58,656 bases of DNA, from the IMG/VR virus record IMGVR_UViG_3300032334_000389, positions 1 through 58,656 of that record; one strand, written 5' to 3'. The notes beneath the pieces were generated by a model. It saw only the letters and a program-made list of their open reading frames with translations, did not search any database and had not been told where the DNA came from. Each line of letters starts with the position of its first letter. Position 1 is the first letter of the stretch. A program made the position numbers and the translations under genes. This stretch comes from a virus. Below, one piece after another: positions 1-58,656 of this stretch.

Positions 1-123
1 TCTTTTTTAAATCTGTAGGTGTCTGGGTGTTCGTTTTGAGTATCAATCATTATAACTCTACAATTCCCCGCCCCATAAATATCTATAGCTAATTTACAAG
101 CTACTGCTGAGGTTATTCCTCCA
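1..123. repeat. Terminal direct repeat, left copy (circular closure)
   Basis: The first 123 bases are identical to bases 58534-58656. The most direct reading is a circular or circularly permuted molecule linearised with an overlap. An ORF remains in frame when one copy is removed, which supports a unique length of 58,533 bp. A true short terminal repeat of the packaged DNA is possible but is not distinguishable here. Confidence 0.95.
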
Positions 124-152
124 GACCACCAAGCTATTACTTTATTTTCCAT
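1..152 (-). CDS. PAPS reductase-like PP-loop protein, N-terminal part (continues at window end)
   Basis: This is the start of a 291-aa protein interrupted by the linearisation point. It begins at ATG 152-150 and reads into the junction, continuing at 58533-57810. Removing one repeat copy gives 876 nt, exactly 292 codons. Residues 8-15 contain WWSGGITS, the PP-loop that binds ATP in PAPS reductases and N-type ATP pyrophosphatases. It overlaps the end of the 84-aa gene upstream by 11 bases. The remainder is described at the window end. Confidence 0.88.
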   Translation of the reverse strand, partial: MENKVIAWWSGGITSAVACKLAIDIYGAGNCRVIMIDTQNEHPDTYRFKK

Positions 153-396
153 ATCTTAAATATTTATATACCTTCGGCAATACCTCCATTGCCTTTTCAA
201 TGTTTTTATAATATACCTTACCTAAATTTTCTTTGGAGTGGTACTCCAGTCCTGTCTCCCTGTCGTAGTGGTAGTCCTTACCACACGCAGTTATGCCTCC
301 CTTCCTGACGGCTATGTACGCCCCACCTCCGTAGGGTTTGACGTACACCTGCCAGTCATTCTGTATTGCCCACCTGAAGTCGTCTGGATTTATCAA
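142..396 (-). CDS. Hypothetical protein, 84 aa
   Basis: A small soluble protein with no recognised domain. It is rich in aromatic and basic residues with a glycine-rich turn (PYGGGAYIAV) near residue 25. Its start overlaps the stop of the primase-helicase by four bases (ATGA) and its end overlaps the PP-loop gene, so it lies in a tightly coupled leftward operon with replication genes. No function can be assigned from sequence. Confidence 0.7.
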   Translation of the reverse strand: MINPDDFRWAIQNDWQVYVKPYGGGAYIAVRKGGITACGKDYHYDRETGLEYHSKENLGKVYYKNIEKAMEVLPKVYKYLRYGK

Positions 397-2795
397 AACT
401 TAAACTCTTGTTCAGTGTGAATATCTCCATCCTTAGTAATGAACTTGATCCACCTGCCATTAGCATCCCTACCTTCAAGCGGAGTGACTCCAGTAACATA
501 CAACCCGTAAGACACTAACCACTTGTAAAACAACGTCCTACTGATAGTCATCTTAGCCTTAGGTGCAAAGTCTGGGTTGTCCATGATAAAGTCAAGGTAC
601 AGATCCTGCTTGTACAGAAGCTCATCCAACCTCATCTTATCGTTGTGCGAGTTACTATCTATCATACCACACCAGTCGATGAACTCGTGGCAGGTCTCTG
701 CAGATAACTTACGAACCTTAAGGTTTACAAATGTACTCTTTATTAGTCCAGTATTTAGATATGACTTCAAATTATTTATCATATAGTTATCGAACTTGCA
801 CCACTCCTCCTCGTCCCAGTCATTTAACAGCATACGTCCAAACTCCACGAATGGTGTGAACTCCTTGCTGTAGAACTGCCTGAACTCTAGCTCCCACTTC
901 CGTCTCTCGAACGAGTTACCCTTGCCCTTTATGGCGTAGTTAGTGGTGATCATAATCTTAGGTGAGCGGTTGAACGGCAGCTTTATCGCGTCCTTGTTCT
1001 TCTTCTCAACCGTAAGTCCTTCAGTAACAACGCTGAACAGACGCTCGAAGTCGAAGTGCTTCTTAACGTCATCGAAGCATAGCACCTGAGTCCCAACGTT
1101 AACTGTCTGGTACGCGAACGACTTGTCAAAGTTAAACGACTTACCGTCTATGGTGACCGTCTTCTTTATCTTAGACAGCGCGTTAACAAACAGTCCCTTA
1201 CCTGTACCACCCTCTGGGTTATCTGATATGACCTCGTCATTCAAGATAATCGCTGGGCAGTATGACGGGTTCTTGTACCCGTGCATAAGGAACCCTATCG
1301 TGCTCTCCATCGAGCTAACCCTCTGGGTGTCATCACCTGCGATGTTTGACACAAAGGTCTTGAAGTCGCACTCGGTGACCTCACATATCGCGAAGTCCCT
1401 GTCTATCACCTGATCCATCCATATGTAACCCTCAAGGTCTATGTAGTCTATTATGTCCACCTTGTCCTTAGTCACTTTAACCGCGCAGTTGTTGTAGTAC
1501 AGGTGAGCCGTGTCTGCCGTGTCCTCCACAAAGTACACGTCTACCGATCCTAGCAATGACAGGAAGTCCTCCTTAAAGAAACGCGTCTTGTCCGCGAAGT
1601 AGTTGTAGACAGATAGGTCGTCCATATTCTCAAGGTACGCAAGCACGAAGTCCTTGATCTCATCCTCCGACGTGTTATCTATCAGGTTGTTTGTAACCTT
1701 GACAAAGACAAACGTCTTGGTGTTCTCAGGGTAGAACTTATAGAACCCGTTATCCTCCAAGAACTCCTTGAATAGGAAGTGAATAATACTCACAGCACCC
1801 TTGTCATTCTTGGTCCAGAACCGCTTTGTGTCGCTATCAATCTTATCCAAGACCGCATCGATGACACCCTCCTCAATGTCGGTCATCTCAGACTTAATCT
1901 GCTTGGCTGTCGCCCCGTCCTTCACCTTCTTCTTAAGCTGAGACACACGTGCAGTATCCTCGTAGTACTTCGTGCCAAACTTATTAGTGTGGCTGTAGGC
2001 TGAGTTGATGGTCATCTTAATCTCAGACATTGGGAAGTCGGTCTGCTCGAACTGACCTATGATGTACTCCGCCAGTGACTTGTTTATGCCGTAGTCGTTG
2101 AAGGCTGCAGCCAGGATGTACACGTTGTGGTTACGCTCACCATCCACCATACCGTACTTAGATGTCCACCACTTTATAAGTATGTCGACTATCTTATTCT
2201 CGTTGGTGATAGGAATGGTAGGGGCACTCGATGCCTTCTGAATCTCAACGAACTCGTCCTCGTGCATCTGATCCCAGACCTTAGAGTCTTCGTTCACATA
2301 TATGTCCTTATCGTATGACTCGTAGCACACCCTTGATATGTTCTTGGATGTCGTGTCAAAGTAAGTAGAGTCGAAGTGTCTCTCAAGCGCGTTGAAGTAC
2401 CTGATGTGGTTCTCTATGTCCTGTGGTATCTTAACCAACACCTTCAGTCCATATCCTGACGGAGACACAAACACAGACATAACATACTCGTCTGATGCAA
2501 TAGAGCGCTTCTCAGCCATCATCTCTTTCTTGCTGGCATATCCATCAAAGTCAAGGCAGATCAGTCCGCTGTGCTCAGTTATTGAGTTATCGGCGCGCTT
2601 GGTAAATATACCCGAGAAGCATATCGCTGGGAGTGACTTCTTAAGTTCGTTACGCATTGACTTGTCCTGCTCCTGCTGAATACTCTCGATAAGCTCCCTG
2701 CTTGAGCCGTTCCTTATCCTATCAAGCACCACGTCTATGTGACGATAGAACGGTGTTGAGGTGCTTCGGATGTCCTTAAATATTGTTATTTTCAT
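393..2795 (-). CDS. Primase-helicase: BT4734/VirE-N-type primase fused to SF3-like helicase
   Basis: An 800-aa replication protein. Residues about 1-180 match the BT4734/VirE N-terminal domain common in Bacteroidota mobile DNA, related to archaeo-eukaryotic primases. A metal-binding candidate LDFDG lies near 81-85, followed by SPSGYGLK near 111. The C-terminal half is an ATPase of SF3/virulence-protein-E type, with Walker A EGGTGKG near 528-534, Walker B VLCFDD near 571-576 and sensor-1 MITTNY near 615. Likely roles are primer synthesis and DNA unwinding at the fork. No DNA polymerase was found in the genome, so this protein probably loads the host replisome. It is the first large gene of the second leftward unit. 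Confidence 0.88.
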   Translation of the reverse strand: MKITIFKDIRSTSTPFYRHIDVVLDRIRNGSSRELIESIQQEQDKSMRNELKKSLPAICFSGIFTKRADNSITEHSGLICLDFDGYASKKEMMAEKRSIASDEYVMSVFVSPSGYGLKVLVKIPQDIENHIRYFNALERHFDSTYFDTTSKNISRVCYESYDKDIYVNEDSKVWDQMHEDEFVEIQKASSAPTIPITNENKIVDILIKWWTSKYGMVDGERNHNVYILAAAFNDYGINKSLAEYIIGQFEQTDFPMSEIKMTINSAYSHTNKFGTKYYEDTARVSQLKKKVKDGATAKQIKSEMTDIEEGVIDAVLDKIDSDTKRFWTKNDKGAVSIIHFLFKEFLEDNGFYKFYPENTKTFVFVKVTNNLIDNTSEDEIKDFVLAYLENMDDLSVYNYFADKTRFFKEDFLSLLGSVDVYFVEDTADTAHLYYNNCAVKVTKDKVDIIDYIDLEGYIWMDQVIDRDFAICEVTECDFKTFVSNIAGDDTQRVSSMESTIGFLMHGYKNPSYCPAIILNDEVISDNPEGGTGKGLFVNALSKIKKTVTIDGKSFNFDKSFAYQTVNVGTQVLCFDDVKKHFDFERLFSVVTEGLTVEKKNKDAIKLPFNRSPKIMITTNYAIKGKGNSFERRKWELEFRQFYSKEFTPFVEFGRMLLNDWDEEEWCKFDNYMINNLKSYLNTGLIKSTFVNLKVRKLSAETCHEFIDWCGMIDSNSHNDKMRLDELLYKQDLYLDFIMDNPDFAPKAKMTISRTLFYKWLVSYGLYVTGVTPLEGRDANGRWIKFITKDGDIHTEQEFKF

Positions 2796-3120
2796 TTTGA
2801 ATAAGTTGTTGTTTATATCTTAATATAACTCCTAGTATCTCAAGTGCCACAGTGTCAGGTACTTGAATACTCAGTCCGTTGTCCTCTACCTCTTGCTTAG
2901 TCTCGCTAGAAGAAAAGAAGAACCCTGAGGCCGTGGTACTTGTCCACTGTGGTGTACTCATCTCCTTTAAAAGGTCGCTCTCTAAATCCACAGAGATCCA
3001 CACGTTTGTGCTGTTGTCAAGCAGTCTCTCTGCCGTAGTCTGAACCTCTGTAATGTCAAGTTCTATAGCCTGGATCCTCTCGTAAGCTTCCGATATTGCC
3101 TTCATTTTCTTTTTGTTCAT
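2776..3120 (-). CDS. Hypothetical protein, 114 aa
   Basis: Predicted largely helical at the N-terminus (residues 1-40, rich in Lys, Glu and Ala), followed by a Ser/Thr-rich middle (SEST-type, SGFFFSSSE near 68) and a second helix at the C-terminus. Its 3' end overlaps the primase-helicase start by 20 bases, so the two are probably translated together. No family is recognised; a primase accessory role would be guesswork from position alone. Confidence 0.65.
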   Translation of the reverse strand: MNKKKMKAISEAYERIQAIELDITEVQTTAERLLDNSTNVWISVDLESDLLKEMSTPQWTSTTASGFFFSSSETKQEVEDNGLSIQVPDTVALEILGVILRYKQQLIQNENNNI

Positions 3121-3121
3121 A

Positions 3122-3319
3122 TTATAATATGTATATATCGTTATAAAATTTTACTTTGTAAGTATATTCAAAAAACTTACTATAATCCATTGGCAAACTT
3201 TCTATTGAAATAATATATACATTCTCTAAAGATTCTTTTATATTATCTATAAAATCACCCATCTGTAAATTTGATCTTTCAGTAAATTCTGTAATTGCTG
3301 TTACTTTATATTTTGTCAT
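3122..3319 (-). CDS. Hypothetical protein, 65 aa
   Basis: A short protein with alternating hydrophobic and charged residues, suggesting a small alpha/beta fold (MTKYKVTAITEF strand, then a helix). It overlaps the upstream 89-aa gene by four bases (ATGA) and ends one base before the 114-aa gene start. It belongs to the second leftward unit. No recognised family. Confidence 0.6.
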   Translation of the reverse strand: MTKYKVTAITEFTERSNLQMGDFIDNIKESLENVYIISIESLPMDYSKFFEYTYKVKFYNDIYIL

Positions 3320-3585
3320 AATCCTTGTTTATAGATTTCTAATAGTTCATTCATTTTATATTTACTGACATTCCCGTCAATAGTATATGTCTCTCCAATT
3401 TCTGTGCTATCAAAGAAATCTATTCTTTTTTTAATACACCACGATGCAAATTCAATAGCAAATTTATCTGCTATTTTTTCTAGATGATTTAATTCATATT
3501 CAGCTAGAATTGTGCATTTAATATCACAATAAGGCATATCGCAATCACTACAACTTATTTTATTAAACTTTTCTTTTAGTGTCAT
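3316..3585 (-). CDS. Hypothetical Cys-rich protein, 89 aa
   Basis: The first gene after the 3.7-kb terminator. An N-terminal cluster CSDCDMPYCDIKC (residues 11-23) has four cysteines in a C-x2-C-x4-C-x3-C pattern that could bind zinc; a fifth cysteine lies in the helical remainder. The start is preceded by an A/G-rich tract (aaaaaaggaaacga) that could serve for ribosome binding. Function unknown. Its leading position suggests an early-expressed regulator or accessory protein, which is inference only. Confidence 0.62.
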   Translation of the reverse strand: MTLKEKFNKISCSDCDMPYCDIKCTILAEYELNHLEKIADKFAIEFASWCIKKRIDFFDSTEIGETYTIDGNVSKYKMNELLEIYKQGL

Positions 3586-3649
3586 TCGTTTCCTTTTTTA
3601 ATTAAATAATACCATAGCCAAATTAACTTTGACCTTAAAAATTCGTATG

Positions 3650-3658
3650 CAAATAATA
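3650..3658 (-). promoter_or_regulatory. Possible leftward promoter, near-consensus -7 box
   Basis: The minus strand reads TATTATTTGC, one base longer than the Bacteroidota -7 box TAnnTTTG. It lies about 65 bases upstream of the 89-aa gene and just beyond the terminator that ends the preceding unit, which is where a restart promoter is expected. The box is imperfect and no clear -33 TTTG was found. Confidence 0.35.
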
Positions 3659-3688
3659 TTAATATATATTTCATAATAATAAAGGTTT

Positions 3689-3713
3689 AAAAAGCCCCTC
3701 GTTAAAGGGGCTT
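3689..3713 (-). terminator. Rho-independent terminator after SSB-like gene
   Basis: On the minus strand an 8-bp perfect stem, AAGCCCCT pairing with AGGGGCTT around a six-base loop, is followed by a T run. It starts 8 bases beyond the stop of the SSB-like gene and separates the first leftward unit (9.6 to 3.7 kb) from the second. Confidence 0.85.
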
Positions 3714-3720
3714 GGTTAAT

Positions 3721-3990
3721 TTAGAATGGTAGCGTACCATCGTTAACTGGCTCTGACTGTTGAGCAGGAGCCTGCGATTGTGCCTTAGGCTCGAACGTGT
3801 CCAACTCAATGTAGTACTTACCACCTTGTGAGTTCTTAACTTGAAGATTTGTCCAGCCATTTTTTTCATTTTTTTTCAAGAAACTAATTGCTTCATCAAC
3901 TTTTATGCTGATATTACCAATTACAAAATCAGGGGCTTTCTCGTTTCTTTTAAAGATAAACCCATCCGCAAACACTTTTTGTTTTTCCAT
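3721..3990 (-). CDS. Small single-stranded DNA-binding-like protein, 89 aa
   Basis: The C-terminus is a flexible Gln/Pro/Ala linker ending in NDGTLPF, closely resembling the acidic DDIPF-type tail with which SSB proteins recruit partners. The first about 65 residues form a compact beta-rich body with aromatic residues (FIFKRNEKAPDF, GWTNLQV, GGKYYIEL). It is the last gene before a strong terminator and lies downstream of exonuclease and annealing-protein genes, so a recombination or replication SSB role fits. The core is much shorter than a normal OB-fold SSB, so the assignment rests on tail and context. Confidence 0.6.
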   Translation of the reverse strand: MEKQKVFADGFIFKRNEKAPDFVIGNISIKVDEAISFLKKNEKNGWTNLQVKNSQGGKYYIELDTFEPKAQSQAPAQQSEPVNDGTLPF

Positions 3991-4008
3991 TTTAATTTAA
4001 TTTAATTA

Positions 4009-4272
4009 TTAATACTTATTCCTTTTTATCAGGTCAAACATTCTAGTAAACACGTCGTTTATAAACCTCGTGAATAACTTCTCTCTCAGCGCGTCTGCGT
4101 CTGCGTTCTTCTTTATGTACTCCTTGAACACGAAGCAGTTCTCTTCAGAGATGCCGAACTCTATCCTCATATACTCCTCCTTCTGCACAAATGTAAAATA
4201 AAATTTCTTATTATTTGCAGAGGTCTCGTTAAATTTATCAACCAACTCATTGACTATCTGCTCAGAACTCAT
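4009..4272 (-). CDS. Hypothetical protein, 87 aa, paralogue-like to the next gene
   Basis: Shares a pattern with the neighbouring 75-aa protein: an FxFT strand, a xxIEF strand, an F-x2-YI helix, then DA(D/L)xxKxF and a hydrophobic helix (VFTRMF or VIENFV). This suggests a tandem duplication that has diverged. It overlaps the neighbour by 11 bases. It sits between the SSB-like gene and the exonuclease, so a DNA-recombination accessory role is possible but unproven. Confidence 0.62.
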   Translation of the reverse strand: MSSEQIVNELVDKFNETSANNKKFYFTFVQKEEYMRIEFGISEENCFVFKEYIKKNADADALREKLFTRFINDVFTRMFDLIKRNKY

Positions 4273-4489
4273 CTTTCAATCTCATTGGTTTGTAATGCGA
4301 CACAAAATTCTCTATAACATACCAGAAGAACTTCTCTTTTACAGCATCAATATCTTCTCCGCTCATTATGTACTGCCTAAATACATTATCTGAAAACTCT
4401 ATCTCAAGTAACTTGTCTGTCTCTGTAAACTTAAATGAGTTAGCGCTATCAAACTCCATTATTCTTATTAATCTATCTAAATTTTTCAT
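4262..4489 (-). CDS. Hypothetical protein, 75 aa, paralogue-like to previous gene
   Basis: Begins MKNLDRLIRIMEFD and then follows the same strand/helix order as the 87-aa protein (FKFTET, LLEIEF, FRQYIM, DAVKEKFF). It overlaps the exonuclease stop by four bases. The LIRIMEF segment also opens the DnaA-domain-IV-like protein at 53 kb, possibly a shared short targeting motif or coincidence. No known family. Confidence 0.6.
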   Translation of the reverse strand: MKNLDRLIRIMEFDSANSFKFTETDKLLEIEFSDNVFRQYIMSGEDIDAVKEKFFWYVIENFVSHYKPMRLKDEF

Positions 4490-5217
4490 AATACGTCCTG
4501 TATAAAATAATTATTAATATCCTCAGTCGCGTCCTTGCTGAAGAACTTCTTGTACACCTCTATGGCTCTCATCACCTTGTCCCTGCCACCTAAGATAAAG
4601 TCTTCACTAGGCTCGAACACGCCAAGCCTGTGGCTCTTCTTACACACCACGTAAAAGACTAACGGCTTACCAAACAGTTGGCTGTAGATGTAAGCTTGGC
4701 TGTCGTAGTTATACTTTTTAGCCGACCACCTGAAGTCGTCGATGTCAGACGTGGTCTTGATGTCTATCAGGATGTCCTCGCTAACAATATCAGCCTTACC
4801 CTTGAACGGCATCCCGAAGATGTCCATCACCGCTGGCTGCTCGAACACGTTGCCCTCACGGTAGATGTTCTCGTAGAAGAAGAAGTTACCCTTCATCGTA
4901 CTTACAAGGCTGTCAAGTTCGTCCTGCTCGTTTTTTAACAACAGGATCGAAGATGATGAGTGTGACACGGCATCCTTGTAGATGTTCGTGTTCCTAGTCG
5001 AGGCCTCGACAACCTCAAAGTTCACAAGTTTCTCAGGCTCAAGCATAGCCGTGTGCAGGTACGATCCCTGAAGCATAGGAACCGTTGGCTCCTCTCTAAC
5101 CTTGAACATACGTGGGTTCTTTAACAAAGTCCCGATGTCGCTGTTGCTGATGTACTTTGATCCAAACTCACCGTAGTAGTTGGAATCGTCTCTTAGTTGT
5201 TCTATTACCTTACTCAT
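4486..5217 (-). CDS. PD-(D/E)XK exonuclease, RecE/lambda-exo-like
   Basis: A 243-aa nuclease with the motifs of the RecE-type (DUF3799-like) family: GSYLHTAML (His55), GKAD (Asp143), IDIKTT (Asp152, Lys154) and YDSQAYIY (Gln174, Tyr176). Such enzymes chew one strand from double-strand ends to give 3' single-stranded tails for the partner annealing protein, encoded immediately upstream with a one-base gap. Together with the SSB-like gene they form a Red-type recombination module. Confidence 0.85.
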   Translation of the reverse strand: MSKVIEQLRDDSNYYGEFGSKYISNSDIGTLLKNPRMFKVREEPTVPMLQGSYLHTAMLEPEKLVNFEVVEASTRNTNIYKDAVSHSSSSILLLKNEQDELDSLVSTMKGNFFFYENIYREGNVFEQPAVMDIFGMPFKGKADIVSEDILIDIKTTSDIDDFRWSAKKYNYDSQAYIYSQLFGKPLVFYVVCKKSHRLGVFEPSEDFILGGRDKVMRAIEVYKKFFSKDATEDINNYFIQDVL

Positions 5218-5218
5218 C

Positions 5219-5800
5219 TTACTTCAATAAATCTCCCAAGGTCTTCTTAACGCTTGTGGATAGGTTATACTTCACGCTCAGGTTCTTAACGATTGTCGCT
5301 AGGTCAAGTTTTGTTTTGTTGGCCTCAACATACTTAACAACACCTGCCCAGTTCGTATCATTCACAGCCAGATCGATCTTTGTGGATGTCATAGCCTTAG
5401 CCGTCTTTGTCGAGTCAACCAAGTCCTCACCACTCCATAGTTTCAAACCTAGACCGTGTAGCGCAAGAGCCTTAACCGTGCTACGCTGTATAGTCTTGTT
5501 CACGTCCATTGACGTAACCTTCTCGATAAGAATAGACTGATTACGGAAGTCCATAATCGGCAAATAATCGATATGCTCCAATCCGTCTATAACAATCCCA
5601 ACCTTAACGTAGGCAGTCTTGCCATCGTTAAAGTAGTTAAGTCCAGTCATACTGTCCTCATACACAACACGTTGCATTGAAGGGTATAGTTGTTTAGCCA
5701 ACCCCCACGCGTGACTCCAAGACAAATAGTCTTGATTACCTTTTTTCTCTACCTTGTCAGAAACATTTATCTCTGACAACTTTTTAAATACGTTTTCCAT
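5219..5800 (-). CDS. Single-strand annealing protein, DUF1071/Sak-like
   Basis: A 193-aa protein with the DUF1071 signature: an N-terminal YLSWSHAWGLAKQLYP block (about residues 25-40), then strand pairs with VKVGIVIDG and YLPIMDFRN, and KTIQRSTVKALALHGLGL, typical of this RecT/Redbeta/Sak superfamily. It anneals complementary single strands during recombination-dependent replication. The C-terminal 60 residues are Lys-rich and may bind DNA or partners. It lies directly upstream of the exonuclease gene, the usual arrangement for a phage annealing/exonuclease pair. Confidence 0.82.
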   Translation of the reverse strand: MENVFKKLSEINVSDKVEKKGNQDYLSWSHAWGLAKQLYPSMQRVVYEDSMTGLNYFNDGKTAYVKVGIVIDGLEHIDYLPIMDFRNQSILIEKVTSMDVNKTIQRSTVKALALHGLGLKLWSGEDLVDSTKTAKAMTSTKIDLAVNDTNWAGVVKYVEANKTKLDLATIVKNLSVKYNLSTSVKKTLGDLLK

Positions 5801-5860
5801 TTTAATTTAATTTTAAGTTTGCTAATATAATACTTTTTTATTTCTTATTTTATTTTTTAG

Positions 5861-6136
5861 TTATTTTTTTTTATCAATCTCCCTAGCCTTCTCTACATAC
5901 TTTGTCAGGTCTACGTGTGATTTGAAGCTATTCATATACTGAATACGTGGAGTATCAGTCAGTTCTCCTTCCTCGTCAAAGTAAATTTCTTGCTCGTGAA
6001 GTATCTCGCTGATAAGGTACTCAAGTCCAGACTTGTAAGTTTCATCGTACAGACCTAACTCATCGTCTGCTCTCATCATATCAATTATGGCTTGCTTTCT
6101 ATTTGTCTCCATAGTATTCTTCGTTAAATCTTTCAT
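5861..6136 (-). CDS. Hypothetical acidic protein, 91 aa
   Basis: Acidic helical protein ending in a Lys tail (EIDKKK). A second ATG at residue 9 (base 6112) would shorten the overlap with the upstream 69-aa gene from 38 to 14 bases, so the true start is uncertain. No recognised family. Confidence 0.55.
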   Translation of the reverse strand: MKDLTKNTMETNRKQAIIDMMRADDELGLYDETYKSGLEYLISEILHEQEIYFDEEGELTDTPRIQYMNSFKSHVDLTKYVEKAREIDKKK

Positions 6137-6308
6137 ACAAAACCATTAATGTTAGTGTGTGCTTTTTAGTTAACCACTCGGCAAAATGAACTGCCTTGTT
6201 TTCGATGTTTTGCCTCTCTATATTTTTGGCTTCCTCTAAGATATTATTAGAAAATGCCCATCCAAATTCAGTTCTTAACTTTTCTGCTAACCATTCTACT
6301 GCTGTCAT
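6099..6308 (-). CDS. Hypothetical protein, 69 aa (MTAVEWL-type)
   Basis: A small helical protein starting MTAVEWLAEKLR, a start I have seen on many short Bacteroidota phage proteins. The ATG at 6308 is preferred over one eight codons earlier (6332), because it follows the upstream stop by one base and has an A/G-rich stretch in front. Two predicted helices, WAFSNNILEEAKNIE and AVHFAEWLTKK. Function unknown. Confidence 0.6.
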   Translation of the reverse strand: MTAVEWLAEKLRTEFGWAFSNNILEEAKNIERQNIENKAVHFAEWLTKKHTLTLMVLYERFNEEYYGDK

Positions 6309-6309
6309 C

Positions 6310-6639
6310 TTATTTCTTTTTAAATTGTTCAAATAAATTTTTAACTCCTTTTGCGTGCGTTAATAGACTATGTTTAAATATAAACTCTCCAAATGCAATC
6401 ACTTCTTCCTCACTATAAGTTCTTTCTTGTTGCCATTTAACACCTTCAATAAAAGTTTCTGCAGGATCACAATCAAATGGAAATTGAAATATTTTAGCGT
6501 GATTCTCAGCAGCATCTTTAAGCGCTTGGTTAGGTTCGGCAGGGTTCTCTATGCCGTCGATAAATATTTTAATGTCTTTCTGAGGTATAACACCTGTAAG
6601 TTCTTCTACCAACGGGCTTACTTTCTTATTATCTTTCAT
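6310..6639 (-). CDS. Hypothetical protein, 109 aa
   Basis: The central ETFIEGVKWQQERTYSEEEV segment (about residues 62-81) matches a motif I recognise in uncharacterised Bacteroidota phage early proteins. The N-terminus is acidic and probably unstructured; the C-terminus is helical and Lys-rich. It overlaps the upstream gene by four bases. No biochemical role is known to me. Confidence 0.62.
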   Translation of the reverse strand: MKDNKKVSPLVEELTGVIPQKDIKIFIDGIENPAEPNQALKDAAENHAKIFQFPFDCDPAETFIEGVKWQQERTYSEEEVIAFGEFIFKHSLLTHAKGVKNLFEQFKKK

Positions 6640-7016
6640 TGTCTCAGTAGTTCTAATGTTGTTACGAACCTGTGTATGACCGTGTCTCTATACTTAACCA
6701 GCATATTGTACCGCTTCAGGTTTTTCATTGTTTTAATTTCTTCTTGTATCTTCTCCGAGATTATGTTAAGAGCCTTGCGGTTATTCCTCGTGGCCACTAA
6801 GTAGCACCCAACCCTCCAGCCGTTCTTCTCGAATATCGTGTACTCCTCCCTTGTTACCTCGTGGTAGTAGTCTCCGTTGAATTTTGTATTTAGCACGCGG
6901 ATCCCGTCCTCGTCCTTAATTATTTTTACACCCTTGTAGATGTACGACTCGCTGTCTGGAGTCGTTAGTCTTGTTGATAGCAAGTCAGTGCTTGCCTGAT
7001 TGAATACTTGTTCCAT
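6636..7016 (-). CDS. Hypothetical protein, 126 aa, downstream of a structured leader
   Basis: No recognised domain. The first 20 residues are polar, a beta-rich part follows (YIYKGVKIIKDEDGIRVLNTKF), then basic helices (RNNRKALNIISEKIQEEIKTM). The gene lies beyond an intergenic stretch of 179 bases holding a long hairpin, a terminator-like hairpin and a 20-base palindrome. It therefore seems to be controlled separately from the operon around it. Confidence 0.6.
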   Translation of the reverse strand: MEQVFNQASTDLLSTRLTTPDSESYIYKGVKIIKDEDGIRVLNTKFNGDYYHEVTREEYTIFEKNGWRVGCYLVATRNNRKALNIISEKIQEEIKTMKNLKRYNMLVKYRDTVIHRFVTTLELLRQ

Positions 7017-7040
7017 AATTTTGTTATTTTTTAAGTTAGT

Positions 7041-7060
7041 TCACTACAATATTGTAGTGA
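7041..7060. promoter_or_regulatory. Perfect 20-bp palindrome, candidate operator
   Basis: TCACTACAATATTGTAGTGA reads the same on both strands and ends 25 bases upstream of the 126-aa gene. A shorter relative, CTACATTGTAG, lies at about 7169-7179. Two-fold symmetry suggests a dimeric DNA-binding protein; alternatively the RNA can form a hairpin. Confidence 0.5.
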
Positions 7061-7061
7061 A

Positions 7062-7089
7062 GAAAAAAATATGCCAGTCTCTCCTGGCA
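7062..7089 (-). terminator. Terminator-like hairpin (possible attenuator)
   Basis: On the minus strand TGCCAG-GAGAGA-CTGGCA is followed at once by TATTTTTTTC. This is a compact intrinsic terminator placed inside the leftward operon, upstream of the 126-aa gene. A longer hairpin just before it makes conditional termination possible. Confidence 0.6.
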
Positions 7090-7099
7090 GTCACGCATA

Positions 7100-7163
7100 A
7101 GGTGATTTGTGTGTGTCATGAAAATATTGGCACCACCCACACACAGCGACACGACCATCACCT
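7100..7163 (-). ncRNA. Long structured leader hairpin
   Basis: Two coaxial stems: AGGTGAT with ATCACCT (7 bp) enclosing TGTGTGTG with CACACACA (8 bp), with an 11-base one-sided bulge and a 22-base loop. It precedes the terminator-like hairpin at 7062-7089 on the same strand. I do not recognise a known riboswitch class. A regulatory leader is inferred from position. Confidence 0.4.
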
Positions 7164-7195
7164 CAACCTACATTGTAGCGTTTACAAGGATTCCT

Positions 7196-7339
7196 TTATG
7201 GTAGTGCCGTTATATTTTTATATACCTTCTCGAACGCCTCAGACATTCGCTTGTTGTCAGCGTAGTGTATTGATTTTACTCTTGTTCGCATCCACCTATC
7301 GAAGCGGTGCATTTCCTTCTCTGCTCTTTTGTTCTTCAT
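7196..7339 (-). CDS. Hypothetical basic protein, 47 aa
   Basis: ATG at 7339-7337, stop TAA at 7198-7196. It begins MKNKRAEKEMHRFDRWMR and is strongly basic and helical. Its start overlaps the stop of the 74-aa gene by four bases (ATGA), a translational-coupling arrangement repeated through this operon. An A/G-rich aaaagagat precedes the start. Unknown function. Confidence 0.6.
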   Translation of the reverse strand: MKNKRAEKEMHRFDRWMRTRVKSIHYADNKRMSEAFEKVYKNITALP

Positions 7340-7560
7340 ATCTCTTTTAAGTTTTGTATAAATGCTTTCGTGTTTTTTGCCATATCCTCTATGGCCTCTC
7401 TGTTTATTTTGTAGTAGTCCTCAGGGATATAAACCTCTATAAGGCTGTTGTCCATCATAAGGTGCTTGAACTTCGGCATAATGAACACGTTTCCTGCGTT
7501 CCTTAGCGCTATGTACTGGTCGTTTGTTTTGACCTCGTGCCTTCTTAGTATCACACTCAT
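7336..7560 (-). CDS. Hypothetical protein, 74 aa
   Basis: Begins MSVILRRHEVKTNDQYIALRNAG, with beta strands then a C-terminal helix (REAIEDMAKNTKAFIQNLK). It is four-base coupled to the 47-aa gene after it and one base from the 49-aa gene before it. No family recognised. Confidence 0.6.
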   Translation of the reverse strand: MSVILRRHEVKTNDQYIALRNAGNVFIMPKFKHLMMDNSLIEVYIPEDYYKINREAIEDMAKNTKAFIQNLKEI

Positions 7561-7561
7561 C

Positions 7562-7711
7562 TTAGTATGCTTTGATAGGGTTACTCACGTCTTCCTGCCA
7601 GTGGTTTATTTCCTTCCATACCCTGATAAGGTCGTTGGCTCTTGCCAAGTCCTTACCAGTTATAATTGTCTTATTAAATATGTCCCTTACCTCTTCCTCT
7701 ATTGTCTCCAT
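7562..7711 (-). CDS. Hypothetical acidic protein, 49 aa
   Basis: ATG at 7711-7709, stop at 7564-7562. One long amphipathic helix is likely (METIEEEVRDIF then GKDLARANDLIRVWKEI). The start codon shares a base with the preceding stop (TAATG), so it is coupled to the membrane protein upstream. Confidence 0.58.
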   Translation of the reverse strand: METIEEEVRDIFNKTIITGKDLARANDLIRVWKEINHWQEDVSNPIKAY

Positions 7712-7890
7712 TACTTAGTTTGTTTTGTGCCGTAGTATGAACACACGGCTAGGTTAATAATTGAAGGTATAAATACCCATAATAAATTAGGGAAGACTTC
7801 GTTACTTCCTTCTACAGTGCTTATAAAAAATAAGATACCGAATACTGTTGCTGATGCTAGGAACCATAGTTCCCAAACTCGTTGATTCAT
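7711..7890 (-). CDS. Small membrane protein, 59 aa
   Basis: Two hydrophobic segments, FLASATVFGILFFI (about residues 10-23) and LLWVFIPSIINLAVC (36-50), joined by a short polar turn, suggest a two-span inner-membrane protein. It starts at 7890 and ends in the TAATG coupling to the next gene. Early leftward phage micro-proteins of this kind often target host functions, but nothing specific can be said. Confidence 0.6.
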   Translation of the reverse strand: MNQRVWELWFLASATVFGILFFISTVEGSNEVFPNLLWVFIPSIINLAVCSYYGTKQTK

Positions 7891-7900
7891 TTTTTTAGTG

Positions 7901-8164
7901 TTACTGGGCGCATAAGTCCCACGCGTTAATGTTTGTTTTTCTTGTTATGCCTAATTCCTTGCAGATAAATACTGCAAGTCTTTTGTTTACTGCAGGCAGC
8001 TCTATTTCGGGACTACCAATTTGTTTAACAATATAAATCGGATCCATTTCTAGTACTCTACTGCAAAATTTAACGTCTTGACCTAGATAGTATTGCTTGC
8101 CGTATGCCTCTAACGTCCACTCGTGCCCAAAGCCGTAGCTTCCTCGTGTTATAATTACTTTCAT
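7901..8164 (-). CDS. Hypothetical protein, 87 aa (GFGHEWTLE family)
   Basis: Starts MKVIITRGSYGFGHEWTLE. I recognise this block, followed by GKQYYLGQDVKFCSRVL and an IVKQIG helix, from uncharacterised Bacteroidota phage proteins. The internal ATG at 8164 is preferred over one ten codons upstream (8194), which would overlap the previous gene by 26 bases. A small alpha/beta protein of unknown role. Confidence 0.63.
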   Translation of the reverse strand: MKVIITRGSYGFGHEWTLEAYGKQYYLGQDVKFCSRVLEMDPIYIVKQIGSPEIELPAVNKRLAVFICKELGITRKTNINAWDLCAQ

Positions 8165-8168
8165 CTTA

Positions 8169-8360
8169 TTAAATGTTAATATTAATTTGTTCAAATTGTG
8201 TTACTGTATGAATACCATTTGATAATTCTTTCCAATACTTAATGTCGTTTTTATTTTTATATATAAATTTTAAAAATCTATTAACTTGTTTACTATTAGC
8301 GCAAAAAATATTAAATTTTCTGCCGTCGTAAAACATTATTTCAAATAGTGTAGTTTGCAT
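8169..8360 (-). CDS. Hypothetical basic protein, 63 aa
   Basis: The first gene after the left copy of the 109-bp control repeat, so it is probably led by that element. It is Asn/Lys-rich and basic, with MQTTLFEIMFYDGRKFNIF at the N-terminus suggesting two beta strands, then a basic helix. No family recognised. Confidence 0.58.
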   Translation of the reverse strand: MQTTLFEIMFYDGRKFNIFCANSKQVNRFLKFIYKNKNDIKYWKELSNGIHTVTQFEQININI

Positions 8361-8378
8361 TTTTTTTAGTTTAAATTG

Positions 8379-8487
8379 TTATGTCAGAATGTCGATTTTA
8401 TTCTCTCTATTCTCTTATATATATTTTTATTTATTTATTTATTTTTTTTACCTAGAAAGTAAAGAAAAAATCAGAATACTAACATAG
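8379..8487 (-). repeat. 109-bp control element, left copy (inverted)
   Basis: When reverse-complemented this stretch aligns with 10533-10642, sharing CTATGTTAGTATTCTGA, an A/T tract, TATATATAAGAGAATAG and a final CATT(T)CTGACATAA block. The left copy faces the leftward genes from 8360 and the right copy faces the groEL operon. Its placement at the entrance of both units suggests a shared control signal. Confidence 0.75.
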
Positions 8488-8488
8488 A

Positions 8489-8532
8489 AAACGTTAAGCC
8501 TTGATTTCATTAACCTCAAGGCTATGACGTTT
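8489..8532. other. Long imperfect hairpin beside the left control element
   Basis: AAACGTTAAGCCTTGA and TCAAGGCTATGACGTTT form a 14-15 bp stem with a small internal mismatch and an 11-base loop. It lies just after the stop of the 51-aa gene on the minus strand and may be a terminator, though the T run beyond is weak, or an RNA-processing signal. The right control element lacks this hairpin, so it looks like an insertion. Confidence 0.5.
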
Positions 8533-8564
8533 CTAAAAAAAATCGACATTGTTGTGTCGATAAT

Positions 8565-8720
8565 CTAGCATAACTTCCGAATTTCTTTTATATTTCTATA
8601 GTTTGGATTCGTGTTAAAGAATTTCTTCATCGCCTCGATACTATCGTTGGCTTCAATTTCTATTTCTTTTGTAAAGATATTGTCGTCAACTTCGCCCTGA
8701 TATTCGATTACATACTTCAT
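8565..8720 (-). CDS. Hypothetical acidic protein, 51 aa
   Basis: ATG at 8720-8718, stop TAG at 8567-8565. MKYVIEYQGEVDDNIF suggests a beta hairpin, followed by a helix (NDSIEAMKKFFNT). It is four-base coupled to the gene upstream. After its stop lies about 200 bp of noncoding DNA with the hairpin and control repeat. Unknown function. Confidence 0.58.
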   Translation of the reverse strand: MKYVIEYQGEVDDNIFTKEIEIEANDSIEAMKKFFNTNPNYRNIKEIRKLC

Positions 8721-9058
8721 AGTTTAATGCTTTTAAAGTACTCCATATCGAATTTATATTCGTCACCATTGTAACTTGGATTGAAGGCTAAGACCTGCAT
8801 TTTGTCCGTCACTAGTGCAATGCTTTCCTGTGTCATAACTGAGGCGATGTTCTCAAAGTCCTGCAGTATCTTTGACTGCCTTGAGTACTTGTACTCCATA
8901 AGCCCCACAAATGTAGGCTCTACGTTTCCATTAAATTCCGCGTCGACTATTTGATAGGCCATAAGTCGATACTCTTTATTGCTTGCGATGTAGCTTATTA
9001 CACCTTCAGGTGTAAATAGGTTGTTGTTAAGTCCGATGTTTACTTGTAGTGTTCTCAT
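8717..9058 (-). CDS. Hypothetical protein, 113 aa
   Basis: Starts MRTLQVNIGLNNNLFTPEGVISYI and looks like a compact alpha/beta protein with a central FVGLMEYKYSRQSKIL region. It resembles small phage proteins of unknown role; no catalytic motif is seen. It lies in the early leftward micro-ORF cluster, with a four-base overlap to the 51-aa gene. Confidence 0.62.
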   Translation of the reverse strand: MRTLQVNIGLNNNLFTPEGVISYIASNKEYRLMAYQIVDAEFNGNVEPTFVGLMEYKYSRQSKILQDFENIASVMTQESIALVTDKMQVLAFNPSYNGDEYKFDMEYFKSIKL

Positions 9059-9063
9059 TTTGT

Positions 9064-9222
9064 TTATTTATTAAATGTCCCCTCGTTTGTTGGGACGTGG
9101 TTATTAATTAGTTCTTTTAATCTTTCTAGGCTTTGCGCTTCTACATAGCCTTTACCTACATAGGCACGAAAGATAGTTCTAGTCGTGCCGTTAAATTCCT
9201 GCTCGTATGTTTCGTAGTTCAT
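9064..9222 (-). CDS. Hypothetical protein, 52 aa
   Basis: ATG at 9222-9220, stop TAA at 9066-9064. It begins MNYETYEQEFNGTTRTIF. The start overlaps the preceding stop by one base (TAATG). It ends shortly before the 113-aa gene start. No recognised family. Confidence 0.56.
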   Translation of the reverse strand: MNYETYEQEFNGTTRTIFRAYVGKGYVEAQSLERLKELINNHVPTNEGTFNK

Positions 9223-9335
9223 TAGTTTATTGTTATAACGTTATTAATATCTAATATAACTAGTAACACGGCAAAGGCCATTACTGTAATGGTAAAATAA
9301 ATTTCACCTTCATTTCTTTTAATAAATGATTTCAT
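9222..9335 (-). CDS. Single-span micro-membrane protein, 37 aa
   Basis: A charged N-terminus (MKSFIKRNEGE) precedes a hydrophobic segment, IYFTITVMAFAVLLVIL (about residues 12-28). It is coupled through TAATG to the 52-aa gene. It is one of two consecutive micro-membrane proteins at the start of the early operon. Functions such as membrane remodelling or exclusion are only guesses. Confidence 0.55.
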   Translation of the reverse strand: MKSFIKRNEGEIYFTITVMAFAVLLVILDINNVITIN

Positions 9336-9336
9336 C

Positions 9337-9441
9337 TTAGTTAATGATTTTAGTTAATTCGATAATTGAAATAGTTGTTACGACTGTTAAGAGTATAAAT
9401 ACAAATATACTCTGCCCTGGATTTTGTTTTATTGCTTTCAT
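9337..9441 (-). CDS. Single-span micro-membrane protein, 34 aa
   Basis: MKAIKQNPGQ precedes the hydrophobic stretch SIFVFILLTVVTTISII. It overlaps the 59-aa gene stop by four bases (ATGA). Same size class and layout as the next gene (37 aa), which may reflect duplication, although sequence similarity is low. Confidence 0.52.
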   Translation of the reverse strand: MKAIKQNPGQSIFVFILLTVVTTISIIELTKIIN

Positions 9442-9617
9442 TTTTTTTCTACTTTTAAAGTTATACAGTCCTGTTTATATATTAATACTTCATTTTTACT
9501 TTCTCCTACATTTGTACTATCAATAGGAGTAAAACCGTTTATTTTAATTAAGAATTCTAATTCTGATACTGAAATTTTATTCTCGTTAAAAATTTTTGCT
9601 ATTTGTTTTAAGTTCAT
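9438..9617 (-). CDS. First gene of the early leftward operon, 59 aa
   Basis: ATG at 9617-9615, stop TGA at 9440-9438. It starts MNLKQIAKIFNENKISVSEL, which resembles a small helical N-terminus, then KINGFTPIDST and a C-terminal strand pair. It lies 20 bases after the predicted hammerhead ribozyme, so its mRNA 5' region is the one the ribozyme would process. Function unknown. Confidence 0.6.
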   Translation of the reverse strand: MNLKQIAKIFNENKISVSELEFLIKINGFTPIDSTNVGESKNEVLIYKQDCITLKVEKK

Positions 9618-9636
9618 TTTAATAAAGTTTTAAAGT

Positions 9637-9691
9637 TTACCGTTTCGTCCTTTTAGACTCGTCAGTCGAGGCACTCACCTCGAGACAGTAA
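9637..9691 (-). ncRNA. Hammerhead ribozyme, type III, in early operon leader
   Basis: All core elements occur in order on the minus strand. Stem III 5' strand UUACUGU (9691-9685) is followed by C17 at 9684. Stem I is UCGAGG/CCUCGA with a six-base loop (9683-9666). The core CUGACGA is at 9665-9659. Stem II is GUC/GAC plus a U-G pair around AAAA (9658-9647). Core GAAA is at 9646-9643, then stem III 3' strand CGGUAA (9642-9637). G10.1-C11.1, the G12-A13-A14 run and the GUC cleavage triplet are all present. Cleavage is predicted between 9684 and 9683, removing about 120 nt of leader. Self-cleavage is inferred, not shown. Confidence 0.92.
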
Positions 9692-9700
9692 CGACCTTAT

Positions 9701-9712
9701 AACTATGTAGTT
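9701..9712. promoter_or_regulatory. Candidate operator, AACTATGTAGTT
   Basis: Five-base arms AACTA/TAGTT around a two-base centre. The same element in opposite orientation lies at 9878-9889; the two copies flank the leftward promoter. This suggests a dimeric repressor binding both sides, possibly with looping. Confidence 0.45.
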
Positions 9713-9812
9713 TGTTAGTATCGTAGCTTCGCTTTTTACACTGAGTAGCCACACCCGCAGTTATCCTCTTGTCGAGTGTCAAATTAAAACTAGTTGTTTC
9801 GTTTTGACATTG

Positions 9813-9845
9813 CAAACATACGACAACAATACAATTCACTCCAAA
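9813..9845 (-). promoter_or_regulatory. Leftward early promoter (TTTG-N21-TATGTTTG)
   Basis: The minus strand carries a -33 TTTG (9845-9842), a 21-base spacer and a -7 TATGTTTG (9820-9813), matching the Bacteroidota housekeeping sigma consensus in both boxes and spacing. The predicted start is near 9806, giving a leader of about 190 nt that contains the hammerhead ribozyme before the first ATG at 9617. Confidence 0.78.
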
Positions 9846-9877
9846 TTTTTAACATAATTTTAACAGTATTATCGATG

Positions 9878-9889
9878 AACTACATAGTT
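9878..9889. promoter_or_regulatory. Candidate operator, AACTACATAGTT
   Basis: Reverse complement of the element at 9701-9712. It lies just upstream of the -33 box of the early leftward promoter, a plausible repressor or activator position. Confidence 0.45.
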
Positions 9890-10532
9890 TTACCGATTAA
9901 ATGCATAATCAATAAAGTATATTCTTACAATTATCTTTTGATATATTCTAACTTGTTGATAATTAGTAAGTTAAGATAAATGTATGTTTTGTATATATAG
10001 AACGCGTGCGCGCGTGTGTGTCGTGTGGGAAGTAATTGCCTATCGCTTTCTATCTTTCCATAGATTTTATCTATCATAGATTATTTCTATAGGCCAATTG
10101 ATAAACCTTATAGTTACCTTTCATCGTAAGAAAAACCTTAAGGCTTGGGGTTTATGTTGTGTCGATTAGTAACAATTCTATTTTACATAATAGCCGACAA
10201 CAAACGGTTACAAACGACTACAAACGGGAGGCATAGGGACGTAAAATGTAGGCCGTCCTCCAGGAAGGCACCCGCCCAGGAAAAGCCAAAAACTTTGCAG
10301 GAAAATTCTGAAATTGGAACCCCCGTGTCGAAATTGAAGTCGCTTTCTTATAGCGATTCGGCGCGCAAATCCTATATATAACCCAAATACCCCACATTTC
10401 TACCCTATTTTTTTATCTCATCCCTTGCCACCAAAGGGCTGTGTCGATTTTTTAACTCTATGTCGATTTTGTGTCGATTTTAAAAAAGTTTGTCATAAGA
10501 TAACTTCTTGATTATTAATACTTTAACTATCT
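9890..10532. other. Gene-free region, candidate replication origin and switch
   Basis: No credible gene is present. Features seen: a 20-base alternating purine-pyrimidine tract (10002-10021), A/T-rich repeats with CATAGATT (about 10060-10085), three tandem 10-base units beginning CAAACG (10201-10230), and TGTCGA boxes at 10160, 10326, 10442, 10461 and 10472. It separates the leftward and rightward units. Iterons, AT-rich DNA and strand-divergent transcription suit an origin, but no replication initiator site is recognised with certainty. Confidence 0.5.
10201..10230 (+). repeat. Three tandem 10-bp iteron-like repeats
   Basis: CAAACGGTTA, CAAACGACTA and CAAACGGGAG follow one another without gaps. 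One helical turn spacing is typical of initiator or regulator binding arrays. The partner protein is unknown. Confidence 0.55.
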
Positions 10533-10642
10533 CTATGTTAGTATTCTGATTTTTTTCCTATTTCTACAGAAAAAAAAATAAAATATATATAAAAAATATA
10601 TATAAGAGAATAGGGAAGAAATTTTTGACATTTCTGACATAA
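10533..10642 (+). repeat. 109-bp control element, right copy
   Basis: Aligns with the reverse complement of 8379-8487. It is preceded by TGTCGATTTT boxes, as is the left copy. It ends about 40 bases before the TATATTTG promoter of the groEL operon. Conservation of the flanks CTATGTTAGTATTCTGA and TCTGACATAA suggests binding sites or an RNA element shared by both units. Confidence 0.75.
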
Positions 10643-10684
10643 GCCTATTTTTAAATAGTATTAAATCCGTATATAAATTTATAC

Positions 10685-10692
10685 TATATTTG
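10685..10692 (+). promoter_or_regulatory. Promoter -7 box for the groEL operon
   Basis: TATATTTG followed by C matches TAnnTTTG. The predicted start near 10699 leaves a leader of about 20 nt before the 41-aa ORF. A -33 TTTG is not clear, so an activator binding the upstream control element may be needed. Confidence 0.6.
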
Positions 10693-10718
10693 CATCATAA
10701 TAATCTAATTTATTTTAT

Positions 10719-10844
10719 ATGGAAATTACAATCACACCACACTATCTATTGTTTGGTTTATCCTGGTTCTTACCAGAAGAGGAGTACGACTACTCAGAAG
10801 TCAACATCTACATCTTATGTTTACACATTCAATTTACATTTTAA
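10719..10844 (+). CDS. Small protein upstream of groEL, 41 aa
   Basis: MEITITPHYLLFGLSWFLPE, then an acidic EEYDYSEV and hydrophobic NIYILCLHIQF. The pattern (hydrophobic, acidic turn, hydrophobic) recurs in short phage proteins that sit at the start of operons. It ends three bases before groEL, so the two are co-transcribed and probably coupled. It could be a leader peptide or a membrane-associated micro-protein; no function is known. Confidence 0.6.
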   Translation: MEITITPHYLLFGLSWFLPEEEYDYSEVNIYILCLHIQFTF

Positions 10845-10847
10845 TCT

Positions 10848-12431
10848 ATGAACGACTTAGTATTTGACAAGGAAGGAAGAGACAAGCTGGTAAAAGGTAT
10901 AACTACAATCAGTAAGGCCGTAAAGAGCACGTTGGGACCAAGGGGTAAGACGGTGCTAATTGAATCACAGAACCACACGAACGGCATAACCATCACCAAG
11001 GACGGTGTCACGGTTGCTAAATCAATTAACCTAAAGGATCCAGTTGAGAACCTTGCGGTTAGAATGATGAAGGAGGCCGCTGACAGGACTGCTACTAGTG
11101 CTGGTGACGGAACAACCACAGCGATCGTGCTCACTGAGGCTATGGTCACAAGGGGTAACGAGTTCATCACGGATAGGAACAACGCGACAGAGGTGCTGCG
11201 TAACGTGAACACTGTAGTGGACGGTGTGGTGAAGAGCCTAGAGAAGGTGAGTAAGAAGGTGAGTGGTAAGACGCTGAAGGACGTTGCGTCTATATCAGCT
11301 AACAACGACAGGGAGCTGGGTGCTATTATTGCTGACGCGTATAACAATGTCGGTAAGGAGGGTATCGTTACGGTTGAGAACTCGCAAACGGACAAGACCT
11401 ACAGCGAGGTGACCAACGGGATCAAGATAGACAGGGGCTACACGAGCAGACTGTTCGTGAACGATATGAAGAAGGAGGAGTGCATAATGGAGGACGTGTA
11501 CATTATGGTGACGGACCAGGAGATAAGTAACATACTGTCGATTGAGAACGTGCTGAAGCCGATCATAAATGGACAGAAGAAGTTATTGATAATTGGACCG
11601 TGTACTGGCAACGTGATAAACACGCTGGCCGCGAACGTGGCTCATAATAACTTGAAGTTCTGTAACATTCAGCCACCACAGTTTGGGTACAAGCAGCAGG
11701 AGCTGATGCAAGACATCGCGCTTGCGGTTGGGGCGAAGTACTTCAGCGAGCAGACGGGTGACGATTTGAGTCTAATCTCTATAGACCACCTTGGTAAGGC
11801 GGACAGGGTGATCGTTGGAAGGGACAGCACAGTCTTGGTTCGAAGCGAGACCTCAAACGAGGCGATTAGAGAGCGCGTTGAGCAGCTGTGGATACAGCAC
11901 AACAACTCAACGAGAAAGAACGACAGGGACGCGTTAAAAGAACGTATAGCGTCACTTACAGGTGGTGTTGGAGTTATATATGTTGGAGGAGGATCGGACG
12001 TGGAGCAGAAGGAGCGCTACGACAGGGTTGATGACGCGGTCTGCGCGGTAAGGTCGGCGCTAGAGGAGGGTATACTTCCAGGTGGAGGTGTGGCGCTGTA
12101 TAATATTGCGTCTGATATCATAGCGTACGCGGACGATAATATGGAGCACATAAGCCACGACCAGTACACCGCGATGCAGATCGTAGGATGGGCGATACAG
12201 TCACCGCTGCTGCAGATAATGGACAACGCTGGTAAGGACGGTTACGAGATGATGTCAGACGTAAACACACCAGGACACGGATACGATGTGAAGAACGAGT
12301 GCTACGGTGATATGTTCGGGATGGGGATCATAGATCCGCTGAAGGTTACGAAGAACGCGCTGAAGAACGCGGTCAGTGTAGCCACAACGATACTAAGCAC
12401 GAACGCAATCATAACCTTAACACGAGCGTAA
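10848..12431 (+). CDS. groEL: Phage GroEL-type chaperonin
   Basis: A 527-aa chaperonin aligning over its whole length with bacterial GroEL (about 545 aa). The start is LVFDKEGRDKLVKGI; residues 31-91 carry LGPRGKTV, TKDGVTVAK (Asp52) and AGDGTTT (Asp87); the second equatorial part has VDDAV (Asp396, equivalent to E. coli Asp398) and EEGILPGGGVAL. All ATPase residues are therefore kept. The Gly-Gly-Met tail is absent; the protein ends after ILSTNAIITLTRA. It presumably forms a ring that folds phage proteins such as the capsid protein, together with GroES encoded one base downstream. The order groEL then groES is the reverse of the bacterial operon. Confidence 0.96.
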   Translation: MNDLVFDKEGRDKLVKGITTISKAVKSTLGPRGKTVLIESQNHTNGITITKDGVTVAKSINLKDPVENLAVRMMKEAADRTATSAGDGTTTAIVLTEAMVTRGNEFITDRNNATEVLRNVNTVVDGVVKSLEKVSKKVSGKTLKDVASISANNDRELGAIIADAYNNVGKEGIVTVENSQTDKTYSEVTNGIKIDRGYTSRLFVNDMKKEECIMEDVYIMVTDQEISNILSIENVLKPIINGQKKLLIIGPCTGNVINTLAANVAHNNLKFCNIQPPQFGYKQQELMQDIALAVGAKYFSEQTGDDLSLISIDHLGKADRVIVGRDSTVLVRSETSNEAIRERVEQLWIQHNNSTRKNDRDALKERIASLTGGVGVIYVGGGSDVEQKERYDRVDDAVCAVRSALEEGILPGGGVALYNIASDIIAYADDNMEHISHDQYTAMQIVGWAIQSPLLQIMDNAGKDGYEMMSDVNTPGHGYDVKNECYGDMFGMGIIDPLKVTKNALKNAVSVATTILSTNAIITLTRA

Positions 12432-12432
12432 T

Positions 12433-12690
12433 ATGAAGCCACTTGGGAAATATGTGATAATAAACCAGATCGATGAGCAGGTCAAGTCTGACATCGGTCT
12501 GATAATGTCTGGGAGTGACACGTCTAAGATGCGTTACAAGAAGGCTGAGATAGTAAAGAAGGGTACAGATGTCAATTCTATAAACGATGGGGACATCGTC
12601 TACTACGACAAGAACGCTGGCTACAGTATGATGATAGGCGACAAAACCTACACAGTCATAATGGAGAGGGACGTGATCGTTGTGATTTAA
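12433..12690 (+). CDS. groES: Phage GroES-type co-chaperonin
   Basis: An 85-aa lid protein with the family layout: N-terminal strand PLGKYVIINQID, a mobile loop at about residues 16-33 with the hydrophobic GLIM that docks to GroEL (usually GIVL), AEIVKKGTD, DGDIVYYDKNAG and the closing strand ERDVIVVI. It starts one base after groEL. Encoding both partners suggests a self-sufficient phage chaperonin rather than a lid that redirects host GroEL. Confidence 0.92.
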   Translation: MKPLGKYVIINQIDEQVKSDIGLIMSGSDTSKMRYKKAEIVKKGTDVNSINDGDIVYYDKNAGYSMMIGDKTYTVIMERDVIVVI

Positions 12691-12788
12691 TTTATAACAA
12701 CAGTACTTTGAACGCCTCTCGGCTATCAATGAAGCGCACCAGTCAAAGTCTTATCTCGGTAATATAGTAAGCCAAAACTATTTACAAC
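12691..12788 (+). other. Possible structured 3' region of the groELS transcript
   Basis: ACTTTGA (12705-12711) and TCAAAGT (12743-12749) form a perfect 7-bp stem enclosing a small GCC-TCTC-GGC hairpin and GCG/CGC matches. No known ribozyme or tRNA fits. It precedes the terminator and may simply protect the 3' end of the mRNA. Confidence 0.3.
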
Positions 12789-12818
12789 AAAACCACCTCG
12801 TGTACAGGGGTGGTTTTT
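12789..12818 (+). terminator. Rho-independent terminator after groES
   Basis: AAAACCACC and GGTGGTTTT form a 9-bp stem around an 11-base loop, with a run of T at the 3' end. It ends the rightward groEL operon about 100 bases beyond groES. Confidence 0.88.
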
Positions 12819-12904
12819 ATTTGATATGTTTACCTCATCAGTGCGGCTAACATAACTTAATCCCTTTCTATTACTAGCATTATTTATTTGATGGTTATTT
12901 GATT

Positions 12905-12929
12905 TGCGGCGATTATCACCGCATTTTTT
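12905..12929 (+). terminator. Second possible terminator between convergent genes
   Basis: TGCGG and CCGCA pair around a short internal region and are followed by six T. It lies between the groEL operon and the leftward regulator gene ending at 13022, and may be a backup for the stronger terminator upstream. The remainder to 13021 is AT-rich, with AATATAC/GTATATT arms near 12990-13012. Confidence 0.45.
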
Positions 12930-13021
12930 AATGTATAATAAATCCATCACTAACTAGTATATTATCTATTAATGTCCGTTATACTGCACAATATACAGCA
13001 TATTGTATATTATATAACACA

Positions 13022-13498
13022 TTAATACTGCTTAGCCTTCTGTATTGCCTCGTTCATCTCTAAGATCATCTTGCGGTAACCGCGCGCGATGTAACCAGCA
13101 TCCTTTCTAAAGATTGGGTTTTTAGTTGGATGGGTGGTAATACCCTCCTCACCGCTAAGCTTCTTGTACACAGCAGCCATAAGTCGCTTACCCTTGAACG
13201 ATAGCGTATATAGTGCCTTCTCGTTTCCATTCCTCTCGCGCCAGGGTACAATCCAGTCTCCCTCGACTAGCCTCTTAAACCTGTGGGTATCCCAGCTCAT
13301 AATTCTCTCAAACTTCTCAAAGTCGTGCTCCGAAAAGAGGTTCTCGGAATATAGGAATAGTAGCATCTCTAAATCTGGGTAGGATAATCCATAAGATTCT
13401 GATACCCAGTATCTTACAACACGCCAGTACTTAAGCCAGTCGTGTTTTGGCTCAACCCTTTGGTAGTTCTTAACGATTATTTTCTTTCTTAATTTCAT
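13022..13498 (-). CDS. Winged-helix DNA-binding protein, MarR-like, 158 aa
   Basis: Residues about 20-110 follow a winged-helix plan: YWRVVRYWVSESYGLSYPDLEMLLFLY, then helix FEKFERIMSWDTHRFKRLVEGDWI as the likely recognition part, then a wing (ERNGNEKALYTLSFKGKRL). I recognise this family from Bacteroidota phages, where it is called MarR-like. It is transcribed leftward from the palindromic promoter at 13.5 kb that also drives the late genes, so it is well placed to control that switch, possibly by autoregulation. Direct evidence for its target is lacking. Confidence 0.72.
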   Translation of the reverse strand: MKLRKKIIVKNYQRVEPKHDWLKYWRVVRYWVSESYGLSYPDLEMLLFLYSENLFSEHDFEKFERIMSWDTHRFKRLVEGDWIVPWRERNGNEKALYTLSFKGKRLMAAVYKKLSGEEGITTHPTKNPIFRKDAGYIARGYRKMILEMNEAIQKAKQY

Positions 13499-13511
13499 TT
13501 TGATTTAATTA

Positions 13512-13529
13512 TTATCTTTGCAAAGATAA
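13512..13529. promoter_or_regulatory. Palindromic bidirectional promoter
   Basis: TTATCTTTGCAAAGATAA is a perfect 18-bp palindrome. It gives a TATCTTTG -7 box on the plus strand (13513-13520) toward the late genes and the same box on the minus strand (13528-13521) toward the regulator gene, whose ATG is at 13498. Start sites in opposite directions would lie only a few bases apart, so initiation on one strand should block the other. Clear -33 boxes were not found. Confidence 0.68.
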
Positions 13530-13542
13530 AACATTTAATATT

Positions 13543-13680
13543 ATGCCACTAAAGAAAGGATCAAGCGCTAAAGTTATAAGCGCAAATATAAGAACCGAGA
13601 TGAAACACGGTAAGCCACAGAAGCAGGCGATAGCAATTGCATTATCTAAGGCAGGTAAAACAAAAACAAATAAAAAATAA
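13543..13680 (+). CDS. Small basic protein, 45 aa
   Basis: [20 protein letters not shown] then [19 protein letters not shown] recognise this short KKGSS...[12 protein letters not shown] family from many phages; it has no assigned role. It is the first gene of the late operon, 22 bases after the promoter box. Strong positive charge suggests contact with nucleic acid. Confidence 0.68.
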
Positions 13681-13685
13681 ATATT

Positions 13686-13838
13686 ATGAAAGCAAAAGTA
13701 ACAAAGAAAGTAGTAGTTGAAAAAGGAACTGGAGAAAAGTATGCGTCTAAAGCAGCGATGATGAAACACGAAAAGGGTGAAGGAAAGAAGATGCAGATGA
13801 AGGAAAAAATGATGATGGCTAAAAAAATGAAGAAATAA
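13686..13838 (+). CDS. Small Lys/Met-rich protein, 50 aa
   Basis: Begins MKAKVTKKVVVEKGTGEKY and ends in a Met/Lys-rich tail (KEKMMMAKKMKK). Probably disordered or helical on binding. Its stop shares one base with the next ATG (TAATG). DNA condensation in the head is one possible role, by composition only. Confidence 0.58.
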   Translation: MKAKVTKKVVVEKGTGEKYASKAAMMKHEKGEGKKMQMKEKMMMAKKMKK

Positions 13839-14008
13839 TGAAAGCTAAAAAAGGAATGGGGTTTAAAGCTGCTGCTGAAAGCATAGCTAATAAACAAGGT
13901 ATTTCTATGGACAGAGCTTCTGCTATTTTAGCTGTTGGTGCAAGAAAAGCATCACCTGCTGCAAAGAAAGCAAATCCAAACTTGAAAAAAGTTATTAAGA
14001 AAAAATAA
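13838..14008 (+). CDS. Small basic protein, 56 aa
   Basis: MKAKKGMGFKAAAESIANKQ, then GISMDRASAILAVGARKASP. The central part (AAAESIANKQGISMDRASAILA) looks like a short helix-turn-helix packing unit and recurs in small phage proteins; the rest is Lys/Ala-rich. It is coupled by TAATG on both sides within the late micro-gene cassette. Confidence 0.6.
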   Translation: MKAKKGMGFKAAAESIANKQGISMDRASAILAVGARKASPAAKKANPNLKKVIKKK

Positions 14009-14286
14009 TGCCAGGTAGAACAGCCAAATACTATGCATCAAATCCAGAGGCTCGTAAGAAGCGCCTTGAGTATCAGAAGGAGTACAACAAGCAGGACCGT
14101 GAGGTTAAGAAGCGTGTTGAACTAAATGCTGAGAACCGCAAGCGTGGTACATATGGTAATGGTGACGGTAAGGACGTAGCTCATACCAAGTCAGGAACAA
14201 AATTACAGGCTGCTTCGGTAAATCGCGGTTCGCGATCTGCGATGCCTGGAGATAAAAGAGCAAGAGGAAATGGCAGACAAAAGTAA
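14008..14286 (+). CDS. Basic phage protein, 92 aa (GTYGNGDGKD family)
   Basis: N-terminal helix-rich basic part (ARKKRLEYQKEYNKQDREV), then RGTYGNGDGKDVAHT and a Gly/Arg-rich tail with ASVNRGSRSAMPGDKRAR. I recognise this motif set from many marine phages including cyanophages, where it is uncharacterised; it resembles a degraded HNH-associated repeat. It may be a packaged DNA-binding protein, which is inference. Confidence 0.68.
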   Translation: MPGRTAKYYASNPEARKKRLEYQKEYNKQDREVKKRVELNAENRKRGTYGNGDGKDVAHTKSGTKLQAASVNRGSRSAMPGDKRARGNGRQK

Positions 14287-14560
14287 GATGAAGTGTAATG
14301 TTCCTCAAAAGAGTGACAGGGCAGGAAAGAAGAGAATGGTTAAGGCTTGTGAGAATGGTCAAGAAAAACTTATTCACTACGGAGCGGTAGGATACGGAAA
14401 CAACTACTCTGACGCAGCTCGTAAGTCATTCAAGGCTAGACACAAGTGCGACACTGCTGACAGCAAGTTAACAGATAGACATTGGGCTTGTAAGGATTTA
14501 TGGGGAGGAAAGGGTGGAAACACAACGCCTAATCCTAAAAATAGACAAGGGAAGTACTAA
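14270..14560 (+). CDS. Basic phage protein, 96 aa (KSFKARHKC family)
   Basis: KLIHYGAVGYGNNYSDAARK, then SFKARHKCDTADSKLTDRHW. Cys and His residues (Cys9, Cys27, His60, Cys61, His71, Cys74) could bind a metal. The family is known to me from cyanophages and other marine phages and often sits beside the following DUF5872-like gene. It overlaps the previous gene by 17 bases. Function unknown. Confidence 0.66.
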   Translation: MADKSKMKCNVPQKSDRAGKKRMVKACENGQEKLIHYGAVGYGNNYSDAARKSFKARHKCDTADSKLTDRHWACKDLWGGKGGNTTPNPKNRQGKY

Positions 14561-14895
14561 TGAAGGACGCGTGCTACAAAAAAGTTAAGTCTAGTTACGA
14601 TGTGTTCCCATCTGCAAGAGCATCTCAAGCTATAGCCAAGTGCAGAAAGGCTTCTGGTAATGTAAATAAGACAGAGGCAGGTAAGGATCTGAAGAGATGG
14701 GAGAGCGAGAAGTGGGTTGACACAAGAACAAATAAACCCTGTGGTGCAGGAGGAAAGAATGAGTACTGCAGACCAACTAAAAGAGTTTCAAGTGAGACTC
14801 CAAAGACAAAGTCTGAGTTAAGTTCGAGTCAACTTAAACAAAAGAAGGCAGAGAAATCAAAAGTAGGAATGGGTAAAAGAGTAACTAAGATATGA
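14560..14895 (+). CDS. DUF5872-like basic protein, 111 aa
   Basis: The N-terminus CYKKVKSSYDVFPSARASQA, then IAKCRK, and later KWVDTR, PCGAGGKNEYCRP and TKRVSSETP correspond to the pattern of DUF5872 proteins found in phages and giant viruses. Four cysteines may coordinate a metal. It shares one base with the previous stop. Virion or DNA-associated function suspected; family name given with moderate confidence. Confidence 0.68.
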   Translation: MKDACYKKVKSSYDVFPSARASQAIAKCRKASGNVNKTEAGKDLKRWESEKWVDTRTNKPCGAGGKNEYCRPTKRVSSETPKTKSELSSSQLKQKKAEKSKVGMGKRVTKI

Positions 14896-15008
14896 AAAAA
14901 GGAACAGCTAGAGCAAAACAGTACGAGTCAAAGGCTTCACTTGATGGTAAGATGAAGTACCTAAAAGGAAATGTTGGTAAGGTAACTAAAAATAAGAAAC
15001 TATGTTAG
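14892..15008 (+). CDS. Small basic protein, 38 aa
   Basis: MKKGTARAKQYESKASLDGK, then MKYLKGNVGKVTKNKKLC. Highly charged and four-base coupled to the previous gene (ATGA). Too short for family assignment, but its fit within the chain of overlapping late micro-genes supports it as real. Confidence 0.55.
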   Translation: MKKGTARAKQYESKASLDGKMKYLKGNVGKVTKNKKLC

Positions 15009-15154
15009 GAGACGACATCGAGAAAATCACAAAAATGACAGGGATTAAATCTCTTGTCGATAAGGCTACAAAGGGGAAATGTGGATGTGGAGCTAGAAAA
15101 GAAAAGCTAAACAACCCAGCACTAAAAATTAACAAAATACTATATAAAAAATGA
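15002..15154 (+). CDS. Small protein with CGCGARK motif, 50 aa
   Basis: MLGDDIEKITKMTGIKSLVD, then ATKGKCGCGARKEKLN. The arrangement GD-x-IEK-x-TK-x-TGIK followed by C-G-C-x2-RKEKLN recurs in short Bacteroidota phage proteins. The two cysteines may bind metal. It overlaps the previous gene by seven bases and the next by four. Confidence 0.63.
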   Translation: MLGDDIEKITKMTGIKSLVDKATKGKCGCGARKEKLNNPALKINKILYKK

Positions 15155-15633
15155 AGTTTTTAAAGACACATTACGGAAGAGCGATTAACGTAATTCCAAG
15201 CGACACAGTAAATATTCCTAACCCCGCTGGTCTTGGATTGACTGGAACTACTGACAACACTGGAACAAATCAGCTTAGAGACAGCTTAGCTAACTTTACA
15301 ACAAATCTTTTAGGGGCTATTGTTGTAAATACTACAACCACTGCAATTGCTAATGTTGTTGGTTTTGGAAATTCTGGAATATTAATTTTAGACGCTGATA
15401 TATTTACTAATTCAGGAGATAATTACGCCATCTACAACTCGGACAATAACCAGGGTTGTGCTATTTATATTCCAAAACAAGCGCCAGGACACTTAAAAGT
15501 TTTAACTATTGGAGGAGATCTTATTGATTTTATAGCTTGTGGAGACGAACAAGCAAGTATGATTCTTCCAGTAAATGTACTTAGAGTTTTCTCTACTGAC
15601 ATAGGATTAGCAAATCTAGTAGCACTCTGGTAA
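15151..15633 (+). CDS. Putative virion or decoration protein, 160 aa
   Basis: Beta-rich sequence with low charge: IPSDTVNIPNPAGLGLTGTT at the N-terminus, then AIVVNTTTTAIANVVGFGNS and a C-terminal LPVNVLRVFSTD. I recognise similar N-termini in small phage structural proteins of unknown placement. It lies between the basic micro-genes and the lysis genes. A capsid decoration role is possible. Confidence 0.55.
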   Translation: MKFLKTHYGRAINVIPSDTVNIPNPAGLGLTGTTDNTGTNQLRDSLANFTTNLLGAIVVNTTTTAIANVVGFGNSGILILDADIFTNSGDNYAIYNSDNNQGCAIYIPKQAPGHLKVLTIGGDLIDFIACGDEQASMILPVNVLRVFSTDIGLANLVALW

Positions 15634-15634
15634 G

Positions 15635-15844
15635 ATGAGTAGAAAGAATCTAGATACGCTGATCAACAAGTGGATAAGTAGGAAGCTTTTTGTTTTCCTT
15701 GTAGCCACATTACTTCTTTGGCTTGCTGACCTTGAGTCATCAGACTGGACATTGATAGCTGTGGTGTACCTTGGAAGTCAGACTGTATTAGATTCAGTTG
15801 TTGCATACAATAAATCAAAGAATAATAATGGACAAGGAATATAG
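15635..15844 (+). CDS. Holin-like membrane protein, 69 aa
   Basis: Two hydrophobic segments, KLFVFLVATLLLWLAD (about 17-32) and WTLIAVVYLGSQTVLDSVVA (38-57), with a polar C-terminus. Size, topology and position two genes before the lysozyme fit a holin that opens the inner membrane at lysis. The C-terminus overlaps the next gene by 17 bases. Confidence 0.62.
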   Translation: MSRKNLDTLINKWISRKLFVFLVATLLLWLADLESSDWTLIAVVYLGSQTVLDSVVAYNKSKNNNGQGI

Positions 15845-16124
15845 TGAGCGACTCGATAGGATCGAGCAGCACCTTAGACTATTAAAGGATAGTGATATAG
15901 ATAAGACTACTCTTCTTTTAAATATACAGAACGCGTTGACTGGAAGTGCACTTAATGGAAATAAGGGCATAGTAAAACAGATCAACGATATAGATGATAG
16001 GGTTGAAGAACTTGAAAAATTTAAGGGAGAGATATCTGTATACGTGAATCAGTTTAAGGTAGCGTTTGTCATTATATTTGGAGCACTTGTCACACTTATA
16101 TTTAAATTATTCTCTTTAAAATGA
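15828..16124 (+). CDS. Coiled-coil protein with C-terminal membrane span, 98 aa
   Basis: MDKEYSERLDRIEQHLRLLK opens an amphipathic coiled-coil region to about residue 75, followed by a span FKVAFVIIFGALVTLIFKLF. This plan matches XhlA-like accessory lysis proteins. ATG 15828 is preferred over one ten codons earlier, since the protein then starts with a typical charged coil. It overlaps both the holin-like gene and the lysozyme gene (four bases), giving one lysis cassette. Confidence 0.63.
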   Translation: MDKEYSERLDRIEQHLRLLKDSDIDKTTLLLNIQNALTGSALNGNKGIVKQINDIDDRVEELEKFKGEISVYVNQFKVAFVIIFGALVTLIFKLFSLK

Positions 16125-16612
16125 GAACCAGTATAGTAGGAATTAACCTTATAAAGGAGTTTGAGTCTTTACACGATGGAGATTTATCACACATAGGGCT
16201 CCAACCAAAGATGGATCCGATAGGAATATGGACTGAAGGTTATGGAAAGGCTATGCGAGGAGACAATGGATGCTTCTTAAAAGGAAAGAAGGACAAAGAT
16301 AAGGCGTATGCTGGAATTACAATACATAACGAGGCAGAGGCAAACTCAGAATTAATAAAAAGTTTAGAAGGTCGTGAGCTGACAGTGTCTAAGAAGATAA
16401 AGATTCCGTTAACACAGAACCAGTTCGATGCCCTTGTGAGCTACACGTATAATACTGGAGGATCTGATACGCTGTTTAAACTTATAAATAAGAAGTCTCC
16501 AGAGGATCAGATAAGAAAGTGGTTCGAGACAAAGTATATAACAGCAAACGGAGTTAGGCTGCAAGGATTAGTGAGAAGGAGAAAGGCAGAGTCTGACTTA
16601 TTTTTTAAATAA
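16121..16612 (+). CDS. Endolysin, GH24 lysozyme
   Basis: A 163-aa T4/P22-type lysozyme that cleaves the peptidoglycan glycan strand. The catalytic triad region is visible: Glu15 in IKEFESL, Asp32 in MDPIGIWTEGYG and Thr38. PLTQNQFDALVSYTYNTG and the C-terminal GLVRRRKAESDLF are family hallmarks. Gly after the catalytic Glu is replaced by Ser and TIGYG by TEGYG, both tolerable changes. No signal peptide, so it needs the holin. Confidence 0.9.
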   Translation: MRTSIVGINLIKEFESLHDGDLSHIGLQPKMDPIGIWTEGYGKAMRGDNGCFLKGKKDKDKAYAGITIHNEAEANSELIKSLEGRELTVSKKIKIPLTQNQFDALVSYTYNTGGSDTLFKLINKKSPEDQIRKWFETKYITANGVRLQGLVRRRKAESDLFFK

Positions 16613-17184
16613 TGAATAGAGTACCATACATAGTAATAGTTGTCTTAGTAATTGTTATAATATTAATGCGTAGTTGTAATAATGTTGATAGCAAAGAGAC
16701 AACATACATAAAAACTGATACAATCTGGAAAGAGACTAAGGATACGATAACAAAAAATGTAAAGGTTTTTAGTGTGAAGTATGTACCAGTTAAGGAACCT
16801 ATATTTACAAGTATAGATACCTGCAATAAAGAGTATAACAAACAGACAGTATATAGAGATACAATTAAGCTTGATAGCATTGGAGATATAAAAATTATAG
16901 ATACAGTATTTCAGAACAGGTTAGGTAAAAGAACTATACTTAAGGATTACAAAATACCTCTTGTTACCAAGACAATTACAATTATTAAAGCACAACAACC
17001 AAACAGACAGCTTTACATAGGAGGTAACTTGTTTGGTGACAGGAGAGCCCCACAGATGATAACCCCTGGGTTATTATATAAGGACAGGAAGGACAGAATT
17101 TATATGGCTAATGTTGGAGTTAATTTTGATGGCACCTTTACTTACGGTATCGGAGCTTATTGGAAGATAAAATTAAAAAAATAA
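16612..17184 (+). CDS. Membrane-anchored protein, possible spanin, 190 aa
   Basis: N-terminal span YIVIVVLVIVIILM followed directly by RSCNN, whose Cys could be a lipobox-like or membrane-proximal residue. A long charged periplasmic part with Thr/Asp/Lys repeats follows, then a compact C-terminus (LYIGGNLFGDRRAPQMITPG) resembling a small outer-membrane-type beta domain. One-base overlap with the lysozyme stop. A unimolecular spanin linking both membranes is a reasonable guess; DUF6808-like phage proteins share this layout. Confidence 0.5.
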   Translation: MNRVPYIVIVVLVIVIILMRSCNNVDSKETTYIKTDTIWKETKDTITKNVKVFSVKYVPVKEPIFTSIDTCNKEYNKQTVYRDTIKLDSIGDIKIIDTVFQNRLGKRTILKDYKIPLVTKTITIIKAQQPNRQLYIGGNLFGDRRAPQMITPGLLYKDRKDRIYMANVGVNFDGTFTYGIGAYWKIKLKK

Positions 17185-20169
17185 ATGACAAAGATAAGTC
17201 AATACAGTACAGATGTTAACATCACAGGTAACGACAAGTGGATTGGATCTGATGCTCAGAATTATCTGATAACAAAGAATTTTACTCCAAACAACTTAGC
17301 AAGCTTTTTTAATGGAAATAATGTTATAGATATTGGAACGTCTATACGTTATACGTACCAGACTTTAGATCCAGGTGAGTTAAGAAACCAAGGAACTATT
17401 TCATTTGAGACAGAGATAGGACCACAGGTTAACTTCTCTGCTATAACAACATTCCTGATAGCTAAGAACACACTAAAACAAAATGACGTAAGTGAGTATT
17501 TAAATTTCTTAATTGATGGAAAAGTATTACTGTCTAAGGCTAGTAATATAAATGTATTTGGTTACTACAAGATAACAAGCCTAACTCCTTGGATTACTAA
17601 TCCAGACTTCTTTGTAATTACCGTTGATTTCTTGGCTGGTAACGGATTCATATATGAAGATCTAGATTACCTAGTTAGTTTAGTGGATAAAGCACAGGAC
17701 TCTGTAGCTCCAACACTTCAAAGTGTTGTTAACGCTGGCAATGGAATTTCTAATTTTGGAGGAACAGGCATTGCGTCTATACAGTCTACAAACTTTACAA
17801 ATAATAGGACGTTATATTTAAATGATAACTCTTATCCAACTATAAGATTAGTTGATAACGGTAACGCATCTCATAATTTAACTATTGATCTTGATACTAT
17901 AAGTTTAAATGGTACATCATATAACTGGTCTACAATTGTAAATCCTACAGGATTTGTTCCATACACGGGTGCGACATCAAATGTTAATATCGGAATACAC
18001 AGTTTTATAGCAAATGATGGAGTATATAATTCAGAAATGTCTCCATCATATTTTGGCGTTGAAAATGCTGCTGCTACAACACTTGGTTTATTAGAATATA
18101 ATCAGTTATCTTTAGTAAGTCCAACTAGTTCTATGGCAATGACTGCTGCTGGAATTACATTTCCTAATGCTTCAGTGCAGGTTACAGCATTTCCTCCTGC
18201 AGGAGGTACAATATCTCAATATATAGCAGGTGATGGCTCATTAGCTACATTTCCAACTATACCAACAATTGGCACTTGGGGAACATTAAACTATCCAACC
18301 TGGACTACAGGTACACCATTTGTAAAAATGACTGCTGCTGGAACATTTGCTTTAGATACAAATACATATGTAACAACAGGTAATTCAAAATTACAGAATG
18401 CGTATGATAATTCTACTGATGGAAAAATAGTATTAGACCTTACAAGAGGAGCGTTTAAGGTTCGAGGAATAATAGGGACTACAAATATTATTGAAGGTTA
18501 TGCTGCAGGAATAAGCACTCCAGAGTTTTATGTAGATAATGTTTGTAATGTTATTGGAAAATATATATATGGTACCTGGTTTAATGTTGAGTATAATACA
18601 GGACTTCAAGATAATAGTGGAACTGTTCAGTTAAAACCACAGTACGATGGAATACCAGGGCAAGGAAGATGGGAAAGTAATCAAAGAATAAATTACCTAG
18701 CAGACTATTCAGCCTTATATTCAAATAGAAGTCTTATTGACAAAGGTTATGCTGACACAACTTATGTTCCAATATCAAGAACATTAACTATTAATGGTAC
18801 TACTTATGATTTAAGTACTGATAGAAGTTGGACAATAGCTGCAGGTGTATCATCAGTATCAGCAACATCTCCTATAACTTCTAGTGGAGGAGCAACACCT
18901 GTTATATCTACATCAATGTCTACTAATAAACTTATTGGTAGAAGTACTGCAGGCCCAGGTATAATGGAAGAAATTACTATTGGTAGTGGACTTACTTTAT
19001 CAGGAGGAACTTTATCTTCAAGTGGAAGCACATCTCCTCTTACTACTAAGGGTGATTTATATACATTTAATTCAACAAATACAAGGCTTCCTGTAGGGCT
19101 TGATACACAAATATTAATAGCAGATAGTACGACATCAACAGGATTAAAATGGGGAACCAATACTGCTGCTACACCAACAGGATATTACTTAGCAATATCA
19201 GATAGTACAACACAAGATAATCCTACAGCAAATATACCGAGAGCTGTAAAGTTTAATACTACAGATTTAGCTAATGGATTCTCTTTACAAACACAAACTG
19301 CTGTTTTTACAGGGACTATAAATAATGGTGGAGCAGGTGCAGGAACTATATTAACTGTTACAGGTGTTACGTCAGGAACATTAAAAGTAGGAATGGTATT
19401 GACAGGTGGCAGTATAACAGCAGGAACTTTTATATCTGCATTTACAAGTGGTACAGGGGGAATAGGTACTTATGTAGTATCAGTTTCTCAACTTAAAACC
19501 TCTGCTACTTATACAGGAACAATGACTTCTCAGATTGTTGTTGCTAATACAGGAATTTATAATTTGCAGTTTTCCTCTCAAATGGATAAGAGTGATTCAG
19601 GAGTTGATTATGTAAATTTTTGGTTGAGAAGAAATGGAACTGATGTAACTGCAAGTTCAGGTGTTATATCATTACAAGGTAATAGTCCTGCATATATGAT
19701 GGCTGCTTGGAATTATCTTATAGAATTAATAGCAGGAGATATAATAGAATTATATTGGGCAAGTACAGATATTAATATGTCAATATTATCAGAAACTGCT
19801 CAGACAAGTCCATTTGCACACCCTGCTGTTCAATCCACTATACTTACTATTACACAACAGAGTGGTATAATGGCAGGTACAGGAATGACTTCCTTAACCA
19901 CTACAGGATCAAGTGGACCTGCAACATATAACTCAGGTACAGGAGCATTAAATATACCTCAGTATATGAGTGCATCCACAAGAAGAAATGCAAACAATAG
20001 CTCAAATAATAATATAAACTATTGTGGAGTAGCTTTAGGAACAGGAGTGAGTGAAAGTTCAGCAGTGTGGACTATAACAAGATTAACAATAGCTGCAAGT
20101 GGTTCAATTACTACTGCAACTGCTACAAATGTAGCTTGGACAAATAGAGAATCAGCAATATATACATAA
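17185..20169 (+). CDS. Tail fibre / receptor-binding protein, 994 aa
   Basis: Starts [20 protein letters not shown], an adaptor-like start also found in the 82-aa protein at 22006. Residues up to about 215 are of average composition. After that come long Thr/Ser/Gly/Asn-rich beta repeats ([32 protein letters not shown]) typical of trimeric fibres. A virion beta-sandwich [17 protein letters not shown] near 710 and a globular C-terminal tip with [15 protein letters not shown] follow. The codon composition becomes more AT-rich from about base 17,820, suggesting exchange of the distal part. Host recognition is inferred. Confidence 0.8.
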
Positions 20170-20180
20170 AAAATAAAATT

Positions 20181-20471
20181 ATGCCAATTACAAGTACAAA
20201 CCCAATTGAAGTAGATGGAAATGTTTATCCATACTATATGATTAATTTAGCAATATCTCCACTAGTTAAACCAACTGATATAGGTGGTAGTGTAGCTATG
20301 AGATTAACACCTTATAGATTATTAGATGATGGAAGTTCAGTAAGTTTACCAGATAATTCTATTCCTATCACTTATATGGATGTTTTTGAAAGTGGAGATG
20401 CAGATGCTATAAATGCAGCTATAACTATTATGGGTGCTTTGCAAACATTTATTAACGAAAAAAGTCTTTAA
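20181..20471 (+). CDS. Small protein between fibre genes, 96 aa
   Basis: Begins MPITSTNPIEVDGNVYPYYM, then LAISPLVKPTDIGGSVAMRL, and ends in a helix (INAAITIMGALQTFINEK). It lies two bases before the beta-helix fibre. Probably a fibre chaperone, joint or baseplate component; no family name can be given. Codon use is as AT-rich as the adjoining fibres, so they may have arrived together. Confidence 0.55.
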   Translation: MPITSTNPIEVDGNVYPYYMINLAISPLVKPTDIGGSVAMRLTPYRLLDDGSSVSLPDNSIPITYMDVFESGDADAINAAITIMGALQTFINEKSL

Positions 20472-20473
20472 TT

Positions 20474-21736
20474 ATGGCAGTTAGATATGCAGTAGCAAGT
20501 GGTAATTGGAGTAATACTGCTACTTGGAATGGTGGTACATTACCAACAAGTGCAGACGATGTTTATGCAAATGGTTTTACTGTTACTATAAATGGTACTT
20601 TTACTGTATTATCAATTAGAAATACATTAAATGCAGCACCTGTTGTTTTAGCAGGTGGACAATTTATATATGCAAATGGTGGTAATTTAACTTGTACTGC
20701 TACACAAGCTATTTATGTTGGTTCAACTACTCCAACTTTAGAAATGACTTTGGCAAGTGGAAATACTGCAACATTTAATGGAAGTATTGCAACATTAACA
20801 CAAACTGCATCTTATAATTGTATTAGGTTATCTAATTCGGGTACATTAAATTGTAATGGTAATTATAGTATTGATGGTTCAGCAACTGCTAATAGATATA
20901 TAATCCAAAGTACATCAACTGGAACACTTAATATAGTAGGAGATTTATCATTAACAAGCACTTCAGGTGGTGGTTTTGCAAATGCTTTAAATATAGCTGG
21001 AACTGGAACTACAAATATTACAGGAAATATAACAGGTGGGCCAGCTGGTGCTTTAGGAGTAGTTACAATATTAGGAACTGCTGCTGGACCAATTAATATT
21101 ACAGGAAATGCAAGTACAACAGGTTATCCTGCTATTGGTTTAAATACAAGTAATACTTTGACTGTAATAGGAAATGTATCAACAACAGGAACACAACCTG
21201 CAATATTTAATCAAACAGTAGCTGCTACAATATCAATTACAGGAATAGTAACAGCAGGAGTATCAGCACCAGCTATTTATTCTTCATTTGCATTACAAAC
21301 AAGTTATTCATCAGGAACTTATGTAAAAGTAAGTGGTAATGTAATTAATTCAACTAATAATATGGCTATTGTAGCACCAAGAGTTGCTATTGATATAAAT
21401 ACTTCAAGTTGGTTATTTCAAATTAGTACAGGTGGTAATAGAACATTATATGCAGCTGGTGTTGCTTTAGGAAATCCTGCAACAACAAATGTAAGAAGTG
21501 GAACAGTTTATGGAGCATCAAGTGAATTAACAGGAACATTAATTGTACCATCTCCTTCTAATGTATTACAGGGTGTTGGAACAGATGCTACAGTGGGAAC
21601 ATTGTTAATGACACCAGCACAATTTTGGAACTACCTAATTAGCAGTGGTTTCACAGCAAATAGTATTGGAGATAGATTACAAAATGCAAGCACTGTTGCT
21701 ACAACTGGTGGACAAATAGCATCATATAATATCTAA
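20474..21736 (+). CDS. Beta-solenoid tail appendage protein, 420 aa
   Basis: N-terminal MAVRYAVASGNWSNTATWNG and LPTSADDVYANGFTVTING match a common start of phage and bacterial beta-helix proteins. Residues about 50-330 are short repeated strands rich in Gly/Thr/Asn (LNIVGDLSLTS, NITGNITGG, INITGNAST). The C-terminus has NVRSGTVYG and LLMTPAQFWNYLISSGF, a recurrent fibre end module. A second receptor-binding fibre or enzymatic spike without visible catalytic residues. Confidence 0.68.
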   Translation: MAVRYAVASGNWSNTATWNGGTLPTSADDVYANGFTVTINGTFTVLSIRNTLNAAPVVLAGGQFIYANGGNLTCTATQAIYVGSTTPTLEMTLASGNTATFNGSIATLTQTASYNCIRLSNSGTLNCNGNYSIDGSATANRYIIQSTSTGTLNIVGDLSLTSTSGGGFANALNIAGTGTTNITGNITGGPAGALGVVTILGTAAGPINITGNASTTGYPAIGLNTSNTLTVIGNVSTTGTQPAIFNQTVAATISITGIVTAGVSAPAIYSSFALQTSYSSGTYVKVSGNVINSTNNMAIVAPRVAIDINTSSWLFQISTGGNRTLYAAGVALGNPATTNVRSGTVYGASSELTGTLIVPSPSNVLQGVGTDATVGTLLMTPAQFWNYLISSGFTANSIGDRLQNASTVATTGGQIASYNI

Positions 21737-21746
21737 AATAATTTTA

Positions 21747-21754
21747 TATCTTTG
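21747..21754 (+). promoter_or_regulatory. Late promoter -7 box
   Basis: TATCTTTG 16 bases before the ATG at 21771. Matches TAnnTTTG and lies in the short gap after the fibre genes, so it can restart transcription toward the packaging genes. Confidence 0.62.
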
Positions 21755-21770
21755 TAAAAAATTTAATAAA

Positions 21771-22019
21771 ATGAAAGCAATAGAAAAACAAGAATTAGAA
21801 ACATTAAGAGAATTAAACAAGAGCTTCATAGAACTTAGAACAAAGTTAGCAGATTTAGAGATTGCAAATCGAAATATCCAATCTCAAAAAAATTTAGTAT
21901 TTAGTGATATGGATAAGTTATCATCTGAATTTAAATCAATAGAGGCTGACTTGCTAGAGAAGTACGGAAATGTAAAGATAAACTTAGAAACAGGAGAAAT
22001 AACAGATGACAAAGATTAG
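21771..22019 (+). CDS. Coiled-coil protein, 82 aa
   Basis: Residues 1-65 are a continuous heptad-like helix (LETLRELNKSFIELRTKLAD), followed by a short acidic tail (LETGEITDDKD). It overlaps the next gene by 14 bases. Probably a trimeric or dimeric fibre-associated or assembly protein; no family recognised. Confidence 0.6.
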   Translation: MKAIEKQELETLRELNKSFIELRTKLADLEIANRNIQSQKNLVFSDMDKLSSEFKSIEADLLEKYGNVKINLETGEITDDKD

Positions 22020-22254
22020 TCAATACCCTATACTTTCAAATCCTACAAATGAGGATATATTAATCGGTACAGATGTAAATAGCTCTGATGAGACTAAGAA
22101 CTTTAGTATTGGAAGTATTATTGCGTTAGCATTAAATATGCCAAATCTTACAAATATACCATCTTATAATGATAACACATCTGCTATAACTGGTGGATTG
22201 GTAGATGGTGATGTTTATAGAACAGGGGACTTATTGAAAATAGTTCACCCTTAA
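22006..22254 (+). CDS. Fibre-adaptor-like protein, 82 aa
   Basis: Opens MTKISQYPILSNPTNEDILI, sharing MTKISQY and the following IG(S/T)D...TKNF pattern with the 994-aa fibre. It ends with YNDNTSAITGGLVDGDVYRT, a module that also ends the 343-aa collagen-like protein. It looks like a natural fusion of a fibre N-terminus to a common C-terminal module, with the shaft missing: a mini-fibre or a remnant of fibre exchange. Confidence 0.62.
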   Translation: MTKISQYPILSNPTNEDILIGTDVNSSDETKNFSIGSIIALALNMPNLTNIPSYNDNTSAITGGLVDGDVYRTGDLLKIVHP

Positions 22255-22273
22255 TAATTTAAAATTAAATCTA

Positions 22274-22501
22274 ATGGACGTAATAAGAAAGATATCAGTT
22301 GGCGCTGATTATAAGAATGGCGCTATGCACTACATAGTAGGTCAGGATGTTCTTAGCGGTAGCCATAGGATAAATCATATCGGAATAAATGAAAGCACTG
22401 GAGATTTTGAGATCTGGATCGAGAAGGATGACGAGATTAAGAAGTGGAAGAAGTTTAACGCTAATATGCCTATATCTACAGAGAATAATATTGACTTCTA
22501 A
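22274..22501 (+). CDS. Hypothetical protein, 75 aa
   Basis: MDVIRKISVGADYKNGAMHY and later ESTGDFEIWIEKDDEIKKWK. I recognise this protein from Bacteroidota podoviruses, where it sits before the GroES-like and terminase genes; its function is not known. Mixed alpha/beta. One-base overlap with the next gene. Confidence 0.6.
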   Translation: MDVIRKISVGADYKNGAMHYIVGQDVLSGSHRINHIGINESTGDFEIWIEKDDEIKKWKKFNANMPISTENNIDF

Positions 22502-23067
22502 TGAAATCTCCATTTTACTTTGTCGTTAGACCTACAAACGGTAGGAGGTACGACAATATAAAGAAGATAGGCGGTATCGACTTTATAACCAGTGTATCTC
22601 AGGAGGACCACACGGCAACTAATAGGTTTGCTGAGGTTGTGTCAGTCCCAAATAACTATGTTGGCGACATCTGTGTCGGTGACATACTTCTAGTTCACCA
22701 CAACACGTTTAAAATTTATTATGATATGAAAGGTCAGGAGAGGAGCGGAACTAGCTTCTTGAAGGATGATCTTTTCTTTGTAGATGAGGATCAGTACTTT
22801 ATGTACAACCACAACGGAGAGTGGAGTACACACTCTAAGTACTGCTTCATAAAGCCAGTGAAGACTCGTGAGTCATACATAAGCAAGTGTGGCGTATACG
22901 AGCCGCTTATTGGGGTTGTTAAGTACTCAAATAGTGAGCTTAGAGATTTAGGAGTTGTAGAGGGCGACGAGGTATCATTTGAGCCAGATAGCGAGTACGA
23001 GTTTACTATTGACGGAGAGAAACTGTATAGGATGTTCACTAAAAATATTACAATTAAATGGAACTAA
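22501..23067 (+). CDS. Hypothetical protein with GroES-like beta-barrel patterns, 188 aa
   Basis: Two segments have the strand-turn-strand order of GroES-type barrels: FAEVVSVPNNYVGDICVGDI then LLVHHNTFKI (about 43-72), and GVVKYSNSELRDLGVVEGDE then VSFEPDSEYEFTIDGEKLYRM. The GD-x-(L/V)-x-(V/F) turns are typical. Such proteins in related phages sit before the terminase and have been suggested to be co-chaperone-like. The identification is structural pattern matching only. It overlaps the next gene by 10 bases. Confidence 0.5.
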   Translation: MKSPFYFVVRPTNGRRYDNIKKIGGIDFITSVSQEDHTATNRFAEVVSVPNNYVGDICVGDILLVHHNTFKIYYDMKGQERSGTSFLKDDLFFVDEDQYFMYNHNGEWSTHSKYCFIKPVKTRESYISKCGVYEPLIGVVKYSNSELRDLGVVEGDEVSFEPDSEYEFTIDGEKLYRMFTKNITIKWN

Positions 23068-23330
23068 CGGATATAAAGAAGAGAATCATCGAGGCTGGAT
23101 ACAAAGCTGTTGATGAACTTATAAAGGTTGCTGAAGATAAGATTATCACTGGTGACGATACAGACCTTACGGCAGATAAACTCAAGAATGCTGCTGCAAC
23201 AAAAAGGCTTGCGATAGAAGATGCCTTTCAAATACTTAATCGAATTGAATTAGAAAAGGAATTAATCAATGGGGAGTCAAAAACAAAAGAACCTACAATC
23301 AAAGGATTCGCAGAGGGAAGGTCTAAGTAA
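23058..23330 (+). CDS. Putative small terminase subunit, 90 aa
   Basis: Helical protein: MELTDIKKRIIEAGYKAVDE, then ADKLKNAAATKRLAIEDAFQ and ILNRIELEKELI. It lies directly before and overlaps the large terminase by 62 bases, the normal position of TerS, and it has a helix pair that could bind DNA. It is shorter than most TerS proteins and has no diagnostic motif, so the call is mainly positional. Confidence 0.48.
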   Translation: MELTDIKKRIIEAGYKAVDELIKVAEDKIITGDDTDLTADKLKNAAATKRLAIEDAFQILNRIELEKELINGESKTKEPTIKGFAEGRSK

Positions 23331-25545
23331 CGTAGTTCATAACTTGATTCCAACCGCTATTCTTACTGGTGGTAATAACAAGAAATCTTGGGAGTATGGA
23401 TACAATGAGAAGTATGACATAGTTGTAATCTCTAAGGACGGAACCATTGGCGAGATATACAACATAAATGGATTAAATATTGCACTACCTCTCGTCCCAA
23501 ATAAAGTACATAAAAGGGACGAAAAGAAGGAAAAACAGTACTGGGAGGCGGCAGATTATCCAAAGGAACTACATAATATAAAGTCTATATTCCAGTGGCA
23601 CACGATGCAGAAGGATTTCAAGGCTAAGTGGGTTGACTATATAGAGAACGAATTTGTTAGGCGAGAGGATGGTATGTTCTTTATGAATAACGGAGTTCCT
23701 ACGTACATAACAGGTAGTCACTATATGTACCTTCAGTGGACAAAGATTGACGTAGGGCATCCTGACTTCCGCGAGGCTAACAGGATATTCTTTATCTTCT
23801 GGGAGGCCTGCAAGGCTGATGACAGGTGTTTTGGTATGACGTACCTAAAGATCAGACGTTCTGGGTTCTCATTTATGGCATCGTCAGAGTCTGTAAACGT
23901 GGCAACACTTGCAAAGAATGCAAGGATTGGGATATGTTCAAAGACTGGAGGAGATGCTAAGGCGATGTTTACCGATAAGGTTGTGCCTATATCAAGCAAC
24001 TACCCTTTCTTCTTTAAGCCTATTATGGACGGTATGGATAAACCAAAGACAGAGTTAGCATACCGAGTACCAGCATCTAAGATTACTAAGAAGAATATGT
24101 ACGAGAGCGATAACTCAAACCTTGAGGGATTGGATACATCTATTGACTGGAGTAATACATCTGACAACTCATATGACGGTGAGAAGCTGAAGTTACTTAT
24201 TGAGGACGAGTCTGGTAAGTTAGAAAAACCAAACAATATACTAAACGGGTGGAGGGTTCGTAAGACCTGTCTTCGTTTGGGTAGTAAGATTATTGGAAAG
24301 TGTTTAATGGGATCAACAGTTAATGCATTAGAAAAGGGTGGTGGAAACTTTAAGAAATTATACGAGGACTCTAAGATTAATACTAGAAACGCAAATGGGC
24401 AGACTAAGACTGGACTATACGCTCTGTTTATTCCTATGGAGTGGAATTTTGAGGGTTATATTGATAGGTATGGTATGCCTGTTTTTAGACAGCCTAATGA
24501 ACCGATAGAAGGTGTAGACGGAAGATCTATAAGGATAGGAGCTATTGACTTCTGGGAGAATGAGGTAGACTCACTAAAGAATGATCCTGACGCGCTTAAC
24601 GAGTTTTATCGTCAGTTTCCACGAACAGAGAGTCACGCGTTTAGAGACGAGAGCAAGGCATCTATATTTAACCTTACAAAGATATACCAACAGATAGATT
24701 ACAACGACTCTCTTATAAAGGATAGGGTTCTTACAAGGGGTTCTTTTCACTGGAAGGACGGTAAGGAAGACTCTACAGTTGTATGGACTCCAGACATAAG
24801 AGGTAGATTCTTAGTATCTTGGATACCATCTAATCAGCTTATGAATAACGTAATCACAAGGAACGGAGTTAAGCACCCTGGTAACGAACATATTGGAGCA
24901 TTCGGATGTGATCCATACGACATATCTGGAACAGTTGGTGGTGGAGGATCTAAGGGAGCTCTTCACGGACTTACTAAATTTAATATGGACAACGCACCAA
25001 GCAACGAGTTCTTCCTTGAGTATATAGCTAGACCGCAGACGGCAGAGATATTCTTTGAGGATGTCCTTATGGCGTGCGTATTCTACGGTATGCCAGTGCT
25101 TATAGAGAATAACAAGCAGAGGTTATTGTATCATTTTAAGACAAGAGGCTACAGAGCTTTTTCTTTAAATAGACCTGACAAACCATCTCACAAGCTCTCT
25201 AAGACAGAAAAAGAACTTGGTGGAATACCTAACTCATCTGAAGATGTTAAGCACGCTCACGCGTCTGGAATTGAGTCGTATATAGAGAAGTACGTAGGAT
25301 TAGATCTAGAGGCTACGTACAGGGATCCAGATGAGATGGGATCTATGTACTTTACAAAGACACTTGAGGACTGGGCAAAGTTTGATATAAATGATAGAAC
25401 CAAATTTGATGCTGCAATTAGTTCAGGATTAGCCATAATGGCAACGCAAAGATCCACCTTTCAGGCAGTTAAAAAAGATTCGAAAATAAGTATTAAATTT
25501 GCAAGATATAATAACAACGGAAGATATAGCGAAATAGTAAAGTAA
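23269..25545 (+). CDS. terL: Terminase large subunit
   Basis: A 758-aa packaging motor. The ATPase domain has an unusual Walker A, LKIRRSGFS (about 193-201), lacking the usual GKS/T but matching the KxRRxG(F/Y)S form of crAss-like and related Bacteroidota podoviruses. It is followed by GICSKTGGDAK and Walker B LLIEDESGK (Asp313-Glu314 region). The nuclease domain shows GAFGCDPYD (Asp near 547), LIENN (Glu near 613) and a C-terminal FTKTLEDWAKFD. ATG 23269 is the only start giving the full N-terminus. Confidence 0.88.
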   Translation: MGSQKQKNLQSKDSQREGLSNVVHNLIPTAILTGGNNKKSWEYGYNEKYDIVVISKDGTIGEIYNINGLNIALPLVPNKVHKRDEKKEKQYWEAADYPKELHNIKSIFQWHTMQKDFKAKWVDYIENEFVRREDGMFFMNNGVPTYITGSHYMYLQWTKIDVGHPDFREANRIFFIFWEACKADDRCFGMTYLKIRRSGFSFMASSESVNVATLAKNARIGICSKTGGDAKAMFTDKVVPISSNYPFFFKPIMDGMDKPKTELAYRVPASKITKKNMYESDNSNLEGLDTSIDWSNTSDNSYDGEKLKLLIEDESGKLEKPNNILNGWRVRKTCLRLGSKIIGKCLMGSTVNALEKGGGNFKKLYEDSKINTRNANGQTKTGLYALFIPMEWNFEGYIDRYGMPVFRQPNEPIEGVDGRSIRIGAIDFWENEVDSLKNDPDALNEFYRQFPRTESHAFRDESKASIFNLTKIYQQIDYNDSLIKDRVLTRGSFHWKDGKEDSTVVWTPDIRGRFLVSWIPSNQLMNNVITRNGVKHPGNEHIGAFGCDPYDISGTVGGGGSKGALHGLTKFNMDNAPSNEFFLEYIARPQTAEIFFEDVLMACVFYGMPVLIENNKQRLLYHFKTRGYRAFSLNRPDKPSHKLSKTEKELGGIPNSSEDVKHAHASGIESYIEKYVGLDLEATYRDPDEMGSMYFTKTLEDWAKFDINDRTKFDAAISSGLAIMATQRSTFQAVKKDSKISIKFARYNNNGRYSEIVK

Positions 25546-27981
25546 ATGAAGGATGTAACCATTAAAATAAATCCTGCTGGCTTTCCAAATCAGTTTGTTT
25601 CAGACAAGGAAAAATCAACATATGAATACGGGCTACAGATAGCTCAGAGCGTGCAATACGAGTGGTTCAGACGAGATAGTGGAACTTGTAAGTTTTATAA
25701 TCAGTGGGGTGAATTTCATCGTCTTAGGTTATATGCAAGGGGAGAACAATCAGTTGCTAAATATAAGAACGAGTTATCAGTAGACGGTGACCTTTCTCAT
25801 TTAAATTTAGATTGGACACCAATTCCAATCATACCAAAGTTTGTCGATATTGTTGTTAACGGTATTTCTGATAGACTTTTTAGAGTTAAGGCTTATGCTC
25901 AGGATGCAGTTTCTGCCGAGAGACGTAGCAAGTATCAGGATATGATAGAGACCGATATGGTGTCTAAGGACATTCTGAACCAGATAAAGGATAGTTTTGG
26001 TGTTGATGCTTTTGATACAAATGCTGACCAACTTCCTCAGGATTCAGAGGAACTTAACTTATTTATGCAGATTAACTACAAGCCAGCGATAGAAATTGCT
26101 GAGGAGACTGCAATTAACACGATACTAGAGGATAACAAGTACTCAGATACTAGAAGCAGAGTTGATTACGACTTAGCTGTTTTAGGTAAGGGTATAGTTA
26201 AGCACCAGTTCCTTCCAGGAAGTGGCGTTCAGATTGATTATGTAGATCCTGCTAATATAGTTCACAGCTACACAGAGGATCCGCACTTTAGGGATTGCTT
26301 CTACTGGGGAGAGATTAAGACCGTAGCTATTACTGAACTACTTAAGATTGATCCTACACTTACAAACGAGCAGCTTGAAGAGATTTCAAAGTACAGTCAG
26401 TCCTGGTATAACTACTACAACAACGCACAGTTCTATCAGAATAGCTTGTTTAGTAGAGACTCTGCTACACTTCTTTATGTTAATTATAAGACAACTAAGA
26501 AGTTTGTTTACAAGAAAAAGATACTAGACACAGGTGGTGTTAGAATGATTCAGAAGGACGACACGTTTAACCCTCCTAACGAGATGATGGAGGACGGTAA
26601 GTTCGAAAAGATTGAGAAGACTATTGATGTGTGGTACGATGGTGTTATGGTGATGGGAACTAACATTATGTTGAAGTGGGAACTTTCAAAGAATATGGTT
26701 AGACCTAAGTCATCATCTCAGCACGCACTTCCAAACTATATAGCAGTAGCTCCAAGAATGTATAAGGGCAACATAGAGTCTTTGGTTAGACGTATGATAC
26801 CGTTTGCTGACTTGATTCAGGTTACTCACTTAAAGTTACAGCAGGTTATATCTAAAGTTGTTCCTGACGGTGTGTTCATAGATGCCGATGGACTTAACGA
26901 GGTTGACTTGGGTAACGGGGCGGCATATAATCCAGAGGATGCATTAAGACTATACTTCCAGACTGGTAGTGTAATTGGAAGAAGCTACACTCAGGATGGT
27001 GAGTTTAATAACGCAAGAGTTCCTATCCAGGAGCTTAACTCTAATAGTGGTCAGGGTAAGATAGCTTCGTTAATCGGAAGTTATAACCACTACCTAGGTA
27101 TGATTAGAGACGTGACAGGATTAAATGAGGCTAGGGATGGTAGTATGCCAGATCAAAACTCTTTGGTTGGTTTACAAAAACTTGCTGCTGCAAATTCAAA
27201 TACAGCCACAAGACACATATTAGACGGAAGTTTAAGTATAACTAAAGAATTAGCTGAGGCTATATCTTATAGGGTTGCTGATATATTAGAGTACTCTGAT
27301 TTTGCAGAGACATTCGCTATGCAGATCGGTAAATATAATGTAAGTCTTCTTGACGAGATTAAGGAGATGTATATATATGATTTCGGTATATTTATAGAGA
27401 TGTCTCCAGACGAGGAGGAGAAAACTAAACTAGAGCAGAACATTCAGGTTGCACTTTCAAGGGATGCAATTACGCTTGAGGATGCTATAGATATTAGAGA
27501 GATAAATAACATTAAGCTGGCTAATCAGTTGCTTAAGCTTAAGAGACGTAAGAAGCAGGAGCAGGATCAACAAAACGCTATGCAGGCTCAACAGATGCAG
27601 GCTCAGATCAATGCTCAGTCTCAGCAGATGGCTGCTCAAAATGCTCTGCAACAAATTCAGGCAGAGACACAATCTAAGATGCAGATTAAGCAGGCGGAGA
27701 TCGGATACGAGATAGAGAAAATGAAGTCTGATGCTCAGCTTAAGATGGAGCTTATGAATATTGAGTATCAGATGAATATGCAGCTTAAGGGTGTTGAAGC
27801 TCAGTCTATAACTATGAAGGACGAGATGAAGGAGAAGGCTAAAGATAACAGGATACTAAAGCAGGCAACAACTCAATCTAAGTTGATTGAACAGCGTAAG
27901 AATAACCTGCCACCTGTTGACTTCGAATCAACAGAGGACAGTCTTGATGGATTTGACTTAGCCGAGTTTGAACCAAGATAA
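25546..27981 (+). CDS. Portal protein, 811 aa
   Basis: Directly after TerL with no gap. YARGEQSVAKYKNELSVDGD near 65-85 and DWTPIPIIPKFVDIVVNGIS near 90-110 are typical of large podovirus portals of Bacteroidota phages. FADLIQVTHLKLQQVISKVV is the stem/crown helix region and RDVTGLNEARDGSMPDQNSL the conserved loop. The last 150 residues form a Gln/Lys-rich coiled coil (barrel). It forms the DNA gate in the head vertex. Confidence 0.85.
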   Translation: MKDVTIKINPAGFPNQFVSDKEKSTYEYGLQIAQSVQYEWFRRDSGTCKFYNQWGEFHRLRLYARGEQSVAKYKNELSVDGDLSHLNLDWTPIPIIPKFVDIVVNGISDRLFRVKAYAQDAVSAERRSKYQDMIETDMVSKDILNQIKDSFGVDAFDTNADQLPQDSEELNLFMQINYKPAIEIAEETAINTILEDNKYSDTRSRVDYDLAVLGKGIVKHQFLPGSGVQIDYVDPANIVHSYTEDPHFRDCFYWGEIKTVAITELLKIDPTLTNEQLEEISKYSQSWYNYYNNAQFYQNSLFSRDSATLLYVNYKTTKKFVYKKKILDTGGVRMIQKDDTFNPPNEMMEDGKFEKIEKTIDVWYDGVMVMGTNIMLKWELSKNMVRPKSSSQHALPNYIAVAPRMYKGNIESLVRRMIPFADLIQVTHLKLQQVISKVVPDGVFIDADGLNEVDLGNGAAYNPEDALRLYFQTGSVIGRSYTQDGEFNNARVPIQELNSNSGQGKIASLIGSYNHYLGMIRDVTGLNEARDGSMPDQNSLVGLQKLAAANSNTATRHILDGSLSITKELAEAISYRVADILEYSDFAETFAMQIGKYNVSLLDEIKEMYIYDFGIFIEMSPDEEEKTKLEQNIQVALSRDAITLEDAIDIREINNIKLANQLLKLKRRKKQEQDQQNAMQAQQMQAQINAQSQQMAAQNALQQIQAETQSKMQIKQAEIGYEIEKMKSDAQLKMELMNIEYQMNMQLKGVEAQSITMKDEMKEKAKDNRILKQATTQSKLIEQRKNNLPPVDFESTEDSLDGFDLAEFEPR

Positions 27982-27998
27982 TATAAGAAAATAATTAC

Positions 27999-28006
27999 TA
28001 ACTTTG
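27999..28006 (+). promoter_or_regulatory. Late promoter -7 box
   Basis: TAACTTTG followed by C, 14 bases before the ATG at 28021. Fits TAnnTTTG; drives the collagen-like gene onward. Confidence 0.58.
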
Positions 28007-28020
28007 CAAAAAAATAAATA

Positions 28021-29052
28021 ATGGCATTAACATCATTAACAAGATTTATAGGTATATCTCCAAATGTAAACCTAAAAGAAAGAAAGTCAGCTGTATTAAA
28101 TGCAGAGACTGAACCATTTACAGCTCAGGACATAGCAAATTTTGTTGGAACAGGTGCACAAGGACCTCAGGGAGTTCAAGGACCAGCAGGACCTATTGGA
28201 CCTGTAGGACCAGCAGGTTTAAACTGGCAAGGATCTTGGGCGTCAGGAACATCTTACGTAGCAGATGATGCTGTAGGATATGCTGGAGCGTCTTGGTTCT
28301 GTATATTAGCAACATCTGGAACTACTACTCCAAACTTAGATACAACACATTGGGCGCTATTAGCTTCACAAGGAGCTCAAGGTATTCAAGGGGTTCAAGG
28401 ACCTACTGGACCACAAGGGGCATCTGGAGGTGCTGGAACATTGCAGCAGACATTAACTAATGGAAATACTTTTACAAGTGGAGGTTTTACTACAACATTA
28501 ACAAACACAAATATAGAAGTTGGAGGTTCAAGTACTTCAGGAATGAATTTAGGCGGTCGTCAAATTACTTGTAGAAGAGGGGCAGGCTCTCAATTTATGA
28601 CTTTACAGTTTCCTAATACTTTATCAACTGTTAGATTAATAGATTTTCCAAACGCTTCTGGAACTGTTGCTTTAACTAGTGATGTTACATTACAGAAAGC
28701 AATAACTGGAGGTAATACCATTACAGACGGTGTAACAACAATGACAGTATTAGCTGATTCTATAAAAACAAACGATTTCCTTGGGGGAAAAATAGAGTTA
28801 GTATCTACGGCTGGAGTTAATCCTTTTTTAAAAATAGGATTACCTTCTTCTTCTGGCAAGACAGTAACTTTAACTTCAGCAGATTCACAAACAGCGAGCA
28901 GAACTATAAAATTACCAGATGCTGATGGAACTTTGGCTATAGCACCAACTGTAGCTGGTAACTATGTTAATGATGCAGCAGCAGCAGCTGGAGGAATTGT
29001 GGTTGGAGGATTATATCATACAGCAGGTGTAGTAAAAATTAGATTAACATAA
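28021..29052 (+). CDS. Collagen-like virion fibre with carbohydrate-binding-type repeat, 343 aa
   Basis: Two Gly-x-y runs (GAQGPQGVQGPAGPIGPVGP near 46-65 and GAQGIQGVQGPTGPQGASGG near 117-136) flank a small domain, LNWQGSWASGTSYVADDAVG then YAGASWFC, that resembles CBM5/12 chitin-type modules (conserved Trp and Tyr). The rest is beta-rich, ending in YVNDAAAAAGGIVVGGLYHT, shared with the 82-aa protein at 22006. Placed between portal and scaffold, it may decorate the capsid and bind polysaccharide. Confidence 0.72.
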   Translation: MALTSLTRFIGISPNVNLKERKSAVLNAETEPFTAQDIANFVGTGAQGPQGVQGPAGPIGPVGPAGLNWQGSWASGTSYVADDAVGYAGASWFCILATSGTTTPNLDTTHWALLASQGAQGIQGVQGPTGPQGASGGAGTLQQTLTNGNTFTSGGFTTTLTNTNIEVGGSSTSGMNLGGRQITCRRGAGSQFMTLQFPNTLSTVRLIDFPNASGTVALTSDVTLQKAITGGNTITDGVTTMTVLADSIKTNDFLGGKIELVSTAGVNPFLKIGLPSSSGKTVTLTSADSQTASRTIKLPDADGTLAIAPTVAGNYVNDAAAAAGGIVVGGLYHTAGVVKIRLT

Positions 29053-29062
29053 ATAAAACAAT

Positions 29063-29425
29063 ATGACAACAGAAGATATCGCAGGAAGATTAGCTACGTT
29101 TCACGAGCAGTTCCATATGATTCACTGGGAGACAAGAAGTTTCGCAGAACACAAGGCAACAGGAGGATTCTATGAATTCTTACAAGACTTCAAGGATGAG
29201 GTTATTGAGAAGATAATGGGATATACTGGAAAGAGAATCAAGGGTATGCGAATTGAGCCTATGAAATCTGGACAGGATGCTTTAGAGCTTACAGATCAGG
29301 TGTTAATGTTCGCTAACGAACTTGAAGTTTTTGGAGATGTTAATAGGTTTCCAGATATATGTAATATGGCTCAATCACTTTCAGGTGAGGCGGCAAAGCT
29401 TAAATATTTATTGACTCTGTCATAA
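29063..29425 (+). CDS. Ferritin-like four-helix protein, DUF5856-type, 120 aa
   Basis: RLATFHEQFHMIHWETRSFA, then EHKATGGFYEFLQDFKDEVI and EKIMGY form two helices with His/Glu pairs (FHEQFHMIHWET), as in Dps-like or DUF5856 proteins seen in phages and giant viruses. The HxxHW and HKA positions recall the Dps metal site. Function in phages is not known; its place in the head gene cluster suggests a virion role. Confidence 0.62.
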   Translation: MTTEDIAGRLATFHEQFHMIHWETRSFAEHKATGGFYEFLQDFKDEVIEKIMGYTGKRIKGMRIEPMKSGQDALELTDQVLMFANELEVFGDVNRFPDICNMAQSLSGEAAKLKYLLTLS

Positions 29426-29455
29426 ATAATAATATAATTTAATAAATCAAATCAA

Positions 29456-30556
29456 ATGGAAAATTTTACAGTGCGCGATATTGGCGCAGGGGAGGAACGC
29501 TCTATTCAAGAAATTGAACAGGAGTTATTAGACAAGCACGAGGAGAAGTTTAATCAGGATGTTCAGAAGGAAGAAGCGTTCATTGAGAATGAACAGGTTG
29601 AAACTAATGAACAAGTTGAAACTACTCCAGAATTAAGAGATGAGGACGTATTGTCCTACATCAAAGGAAGATACAATAAGGATATCAACTCTGTTGATGA
29701 ATTATTTAAGGAACGTGAACAGAATGAGGAGTTACCCTCAGATGTTTCAGCATTCTTAAAGTATAAAAAAGAAACTGGAAGGGGTATTGATGACTTTATG
29801 AATTTAAGTAAAGACTTCAGTAAATTATCTCCAGAAAAACTTTTAGCTGAGTATTACTCAGTTACCGAGTCAGACTTGGATGACGAGGATATCAACTATA
29901 TGATCGAAGATAAATTTGGATACGATCCAGACTTTGATGAGGAGAAGGATATTAAGAAAAAAGAAATCGCCAAGAAGAAAGAGCTTGCCAAAGCTAAGAA
30001 GTTTTTTGAAGATCAGAAGGAGCAGTACAAGTCACCACTTGAGTCAAGGGGTAGCTTAGTTCCAGATGAGGATAAGGAAAACTACAACGCTTACAAGAAA
30101 TACGTTCAAGACGCACAGACCGTGCAGCAAGAGAGTTACAAAAAGTCTGAGTATTTTCAGAAGAAGACTGAAGAACTTTTCAACCAGGATTTCAAAGGTT
30201 TTGATTTCAACATTGGTGACAAGGATTTAAAGTTTTTACCTGGTGATCCAGCAGACTTAAAGAAGTCTCAATCTGATTTAACAAATTATATATCTAAGTT
30301 CTTAGATAACGATGGGTTAATTTCAGACGCTGTTGGTTATCACAGATCCTTATCTGTAGCTATGAATCCTGAAAAATTTGCTAGGTTCTTTTATGAACAA
30401 GGCAAAGCTGAGGCGTTATTAGATACCGCCAAACAAACTAAAAACATTGATATGGATGTGAGAACATCTCCTCAATCTATCAGCTCATCAGGAGTTAAAG
30501 TGAAAAGTATAGACGATGGTGCTGGTCGTGGACTTAAATTTAAAAGTATAAAATAA
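29456..30556 (+). CDS. Scaffolding protein, 366 aa
   Basis: A strongly charged, mainly helical protein with very few aromatic residues in the first 60 residues (EEAFIENEQVETNEQVETTP), a long Lys/Glu coil near 160-200 (KKKEIAKKKELAKAKKFFED) and a basic C-terminus. It sits immediately before the major capsid gene, the standard scaffold position. No protease motif is seen. It should guide procapsid assembly and leave or be digested afterwards. Confidence 0.72.
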   Translation: MENFTVRDIGAGEERSIQEIEQELLDKHEEKFNQDVQKEEAFIENEQVETNEQVETTPELRDEDVLSYIKGRYNKDINSVDELFKEREQNEELPSDVSAFLKYKKETGRGIDDFMNLSKDFSKLSPEKLLAEYYSVTESDLDDEDINYMIEDKFGYDPDFDEEKDIKKKEIAKKKELAKAKKFFEDQKEQYKSPLESRGSLVPDEDKENYNAYKKYVQDAQTVQQESYKKSEYFQKKTEELFNQDFKGFDFNIGDKDLKFLPGDPADLKKSQSDLTNYISKFLDNDGLISDAVGYHRSLSVAMNPEKFARFFYEQGKAEALLDTAKQTKNIDMDVRTSPQSISSSGVKVKSIDDGAGRGLKFKSIK

Positions 30557-30574
30557 CATTAAAAAATTTAAAAA

Positions 30575-31999
30575 ATGTCAGTATTATCTACACCAGGCTT
30601 TGATTTGCAGCCTTCAGCAGAGAGAAAAACTCTAGCATCAAATTACATCACAAACTTTGACTTCTTGAATCAGTATCTTCCAGATACTTACGAGAAAGAG
30701 TTTGAAAGATATGGTAACCGTTCAGTTGCTTCTTTCTTAAGAGCAGTTGGAGCTGAGATGCCATCTATTTCTGACCTTATCAAATGGGCAGAGCAAGGTC
30801 GTTTACACACTAAATATGTTAACTGTGTTGCTACAGGTTTCCCTGCAGGTTCATTAACAGCTACAGTTATTGTTAATGATGTATTAAATCCTGCTGTAAC
30901 TTCTACTACAGGTATTGCATTTAGAATTGGACAGACAGTTATATTGTCTTCTAACACTAATGCTGCTAACTCTAACAAAGGTATTATTACTGATGTTGAC
31001 TATGCTAACGGAACTTTTGACGTAGCTTACTACGAGGCTGCAGGTCAAACTTTTGCAGCTACTGATGTAATCACTACATTTGTTTATGGTTCAGAGTTTA
31101 GAAAAGGAACTGAAGGAATGGTTGAGTCTTTAGAGGCTAATGACTTGATCTTAGAGAACAGCCCAATTATCATCAAAGATAAGTATGCAGTATCTGGTTC
31201 AGATATGGCTCAAATCGGATGGGTTGAGGTTACTACTGAGAATGGTGCTACAGGTTACTTATGGTACATCAAATCAGAGCACGAAACTCGTTTGAGATTT
31301 GAGGATTACTTAGAGTTAGCTATGATTGAAGCTGTACCAGCTGAAGCTAATTCAGGAGCTGCTGTTCAATCTGCTGTTGGTAACAAAGGATCTGAAGGTT
31401 TATTCTACTCTGTTTCTCAAAGAGGAAACGTATGGGGTGGTGGTAACCCAACTACATTGTCTGACTTCGATACTATTATCCAACGTCTTGACAAGCAAGG
31501 TGCTATCCAAGAGAATGTGTTATTCGTTAACCGTCAGTTCTCTTTCGATATCGATGATATGTTAGCTGCTCAAAACTCTTACGGAGCTGGTGGTACATCT
31601 TACGGTTTATTCGATAACGATAAAGATATGGCATTGAACTTAGGATTTACAGGATTCAGAAGAGGTTACGACTTCTACAAAACTGACTGGAAATACTTAA
31701 ACGATGCTGCTACTCGTGGTGGTTTAGTTGGTGGTGCTGTAAATGGAGTATTAGTTCCTGCTGGATCTACAACTGTTTATGACCAAGTATTAGGTAAAAA
31801 CGCTAAGAGACCATTCTTACACGTACGTTACAGAGCTTCTGAAACAGAAGATCGTCGTTACAAAACTTGGATTACTGGTTCTGCTGGTGGTGCTGCTACA
31901 TCTTCTTTAGATGCTATGGAGGTTCACTTCTTATCAGAGAGAGCGTTATGTACTTTAGGTGCTAACAACTTCTTCATATTCGAAGGAACTGCTCTATAA
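30575..31999 (+). CDS. Major capsid protein, 474 aa
   Basis: Follows scaffold and precedes a strong terminator, so it can be made in excess. The N-terminal arm (NYITNFDFLNQYLPDTYEKE) and DLIKWAEQGRLHTKYVN, then the LRFEDYLELAMIEAVPAEAN helix and C-terminal AMEVHFLSERALCTLGANNF, fit the capsid protein of related Bacteroidota podoviruses. Codon use is biased to frequent codons (GCT, GGT, AAC), as expected for an abundant protein. A probable client of the phage GroEL/GroES. Confidence 0.85.
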   Translation: MSVLSTPGFDLQPSAERKTLASNYITNFDFLNQYLPDTYEKEFERYGNRSVASFLRAVGAEMPSISDLIKWAEQGRLHTKYVNCVATGFPAGSLTATVIVNDVLNPAVTSTTGIAFRIGQTVILSSNTNAANSNKGIITDVDYANGTFDVAYYEAAGQTFAATDVITTFVYGSEFRKGTEGMVESLEANDLILENSPIIIKDKYAVSGSDMAQIGWVEVTTENGATGYLWYIKSEHETRLRFEDYLELAMIEAVPAEANSGAAVQSAVGNKGSEGLFYSVSQRGNVWGGGNPTTLSDFDTIIQRLDKQGAIQENVLFVNRQFSFDIDDMLAAQNSYGAGGTSYGLFDNDKDMALNLGFTGFRRGYDFYKTDWKYLNDAATRGGLVGGAVNGVLVPAGSTTVYDQVLGKNAKRPFLHVRYRASETEDRRYKTWITGSAGGAATSSLDAMEVHFLSERALCTLGANNFFIFEGTAL

Positions 32000-32015
32000 T
32001 AATAAATAAATACCC

Positions 32016-32052
32016 AACAGGGAGATGAGATACTCTCCCTGTTATTTTTTTT
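32016..32052 (+). terminator. Rho-independent terminator after major capsid gene
   Basis: AACAGGGAGA pairs with TCTCCCTGTT (10 bp, loop of 8) and is followed by eight T. It lies 17 bases beyond the capsid stop and should limit read-through, raising capsid mRNA above downstream genes. Confidence 0.92.
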
Positions 32053-32072
32053 AACAAATTAAATTATATCAA

Positions 32073-32813
32073 ATGAACAAAGAAACTGCATTAGTAGATA
32101 GAATCTACGTATTAAAAAAAAGAAACACTCCGCTGTCATATATGTTGACATCGAAGAACACTTCAAGAAGTCCGTTATATTACTTTGATGGACAATCAAA
32201 CAGACCACTTAGATATGCAAGAAACCAAAAGACACCTTTCGAGGATGAGCAGGATGGTTCAGCTATTTTAGAGCCTATTGTATTTGTTGATGGTTCATTA
32301 ACTGTACATAAAACAAATCCAGTGCTACAAAAATTCTTAGAATTTCACCCAGGAAATGGGATTGTATTTGAGGAAGTAAACACAGAGAAAGATGCGTCTG
32401 CACAATTCGATAAGTTAACTACAGAGTTGGATGCACAGTTAGCAGCAAGAGACCTTTCGGTTGATATGCTTGAGGCTGTTGCTAGGGTTGTATTGGGTGG
32501 TAGGATAGACAAGATGTCTACATCTGAACTTAAGAGAGACGTGCTTGTTTATGCAAGAACATATCCTGAGAAATTTATGGAGATGTTGAATGATCCAATG
32601 CTACAATTACAGAACACCTGTGCTAAGTTATTTGATCAAGATGTGTTGAGACTTAAAAATAAAGGAAGGGATGTTTATTTCAACCTTGAGACAAACAAGA
32701 AGAAATTGTTGACAGTTCCTTACGGTGAGAATCACTTATTTATCTTGGCATCACATTTGAAGTCAGATGACGGAATTGAAACACTTAGACTACTTGAGAG
32801 TCATTTAGATTAG
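32073..32813 (+). CDS. Conserved phage head-region protein, 246 aa
   Basis: PLSYMLTSKNTSRSPLYYFD, then RYARNQKTPFEDEQDGSAIL and FLEFHPGNGIVFEEVNTEKD form a pattern I recognise from many marine phages with no assigned function. The C-terminal two-thirds are helical (DAQLAARDLSVDMLEAVARV, TSELKRDVLVYARTYPEKF). Position between capsid and connector genes suggests a head completion or internal head protein. Its similarity to cyanophage proteins hints at a widespread structural role. Confidence 0.62.
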   Translation: MNKETALVDRIYVLKKRNTPLSYMLTSKNTSRSPLYYFDGQSNRPLRYARNQKTPFEDEQDGSAILEPIVFVDGSLTVHKTNPVLQKFLEFHPGNGIVFEEVNTEKDASAQFDKLTTELDAQLAARDLSVDMLEAVARVVLGGRIDKMSTSELKRDVLVYARTYPEKFMEMLNDPMLQLQNTCAKLFDQDVLRLKNKGRDVYFNLETNKKKLLTVPYGENHLFILASHLKSDDGIETLRLLESHLD

Positions 32814-32825
32814 TATTATTTTTAG

Positions 32826-32833
32826 TATCTTTG
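32826..32833 (+). promoter_or_regulatory. Late promoter -7 box
   Basis: TATCTTTG within ATCTTTGCAAAGAT, a 14-base palindrome similar to the bidirectional promoter at 13.5 kb. The ATG of the next gene is 32 bases downstream. It restarts transcription after the capsid terminator. Confidence 0.62.
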
Positions 32834-32865
32834 CAAAGATTATTAATCATAAACAAAAGATAAAA

Positions 32866-33150
32866 ATGGAAAAATTTTTAAGTATTCCTGTGACTAACGA
32901 GCAATTTCAAATTGTTTCTGCTACAGACATTAAACTTATTGAACAAGCATCAACTACTACTGTTACTATTGCTTACGGTGGAGGTAGAACTGCTACTATC
33001 ACTCACGCAACTGCTGGAGCTGGTATTGAAACGCAAAGAGACGCTATTGAGGCAGCTGTTGTTGCAGCCTTAGGTGAGGGATGGACAAAAGTAACTTACG
33101 ATGTTACATTATTACCGTTCGCTGTTTCAGGAATAGATATTTCTGCGTAA
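32866..33150 (+). CDS. Small virion protein candidate, 94 aa
   Basis: Beta-rich with low charge: FLSIPVTNEQFQIVSATDIK, then TTVTIAYGGGRTATITHATA. It has its own promoter and terminator, so it is expressed as a single-gene unit, which suggests high copy number, for example as capsid decoration. No family recognised. Confidence 0.6.
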   Translation: MEKFLSIPVTNEQFQIVSATDIKLIEQASTTTVTIAYGGGRTATITHATAGAGIETQRDAIEAAVVAALGEGWTKVTYDVTLLPFAVSGIDISA

Positions 33151-33178
33151 TTGTTTTTGTTCTTAATGAAAGCTAAAG

Positions 33179-33204
33179 GCACTCTGATTAGAGTGCTTTT
33201 TTTT
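33179..33204 (+). terminator. Rho-independent terminator
   Basis: GCACTCT and AGAGTGC form a 7-bp stem with loop GATT, followed by eight T. It isolates the 94-aa gene from the following connector genes. Confidence 0.92.
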
Positions 33205-33206
33205 AT

Positions 33207-33214
33207 TATCTTTG
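33207..33214 (+). promoter_or_regulatory. Late promoter -7 box
   Basis: TATCTTTG directly after the terminator T run and 15 bases before ATG 33230. The -33 region would overlap the terminator hairpin. Confidence 0.62.
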
Positions 33215-33229
33215 TAAAAAGTTTTTAGT

Positions 33230-33994
33230 ATGATAAACTCAGTTAGAAATACAGTTCTATCTGTTATAAATAAGAATAACTACGGCTATATTACACCTGC
33301 TGATTTCAACCTATACGCCAAGCAAGCACAGATGGAATTGTATGAGGAGTACTACTCTTCCTATAACAAAACCATCAATATGGAGAATGCTCGTATGTCA
33401 GGTACTGACTACGCTGATATTGAGCAGCCAATATCTGAAACTCTTGAGTCTTTTTTAGTTACGTCAATATTAAACTCAGTTCAAAATAATGTTTGGTACG
33501 CACCTTCAGTTAATACAACTGGTAGTGATTCATATATGATACTAAGGATTGATTGTTTAGATCCGCTTAATAAAAGAATCGCTACAGCTGAGAAGGTTTC
33601 CAACGCAAGAATAATGATGCTTTCAGACTCTAACTTGACTGGACCATCGATGATGTATCCATCATACACTTACGAGCAGGATTCAAGTGGAGTATCTACT
33701 ATTTCAGTATATCCTGATACTATAGATGATAGTCAAGGATATTCTTTAAAGTGTTCTTACTTTACATATCCTAAAGATCCTAAGTGGACTTATGTTACAC
33801 TTATGAACGGTGAGCCTATGTTTGATCAGTCTCAACCAGATTATCAAGACTTTCAGCTTCCTAATGAGGATGAGTATAAACTAGCTATGAAGATACTTCA
33901 ATACGCTGGAATATCAATAAGAGAACAAGAGGTTGCTGCTTACGCATTAGGTCAGGAACAACACGAACAACCAACATTTAGTCAACAACAATAA
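33230..33994 (+). CDS. Head-tail connector protein, 254 aa
   Basis: MINSVRNTVLSVINKNNYGY, then ITPADFNLYAKQAQMELYEE, and later YSLKCSYFTYPKDPKWTYVT are shared with uncharacterised adaptor proteins of Bacteroidota podoviruses, located between capsid and tail-stabilisation genes. It is the first gene of the connector/tail set and precedes a 305-aa partner by two bases. Likely a ring beneath the portal. Confidence 0.62.
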   Translation: MINSVRNTVLSVINKNNYGYITPADFNLYAKQAQMELYEEYYSSYNKTINMENARMSGTDYADIEQPISETLESFLVTSILNSVQNNVWYAPSVNTTGSDSYMILRIDCLDPLNKRIATAEKVSNARIMMLSDSNLTGPSMMYPSYTYEQDSSGVSTISVYPDTIDDSQGYSLKCSYFTYPKDPKWTYVTLMNGEPMFDQSQPDYQDFQLPNEDEYKLAMKILQYAGISIREQEVAAYALGQEQHEQPTFSQQQ

Positions 33995-33996
33995 TT

Positions 33997-34914
33997 ATGG
34001 CATACTTAACTGGCTATCAATATTATGAGAATGCTGGAAACTCTCCAGAGAATGAAAACTGGGGAACGTACCAGTATGTATCACTAAAGGATATAGTTAA
34101 CAACTTTATGTTGATGTATGTAGGTAATCACAAGCTTGTTAATAATGTTGACAAGTACGAGATACTGTTTCACGCAAAGAGAGGTATTCAGGAGTTAAAC
34201 TATGACGCATTAAAAGAGATTAAGATTGTAGAGCTTAGTATATGTGACGACCTTAAGTTGGTCCTACCACCAGACTACGTTAACTACGTTAGAATATCAT
34301 TGTACAAGGATGGCGTATTAAGACCGCTAACTGAGAACATTCAGACAAACTACAGTAACTCATACCTACAGGATAACAGCTGTAGGGTATTGTTTGATCA
34401 GGATGGAAACGTATTAGAAGGTACATCTATATTAGACTACGATAGAATACACAAGTTAAACAAGAGTATTTATTTAGGTGATGGTAAGTTTAATGGACTA
34501 GAGGGATACAACCTTGACGGTAAGTGGTACTTTAACCATACTATTGGGGCTAGATTTGGTCTTAATACAGAGACTGCAAACGTAAACCCTACGTACAGAA
34601 TAGATAAGAAGTCAGGTGTTATAAACTTTGGATCAGGAATGGCTGGTCAGCTTTGTATACTTGAGTACGTTACTGACGGTATGGAGGGAGGAGACGACTC
34701 CGAGGTTACGGTAAATAAGATGGCTGAAGAGTTCTTATACGCATACATTAAGTATAACGTGCTTACTAATAAGTACGGAGTTCAGGAGTATGTTGTAAAT
34801 AGAGCTAAGAAAGAGAAAACAGCACTTCTAAGAAACGCAAAAATAAGATTGAGTAACATACACCCTGGAAGATTATTGATGAATATGAGGGGCAAAGATA
34901 AGTGGATTAAATAA
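33997..34914 (+). CDS. Tail tubular/connector protein, 305 aa
   Basis: N-terminal helices FHAKRGIQELNYDALKEIKI and VVELS-like strands, LVLPPDYVNYVRISLYKDGV and C-terminal EEFLYAYIKYNVLTNKYGVQ match the general plan of T7 gp11/P22 gp4-type tube proteins in related phages. It lies between the connector and the stabilisation protein. Assembles as a ring connecting portal and tail. Confidence 0.65.
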   Translation: MAYLTGYQYYENAGNSPENENWGTYQYVSLKDIVNNFMLMYVGNHKLVNNVDKYEILFHAKRGIQELNYDALKEIKIVELSICDDLKLVLPPDYVNYVRISLYKDGVLRPLTENIQTNYSNSYLQDNSCRVLFDQDGNVLEGTSILDYDRIHKLNKSIYLGDGKFNGLEGYNLDGKWYFNHTIGARFGLNTETANVNPTYRIDKKSGVINFGSGMAGQLCILEYVTDGMEGGDDSEVTVNKMAEEFLYAYIKYNVLTNKYGVQEYVVNRAKKEKTALLRNAKIRLSNIHPGRLLMNMRGKDKWIK

Positions 34915-34916
34915 GT

Positions 34917-37900
34917 ATGGATTTAAATACTACGTTCCTTAAAGGAAGAATGAATAAGTCCTTTGACGAAAGAGTTCTTCCAGATGGAGAATATATTGAC
35001 GCGTTAAATATAAGAATAGGATCTACTGAAAACAATAGCGTTGGTGCTATTGAAAATTCATTGGGTAACACTAAGATTACCTCTATTCTTTATGAAGGAA
35101 ATCCTTTATCTACTAACGCTAGATGTATTGGAGCGTATGAGGATAGCCAGCACGAGACAATATACTGGTTTGTAACAGATCCAGAAAATGTAGATATGGT
35201 CCTGTCTTATAACGATAGAACTAATACACTTCTATACCACGTTATATCAACTACCGTACTTAACTTTGATACACAGTACTTAGTAAATGGAATAGATTTA
35301 ATTGACGGTCTATTATTCTGGACGGATAATTATAATCCTCCTAGAAGAATAAATGTAAATAGTCAATATGCATACCCAACTATGGGGGTTGATAACATTA
35401 CGGAAGACGATATATCTGTAATTGTTGCGCCACCATTAGAGTCTCCTACTATAGTTCCGTTGACAGCATCAACAGAAAAGAACTATATAAACGATAAGTT
35501 TGTGTCATTTTCTTATAGATATAAGTATAAGGATGGTGAATACAGCGCGTTGTCTCAGTTTAGTGATATAGCGTTTACGCCTAATAACTTCTTTCTTGAC
35601 TTTACAAGTTATACGAATGGAGCTATGGAGAATATATTTAACTCGTACAACGTATTATTTAATACAGGAAATGAAAATGTAGTGCAGTTAGACTTATGCT
35701 TTAAGTTATCAGATTCAAGTATTGTAAATATTATTGAAAGGTATAACAAGTATGAGCAGGGATGGGGAGATAATCAGATAAAGTCTATTATATTTGACAA
35801 CAAAAAGATATACACCGCGCTTCCAAATTCAGAGCTAACAAGATTATTTGATAACGTACCTCGTATAGCTAAGTCTCAGACCACTATGGGTAACAGACTT
35901 ATGTACGGTAACTATGTTGATGGTTACGATATTGATACTAATATTAATTATGTGATTTCTGGAGTTAGTGAGGAAATAGGAGGTAAATCTTTAAATGTTT
36001 TTACGGATAATGGATTATATAATATAGACGCATCAAATCCTAAAAATATTCCAAGCGCTATTATAAAAATAGACTTTACAGGTGCAGATATTAAAACTGG
36101 ATCTTTATTGTCAATAAATTTTAGACTGTATCATTACACATTTTCTGGAGATCCTTCCTATGCATTAGAAGGGGTTTTAAATGAGTTTGAATTTTTTTTT
36201 AATTTTAATGTAACAAACGATTTTCCTAATGCGTATCAGTTATCTCAAAACCAAGCATTTATAAACGCAATATATACACATAATCCAATAGCTGAATGCG
36301 GGACTGGATTCTCTTTAACAGATAAATTCAACTGCAGTATGACAACTGTGGTAACATCTCCTCCAGAATGGGATATTGAAGGAACAGGGATAACCGCAGT
36401 TGATCAGGGTTTTACAATAATATCGTCTCCAACAGAGCCAAACATTATAAAGTTACAGATACCTGCGATAAAATTTGTAACAGATCCACCTGATTTAATA
36501 GCGTACGAGTACCTGACAGATATAGGGACTACTGCTTCAATATCAACATTAGAAAATAAAAGAAGTCTACACAGCAATAGAGACTATGAGGTTGCTATTG
36601 TTTATCAGGATGAATATTTAAGAAGCTCTACTGCATTAGTTTGCGATCGTAATACGGTATTTTTTCCAGCGTCTACGTCTGATCTTAAAAACTATATAGT
36701 TGCTAAGATACAGAATCTTGCGCCCACTTGGGCTAAGAGATATAAGTTTGTTGTTAAGCCGTCAAAGACTAAGTACGAAACTATATATACAAACTTATTC
36801 TTCCAAGATGACGATGGTTTTGTGTGGTTTAAATTGGACGGAGAAAATATAAGTAAGGCAAAGATTGGTGAAAGATTAACCGTTAAAAGAGATTCTAACG
36901 GAGCTATGAATAACCTCGTTACTGTTACTGTTCTTGATGTTAAGTCTCAGTCTAATAATTTTATATCTGGCCCTGGATCTGTAGTTTATGAGCCCGCTGG
37001 AGTTTATATGAAGATGAGAGTTTCAAATTTTGAGGTTATTTATGATAAAAATTCTTTTATACAAATAGGTGCTCAAGGCGTATATAATGGTAGTAGTTAT
37101 ACTAATTTATACTGGGATCTTTCGTATGCAAATCCAAGTTATAATCCATCAATCCCTATAGATGCAGAAAATCAACCTAGGATACCTTATAAAATAACAG
37201 CTGGTAGTATCGTAAAGTTTAATATAAGGATGTGGAGAGATGGTGCTAGTGCAGATGCAGACTGCGGATCTAGAACATATGATTATGTAAGAACTGTTAT
37301 AGCCAATCAGGACTACGAAAACTTATATTTATTAGCTAGAGGGGAGGGAATAAACTTTGAGGATGGTTCAGTAGGTGGAGACGATGATACTATGAACGGA
37401 AACGAATATAATCAGACGTTAGGAGTTTTTGCTCCTGTTTCTGTTCGAATAGGTTTTGTTACAAGAGAATTTTATTTTATTCCTCCATATTGGCCAGCCC
37501 CTCCTTATTTTGCACCTGGGTTAAATAGATTTATGTTTCAGAGGATTGATCCTGAAAGCCCTTATTCACCAGGACTAATAGGCGGATATTATTTTGTTGC
37601 CCAGTCAGGGACTCCAAGGTGCAGTGGTAAGGGTTCTTATGTAGAGGGTGAGATTACAATACAGCTAGCAACATCTCTTATTGTTTTTGAGACAGAACCT
37701 CTTGATGCTGATGGAGAGACTTTTTATGAAGGAAGCGATAGTTTTCCAATCGTAGATAGATTCCATATGAGCGGAACAGAGCCTGCAGATAGTAATCAGA
37801 CATCCGATACAGATCCTAATGGATTCGGTGTTGTGACTATCAACTCATTCGACTGCTTTTCTTTTGGTAACGGTGTTGAGTCTTATAAAATAAATGATTC

Positions 37901-39953
37901 TATTGTTGGCGATCCTTTTTATTTAGGTTCCAGAGTTACAGCTGTAGCTCAGGAGCAGTATAGAGAAGCTCATAGATATGCCTCTATAACCTATAGTGGA
38001 ATATACAATGCTGAGACAAATATAAATAAATTAAACGAGTTCAATCTGTCATTGGCAAACTTCAAGGACTTAGAGAAATCATTTGGACCTATTAACAAGT
38101 TGTACGCAAGACGTACAGATGTTTTAGTATTACAGGAGGACAAGATATCATATATATTATCTGGTAAGAACTTATTGTCTGACTCCGCTGGAGGTGGACA
38201 GATCGCATCTATACCAGAGGTTTTGGGTACTCAGATTGCAAGAACTGAGGACTACGGTATCAGTAATAATCCTGAGAGCTTCGCTGTATTAGGTGGAGAG
38301 GTTTACTTTACCGACATAAAAAGAAATGTAGTACTTAACCTTAGAGGCGGATCAGCTCAGGGCGATGCCCTTAGTGTTATATCTGATATGGGTATGAAGT
38401 ACTGGTTTAGAGATGAGTTTAAGAACTCACAAAATTATTTTAAGATAGGTGGATACGATCCATATATGGACGAGTATGTGCTTCACCTTACTGAGAATGC
38501 TATGCCAACAGATCCAGATATTTTTGGCTGTGGAATTAAAGTATCTAAACAAAATATTAACGGACTTTATGAGTTTATTGTTGATCTTGGTAATCAGATA
38601 GGTAATGTAACTATTGATCTATCCTTATTTAGTGGAGAGGTACATATTGTAGCAAATTATGACGGTGTCGATGTGGTTGATGAAGTTATAAACATTCAGG
38701 ATGACTACTCGTTTACATTTGAAAAGTTATCGGTATTTCCTAATACGGTTAATATAAAAATAACGTCTGTTAATGCATCATTCTCAATTAATACAAACTG
38801 CGTAAGTGTTGTAGACTACATAAATGTTTATAGAGTTGTTTACAATAGCCCAGGGCTAGAGGATCAAACAATACATAATAGTTACGGATGGAGTTTAGGA
38901 ACTTATAACAGCCCACTAAGCACTGACTTTATAACTATGGAGGCTGATGGCGTGTCATTATATGATAGTCAGTTTGGAGGATTATCTCAGGGTATGATAC
39001 CAGCGGACGGAAGTAATATAACACTGATTTCAGATAAGAGAATTGGAGATACATTTACATTTAATCCTGTTTTAAACTCGTTTAAATATTTAATTTCTAA
39101 TAACTTATATACCGCAAGTGAGTTGCTTCCTTTATTGAGCACTATAACTCCAGTAACTGGAACGTATCAGGCTGTTATAAACTCTGCTAGTTTGGCAGGT
39201 TTTGATTATTTATATTTGGTTTGGGATTATAGAAGTGTAATAGAAATAACACTATGTTATGATGAGACTAACCCTTACACTTTATGTTGTGATTGTGCCG
39301 TATCTGATATGTTCTACATAGACTCAGACTCTTTTATAACCGCCACAGGTGTTTGGATTGATGAAAGTCAGACCACTATTGCTTCTGATGGGTTCTATAT
39401 GATTGACGGAACGTATAGACAGCTTTTAGAAGGGGTACTATTAGATCCTGTACCTTGCCCTGGATGTACTCCAGAGACTAAATGTTTTGTAGGTTTATGG
39501 GAAGAGGGAGATCCAGAGCATCCTGAAGGAGGAAGTATTACCTATATAAATGTAGATGGAGATACTGTAACACAGGATATGATATGGTTAGGAGATAATG
39601 TGGCTATAGTTTACCTATCAATAATTTCTTATATAGGTGTTGAAGAGACAATTTGTTATATTCCTTTAGCTTATAGAACTACAGGTAATAATGAAGGGGA
39701 TATAAGTTGCTCAACAGAAAGCCCTGCATTTGTTAATTTTTACATATATGGTGCAAATTTAGGATGTTTAGTTGAGACAGGATACATAGCTTTAAATACA
39801 AACAGTATATTAGATACGTTTAATGGATTGAATAAGTATTACTTAGTTTATTTAGCATTATGCCCTGATACAGCAAATACTTATCTTGTTCAAATAGGAA
39901 CAGATGGATATATAACAGTAATAGAAGCTTGTCCACCACCACCACCATCATAA
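34917..39953 (+). CDS. Tail stabilisation/nozzle protein, 1678 aa
   Basis: N-terminus FLKGRMNKSFDERVLPDGEY, IDALNIRIGSTENN and VGAIENSLGNTKI is the hallmark of crAss-like and Cellulophaga-type stabilisation proteins (T7 gp12/P22 gp10 analogues), with propeller-like repeats after it. Two CCDC/CPGCTPETKC-type Cys clusters near residues 1,455-1,525 and a proline run at the extreme C-terminus (ACPPPPPS) are unusual. At more than 1,600 aa it is larger than most relatives; the extra C-terminal part may be an added fibre-docking or receptor domain. Confidence 0.78.
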   Translation: MDLNTTFLKGRMNKSFDERVLPDGEYIDALNIRIGSTENNSVGAIENSLGNTKITSILYEGNPLSTNARCIGAYEDSQHETIYWFVTDPENVDMVLSYNDRTNTLLYHVISTTVLNFDTQYLVNGIDLIDGLLFWTDNYNPPRRINVNSQYAYPTMGVDNITEDDISVIVAPPLESPTIVPLTASTEKNYINDKFVSFSYRYKYKDGEYSALSQFSDIAFTPNNFFLDFTSYTNGAMENIFNSYNVLFNTGNENVVQLDLCFKLSDSSIVNIIERYNKYEQGWGDNQIKSIIFDNKKIYTALPNSELTRLFDNVPRIAKSQTTMGNRLMYGNYVDGYDIDTNINYVISGVSEEIGGKSLNVFTDNGLYNIDASNPKNIPSAIIKIDFTGADIKTGSLLSINFRLYHYTFSGDPSYALEGVLNEFEFFFNFNVTNDFPNAYQLSQNQAFINAIYTHNPIAECGTGFSLTDKFNCSMTTVVTSPPEWDIEGTGITAVDQGFTIISSPTEPNIIKLQIPAIKFVTDPPDLIAYEYLTDIGTTASISTLENKRSLHSNRDYEVAIVYQDEYLRSSTALVCDRNTVFFPASTSDLKNYIVAKIQNLAPTWAKRYKFVVKPSKTKYETIYTNLFFQDDDGFVWFKLDGENISKAKIGERLTVKRDSNGAMNNLVTVTVLDVKSQSNNFISGPGSVVYEPAGVYMKMRVSNFEVIYDKNSFIQIGAQGVYNGSSYTNLYWDLSYANPSYNPSIPIDAENQPRIPYKITAGSIVKFNIRMWRDGASADADCGSRTYDYVRTVIANQDYENLYLLARGEGINFEDGSVGGDDDTMNGNEYNQTLGVFAPVSVRIGFVTREFYFIPPYWPAPPYFAPGLNRFMFQRIDPESPYSPGLIGGYYFVAQSGTPRCSGKGSYVEGEITIQLATSLIVFETEPLDADGETFYEGSDSFPIVDRFHMSGTEPADSNQTSDTDPNGFGVVTINSFDCFSFGNGVESYKINDSIVGDPFYLGSRVTAVAQEQYREAHRYASITYSGIYNAETNINKLNEFNLSLANFKDLEKSFGPINKLYARRTDVLVLQEDKISYILSGKNLLSDSAGGGQIASIPEVLGTQIARTEDYGISNNPESFAVLGGEVYFTDIKRNVVLNLRGGSAQGDALSVISDMGMKYWFRDEFKNSQNYFKIGGYDPYMDEYVLHLTENAMPTDPDIFGCGIKVSKQNINGLYEFIVDLGNQIGNVTIDLSLFSGEVHIVANYDGVDVVDEVINIQDDYSFTFEKLSVFPNTVNIKITSVNASFSINTNCVSVVDYINVYRVVYNSPGLEDQTIHNSYGWSLGTYNSPLSTDFITMEADGVSLYDSQFGGLSQGMIPADGSNITLISDKRIGDTFTFNPVLNSFKYLISNNLYTASELLPLLSTITPVTGTYQAVINSASLAGFDYLYLVWDYRSVIEITLCYDETNPYTLCCDCAVSDMFYIDSDSFITATGVWIDESQTTIASDGFYMIDGTYRQLLEGVLLDPVPCPGCTPETKCFVGLWEEGDPEHPEGGSITYINVDGDTVTQDMIWLGDNVAIVYLSIISYIGVEETICYIPLAYRTTGNNEGDISCSTESPAFVNFYIYGANLGCLVETGYIALNTNSILDTFNGLNKYYLVYLALCPDTANTYLVQIGTDGYITVIEACPPPPPS

Positions 39954-39962
39954 AATTAAACT

Positions 39963-40751
39963 ATGAAGTATACACTAACATATAATAAGAATGTAGAGGG
40001 ATGGACATCATTCTTTTCATACCACCCAGAGATGATGGTTGGTATGAACGGAGCGTTCTATTCCTTTAAGGGTGGTGAGCTTTATAAGCACAACACGAAT
40101 GTTAACAGGAACACATTCTACCAGGACTGGTGGAACGAGGTGAATCATTTATACCCGTCACCAAACGCGTTTCAACCTACTAAGGTAACATCTGTATTTA
40201 ATGACGAGCCTCTTACTATTAAGAACTTCAAGACTATTGCAACCTATGGTAACAAGCCGTGGGACTGCTCTATTATGACGGACCTATCTACTGGAGATAT
40301 AGATGCTACGTACTTTACAGAGAAGGAGGGGAACTGGTTTGCTTATATTCGTAACCTGTCAGGTGATAATAATCTTAAACTTCGATTTTCTCAGGGCGTT
40401 GGTTCTGTTAATTTGGTTGAGAGTCCAGGGACTGCTGCTACAGTATTAAACTTTACATTTAATATTGGAACTATATTAAGTATTGGAGACTTGGCCTACA
40501 GAAATAATGCTGGAGCTATAGAGTTTATAGGTAATATTACAGGATTCACTAATACGTCTATAATAATAAATAATACGCCTCCATTGGCTAACCCAGTTAA
40601 CGACGGAGACTACATACTGTACATAAAGAATAGTGTTGCTGAGTCTTATGGTGCGCGTGGATACTATATGCAGTACGAGTTAGAGAACTATGCAAGGGAC
40701 AGGGTTGAACTATTCTCAGTAAAATCAAACGTATTTAAAAGTTATCCTTAA
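39963..40751 (+). CDS. Tail-associated protein, 262 aa
   Basis: TLTYNKNVEGWTSFFSYHPE, then MMVGMNGAFYSFKGGELYKH and VTSVFNDEPLTIKNFKTIAT are typical of a conserved structural protein that follows the stabilisation protein in Bacteroidota podoviruses, sometimes as its C-terminal domain. It probably completes the nozzle. Unknown beyond this. Confidence 0.6.
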   Translation: MKYTLTYNKNVEGWTSFFSYHPEMMVGMNGAFYSFKGGELYKHNTNVNRNTFYQDWWNEVNHLYPSPNAFQPTKVTSVFNDEPLTIKNFKTIATYGNKPWDCSIMTDLSTGDIDATYFTEKEGNWFAYIRNLSGDNNLKLRFSQGVGSVNLVESPGTAATVLNFTFNIGTILSIGDLAYRNNAGAIEFIGNITGFTNTSIIINNTPPLANPVNDGDYILYIKNSVAESYGARGYYMQYELENYARDRVELFSVKSNVFKSYP

Positions 40752-40757
40752 AATTAT

Positions 40758-40765
40758 TATCTTTG
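40758..40765 (+). promoter_or_regulatory. Late promoter -7 box, nearly leaderless gene
   Basis: TATCTTTG ends four bases before ATG 40770. If transcription starts 6-8 bases downstream of the box, the mRNA would have almost no leader. Confidence 0.55.
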
Positions 40766-40769
40766 CATA

Positions 40770-41165
40770 ATGCATCAGTGTAGATTAGAAAACAAGGAGG
40801 ATTTTTATAGCACGTTGTGTATGTGGTGGGATGAATGGAATTTTCCACACGTGTCATACACATCACTACCTAAGAGAATATTTGTTGTTAGTAACGATGA
40901 TGTTGACTTATATGCTATGCCAGTTTATGTTGGGGATTCAGATATATGTATGATGGGGTTTGTAACAGGTAATAAAAAGGCAGCAAAAAAATTAAGAAAT
41001 GGAGCATTAAATAGTCTTAATAAGTATATTCAAGAGATTATGAAGAACTCTGGGTATAGAATAATTATGACAGTTACTGGCACTCCAGTTTTAAAGAAAA
41101 TGTTTTCAGATGAAGACTATATATTATCAGGAAAAGATTATAACGAATATATAAAGGTATTATAA
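40770..41165 (+). CDS. GNAT-like protein, 131 aa
   Basis: Looks like a divergent acetyltransferase-fold phage protein: MCMWWDEW-type N-terminal helix, FVVSNDDVDLYAMPVYVG, then MMGFVTGNKKAAKKLRNGAL and YRIIMTVTGTPVLKKMFSDE, the order beta4-alpha3-beta5 of GNAT proteins, but without a clear acetyl-CoA-binding loop. Similar proteins sit in tail clusters of many phages. The start follows the promoter box closely. Confidence 0.5.
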   Translation: MHQCRLENKEDFYSTLCMWWDEWNFPHVSYTSLPKRIFVVSNDDVDLYAMPVYVGDSDICMMGFVTGNKKAAKKLRNGALNSLNKYIQEIMKNSGYRIIMTVTGTPVLKKMFSDEDYILSGKDYNEYIKVL

Positions 41166-41166
41166 T

Positions 41167-42027
41167 ATGGGACAACAAGCGGCTGCTGTTACAGCACCAA
41201 GTTCAAATACAAATTTTTCACAATATGCTAATGCTATACCAAGTAGTGTAGGATATACTCCAAATGTTAACAATACAGCATCAAGTGCTTTAGGTGCTGC
41301 CTCAGCTTTAGCTGGACCTGCATCAGGATTAGCTGCTGCTACACCATTTGTAGGTTTAGGACTTACATTAGCTTCAACATATATGTCTTCTGTAGGAGCA
41401 AAAAAGGCTGCAAATGCACAGGCGGCTGCACAAAGAGAAGCTGAAAAGGCGGCAGAGGAGATGAAGAGGTTAACAGCTCAGAATGAGTATGCAGCAATAC
41501 AGGTTCCAGTACAGGCTTACGAAAGAGCATTTAGAGCGAACACTGCTGCTGAAGGACAGGCTATAAACGCTCTATCTCAGGATCAACGTTCTTTGATTGG
41601 AGGTATTCAGGGAGTTCACGAGGCTGGTATTGAAGGTCAAGCACAAAATACAGAGCGTCTGGCTGATAGACTTTACAATGACGCTATGGCTAAAGCTGGT
41701 GTTAGAACAGGAATAAATCAAAACCTAGCTAAAATATATTCTGACGAGGCTCAGGGTGCTCAGATTGCTGCTATGGCCGCTGAGAAGGCTAAGATAGCAC
41801 AGCAACAGGCTACACTTCAAGGAGTTGGTGGACTTGTTACTCAGGGTATGGGTATGATTGGAACTTACGGAGGACTAGCTAACGAAGGAGATAAACTGCA
41901 GACTTTATTAGGAGGAACTTCTTTTGCAAGACCAGCTGCTCAAACTAATCAGGCTCAACTTCTTCAAATGTTATCTCAAAACCCTAATCTACTTACGCAG
42001 TTATTAGGACAACAAAAAACAATATAA
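41167..42027 (+). CDS. Internal virion protein, T7 gp14-like, 286 aa
   Basis: A Gly/Ala-rich membrane-prone stretch ASALAGPASGLAAATPFVGL, then GLTLASTYMSSVGAKKAANA is followed by a long Ala/Gln coiled coil (AQAAAQREAEKAAEEMKRLT). This is the plan of T7 gp14, which enters the outer membrane on ejection. It is the first of three consecutive genes in the order gp14-gp15-gp16. Confidence 0.62.
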   Translation: MGQQAAAVTAPSSNTNFSQYANAIPSSVGYTPNVNNTASSALGAASALAGPASGLAAATPFVGLGLTLASTYMSSVGAKKAANAQAAAQREAEKAAEEMKRLTAQNEYAAIQVPVQAYERAFRANTAAEGQAINALSQDQRSLIGGIQGVHEAGIEGQAQNTERLADRLYNDAMAKAGVRTGINQNLAKIYSDEAQGAQIAAMAAEKAKIAQQQATLQGVGGLVTQGMGMIGTYGGLANEGDKLQTLLGGTSFARPAAQTNQAQLLQMLSQNPNLLTQLLGQQKTI

Positions 42028-42030
42028 TTT

Positions 42031-43536
42031 ATGGCTACTTACTATAAGTATCAAAATCCATCAGAGATAGGTGCAGCTCCAACGCTTGATTGGGGTAGCG
42101 TAATTAGTAATGTAAATGAGAATTTACAGAGACAAGAGCAACAGCGTTATGAGAATAGAGAGGCTGATAAGAAGCTTACTAACGATATACTTACAAAGGC
42201 TAACGAGGTAAGTCTAACAAGTGATCCTAATCTTAACGCACTTATAACCAATATGGGTTATGATGCTAAAAGAAACGTATTTGAATTACAAAAAAAGTTA
42301 GAATCTGGTCAGATATCAAGATCTGACTTTACTATAGCCAACCAGAACACTTCAGCTAGTATAGGTCAACTAAACCAGTTCACAAAGACTTATGGTGCTG
42401 ACTATGATAAGTATCTAAAGGACGTTCAGGAAGGAAAGACATCTGCCTATGCGGACTTTATGCAGAAGTGGAAGGGTGGATTTCAGAATTTTAAGGATAA
42501 AAAGTTAGTTCACAACCCTAATGACGGAAGACTTTATGTGGCTGAGTTAGATGATAAAGGAAAAGTTAAAGAAGGTCCTCTTGGGATGGTTCCTATGTCA
42601 ACACTTGTAGAGGTTAAGAACTTTGACGATAAAAAGATAGACGTTCTTGCTGAGACAAATAAGTATGCAGAGCAATTAAAACCTTTTGTTGAAATGGTTA
42701 GAAGTGGTAAGATAGAGAGCTTAGAGGCTCTATCTAATATGCCTAATTTTAATGACTTTGTAAATAACGTTACAGAGGCTGTTGCTAAAAACGAGAAAGG
42801 ATACGCAAGTATATTGACAGACACTGATGGAAATTATTTCATAACAGGGAATGGCACGTCAATGAATAAGGAGATAGGTCTTAAGAATAACGGAGCTGGC
42901 GAGATGATTCCTATTATAACTGATGAACAAAAAAATAGAGCAAGAGATATAGTAAAAGAGTACCTTATTGCTCAGACTGGAATTAAAGAGACTGGTACTG
43001 CTGTGTTTGCTCCTCAAAGAGCAGCTAGTGGAGGAGGTAAAGGTAAGAAAGAACCTCCTGTTGCTACAGTTTATGACTTTAAATTAGCTGGAGGAAGAAC
43101 CAAGGGCGAAGGTCAAACGGGTGTTTATAGTTTTACATCTCAGGTTCCTATAGTTGACGACAGTACAGGTCTTAAAAGAAGTCTTAAGAACTTTTATTTT
43201 GATACTAAAAACCCAGAAAATATTAGAGCGGTTATAACTATACAAGACAAAGACGATCCGACTAAAACAAAGGACGTTAGTTATAGTAGCTTTAAGAGGA
43301 CTGAAAAAATACCGTCTACAAGACCTGGTGGTAAAGCAAGGTATGTAGAGCAGAATCCAGACTTGGCAGAACTTAATAACTGGGCATCTAAGATATACGA
43401 TCCCGCACAAGGAAGATTCTTAGAGGACTGGACAGAGTTAAGACCTTACCTTTTAGGTAAGTCTCAAGGTAGAACTGCTGCTACTCCTGCTGCCAAAAAC
43501 ACACAACAGAGTTTAAGAACTAAATATAATTATTAA
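42031..43536 (+). CDS. Internal virion protein, T7 gp15-like, 501 aa
   Basis: Mainly helical: QNPSEIGAAPTLDWGSVISN, then NVNENLQRQEQQRYENREAD and a long hydrophilic middle. It lies between the gp14-like protein and the giant gp16-like protein, separated by three and two bases, so the set is clearly co-translated. It should help form the injection channel. Family membership is by context and composition, since sequence identity to T7 is not visible. Confidence 0.6.
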   Translation: MATYYKYQNPSEIGAAPTLDWGSVISNVNENLQRQEQQRYENREADKKLTNDILTKANEVSLTSDPNLNALITNMGYDAKRNVFELQKKLESGQISRSDFTIANQNTSASIGQLNQFTKTYGADYDKYLKDVQEGKTSAYADFMQKWKGGFQNFKDKKLVHNPNDGRLYVAELDDKGKVKEGPLGMVPMSTLVEVKNFDDKKIDVLAETNKYAEQLKPFVEMVRSGKIESLEALSNMPNFNDFVNNVTEAVAKNEKGYASILTDTDGNYFITGNGTSMNKEIGLKNNGAGEMIPIITDEQKNRARDIVKEYLIAQTGIKETGTAVFAPQRAASGGGKGKKEPPVATVYDFKLAGGRTKGEGQTGVYSFTSQVPIVDDSTGLKRSLKNFYFDTKNPENIRAVITIQDKDDPTKTKDVSYSSFKRTEKIPSTRPGGKARYVEQNPDLAELNNWASKIYDPAQGRFLEDWTELRPYLLGKSQGRTAATPAAKNTQQSLRTKYNY

Positions 43537-43538
43537 TT

Positions 43539-46500
43539 ATGCCTGACGGAATAGTATTATCAGAGCAAGATAGAGCAAAACTAGATGGAATTGTTCAAAA
43601 AATGATGGCTAATAAGGAATCTGAAGACAACATTAGATTTGTTGTTGATGATTTTAAAAATAAGTATGGTTTAAAAAAAAAAGAGTCTTCAGAACCTATT
43701 GGACAAGAAAAGTCTGGGGTATCTCCTGCGAAACCTATTCAACAAGGTACTTCATTGGATACAGAGCCACCAACAAGAGCGCAGGCTTCGGTTGCTTTAG
43801 GTGGTCCAACTAAACTATTCGGACAGGAGGAAGAGAAACGTCCTACGTCTATTATGTATGGAAATGAACCTAAAAAAGAAGGGTTTATTCCTCCATCTAC
43901 TCCTATTGACACAGAGCAGTCTATAAAGTATCTTGAAAAGAAAAATAAAATAAAACCAGGGAAAGAATTTAATGTAGAGGAGTACGAGAGAAATAGAAAG
44001 GAAATTGATAGGCTTAAGGCTATTAAAAAGAAAACTCCTGCAGAAGAACCTGTTGATGATATATTTACATATCAGTTTAATAATGTAAGAGACTTAAATA
44101 ATTACACGTCAAAAGCAAAAGAAGAAGTAGATGCAGAGGTTAATAACACTGGGTTTTTAAATGTTATAAAGTCTGGACTATCATCTGCGTACAATACTGT
44201 TGTGTCTGGTATTGGTAAATTAGCAGACCTAACTCCTCAAGATATAAGTGCTGTTCAAATAGAAAAAAATCCAATAGCTAAAGAAATTTCAGAGGTTAAA
44301 TCAGATCCTAAGAATTCAAAACTAACAGGAGAAGAGATAAACTTTAAGGCTTATCAGTTAGCTATAGAAAATAAGGCTAAGAGTCTTAGAAACTCTCAAA
44401 CTGATAATTACCTAGAATCTATTCCTGAAGATGTTAAAAATAATCTACAATTTAATAAGGTAGATGACCTTAAAACTATTGATGATAACACTAGAAAAGT
44501 AGTAAAGGTTAGAGACTCTTATTTAGCTTCATTAGAGAATGACTACATAAGATTAAACCAATTACAACAAGAAAATCAAGATCAAAACGAAATATCTAAC
44601 GTAGAGAATAGGATAAAATCTAACACCGAATACATTAAAAAGTTAGACAAGTCTATATATGGTTTAGATAGAAAGCACGGAAGTGCTGAAGAGGAGGTTG
44701 ACTTGTTAAAAAGAAACTATGATATGTTGTATAACATATCTGGAAGGGTTACTCAAGGAACTTTAAATGCCTTAATAACTACTGGAGATATGATTGCTGA
44801 TTTTATACTTCCTGAATCTGAAAATAATCCTGAATACATAAATAGATTAAAAAAATCTAAGGATGAATTAGTTTCAGAAACAGTAAATAGTGTAAGTGGA
44901 TTAAGTGATACGTTTAGAAAGGACATAAAAGACGTAAATAATGTAAATGACTTTATTAACTGGTCTTCTGATGTGCTTGCTGTTCAAACTCCTAATCTTG
45001 TTGCAGCATCTACTGGTAATCCAGGGTTAGCAATTATGGGAGCTACTAGTATGGCACAGAAAAGGTTTGATATGAAGCAGGAGGTCATTAATGGAACAGC
45101 TAAATATGATGACCTACAGATGTTTGCTATACCATTATTATGGGGTGGGGCAGAGGTAGTATCTGAAATACCTACAGTAAATATATTAAAAAAGGCAGGG
45201 TTAGCTACATCTGCTATAAATGCTGATGACGTATTAAAGAGAGAGTTAGTTAATTCTACATTTAATAATTTTTTAAAGACTGGGAAAGAATACTCTAAGG
45301 ATCAGTTTAAAGAAAATGCTGGTGAGTTGTTTACAAATGTAGTTCAGAACTCTATGGATAAGTATTTATTAGGTAAAAAGGACGTAGGTATTTTTGATAA
45401 CTCAGAAGAAATCTTAAAGGATACATTCCTTATGACATCAATGCTTCAGTCATCTCCTCATATAGCTGGTGCTGTTATAAAACCATTTACATCTCCAGAA
45501 TACACTAATGTATTAGATAATAACTCAAAACAGATATTAAGCCTTAATAAATTAATAGGCGATAAGAATGTTTCTGAGGAAGTAAAGTCTGTGGCTAAAA
45601 ATAAAATAGCTGGACTAAACGCTGAGAGCGGAGCTATAGTAAATAAGGTTGTTTCTTCTATAGACAGTATGTCTGATGTTAGTAAGAGCAGGATAGCAAA
45701 AATAGAGAAGGAGCAGTCTGAACTAAGAGCCAAGGCTTCTGAAATAACAGAGGATAAGACTATTGATGTAAATACAAAGAAAGATTTATTAAACACTTTA
45801 AAGTCTCAATTCAAGTTAGTTGAGGATGAGCGAGTAAATATACTTAGTGGTAAAACTACCGTTGAAGAGATGAGTGTGAACGCTACTGTTCCAGAAGTAG
45901 TTGTAGAAACTAAACCTATTGAAGTAAAAGAAATAGTTACTCCAAAGGAAGATTTAACTGCTGGTAAAGGATTATTTTCAGAACCTGTAGACCACGTAAT
46001 AAAAACTTCAGAAGATTATAAGAAATCTAAAGGAATTACTATTGATGCTGGAGAAAGAATAATTGATATAGACGTAGAAAATTCTAAGAAAATAGCCGAT
46101 GCTTATGATGAAATGGAGAGTAATCCAAATGATCCTGAGGTTAAAGCTGCGTATAATGCAATGGCTAATGAAACTGTTGATCAGTTCAAATATCTAATAG
46201 ATAATGGATATAATGTTGAATTGTACGATGGAAAAACTGAGCCTTATAAAAATTCTGAAGAAATGCTTAAGGATCTTAGAGACAATAAGCACCTATATGT
46301 TTTTTCAACTGAGGAAGGATTTGGAGATACACCTATAACTGAAAAAGACAGACAAGAAAATCCTTTATTAAAAGATAGTGGTTTTACAGATAAGAACGGT
46401 AAGAAACTATTAATTAATGATGCCTTTAGATTTGTTCATGATATTTTTGGACACGGAGAAAGAGGTAATTCATTTGGAGCTAAGGGGGAGGAAAATGCTT

Positions 46501-49500
46501 GGGATGTTCACTCAAGGATGTATTCTCCAGAGGCAAGAAGAGCTATGACTACTGAAACAAGAGGTCAAAATTCTTGGGTTAATTTTAATAAAGAGATGCG
46601 TAATGAGGACGGATCTATTAAAAAGAAAGGTGATAAAGGATATTTATCTCCTACGGAAAGACCATTTGCAGATCAAAAAATAGGATTACTTCCTGAGTGG
46701 GCAACTAAACCTTATTATGAAGGTAAACCAGTGGAGGAAACTACAACTGAAGTTACTGCTGTAGAAGAAATTAAGCCTAGCGATATAGAGACCACACTTG
46801 ACGAGGTAATAACTCCTGCATCAAAGGACGTTAAAGAGCAGGTGTCAAGAGCTAAGAGGGCTATATCTAAGTTCCTTCCTAACGTTGAGATTGTTTATCA
46901 CACCACAGCCGATTCTTACAAGGCTGTTGTAGGAGATAACTCAAGGGGATACTACGGAGGTAATAAGATACACATAAACGGATCAAATGCTAACTCAAAA
47001 ACTGTAGCACACGAGGTGTTTCACGCGGTTATATTAAAAAACATAACGTCAAACAAGCAGGCTACAGATATTACAAATAGGATGCTTAAGGCTCTGTCTA
47101 AGTCACTTAAAAGTAAGCCAGAAAATATGGCTGAGATCAACAAGTTTGTTGAGGAAGGATACTCTAAGGACCTATGGTCTGAAGAGAAGCTGGCCGAGGT
47201 TATAGGATACCTAGCCTCTGAGTACGAGACTCTTCCAGACGTTTCTAAGAATATCATTCAGAAGTGGATCGAGAAGATAGCTAAGATGGTAGGTATTAAG
47301 AAATTTACAGACCAGGAAGTTGTTGACTTTATGAACACGCTTGCTTCAAGAATATCTACTGGACAGGAGATTACTGAGGCAGATGTTAAAGCTATAAGTC
47401 AAGGATCTTCTACATATATAGCTGAACCAACAGAAATAAATAGATCTCAAAATAAAAAAGAAGAAAAAGTAAAAGTTGGAGATCATAAATTATCTTTTGT
47501 GAAAGAATCTGATTTAATTGATATGGATTCTTTAATGAAAGAGATTTCAGATAAAAAACAAAAAGTTTGGTTTTGGGTAGCTGATCAACTTGGAAGAGGT
47601 GATTATTATGATTCTGTAATTGATGGAGAACATTATTTAGATGCAGGACCATCATTTGCTTTAGATCCTGAAAATAGAGATAAAAATATAATATGGGCTA
47701 CTGGTAAAGCTGAAAATGAAATAACAAAACTTATAGGTAATTCAGATTATATATTTATAATAAGCGGATCTCCATTAAAAAGTAAATTATTTAATAAGAG
47801 TGTAATAGATATTATATCTAAAAGAACTGGTGATTTTAATTCTTTTAAGAAAAACATTTTAAATGTATCTAAAATAAAACCATTAAATGATGTTTTATCA
47901 TCTGTAAATTCTTGGGAAGAACTTAGAGATACTCCAAAGAGAAAAGAGTTCTTATTAAATATTTTAAATCAAGCAGATAAAAATACTCCTCTTAAAAAAG
48001 AATTAGAAAAATATAATGCTATTATAGATTTAAATGAATTAAGAGATGGTTTTTATGCAGATAATAATTTTGAACTAAATGATATTATGTTGGTTTTAAA
48101 ACCAACAGAATTTGGAGGAAAATCTAATCATTCAACATATGAAAATAATATATTAGGAGAGGTTATAGGAGTCCCTGATATTAAGGTTAATGCATTTGAT
48201 ATTCTTCCGTCTGAAATAAAAGATAAATATAAAGGAGAATTAGGTAAGTCTCAACAACAACAAGCCGTTGCTCCTTATGGAATAGGTGTTAAACCTATTG
48301 AAAGAAAACAACTAAGTCCTATTGATAAGGCTGTTAAGGTTGCAAAGAATAAAGGATTTAACGACAAGGACATAGCGGACTACCTAGTTGGTAAGGGGTA
48401 CACAAGGGCACAGGCTACAAAGGCTATACTTAAATACAACGACGTTATCTCTGTTAAATTAAGAAAGGAAGACAGCGTGTTTACAAAGGATGGCAGAAAC
48501 AAGATTATTACATTCATAGACCAAATAAAGAGAAGGGCTCTTTCTGCAAGGTCTTTCCTTCCTAAGTCTGTCTTTATAATGAGGGACAAGATTGAGTCAA
48601 ATATAAAGGCTGAGGCTAAGAGAGCGTCATATCTTGTGGATGACTTCAACAAACTTGTTAAGAATTATAAGGGGGATGTAGACTTGTTGCACGATGAGTT
48701 TGATAAGTATTTAAGAGGTGATAACACGGCAGTGCTTCCTGATGAGTTCAAGGCTGTTGCAGGAAAGATGCGTATGCATATTGATAATTTATCTCAGATG
48801 CTTTTAAGAACAGGGGCTGTAAGTGTAAGTCAGGCTGAGACAATAGCTAAAAACTTAGGTCAGTACGTTAACAGATCTTACCAGGTATTCGACAAGAATG
48901 ACTGGGCTAAGCAGGTTACAGACGAGATGAAGGAGGCTGCAAAGGTTGATCTTAGAAGTATGTACAGAGCTGAGGCTGAGTCTAAGGCTAAGCAGACTGG
49001 AATGGATGCCGATATAATACTTGAGGACTTCATAAATAAAAAGATAGAAGACCTTATAGGAGGAGAGGCCGCTGCTACATTCTTAGGAATTAGTAAGACT
49101 GGAGCTAAGAACTTAAGCATTATGAAGGAGCGTCTTGATATACCACTGTCAATAAGACAACTTATGGGTGAGTACACTGATGCGTCTCAGAACTATGCTA
49201 GAACAGTTCTTAAGATTGCTACGCTTGCTGAGAACTCAAGGTTCCTACAGTCAGCCAGAGAGGCTGGTATGGGCGTATTTTTTTATAATGAGAACGATAC
49301 AAACAGACCTAAAGAGTTTAACACAAAGATAGCAGGAGACAAGAGTGATACAATGAGTCCATTGAATGGATTATACACCACACCTGAGATAGCTAAAGCA
49401 TTTACTCAGAAAATTGGAACAGGCGATGCTATAGAGGCTGCGCTTGGAACAGACATTGGGCCTATAATAAGAGGTGTTTACGAGACATATATGAAGGCAC

Positions 49501-51035
49501 TTTCTTCTGTAAAATGGCTTAAGACTATTGGATCTGTCGCTACTCACGCAAAGAACGTAACTGGTAACATATGGTTTATGTTATCTAATGGTTATTATAA
49601 TCCTAAAAAATATACCGAGGCATTCAGCGTGCTTAAGAACTCAAGCAACGAGGACCTTAGAAATAAACTAGACGAGTATATAAGAGCTGGGATCATAGAT
49701 CAGAGTGCTGCTCTTGGAGAGATTAAGGCTATGTTTGCTGACGCAGACTTTGATACAGCTATAGAGAGTAGACTTAAAAAGAATCCATTTGAAAAAGCTA
49801 AGTCAGCCGTTAAGAAGTTAGGTCAGAAGATGAGCACAGCGTATCAACTTGAGGATGACTTCTTTAAGATTATATCTTACGAGAGCGAGAAGTCAAGATA
49901 CTCTAACGCTGACTTTAATAAGCCATTTGATGAACTAACTCCTGAAGAACAAAACATAATTAAAGAGAAGGCTTCAGAGATAACTAAGAATATACTTCCT
50001 AACTACGCTAGAATACCAGGGTTAGTTAAGTTGTTAAAGGCTGTACCTGTAGCTGGTACGTTCGTTTCGTTTCAGTCTGAGGCCTACAGAACTGCTTGGA
50101 ATACAGTTGCCCTTGCTGCTGATGAATTAAAATCTGACAACAATAAGGTTAAGGCTATAGGCGCTAAGAGATTAGCTGGAATAGCAGCATCTCAGGCTAC
50201 AAAGTTAGGTCTTATGTCCCTTATGGGAACTATAATTTCTGGAGGAGATGATGAGGAAGATGATGAATTGAAGAAGAACACTAAATTATTTGTAGCTCCT
50301 TGGTCTAAGGATTCAGATTTAGTTCTTGTTAACTACGGTGGTGGTAAGATGTCTTATATAGACTTTAGCGCATCTGATCCTCACGGAAGTATTAAGAGTG
50401 CTTATAACTCTGTAATGGCTGGTAAAGATATAACCGAGTCATTTACAAATGGACTTACTCAGTTGCTAGATCCTTTTATGAAGGAAGATATGCTTCTTAA
50501 CGTTATAACAGACATAAAGGATAATAAGAATGCATACGGAGGTAAATTATATAACGACTCTGATACAGATGTAAATAAGATAAATGCTATAATGGATAGA
50601 GTTTATAAGGCATTTGAGCCAGGGACTATAACGACAGTGAGAAAGGTTGTAGGATCTGATGATGTTAAAAACGAGTTAGCAGGTCAACTCACAGGTTATA
50701 AGATAAGCACCGTTGATGTTAATAAGCAATTAGGATTCAAGATGAATGAATTAAAGGATTTATCTGGAGAGGCTAAGAAGTTATATAGTTCAGCGTTCTA
50801 TAAGTTTGAAGATGGAAAGATAACTGGTGACGAGTTAGATAAGACATACGATCAGGCAAACAAGTCTCAGAAGGAAGCGTATAATAAGATGATGGACTAT
50901 ATGAATGCTGCATCATTCTTTGGAGTTGACGATTATATGATAGAGGATAATATGCAGGGAGTAGGTAAGTCTGTTATAAATGATCTGTGGTACGGAGAGG
51001 CTCCAGATATGAAGATGAAGGAGGCAGAAGAATAA
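43539..51035 (+). CDS. Giant internal/ejection protein with polyvalent domains, 2498 aa
   Basis: Last late gene. Regions seen: a charged disordered N-terminus (1-150); helical part (200-780); a conserved FVHDIFGHGERGNSF, ENAWDVH, ETRGQNSWVNF module near 966-1020; a metallopeptidase-like HEVFH at 1158-1162 following NSKTVA; an AT-rich inserted module about 1290-1570 with VWFWVADQLGRG and LDAGPSFALDPE; a KGFNDKDIADYLVGKGYTRA helix pair near 1600; and a helical gp16-like C-terminus. Such polyvalent proteins are injected with DNA and act in the host. No transglycosylase motif was identified. Confidence 0.72.
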   Translation: MPDGIVLSEQDRAKLDGIVQKMMANKESEDNIRFVVDDFKNKYGLKKKESSEPIGQEKSGVSPAKPIQQGTSLDTEPPTRAQASVALGGPTKLFGQEEEKRPTSIMYGNEPKKEGFIPPSTPIDTEQSIKYLEKKNKIKPGKEFNVEEYERNRKEIDRLKAIKKKTPAEEPVDDIFTYQFNNVRDLNNYTSKAKEEVDAEVNNTGFLNVIKSGLSSAYNTVVSGIGKLADLTPQDISAVQIEKNPIAKEISEVKSDPKNSKLTGEEINFKAYQLAIENKAKSLRNSQTDNYLESIPEDVKNNLQFNKVDDLKTIDDNTRKVVKVRDSYLASLENDYIRLNQLQQENQDQNEISNVENRIKSNTEYIKKLDKSIYGLDRKHGSAEEEVDLLKRNYDMLYNISGRVTQGTLNALITTGDMIADFILPESENNPEYINRLKKSKDELVSETVNSVSGLSDTFRKDIKDVNNVNDFINWSSDVLAVQTPNLVAASTGNPGLAIMGATSMAQKRFDMKQEVINGTAKYDDLQMFAIPLLWGGAEVVSEIPTVNILKKAGLATSAINADDVLKRELVNSTFNNFLKTGKEYSKDQFKENAGELFTNVVQNSMDKYLLGKKDVGIFDNSEEILKDTFLMTSMLQSSPHIAGAVIKPFTSPEYTNVLDNNSKQILSLNKLIGDKNVSEEVKSVAKNKIAGLNAESGAIVNKVVSSIDSMSDVSKSRIAKIEKEQSELRAKASEITEDKTIDVNTKKDLLNTLKSQFKLVEDERVNILSGKTTVEEMSVNATVPEVVVETKPIEVKEIVTPKEDLTAGKGLFSEPVDHVIKTSEDYKKSKGITIDAGERIIDIDVENSKKIADAYDEMESNPNDPEVKAAYNAMANETVDQFKYLIDNGYNVELYDGKTEPYKNSEEMLKDLRDNKHLYVFSTEEGFGDTPITEKDRQENPLLKDSGFTDKNGKKLLINDAFRFVHDIFGHGERGNSFGAKGEENAWDVHSRMYSPEARRAMTTETRGQNSWVNFNKEMRNEDGSIKKKGDKGYLSPTERPFADQKIGLLPEWATKPYYEGKPVEETTTEVTAVEEIKPSDIETTLDEVITPASKDVKEQVSRAKRAISKFLPNVEIVYHTTADSYKAVVGDNSRGYYGGNKIHINGSNANSKTVAHEVFHAVILKNITSNKQATDITNRMLKALSKSLKSKPENMAEINKFVEEGYSKDLWSEEKLAEVIGYLASEYETLPDVSKNIIQKWIEKIAKMVGIKKFTDQEVVDFMNTLASRISTGQEITEADVKAISQGSSTYIAEPTEINRSQNKKEEKVKVGDHKLSFVKESDLIDMDSLMKEISDKKQKVWFWVADQLGRGDYYDSVIDGEHYLDAGPSFALDPENRDKNIIWATGKAENEITKLIGNSDYIFIISGSPLKSKLFNKSVIDIISKRTGDFNSFKKNILNVSKIKPLNDVLSSVNSWEELRDTPKRKEFLLNILNQADKNTPLKKELEKYNAIIDLNELRDGFYADNNFELNDIMLVLKPTEFGGKSNHSTYENNILGEVIGVPDIKVNAFDILPSEIKDKYKGELGKSQQQQAVAPYGIGVKPIERKQLSPIDKAVKVAKNKGFNDKDIADYLVGKGYTRAQATKAILKYNDVISVKLRKEDSVFTKDGRNKIITFIDQIKRRALSARSFLPKSVFIMRDKIESNIKAEAKRASYLVDDFNKLVKNYKGDVDLLHDEFDKYLRGDNTAVLPDEFKAVAGKMRMHIDNLSQMLLRTGAVSVSQAETIAKNLGQYVNRSYQVFDKNDWAKQVTDEMKEAAKVDLRSMYRAEAESKAKQTGMDADIILEDFINKKIEDLIGGEAAATFLGISKTGAKNLSIMKERLDIPLSIRQLMGEYTDASQNYARTVLKIATLAENSRFLQSAREAGMGVFFYNENDTNRPKEFNTKIAGDKSDTMSPLNGLYTTPEIAKAFTQKIGTGDAIEAALGTDIGPIIRGVYETYMKALSSVKWLKTIGSVATHAKNVTGNIWFMLSNGYYNPKKYTEAFSVLKNSSNEDLRNKLDEYIRAGIIDQSAALGEIKAMFADADFDTAIESRLKKNPFEKAKSAVKKLGQKMSTAYQLEDDFFKIISYESEKSRYSNADFNKPFDELTPEEQNIIKEKASEITKNILPNYARIPGLVKLLKAVPVAGTFVSFQSEAYRTAWNTVALAADELKSDNNKVKAIGAKRLAGIAASQATKLGLMSLMGTIISGGDDEEDDELKKNTKLFVAPWSKDSDLVLVNYGGGKMSYIDFSASDPHGSIKSAYNSVMAGKDITESFTNGLTQLLDPFMKEDMLLNVITDIKDNKNAYGGKLYNDSDTDVNKINAIMDRVYKAFEPGTITTVRKVVGSDDVKNELAGQLTGYKISTVDVNKQLGFKMNELKDLSGEAKKLYSSAFYKFEDGKITGDELDKTYDQANKSQKEAYNKMMDYMNAASFFGVDDYMIEDNMQGVGKSVINDLWYGEAPDMKMKEAEE

Positions 51036-51037
51036 AA

Positions 51038-51067
51038 AAGGGAGCTATTTAGCTCCCTTAAATTTTT
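51038..51067. terminator. Bidirectional terminator between convergent units
   Basis: AAGGGAGCT and AGCTCCCTT form a 9-bp stem with loop ATTT; A run before it and T run after it give termination on both strands. The giant late gene ends at 51035 and the leftward 47-aa gene ends inside the stem at 51045. Confidence 0.9.
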
Positions 51068-51188
51068 CTTTCAGTATATTCCTGTAAACATTATTTACAG
51101 ATTCCTTATTTGCGCCTCTAAGGTGTAGGTAGTTCATAATTATCTTAACTCTGCGCATAGGAGTTATTGTTTGTGCCTTTCTACTCAT
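51045..51188 (-). CDS. Small basic protein, 47 aa
   Basis: ATG at 51188-51186, stop TAG at 51047-51045. MSRKAQTITPMRRVKIIMNY then LHLRGANKESVNNVYRNILK: basic and helical. It overlaps the MazG-like gene by eight bases and its final codons lie within the bidirectional terminator, so it is the last gene of the second leftward unit. No family recognised. Confidence 0.58.
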   Translation of the reverse strand: MSRKAQTITPMRRVKIIMNYLHLRGANKESVNNVYRNILKEKFKGAK

Positions 51189-51441
51189 TGTATTCCTGTT
51201 TTAGTTTCTCTAAGTATAAAATCATATCCATCGCTTCTTGTTGTGCGTGATTCAGCCACTCTAAGAAACTTAAATCCTTTCGATCTAAGTTAGTTCCGTA
51301 CTTAGCAAATCCTACGTTAGAACGCTCTATAAAGCTTTCTATAACATTGTTTACTATTGAGTCTTCTGTTAGCTTAGGAAACTCTAATACTTGTGGTTCG
51401 TTCACCACTATGTCTTTTATGTGTTCGTCTAAATATGTCAT
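51181..51441 (-). CDS. MazG-like nucleotide pyrophosphohydrolase-type protein, 86 aa
   Basis: VIESFIERSNVGFAKYGTNL, then DRKDLSFLEWLNHAQQEAMD and MILYLEKL follow the pattern of short phage MazG-like proteins (R-S-x2-G-F-x-KYGT, DLS-x2-EWL-x-HAQ-x-E, MD-x-ILYL). The acidic helix EAMD could bind metal. Members hydrolyse or sense nucleotides, but this one lacks the full EExxE motif, so activity is uncertain. Three bases from the phosphoesterase gene. Confidence 0.62.
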   Translation of the reverse strand: MTYLDEHIKDIVVNEPQVLEFPKLTEDSIVNNVIESFIERSNVGFAKYGTNLDRKDLSFLEWLNHAQQEAMDMILYLEKLKQEYNE

Positions 51442-51443
51442 AA

Positions 51444-52694
51444 TTAAATTGCGTAATAGAAAACGTTAGGTATTCCCTTTCCGTTGTTCTCGGTTATTAT
51501 AAATCCACTCTCTGATGTGTAGCCAAGGCTCTCGCTGAAGAAGTTACCAGTGAAAAATGACGGACAGTTTATACGTCTATGGTCCACTGCATCATCCTTG
51601 ATTGTCTGGTAGCTATCGCGTTGGTTTATGTTTAATTTCTGAATGATACTGTGAAGGTGTCCCTCACATATCAGATTATACATTCCCTGAACTCCATAGT
51701 CCCAGCATATCTGCTTGGTTGACTTCTTGCTTATGTTGTGGTGTCCGTGAGTGAGTATGTGACATATACCATCTACTACGTGGGTGATTACTAAAGGATT
51801 AAATTCAATTCTATATCCTATAAGCTCTAATCCCCAACAAACTAGATTGGCTGCACCACCTTGAACATCCTCCTTATTATCAGATGTAACTCTATCGTGG
51901 TTTCCAGCAACTACCTTAACATCTCCAAGGTTATTAATTCTTGACAGAAAGTTATCGTGAAGTATTCTAACCACAAGTTTTACAGCTTCTGCTCCAACCA
52001 TAGCCTTATCCAATCCTTTCCAGGTATTCTTATGAGATAGACCTGTGAATGACTCAATCAAGTCACCAAGTATATGTATATGAACTATTGAGTAACCTCT
52101 CTTGTTAACCTCAGTAGCTGCATCGAATAACTTGTTTGCTAATATATCTATAGAGAAATTCTTAGTTCTTATTAAATTATCTACATAAGCACCAAGGTGA
52201 AGATCAGCAAGTTTAACAACTCCAACAGAGTTTGATCCAGTCGCGTTTGTCTTTAGAGTTAGTTTTACACTCTCTAACCCTTCCTTTATCAGATCTTTTA
52301 GTTCCTGTTCACTTACGTAAGATTCCTGAGATAGCACGTTGCTAGCGATGTTGTAGTATGGTGTACCAGTGTGAGTAACAAGCTTGTAAGTTCTTGCTTG
52401 CTCGAAAGGTATACCATATATACTACAGTACTCCTCGATATTCATCAGGGTTCCGTCTGACTTTCTTGCAGATAACTGAGTATCAGCCTCATACTGATTA
52501 GTATCAGTATAGGTAATGTTCTCAGTCGTTTCATTTAACTTGTTTATATGCTTTGAGAAGTATCTCCTAATAGAGTCTTCGTAGGGATAGCTATACTCCT
52601 TGCACGCCTCCTTTGAGGCAGCGGTTATAGACAACCCCTCGGACACAAGAGAGAGAACTCTCTCCTGCATCTCAAGTGAATAGTTTCGTTTCAT
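51444..52694 (-). CDS. Calcineurin-like metallophosphoesterase with N-terminal HTH, 416 aa
   Basis: Residues 1-50 resemble a helix-turn-helix (MQERVLSLVSEGLSITAASK). From about 155 the metallophosphoesterase motifs appear in order: DLHLG (164-168), GDLIES (210-215), GNHD (264-267), THGHH (315-319), EGHLHS (344-349). All metal ligands are present. SbcD/Mre11-like nucleases share these motifs; in phages the enzyme may process DNA ends. Coupled by TAATG to the 55-aa gene. Confidence 0.82.
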   Translation of the reverse strand: MKRNYSLEMQERVLSLVSEGLSITAASKEACKEYSYPYEDSIRRYFSKHINKLNETTENITYTDTNQYEADTQLSARKSDGTLMNIEEYCSIYGIPFEQARTYKLVTHTGTPYYNIASNVLSQESYVSEQELKDLIKEGLESVKLTLKTNATGSNSVGVVKLADLHLGAYVDNLIRTKNFSIDILANKLFDAATEVNKRGYSIVHIHILGDLIESFTGLSHKNTWKGLDKAMVGAEAVKLVVRILHDNFLSRINNLGDVKVVAGNHDRVTSDNKEDVQGGAANLVCWGLELIGYRIEFNPLVITHVVDGICHILTHGHHNISKKSTKQICWDYGVQGMYNLICEGHLHSIIQKLNINQRDSYQTIKDDAVDHRRINCPSFFTGNFFSESLGYTSESGFIITENNGKGIPNVFYYAI

Positions 52695-52861
52695 TATATT
52701 TCTTCTTTGAATGTCTGCTGTATTTCTTTAAGCAGAGCTGTTAGTAGGTAGATACTTCTGTTCAATTCTTCTCTATCTCCATCCATAAGGCTCTCATAGA
52801 TGTTGTCGGTGTACAAGTTTATTGACTTCATAACCGAATTAACGTGGGCTGTATTACTCAT
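52694..52861 (-). CDS. Hypothetical protein, 55 aa
   Basis: ATG at 52861-52859, stop at 52696-52694 overlapping the phosphoesterase start (TAATG). MSNTAHVNSVMKSINLYTDN, then ESLMDGDREELNRSIYLLTA; a helical acidic protein. No family recognised; its coupling suggests a partner of the phosphoesterase. Confidence 0.57.
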   Translation of the reverse strand: MSNTAHVNSVMKSINLYTDNIYESLMDGDREELNRSIYLLTALLKEIQQTFKEEI

Positions 52862-52918
52862 TTTGTGTGTTTTTTATTGCAATTTACTGTGAAAATAAAT
52901 TTTCATAATAAAAAGTTA

Positions 52919-53383
52919 TTAACAGTTCATCTTGATTATTGATTCAAGTCTCTCGTAAACTAGGAACTCTTTATCCCTTGGAACCTTGTCAAGTAAGGCG
53001 TGTAGTTTGCTTGACAGCCTAGCCTCAAGCTTATCAATTTTTGTTGATAAAACTATATTGTCATACCATATCTTATTGGTCTCACTTATATCCTTTATCT
53101 CCAATCCTTTAGAGTACACGTTTAGAATATTAAAGTACTTGTTTCTAAACCTGTCGTCATACTTGATCCAGCTGTCAAAGTTCTTGATGTAGTGGTAAAT
53201 AGTGGCGTGGTCCTTCTTAAGTATTCTTCCTACCTTTGTGTATCCAATATTATGGTACGAGTACATAATCTTTGAGAATATCGCCCTAGCCTCTACGTGA
53301 TCTTTTTCTCTGCTCTTGTTGAATATGTCTACATTATATTCAAACTCCATAATTCTTATCAGTTCATTTATATTATTCTCCAT
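52919..53383 (-). CDS. DnaA domain IV-like DNA-binding protein, 154 aa
   Basis: Residues about 28-70 (ARAIFSKIMYSYHNIGYTKV, then GRILKKDHATIYHYIKNF) match the DnaA C-terminal helix-turn-helix, including the DHAT box at 58-61 that contacts the DnaA-box core. The AAA+ ATPase domain of DnaA is absent. It may bind an origin or compete with host DnaA. The N-terminal LIRIMEFEY resembles the small protein at 4262. It overlaps the VRR-NUC gene by 11 bases. Confidence 0.72.
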   Translation of the reverse strand: MENNINELIRIMEFEYNVDIFNKSREKDHVEARAIFSKIMYSYHNIGYTKVGRILKKDHATIYHYIKNFDSWIKYDDRFRNKYFNILNVYSKGLEIKDISETNKIWYDNIVLSTKIDKLEARLSSKLHALLDKVPRDKEFLVYERLESIIKMNC

Positions 53384-53648
53384 TGTATATTTCTGTTTTA
53401 AATTCTATTTGATAATCTGTCCAAACTTTACATTCAAACCCTTTTTGAGTTAATTCTTTTAATCTTAATTTTTGAAGCTCGGATAATACTCCGTCTGGTT
53501 TTTTAACTTCTATAAACATAGCTCTACCATCTTTTAAGCATAATAAATCCATAATACCATTGACTGATGTCTTTATTAATTTTATTACGTACCATCCTTC
53601 TTTTTCAAGTTTTTTCTTAATTTTTGTTTGTATTTGTTGTTCTGTCAT
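53373..53648 (-). CDS. VRR-NUC domain nuclease, 91 aa
   Basis: A minimal PD-(D/E)XK fold of the VRR-NUC family: GIMDLLCLKDGRAMFIEVKK (Asp34, Glu47, Lys49) followed by LSELQKLRLKEL (Gln59). Phage members act as structure-selective (Holliday-junction or flap) nucleases in recombination or packaging. It lies next to the DnaA-like gene and directly after the GIY-YIG endonuclease insertion. Confidence 0.82.
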   Translation of the reverse strand: MTEQQIQTKIKKKLEKEGWYVIKLIKTSVNGIMDLLCLKDGRAMFIEVKKPDGVLSELQKLRLKELTQKGFECKVWTDYQIEFKTEIYNGE

Positions 53649-53649
53649 A

Positions 53650-54318
53650 TTAACAATAAATTAAATTAGTATTATTTTTTAAATTACCATTAAGTCTATT
53701 TTTTAAAGTTGAAGGGTTTAAATTATTATATAAAGCTGCTTCTTTTGTTCCAAAATAAAAAATTCCTGTTTCTAAATTTAATATTATTTTAGAAAATTTA
53801 TTTCTTAAGTTTTGTTTTTCGCTTTCAGACATTACTTTATTACAACCTCTTTTATTACCTATAAGAGATAAAGACATTTTATTTTTTGTTTCTTTAGAAT
53901 GTTTTTTACCCATCATTGAATTAGACATTTTTTCCTTCCATTCTTTTGTGTTTTTATAACTCATATCCATTAAAGGTCTTTTTTTACCTTTTAAAGAATT
54001 TGATATTTTAATTTTACTATGTTCAGAATGACAACCTGATTTATCATTTGATTTAGCCAAACATAAATTAAGTCCATTATTCAAAACATTATAAAAATCC
54101 TGCCAATATCTTTCTCTTTCACTTAACAATTCAACATTACATTCTTCTATAATTTCAAATAAATGATTTTCTACTCCGTATTTTAAAAAAGACCTGTATA
54201 GTTTTATTTGTCTTTTACAATTTATTTTTTTATAAGTTTTAAATCTTCGATTTATATCTATACTTTTTCCTATATAAATCTTATTTGTTGGCGATGTAAT
54301 TTTGTATATTCCTATCAT
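53650..54318 (-). CDS. GIY-YIG homing endonuclease, free-standing, 222 aa
   Basis: Catalytic domain with GIYKI (3-7), YIGKS (15-19), Arg24-Arg25 and ERERYWQDFY (Glu near 69). NUMOD3-like DNA-binding repeats follow (HSEHSKIKISNSLKGKKRP, HSKETKNKMSLSLIGNKRG), and a NUMOD1-like end (ETGIFYFGTKEAALYNNLN). Base composition is visibly more AT-rich than the flanking genes, suggesting recent insertion between the 82-aa gene and VRR-NUC. It is preceded by its own promoter and a structured RNA. Confidence 0.86.
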   Translation of the reverse strand: MIGIYKITSPTNKIYIGKSIDINRRFKTYKKINCKRQIKLYRSFLKYGVENHLFEIIEECNVELLSERERYWQDFYNVLNNGLNLCLAKSNDKSGCHSEHSKIKISNSLKGKKRPLMDMSYKNTKEWKEKMSNSMMGKKHSKETKNKMSLSLIGNKRGCNKVMSESEKQNLRNKFSKIILNLETGIFYFGTKEAALYNNLNPSTLKNRLNGNLKNNTNLIYC

Positions 54319-54319
54319 A

Positions 54320-54403
54320 ATAAAAAACCCGCAAAATCAGAGATCGCTGTCTCTTCATTCACGGGAATTATATAAATTCTTAAAAGTATCAGCGACAATA
54401 CTT
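54320..54403 (-). ncRNA. Candidate small RNA with kissing-loop and terminator, before the GIY-YIG gene
   Basis: On the minus strand: hairpin 1, AAGTAT/ATACTT with 8-base loop TGTCGCTG (54403-54384); hairpin 2, an outer CCCGTGAA/TTTGCGGG stem (with G-U pairs), a 3x3 internal loop and an inner AGAGA/TCTCT stem with 6-base loop CAGCGA (54365-54328); then TTTTTTATT. The loops TCGCTG and CAGCGA are fully complementary. Hairpin 2 plus T run is an intrinsic terminator, so promoter and terminator delimit an RNA of about 80 nt. No known family was recognised. Confidence 0.62.
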
Positions 54404-54406
54404 CTA

Positions 54407-54414
54407 CAAATATA
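54407..54414 (-). promoter_or_regulatory. Promoter -7 box for the small RNA / GIY-YIG gene
   Basis: The minus strand reads TATATTTG, an exact TAnnTTTG, with start expected near 54400. It places the first transcribed base almost at hairpin 1. Confidence 0.62.
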
Positions 54415-54425
54415 GTAAAAAAATA

Positions 54426-54674
54426 TCAATCCTCTTGGCTTGTATCTGTTGCTCCTTCATATACCTTTATAAAGTTATTGTTCTTATCGTAAACCCTTAT
54501 CAGTTCAAACTTCTTATCGATGTGCTCTAGTATGTTCTCAAGGTTGACCGAGTTGAACACCATACCAAACGTGTTGATATCTGTGTTGTCTGTGCTGTTC
54601 TGTCTGTAGTGATCGTAGAACCACTGAAGGTCATACTTGCCACTGTTTCTCATTTTGATATACTTTTCTTTCAT
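54426..54674 (-). CDS. Hypothetical protein, 82 aa
   Basis: MRNSGKYDLQWFYDHYRQNS, then VFNSVNLENILEHIDKKFEL, a helical acidic protein with a C-terminal strand pair. It overlaps the thioesterase gene by four bases. The gene after it is the GIY-YIG insertion with its own leader. No family recognised. Confidence 0.58.
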   Translation of the reverse strand: MKEKYIKMRNSGKYDLQWFYDHYRQNSTDNTDINTFGMVFNSVNLENILEHIDKKFELIRVYDKNNNFIKVYEGATDTSQED

Positions 54675-55084
54675 AGATTATTATATATTTGTTTTACCTT
54701 TCCTGAAATTGGTATTGCGTCTCCTCCCTCATCTATTCTTACGAATTTCATATTTGTATCTAGTATTGTGTTTTGCTGACCTGAGTAAACACTGTGAGAT
54801 CGAGCCTCCATATAAATTGTTATGGATGTGTTTCCTATTTTAGAAACTCTGCCATAAATCTTAATTAATTGTCCCTCCTTCGCAGGTTTTTTAAATGAAC
54901 ACTGATCAATCATAACGGTGACCATTCTGGGTGTGTCACAAACCTGCATAGCGAAAGCAGCGGCTGAAGCATCCATCCAGGCCAGCAGCTTTCCTCCAAA
55001 TAAGTTACCGTGAAACCCTAGGTCTGATTTTTTAATAGGGTGAGTTGAGATCAACTCCATAATATCTTCTTCTTGTGGTGTCAT
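54671..55084 (-). CDS. Acyl-CoA thioesterase, hot-dog fold (YciA/BACH-like)
   Basis: A 137-aa hot-dog protein with HGNLFGGKLLAWMDASAAAF (25-44): Asn27 and Asp38 correspond to the catalytic/water-activating positions of YciA-type thioesterases. MVTVMIDQCSFKKPAKEGQL, then IKIYGRVSKIGNTSITIYME and AR form the remaining strands. It hydrolyses acyl-CoA to free acid and CoA. It is encoded within a DNA-metabolism operon, overlapping the helicase by four bases. Possible effects on host lipid or CoA pools during infection; unusual in a phage. Confidence 0.88.
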   Translation of the reverse strand: MTPQEEDIMELISTHPIKKSDLGFHGNLFGGKLLAWMDASAAAFAMQVCDTPRMVTVMIDQCSFKKPAKEGQLIKIYGRVSKIGNTSITIYMEARSHSVYSGQQNTILDTNMKFVRIDEGGDAIPISGKVKQIYNNL

Positions 55085-56298
55085 AAATAATCCTTTTTAA
55101 AATGGTTAGTTGTGTATGATTTCTTTTTAATAACTGACTTATAGATCTTTTCCTCGATACCTCCTTCAGAGAATATCCAGTACACCTTGTTGAACTTACG
55201 ATCAATGGTAGTCTGTCGATCACGCGCCTGCCAATAGCTTGTGGCAGAGAAGTCTATATTGTAGAACACCAAAAAATCAGCGTTCTTCAAAGAGATTCCC
55301 TCACGTCCAGATACAATCTGAAGGGCTATTGACTTATCGGAATCGTTAAACTCATCTAAATTAATTGTTAACTTATCGCCAAAGATAGTCTTTAGTGCGT
55401 TAAGTTCCTCCACAAACTTGTAGAATATCCCAATCTTTTTATCTTTAAAATAAGAATGTATAAACTCAGCCTTGCTTAGATCTATAACCATAGAGTCACC
55501 ACTCTCGAACTTAATTGTTCCTGAGTACATCTGGTGTAGCTTCTGCTGTAACTTAACTGAAGTGTCAGCAAGTATAACCTGTTCCTTACCTTCTATCACA
55601 AGATCCTTACGTAATCTTTCACACATTTCGTACGTAGAGTTCTTCATCTTAACCTTTAGCACCTCCTCCTCAATTTCAGAAACGAAGCCAGCCTGCTCCT
55701 GCGTGAACGTTATGATGTACGGCTTTATCACACTCATAATCTTGTTGATATCTGCATCGGTGTAATCCTTAACCTGAGCATAGCCAAGGTGCTTCATCTT
55801 GATCTTCACGTAGTTAGCAGCCCACTTGTAGAAGTTTACCTCCTTAAATGGCGAGAATAGACTGCACCAGAACTGGTGATAGAACTGGGAATAGTTCTCA
55901 GGACTAGGCGTGCCTGATAGGAATATAACAGGAAGATGACCGAACATCTTCTTGAATGTCTTAGCTCCAAGGCTTGGCTTAGGAAATGATCCGAACCTGT
56001 GATGCTCATCGTGTACCACTAGGTCAAACTTACCATCGATCTTGTGCATTGACTCGTCATTATGAACGAACAACTCGAAGTGTTTGTCGTATCCGAAGTT
56101 AATGTAATCAGACTCGATAGATGATATGGCCTTCTTCTTTGTCAGGAATAACACTCTCTTGGCTTCAAACAGTCTCGCTGTCTCAAGAGAAGTAAGTGTT
56201 TTACCAGTTCTGACGGACATACAGAGGTACACCATACCTTTGTCTCTAAGTATGTGGTTTGCCTTCTTTGATATGTCCTCTTGATAGTCTCTTAACAT
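55081..56298 (-). CDS. SF2/SNF2-type DNA helicase, 405 aa
   Basis: Motifs: Walker A SVRTGKT (28-34), Ia VLFLTKKKAI, II HDEHH (96-100), III LSGTPS (127-132), V and VI GREGISLKNADFLVFYNIDF, then YWQARDRQ (about 358-365). These define a compact SNF2-like SF2 enzyme, common in phage replication regions where it remodels stalled forks or initiates late strand displacement. Its stop overlaps the thioesterase start by four bases. Confidence 0.86.
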   Translation of the reverse strand: MLRDYQEDISKKANHILRDKGMVYLCMSVRTGKTLTSLETARLFEAKRVLFLTKKKAISSIESDYINFGYDKHFELFVHNDESMHKIDGKFDLVVHDEHHRFGSFPKPSLGAKTFKKMFGHLPVIFLSGTPSPENYSQFYHQFWCSLFSPFKEVNFYKWAANYVKIKMKHLGYAQVKDYTDADINKIMSVIKPYIITFTQEQAGFVSEIEEEVLKVKMKNSTYEMCERLRKDLVIEGKEQVILADTSVKLQQKLHQMYSGTIKFESGDSMVIDLSKAEFIHSYFKDKKIGIFYKFVEELNALKTIFGDKLTINLDEFNDSDKSIALQIVSGREGISLKNADFLVFYNIDFSATSYWQARDRQTTIDRKFNKVYWIFSEGGIEEKIYKSVIKKKSYTTNHFKKDYL

Positions 56299-56300
56299 AT

Positions 56301-56831
56301 TTAATTATTTAAGTTACTCCTATTCTGGTGTACTTCCTTCTCCATCTGTTCGTAAAATATAGTTACCTTACGTGTCTCGCATCCCATCTTATGTATTCCA
56401 GCTGGTTGATTACAGTAGGCACACTTCTCTGTGATGATCTTGTAGCCAGTATCAATACGCTTGAAGTCTTTCACTACATACTTCTTAAATCCAAAGCTAT
56501 CTAATGGCATACCTCTACTAATGTAGGGACCACCGCTTGGATCAACCATATCAATCTCATTAACTAGTGAGTCAACCATCTTAACATACTCAGGGTAGTG
56601 ATGATTATTTGTCTCATCATCCCATTCGTGAACAGATTTCTTAAATAATTCTAAAGACATAATTAACTCAGTGTGTTCATTATCTTTTAGATATGCTTCA
56701 TATGCTCTAGTGTAATCATTTGGCATACTGAACCTGCAATATTTAAATTCTCCTTCCCATAATATATCGTGGTTCTCATCTCTTGTAAATGTGAAAGTAT
56801 CACCGTACCTGTTTTTATAACTGTTTTTCAT
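56301..56831 (-). CDS. Hypothetical zinc-binding-like protein, 176 aa
   Basis: The C-terminal KCAYCNQPAGIHKMGCETRK has C-x2-C-x7-H-x3-C, a possible zinc site. The first 130 residues are mixed, with NNHHYPEYVKMVDSLVNEID in the middle. Two bases from the helicase gene and four-base overlap with the gene before. No known family. Confidence 0.6.
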   Translation of the reverse strand: MKNSYKNRYGDTFTFTRDENHDILWEGEFKYCRFSMPNDYTRAYEAYLKDNEHTELIMSLELFKKSVHEWDDETNNHHYPEYVKMVDSLVNEIDMVDPSGGPYISRGMPLDSFGFKKYVVKDFKRIDTGYKIITEKCAYCNQPAGIHKMGCETRKVTIFYEQMEKEVHQNRSNLNN

Positions 56832-57103
56832 AACTTACTTAAATTTATTATTATTATTAACTCGCATAGTAATCCACCAACAACAGTCCAAATAAAATCA
56901 AAAATATCTGCGTTGTTTTTTTTTGAATAGTGATCAAAAACTTCCTTCAGGGCTCCTATAATTATAACTGTAATCATAGCATAAAACCTATCTAAAAAAA
57001 TATAGGACAGTATGTATATAACTACTCCGTAAATTAAATGATTTGCTTTGTCTTCTACTAATAATGGTAGTGTCATTTGACGTATGTTCTTTAAGTTAAT
57101 CAT
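56828..57103 (-). CDS. Membrane protein, 91 aa (DUF2279/YfiM-like pattern)
   Basis: EDKANHLIYGVVIYILSYIF, then YAMITVIIIGALKEVFDHYS and IFDFIWTVVGGLLCELIIII give three predicted spans with the DK-x2-H...G-x2-KE-x2-D order of YfiM/DUF2279-type phage membrane proteins. Role in phages unknown; possibly cell-envelope modification or exclusion. Confidence 0.62.
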   Translation of the reverse strand: MINLKNIRQMTLPLLVEDKANHLIYGVVIYILSYIFLDRFYAMITVIIIGALKEVFDHYSKKNNADIFDFIWTVVGGLLCELIIIINLSKL

Positions 57104-57528
57104 AGTTTTGATTTTATTAGTTTAATTAATTCTCCTATATCAATACTAACATTATCCTTTTTTATATTGTGTGGAAAGTTCCACATAATATCAGTATAAC
57201 TTAAACAAGGTTTATTATCTAATATAAACTCCTCTGCCTCTTCTTTTGTTTTGAAGTACTGTCTACTATCGTTAGATTGGTATAAACAAGTCTCAATTAA
57301 GTATGGCTCGTACGGATTAAATACCGTATCTTTTTTAGTAAATACAATCCACCACAAATTATCATTAACCTTCTCCCAATACTCAGGGTTATCTTCAACG
57401 TGGTTATTAAGAATACAAAGGTTTTTATTTCCGCTTCTATAAAAATAACTTTTAGAACTTGGTTCTTTCTCAACTATAGTTCCCAACTCAGGAGAACCTG
57501 GATACTCTTTAATTAGTTTATATTTCAT
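57100..57528 (-). CDS. Hypothetical protein, 142 aa
   Basis: MKYKLIKEYPGSPELGTIVE and HVEDNPEYWEKVNDNLWWIV belong to a recurrent repeat-like module (YPGSPELGTIV, NPEYWEKV) that I recognise in many Bacteroidota phage proteins, often repeated within a protein; here each occurs once. The C-terminal half contains FKTKEEAEEFILDNKPCLSY. Unknown function. Confidence 0.62.
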   Translation of the reverse strand: MKYKLIKEYPGSPELGTIVEKEPSSKSYFYRSGNKNLCILNNHVEDNPEYWEKVNDNLWWIVFTKKDTVFNPYEPYLIETCLYQSNDSRQYFKTKEEAEEFILDNKPCLSYTDIMWNFPHNIKKDNVSIDIGELIKLIKSKL

Positions 57529-57797
57529 AACCTCTCTTTTTTAGTTACAACCTCGTAAATTCTTTCCCTGTTCACTAGCTTTAGTAATACAACCAACATC
57601 TCTGCTGTGTGGTAGTCTAAATAAATTAACGAACCATCCTGTGTTCGGACATCTAAACCATCTCCATCGTCAACTATCTCTAGCGCCAAATCTGTTGGTT
57701 TTGTCCAGTCACCGTTATCTGAGAAGTACAACTCGTGGTTGGTATCCTCTAACTTGTAATCGTACTCGTGCTTGTTATCTACTATTATCTGTTCCAT
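57525..57797 (-). CDS. Hypothetical protein, 90 aa
   Basis: Acidic alpha/beta protein: IIVDNKHEYDYKLEDTNHEL, then GDGLDVRTQDGSLIYLDYHT and AEMLVVLLKLVNRERIY helix. Four-base overlap with the 142-aa gene. No recognised family. Confidence 0.58.
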   Translation of the reverse strand: MEQIIVDNKHEYDYKLEDTNHELYFSDNGDWTKPTDLALEIVDDGDGLDVRTQDGSLIYLDYHTAEMLVVLLKLVNRERIYEVVTKKERL

Positions 57798-57809
57798 TTT
57801 ATTTATTTT

Positions 57810-58656
57810 TTAAAAATTTAATTCTAATTCAGTTTGACTTCTTGGTATTAAATCATTTATTCCACACATACCATTACACTCAAATAATGGTTCTACTTTT
57901 CTATCTGGCATATCTGCAAGTGATTTATTATTAGGGTATGCTGGATTGTGTTTTAGAAATACTAGGTGAGATTTTGAATCTACCTTCATATTTTCTTTAG
58001 CTTCATTTGATTGATCCTTAAGCATAGTTATAGGCTCACCCTTTAACTCTGTTAATTCGTGTTCTAAATCAGCCATAACATCAAACTTATCTGGAAAGTC
58101 TCTCTGCATTTTTTGCCAGTAACCTATTCCTCCTTGAACACATCCCGTGTTGAAGCAGTTATTGTTTTGAAACCCTAACTTATACATTTCAGGTATTTCC
58201 AATCCAGCATCCTCGACAATTTTAATACAATCTTTCTTATCATAACCCATTAATAATAGTGGGTATATAGCCTTAGTTCTTTTCCCGTGATTCAATGTCA
58301 TTGATAATGCTCTGTTAAATTCTTTCTTATCAAACTCAAATCCAAAGACTTGATGTTTAAACTCATTAGTCTTCTCCCATTTTTCACGCACTAATCTTTT
58401 TAAATTAGTAGAACATATAGCACCAGTCGCAGTGTTTAAAGATTTATGTTTTCTCCAAACATCAAAGATACTTCCGTACTTTTCTCCTATACCAGTTATA
58501 ATTTCTATTTCAAGACCGTACCATTGCTCACAGTCTTTTTTAAATCTGTAGGTGTCTGGGTGTTCGTTTTGAGTATCAATCATTATAACTCTACAATTCC
58601 CCGCCCCATAAATATCTATAGCTAATTTACAAGCTACTGCTGAGGTTATTCCTCCA
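57810..58656 (-). CDS. PAPS reductase-like PP-loop protein, main part (starts at window base 152)
   Basis: Continuation of the gene beginning at base 152; the complete protein is 291 aa. Within this part, MIDTQNEHPDTYRFKKDCEQ follows the PP-loop as in PAPS reductases (D-T-x3-HP-x-T). NNNCFNTGCVQGGIGYWQKM and later ECNGMCGI provide four cysteines that could hold an iron-sulfur cluster, as in related thiolation enzymes. Phage homologues are thought to act in sulfur or nucleotide modification, not classic sulfate assimilation; substrate unknown. Bases 58534-58656 duplicate the window start. Confidence 0.88.
   Translation of the reverse strand, partial: GGITSAVACKLAIDIYGAGNCRVIMIDTQNEHPDTYRFKKDCEQWYGLEIEIITGIGEKYGSIFDVWRKHKSLNTATGAICSTNLKRLVREKWEKTNEFKHQVFGFEFDKKEFNRALSMTLNHGKRTKAIYPLLLMGYDKKDCIKIVEDAGLEIPEMYKLGFQNNNCFNTGCVQGGIGYWQKMQRDFPDKFDVMADLEHELTELKGEPITMLKDQSNEAKENMKVDSKSHLVFLKHNPAYPNNKSLADMPDRKVEPLFECNGMCGINDLIPRSQTELELNF
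58534..58656. repeat. Terminal direct repeat, right copy (circular closure)
   Basis: Identical over 123 bases to the window start. Joining position 58533 to position 1 gives a continuous reading frame for the PAPS-reductase-like gene. Confidence 0.95.

Follow-up and report, generated by a model that had tools for sequence, protein, structure and literature searches.

A conserved structured leader RNA abutted by a type III hammerhead ribozyme in Flavobacterium-type phages

Tandem hammerhead ribozymes on one strand, flanking genes, were described in prophages by Perreault et al. (2011; PMC3088659), who showed cleavage of the arrays in vitro and in E. coli and proposed that long phage transcripts are cut into gene- or operon-length mRNAs; for HDV-like theta ribozymes found beside phage tRNAs, a role in maturation of the tRNA was proposed (Kienbeck et al., 2024; PMC10879173). 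The locus described here lies in a 58,656-nucleotide stretch of viral DNA (IMG/VR record IMGVR_UViG_3300032334_000389, positions 1 to 58,656; hereafter the window). Like the prophage arrays, many relatives of the window carry several hammerheads on one strand, the window itself having only one. Unlike in those arrays, the series opens close to the promoter with a type III motif that follows a structured leader RNA, the later ones (in relatives only) are type I and lie exactly between stop and start codons, and the phages are of the Flavobacterium type, with cultured isolates among them. The resemblance to theta ribozymes is that a phage self-cleaving ribozyme stands at the end of a structured RNA; however, the fold is a hammerhead with no HDV-like double pseudoknot, and the leader is not a tRNA and falls into no Rfam family. 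A tRNA search of the window found none.

Among cultured phages, the comparison is with Elemovirus (Flavobacterium phage vB_FspP_elemo, host BAL314), which shares an operon protein at ∼65% identity, the same kind of promoter, and a family A leader with a type III hammerhead, and adds one type I hammerhead. It differs in its terminase, which is 47% identical to that of the window; the corresponding value is ∼37% for Cellulophaga phages, and the best match in a named record was an environmental phage at 72% identity. The hammerheads are unannotated in the three Elemovirus records whose operon region was read, and in the literature searched no paper linked hammerheads to Flavobacterium phages. The joining of a structured leader to the ribozyme, the order of type III then type I, and cultured phages having this layout are new here.

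The minus strand of the window at 9691-9637 forms a complete type III hammerhead with all core bases, three stems and a GUC triplet (Table 1), and we regard the motif as genuine. The preliminary description of this DNA had placed a type III hammerhead here, which is borne out by the sequence, by the match to Rfam RF00008 and by a strict descriptor; its cleavage position agrees with the hammerhead alignment and is a predicted site. Stem I is perfectly paired as had been stated, but is 7 rather than 6 bp long. The other helices measure 4 bp (II) and 7 bp (III), with loops closing I and II and stem III open; stem II includes G10.1-C11.1 and ends in a U-G pair, and the core GAAA (9646-9643) completes the type III consensus CUGANGA ... 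GAAA. In core, triplet, open stem III, order and spacing the motif is like RF00008, from which it differs in a shorter loop II, a longer loop I, and its location in the leader of a dsDNA phage directly behind a conserved structured RNA.

Table 1. Features of the hammerhead locus in window coordinates. Read as minus-strand RNA, the motif at 9691-9637 is UUACUGU-C-UCGAGGU(GAGU)GCCUCGA-CUGACGA-GUCU(AAAA)GGAC-GAA-ACGGUAA.
Feature	Position	Strand	Basis
Putative Bacteroidota-type promoter, -33 box TTTG	9845-9842	minus	sequence; arrangement shared with relatives
-7 box TATGTTTG, 21 nt from TTTG	9820-9813	minus	sequence; predicted transcription start ∼9807
Conserved structured leader RNA, family A	9801-9691	minus	covariance model R2, covariation
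Hammerhead stem III, 5′ strand UUACUGU	9691-9685	minus	sequence, Rfam alignment, descriptor
NUH cleavage triplet GUC, between stems III and I	9686-9684	minus	sequence
Predicted cleavage site C9684 (H17 of GUC)/U9683	9684-9683	minus	from hammerhead alignment
Stem I, UCGAGGU 9683-9677 / GCCUCGA 9672-9666, 7 bp, loop GAGU	9683-9666	minus	sequence, descriptor; compensatory in relatives
Catalytic core CUGACGA	9665-9659	minus	sequence, Rfam alignment
Stem II, GUCU 9658-9655 / GGAC 9650-9647, loop AAAA	9658-9647	minus	sequence, Rfam alignment
Core GAA 9646-9644 and stem III 3′ strand ACGGUAA 9643-9637	9646-9637	minus	sequence, Rfam alignment, descriptor
First gene of leftward operon, 59 aa	9617-9438	minus	ORF list; first ATG 9617
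113-aa operon protein, query for relatives	9058-8717	minus	homologues in IMG/VR and Elemovirus

RF00008 aligned to exactly 9637-9691 with 43.3 bits (E 3.7e-8, 601 bases searched), and when this model alone was run against the whole window the E-value was 8.6e-10. The covariance-model check suggested in the preliminary description therefore gave a match, but one under the gathering score of 48.5 bits, so that a default Rfam scan shows no match; that score is a database rule and neither a chemical nor a structural feature, and type III hammerheads of relatives likewise fall under it (Elemovirus 36.3 bits, L176 45.7 bits). The strict descriptor, which comprises the core, NUH and three stems, matched the whole window once, at this site. 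It matched none of 20 mononucleotide shuffles and had two matches in 60 dinucleotide shuffles (3.5 Mb, both strands), or ∼0.03 expected per window. The hammerhead fold lies within 0.1 kcal/mol of the minimum free energy (MFE) in the isolated 55-mer, and its pairs have probabilities of 0.44-0.99 in the 207-nt leader context; in a 65-nt fragment, the MFE fold competes with the hammerhead. For a further, type I hammerhead the window offered a single candidate, a 14.6-bit match over the type III site, which was rejected.

A search of phage records with the leader DNA gave no match, and relatives were reached through a protein search with the 113-aa operon protein. Five close relatives had 80-90% identity, and three of them carry a hammerhead at the equivalent place in which stem I is rewritten from TCGAGG/CCTCGA (window) to GCAAAG/CTTTGC, paired in both, while the core and loop I are kept (GAGT, in one of them GTGT). 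With a profile built from this protein, 60 loci were recovered in IMG/VR, selected by protein homology alone and blind to RNA; the protein also led to 68 Elemovirus records. Full hammerheads were present in 37 of the 60 loci, on the operon strand in every case and never antisense. Bare-core matches near the gene had a stem II of ≥3 bp in 71/81 sense and 0/4 antisense instances, and none of the seven antisense matches anywhere in the 60 loci did. Across 23 distinct type III sequences, pairing was complete in stem I (137/137; shuffle mean 90.8, maximum 112) and stem II (92/92; shuffle 67.8) and nearly so in stem III (128/132; shuffle 99.3); because a pairing descriptor had selected this set, the bare-core count in protein-selected loci is the fairer test. 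All 23 have CUGANGA, which the descriptor demands, and a stem I hairpin of 5-8 bp; cleavage triplets among relatives are GUA, GUC or GUU, and the sequences of loop I (GAGT/GTGT/TGT) and loop II recur. Core bases are thus kept while the stems change and covary, the pattern that the preliminary description had asked of related leaders. The cultured Elemovirus phages of Flavobacterium sp. BAL314 have the type III hammerhead; in phi38:1, a distant relative, no strict hammerhead was found.

More widely, a core-plus-stem-II pattern occurred in at least 119 stretches of viral contigs, and 108 of 127 such sites were full hammerheads, often in one-strand series; phage hammerheads are therefore common. 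Since bacterial genome contigs yielded neither a confirmed relative of the 113-aa protein nor a match to the leader pattern, no prophage host can be named.

The hammerhead lies between a promoter (9845-9813) and the first ATG (9617), as had been described. Both this promoter and the transcription start near 9807 are predictions; the arrangement TTTG-N∼21-TAnnTTTG is found upstream of most type III hammerheads in relatives, mostly ∼125-290 nt away, and the frequency of TATGTTTG in the collected loci is 0.06 per kb per strand. Counted from the predicted start, ∼123 nt precede the cleavage site, in line with the earlier figure of about 120 nt of removed leader. The 59-aa gene begins 66 nt past the site and had no match in a Pfam search. 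Products of the window match phage families for terminase, portal, a Sak-like annealing protein, exonuclease, primase/helicase and GroEL; the annealing protein, exonuclease and primase/helicase make it plausible that the operon is early, and the word "early" in the preliminary description is to be read as an assignment from gene content. Divergent from the hammerhead operon are GroEL (10848-12431, plus) and a GroES-like small protein (12433-12690, plus), the latter called by sequence and by synteny with L227. Elsewhere in the window, a small protein at 52919-53383 (minus) has a weak match, just under the Pfam cut-off, to the DnaA C-terminal DNA-binding domain, and the N-terminus MIGIYKITSPTNKIYIGKS of a protein at 53650-54318 (minus) resembles, as judged by eye, a GIY-YIG homing endonuclease.

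Conserved sequence fills the interval between promoter and type III hammerhead in relatives and, on comparative evidence, this leader is a structured RNA family not described before; the preliminary description missed it, together with the type I hammerheads that lie between downstream genes of relatives. A joint MAFFT alignment of family A misplaced the second half, and a covariance model of five similar leaders (R1) was therefore built first and extended later to 11 relatives, with the window excluded (R2). In ∼1 Mb, R1 had 16 matches at E up to 1, all of them leaders of type III hammerheads and the window included, weakly; it had no match in 765 kb of other hammerhead-bearing phages. In the 11-relative alignment, 12 of 17 pairs have changed on both sides, and 97.8% of cells are paired vs. 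34-38% with partners slid. R2 located the window leader with 45.5 bits (E 8.9e-7; next best match 14.1 bits), the E-values of both models being rough as they rest on 5 and 11 sequences. The R2 match starts about six bases past the predicted transcription start and ends on the first base of stem III (9691). Rfam 15 gave no credible family match and no known aptamer for the leaders of the window and three relatives, and a search of the window leader found neither an attenuator nor an intrinsic terminator. A TGTCAAA...TTTGACA hairpin at 9809-9777 (minus) stands at the transcript start, overlapping the first part of the leader model, and similar hairpins occur in L122 and L124. A third leader type, with no evident similarity to families A and B, precedes the type III hammerhead in L155, L176, L177 and L181; GGCTGTGTATGGCAGTCTGGGTGTAGAGTCCCGCAACCATACC is present in L176 and L181, related sequence in L155 and L177, and the L176 leader had no Rfam match. 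Leader modules thus vary between phages while the hammerhead stays.

Leader and ribozyme are closely coupled, all R1 and R2 matches being directly 5′ of a type III hammerhead. When viral contigs were searched by leader pattern alone, family A was followed directly by a type III hammerhead in 6/6 contigs, five of them seen before and one new (L234, whose leader scored 110 bits with R2). Family B was found in eight contigs, five with an intact hammerhead after the leader; in L241 stem II is imperfect, in L242 a different stem-loop replaces the hammerhead, and in L243 it is replaced, directly after the leader, by an intrinsic terminator (12 bp and a U tract, 11208-11180, minus). Both families rest on few sequences, and viral contigs may be fragments. 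The terminator, seen in a single contig, suggests that the need served at this position is to give the leader RNA a 3′ end. Two close relatives of the window, L121 and L123, also have another stem-loop instead of the hammerhead and, together with L242, show that the ribozyme is replaceable. Where the hammerhead is missing (L121, L123, L242 and L243), a stem-loop ending in ACTAAC is found directly before the first operon gene, and may be another processing site or a 5′ stabiliser. In L121, the second gene is preceded by a leftover 3′ part of a hammerhead, CGACGAAACGGAAACTTTAAAAC, which looks like the trace of a gene-cassette exchange by way of the ribozyme.

Many relatives carry type I hammerheads downstream of the type III motif, fitted tightly between the stop codon of one gene and the ATG of the following one, and in all nine protein-selected loci holding both types the type III hammerhead comes first. 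Among 36 distinct type I hammerheads, examples of which are L125:3695-3758, L175:3711-3773 and 4623-4700, and L226:7407-7476, the upstream reading frame could be assigned for 35. Relative to the first core base, its stop codon falls between -17 and +11 nt; 15 of the 35 have it precisely at -3, as a UAA within stem I, or at +1, where it is the UGA of the CUGA core. The next ATG comes 12 to 22 nt past the motif, so that cistrons are separated with almost no spare bases. With the stop codon inside stem I (GGTTAA) or the core (CTGA), cleavage could be coupled to translation termination. No type I hammerhead was seen in the window or in L122 and L124, the close relatives that bear a hammerhead. In Elemovirus, a short predicted gene, probably spurious, overlaps the type I hammerhead from the other strand (L225:7378-7485, L226:7378-7485, L232:6031-6138).

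The reading we favour, at a probability of roughly 0.6, is that the ribozyme makes both the 3′ end of a small leader RNA and the 5′-OH of the early mRNA, release of the leader being the main selected role; intracellular cleavage, the existence of the leader as a free RNA and a function for it are what we infer. Transcription from the promoter at 9845-9813 would give an RNA whose first ∼123 nt fold into the conserved structure, and the hammerhead directly behind it would cut itself between 9684 and 9683 during transcription. The products would be a stand-alone leader RNA, its 3′ end (a 2′,3′-cyclic phosphate) just past the last hairpin, and an early mRNA with a 5′-OH and the 7-bp stem I hairpin at its very start; a protected 5′ end for the mRNA is a probable second role. 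In relatives, the remainder of the operon would be divided by intergenic type I hammerheads into gene-sized mRNAs, each closing with a stem III hairpin. It follows from hammerhead structure that stem I is the hairpin at the new mRNA 5′ end in the type III topology, and that in the type I topology the upstream mRNA terminates in the stem III hairpin; type III followed by type I would therefore leave a hairpin at each processed mRNA end and set the leader free. Leader release is ranked first because the leader is under a structural constraint of its own, is directly adjacent to the ribozyme, and can alternatively finish in a terminator; the L243 terminator fits, since a stand-alone RNA needs a 3′ end. 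The "upstream free RNA" suggested in the preliminary description is supported to this extent, the RNA itself being a predicted product.

The main rival, which is compatible with leader release, is that the ribozyme serves the mRNA, with the 5′-OH and terminal hairpin shielding it against 5′-end-dependent decay or a phage- or host-triggered nuclease and the leader fragment a by-product. In each of the 23 distinct type III sequences, stem I would form a hairpin at the very 5′ terminus, and in L121, L123 and L242 a different stable stem-loop occupies the equivalent place, immediately ahead of the first gene; the covarying leader upstream, its tight abutment on the hammerhead and the L243 terminator would remain unexplained, and we consider this account unlikely to be the principal one. 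That the leader is instead a cis-acting sensor which steers folding of the adjacent hammerhead, as a regulated self-cleaving switch for the early operon, is improbable. Its final helix reaches as far as the first base of stem III, where stacking or competition would be possible, and leader modules differ among phages over a constant hammerhead; but core and stems match the consensus and should cleave fast and constitutively, unrelated leader families precede the same hammerhead, and the Rfam search of the window and three relatives found no known aptamer.

The swapping of modules between phages, the 3′ remnant in L121 and the imperfect stem II of L241 would also suit a relic or mobile cassette boundary with no current function. 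This is very improbable given compensatory changes in all stems, an invariant core, and a strand and position bias in distant phages, which point to purifying selection. Least probable of all is rejoining of the cleaved ends, with the segment from type III to type I excised and circularised by RtcB ligase. RtcB joins the kind of ends that hammerheads produce, and phi38:1 encodes it (L228:19247-20650, minus), but no RtcB was found in the window, 17 IMG/VR relatives or the two Elemovirus records searched, and the window has no type I site. Spliced or circular products were sought in the prophage arrays and none were seen (Perreault et al., 2011; PMC3088659).

No copy of the leader RNA turned up anywhere but at the start of this operon, so it may work in cis, with either the mRNA or the ribozyme as its target. 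More tentatively than leader release itself, we suggest that these phages of Flavobacterium-type hosts, with at least two unrelated leader families at the equivalent operon place, may use exchangeable small early RNAs that act in trans and are matured by hammerheads, the same hammerheads cutting the operon into 5′-OH mRNAs; if this is true, host takeover or countering host defence would be examples of their role. The role of hammerheads in phages has been an open question since at least 2011, and in this locus its clear partner is a conserved structured RNA whose end coincides exactly with the start of the ribozyme. The cultured relatives make a direct test feasible with one host and one point mutation, and the locus adds to these phages a structured RNA family and a layout rule, type III first and type I between genes.
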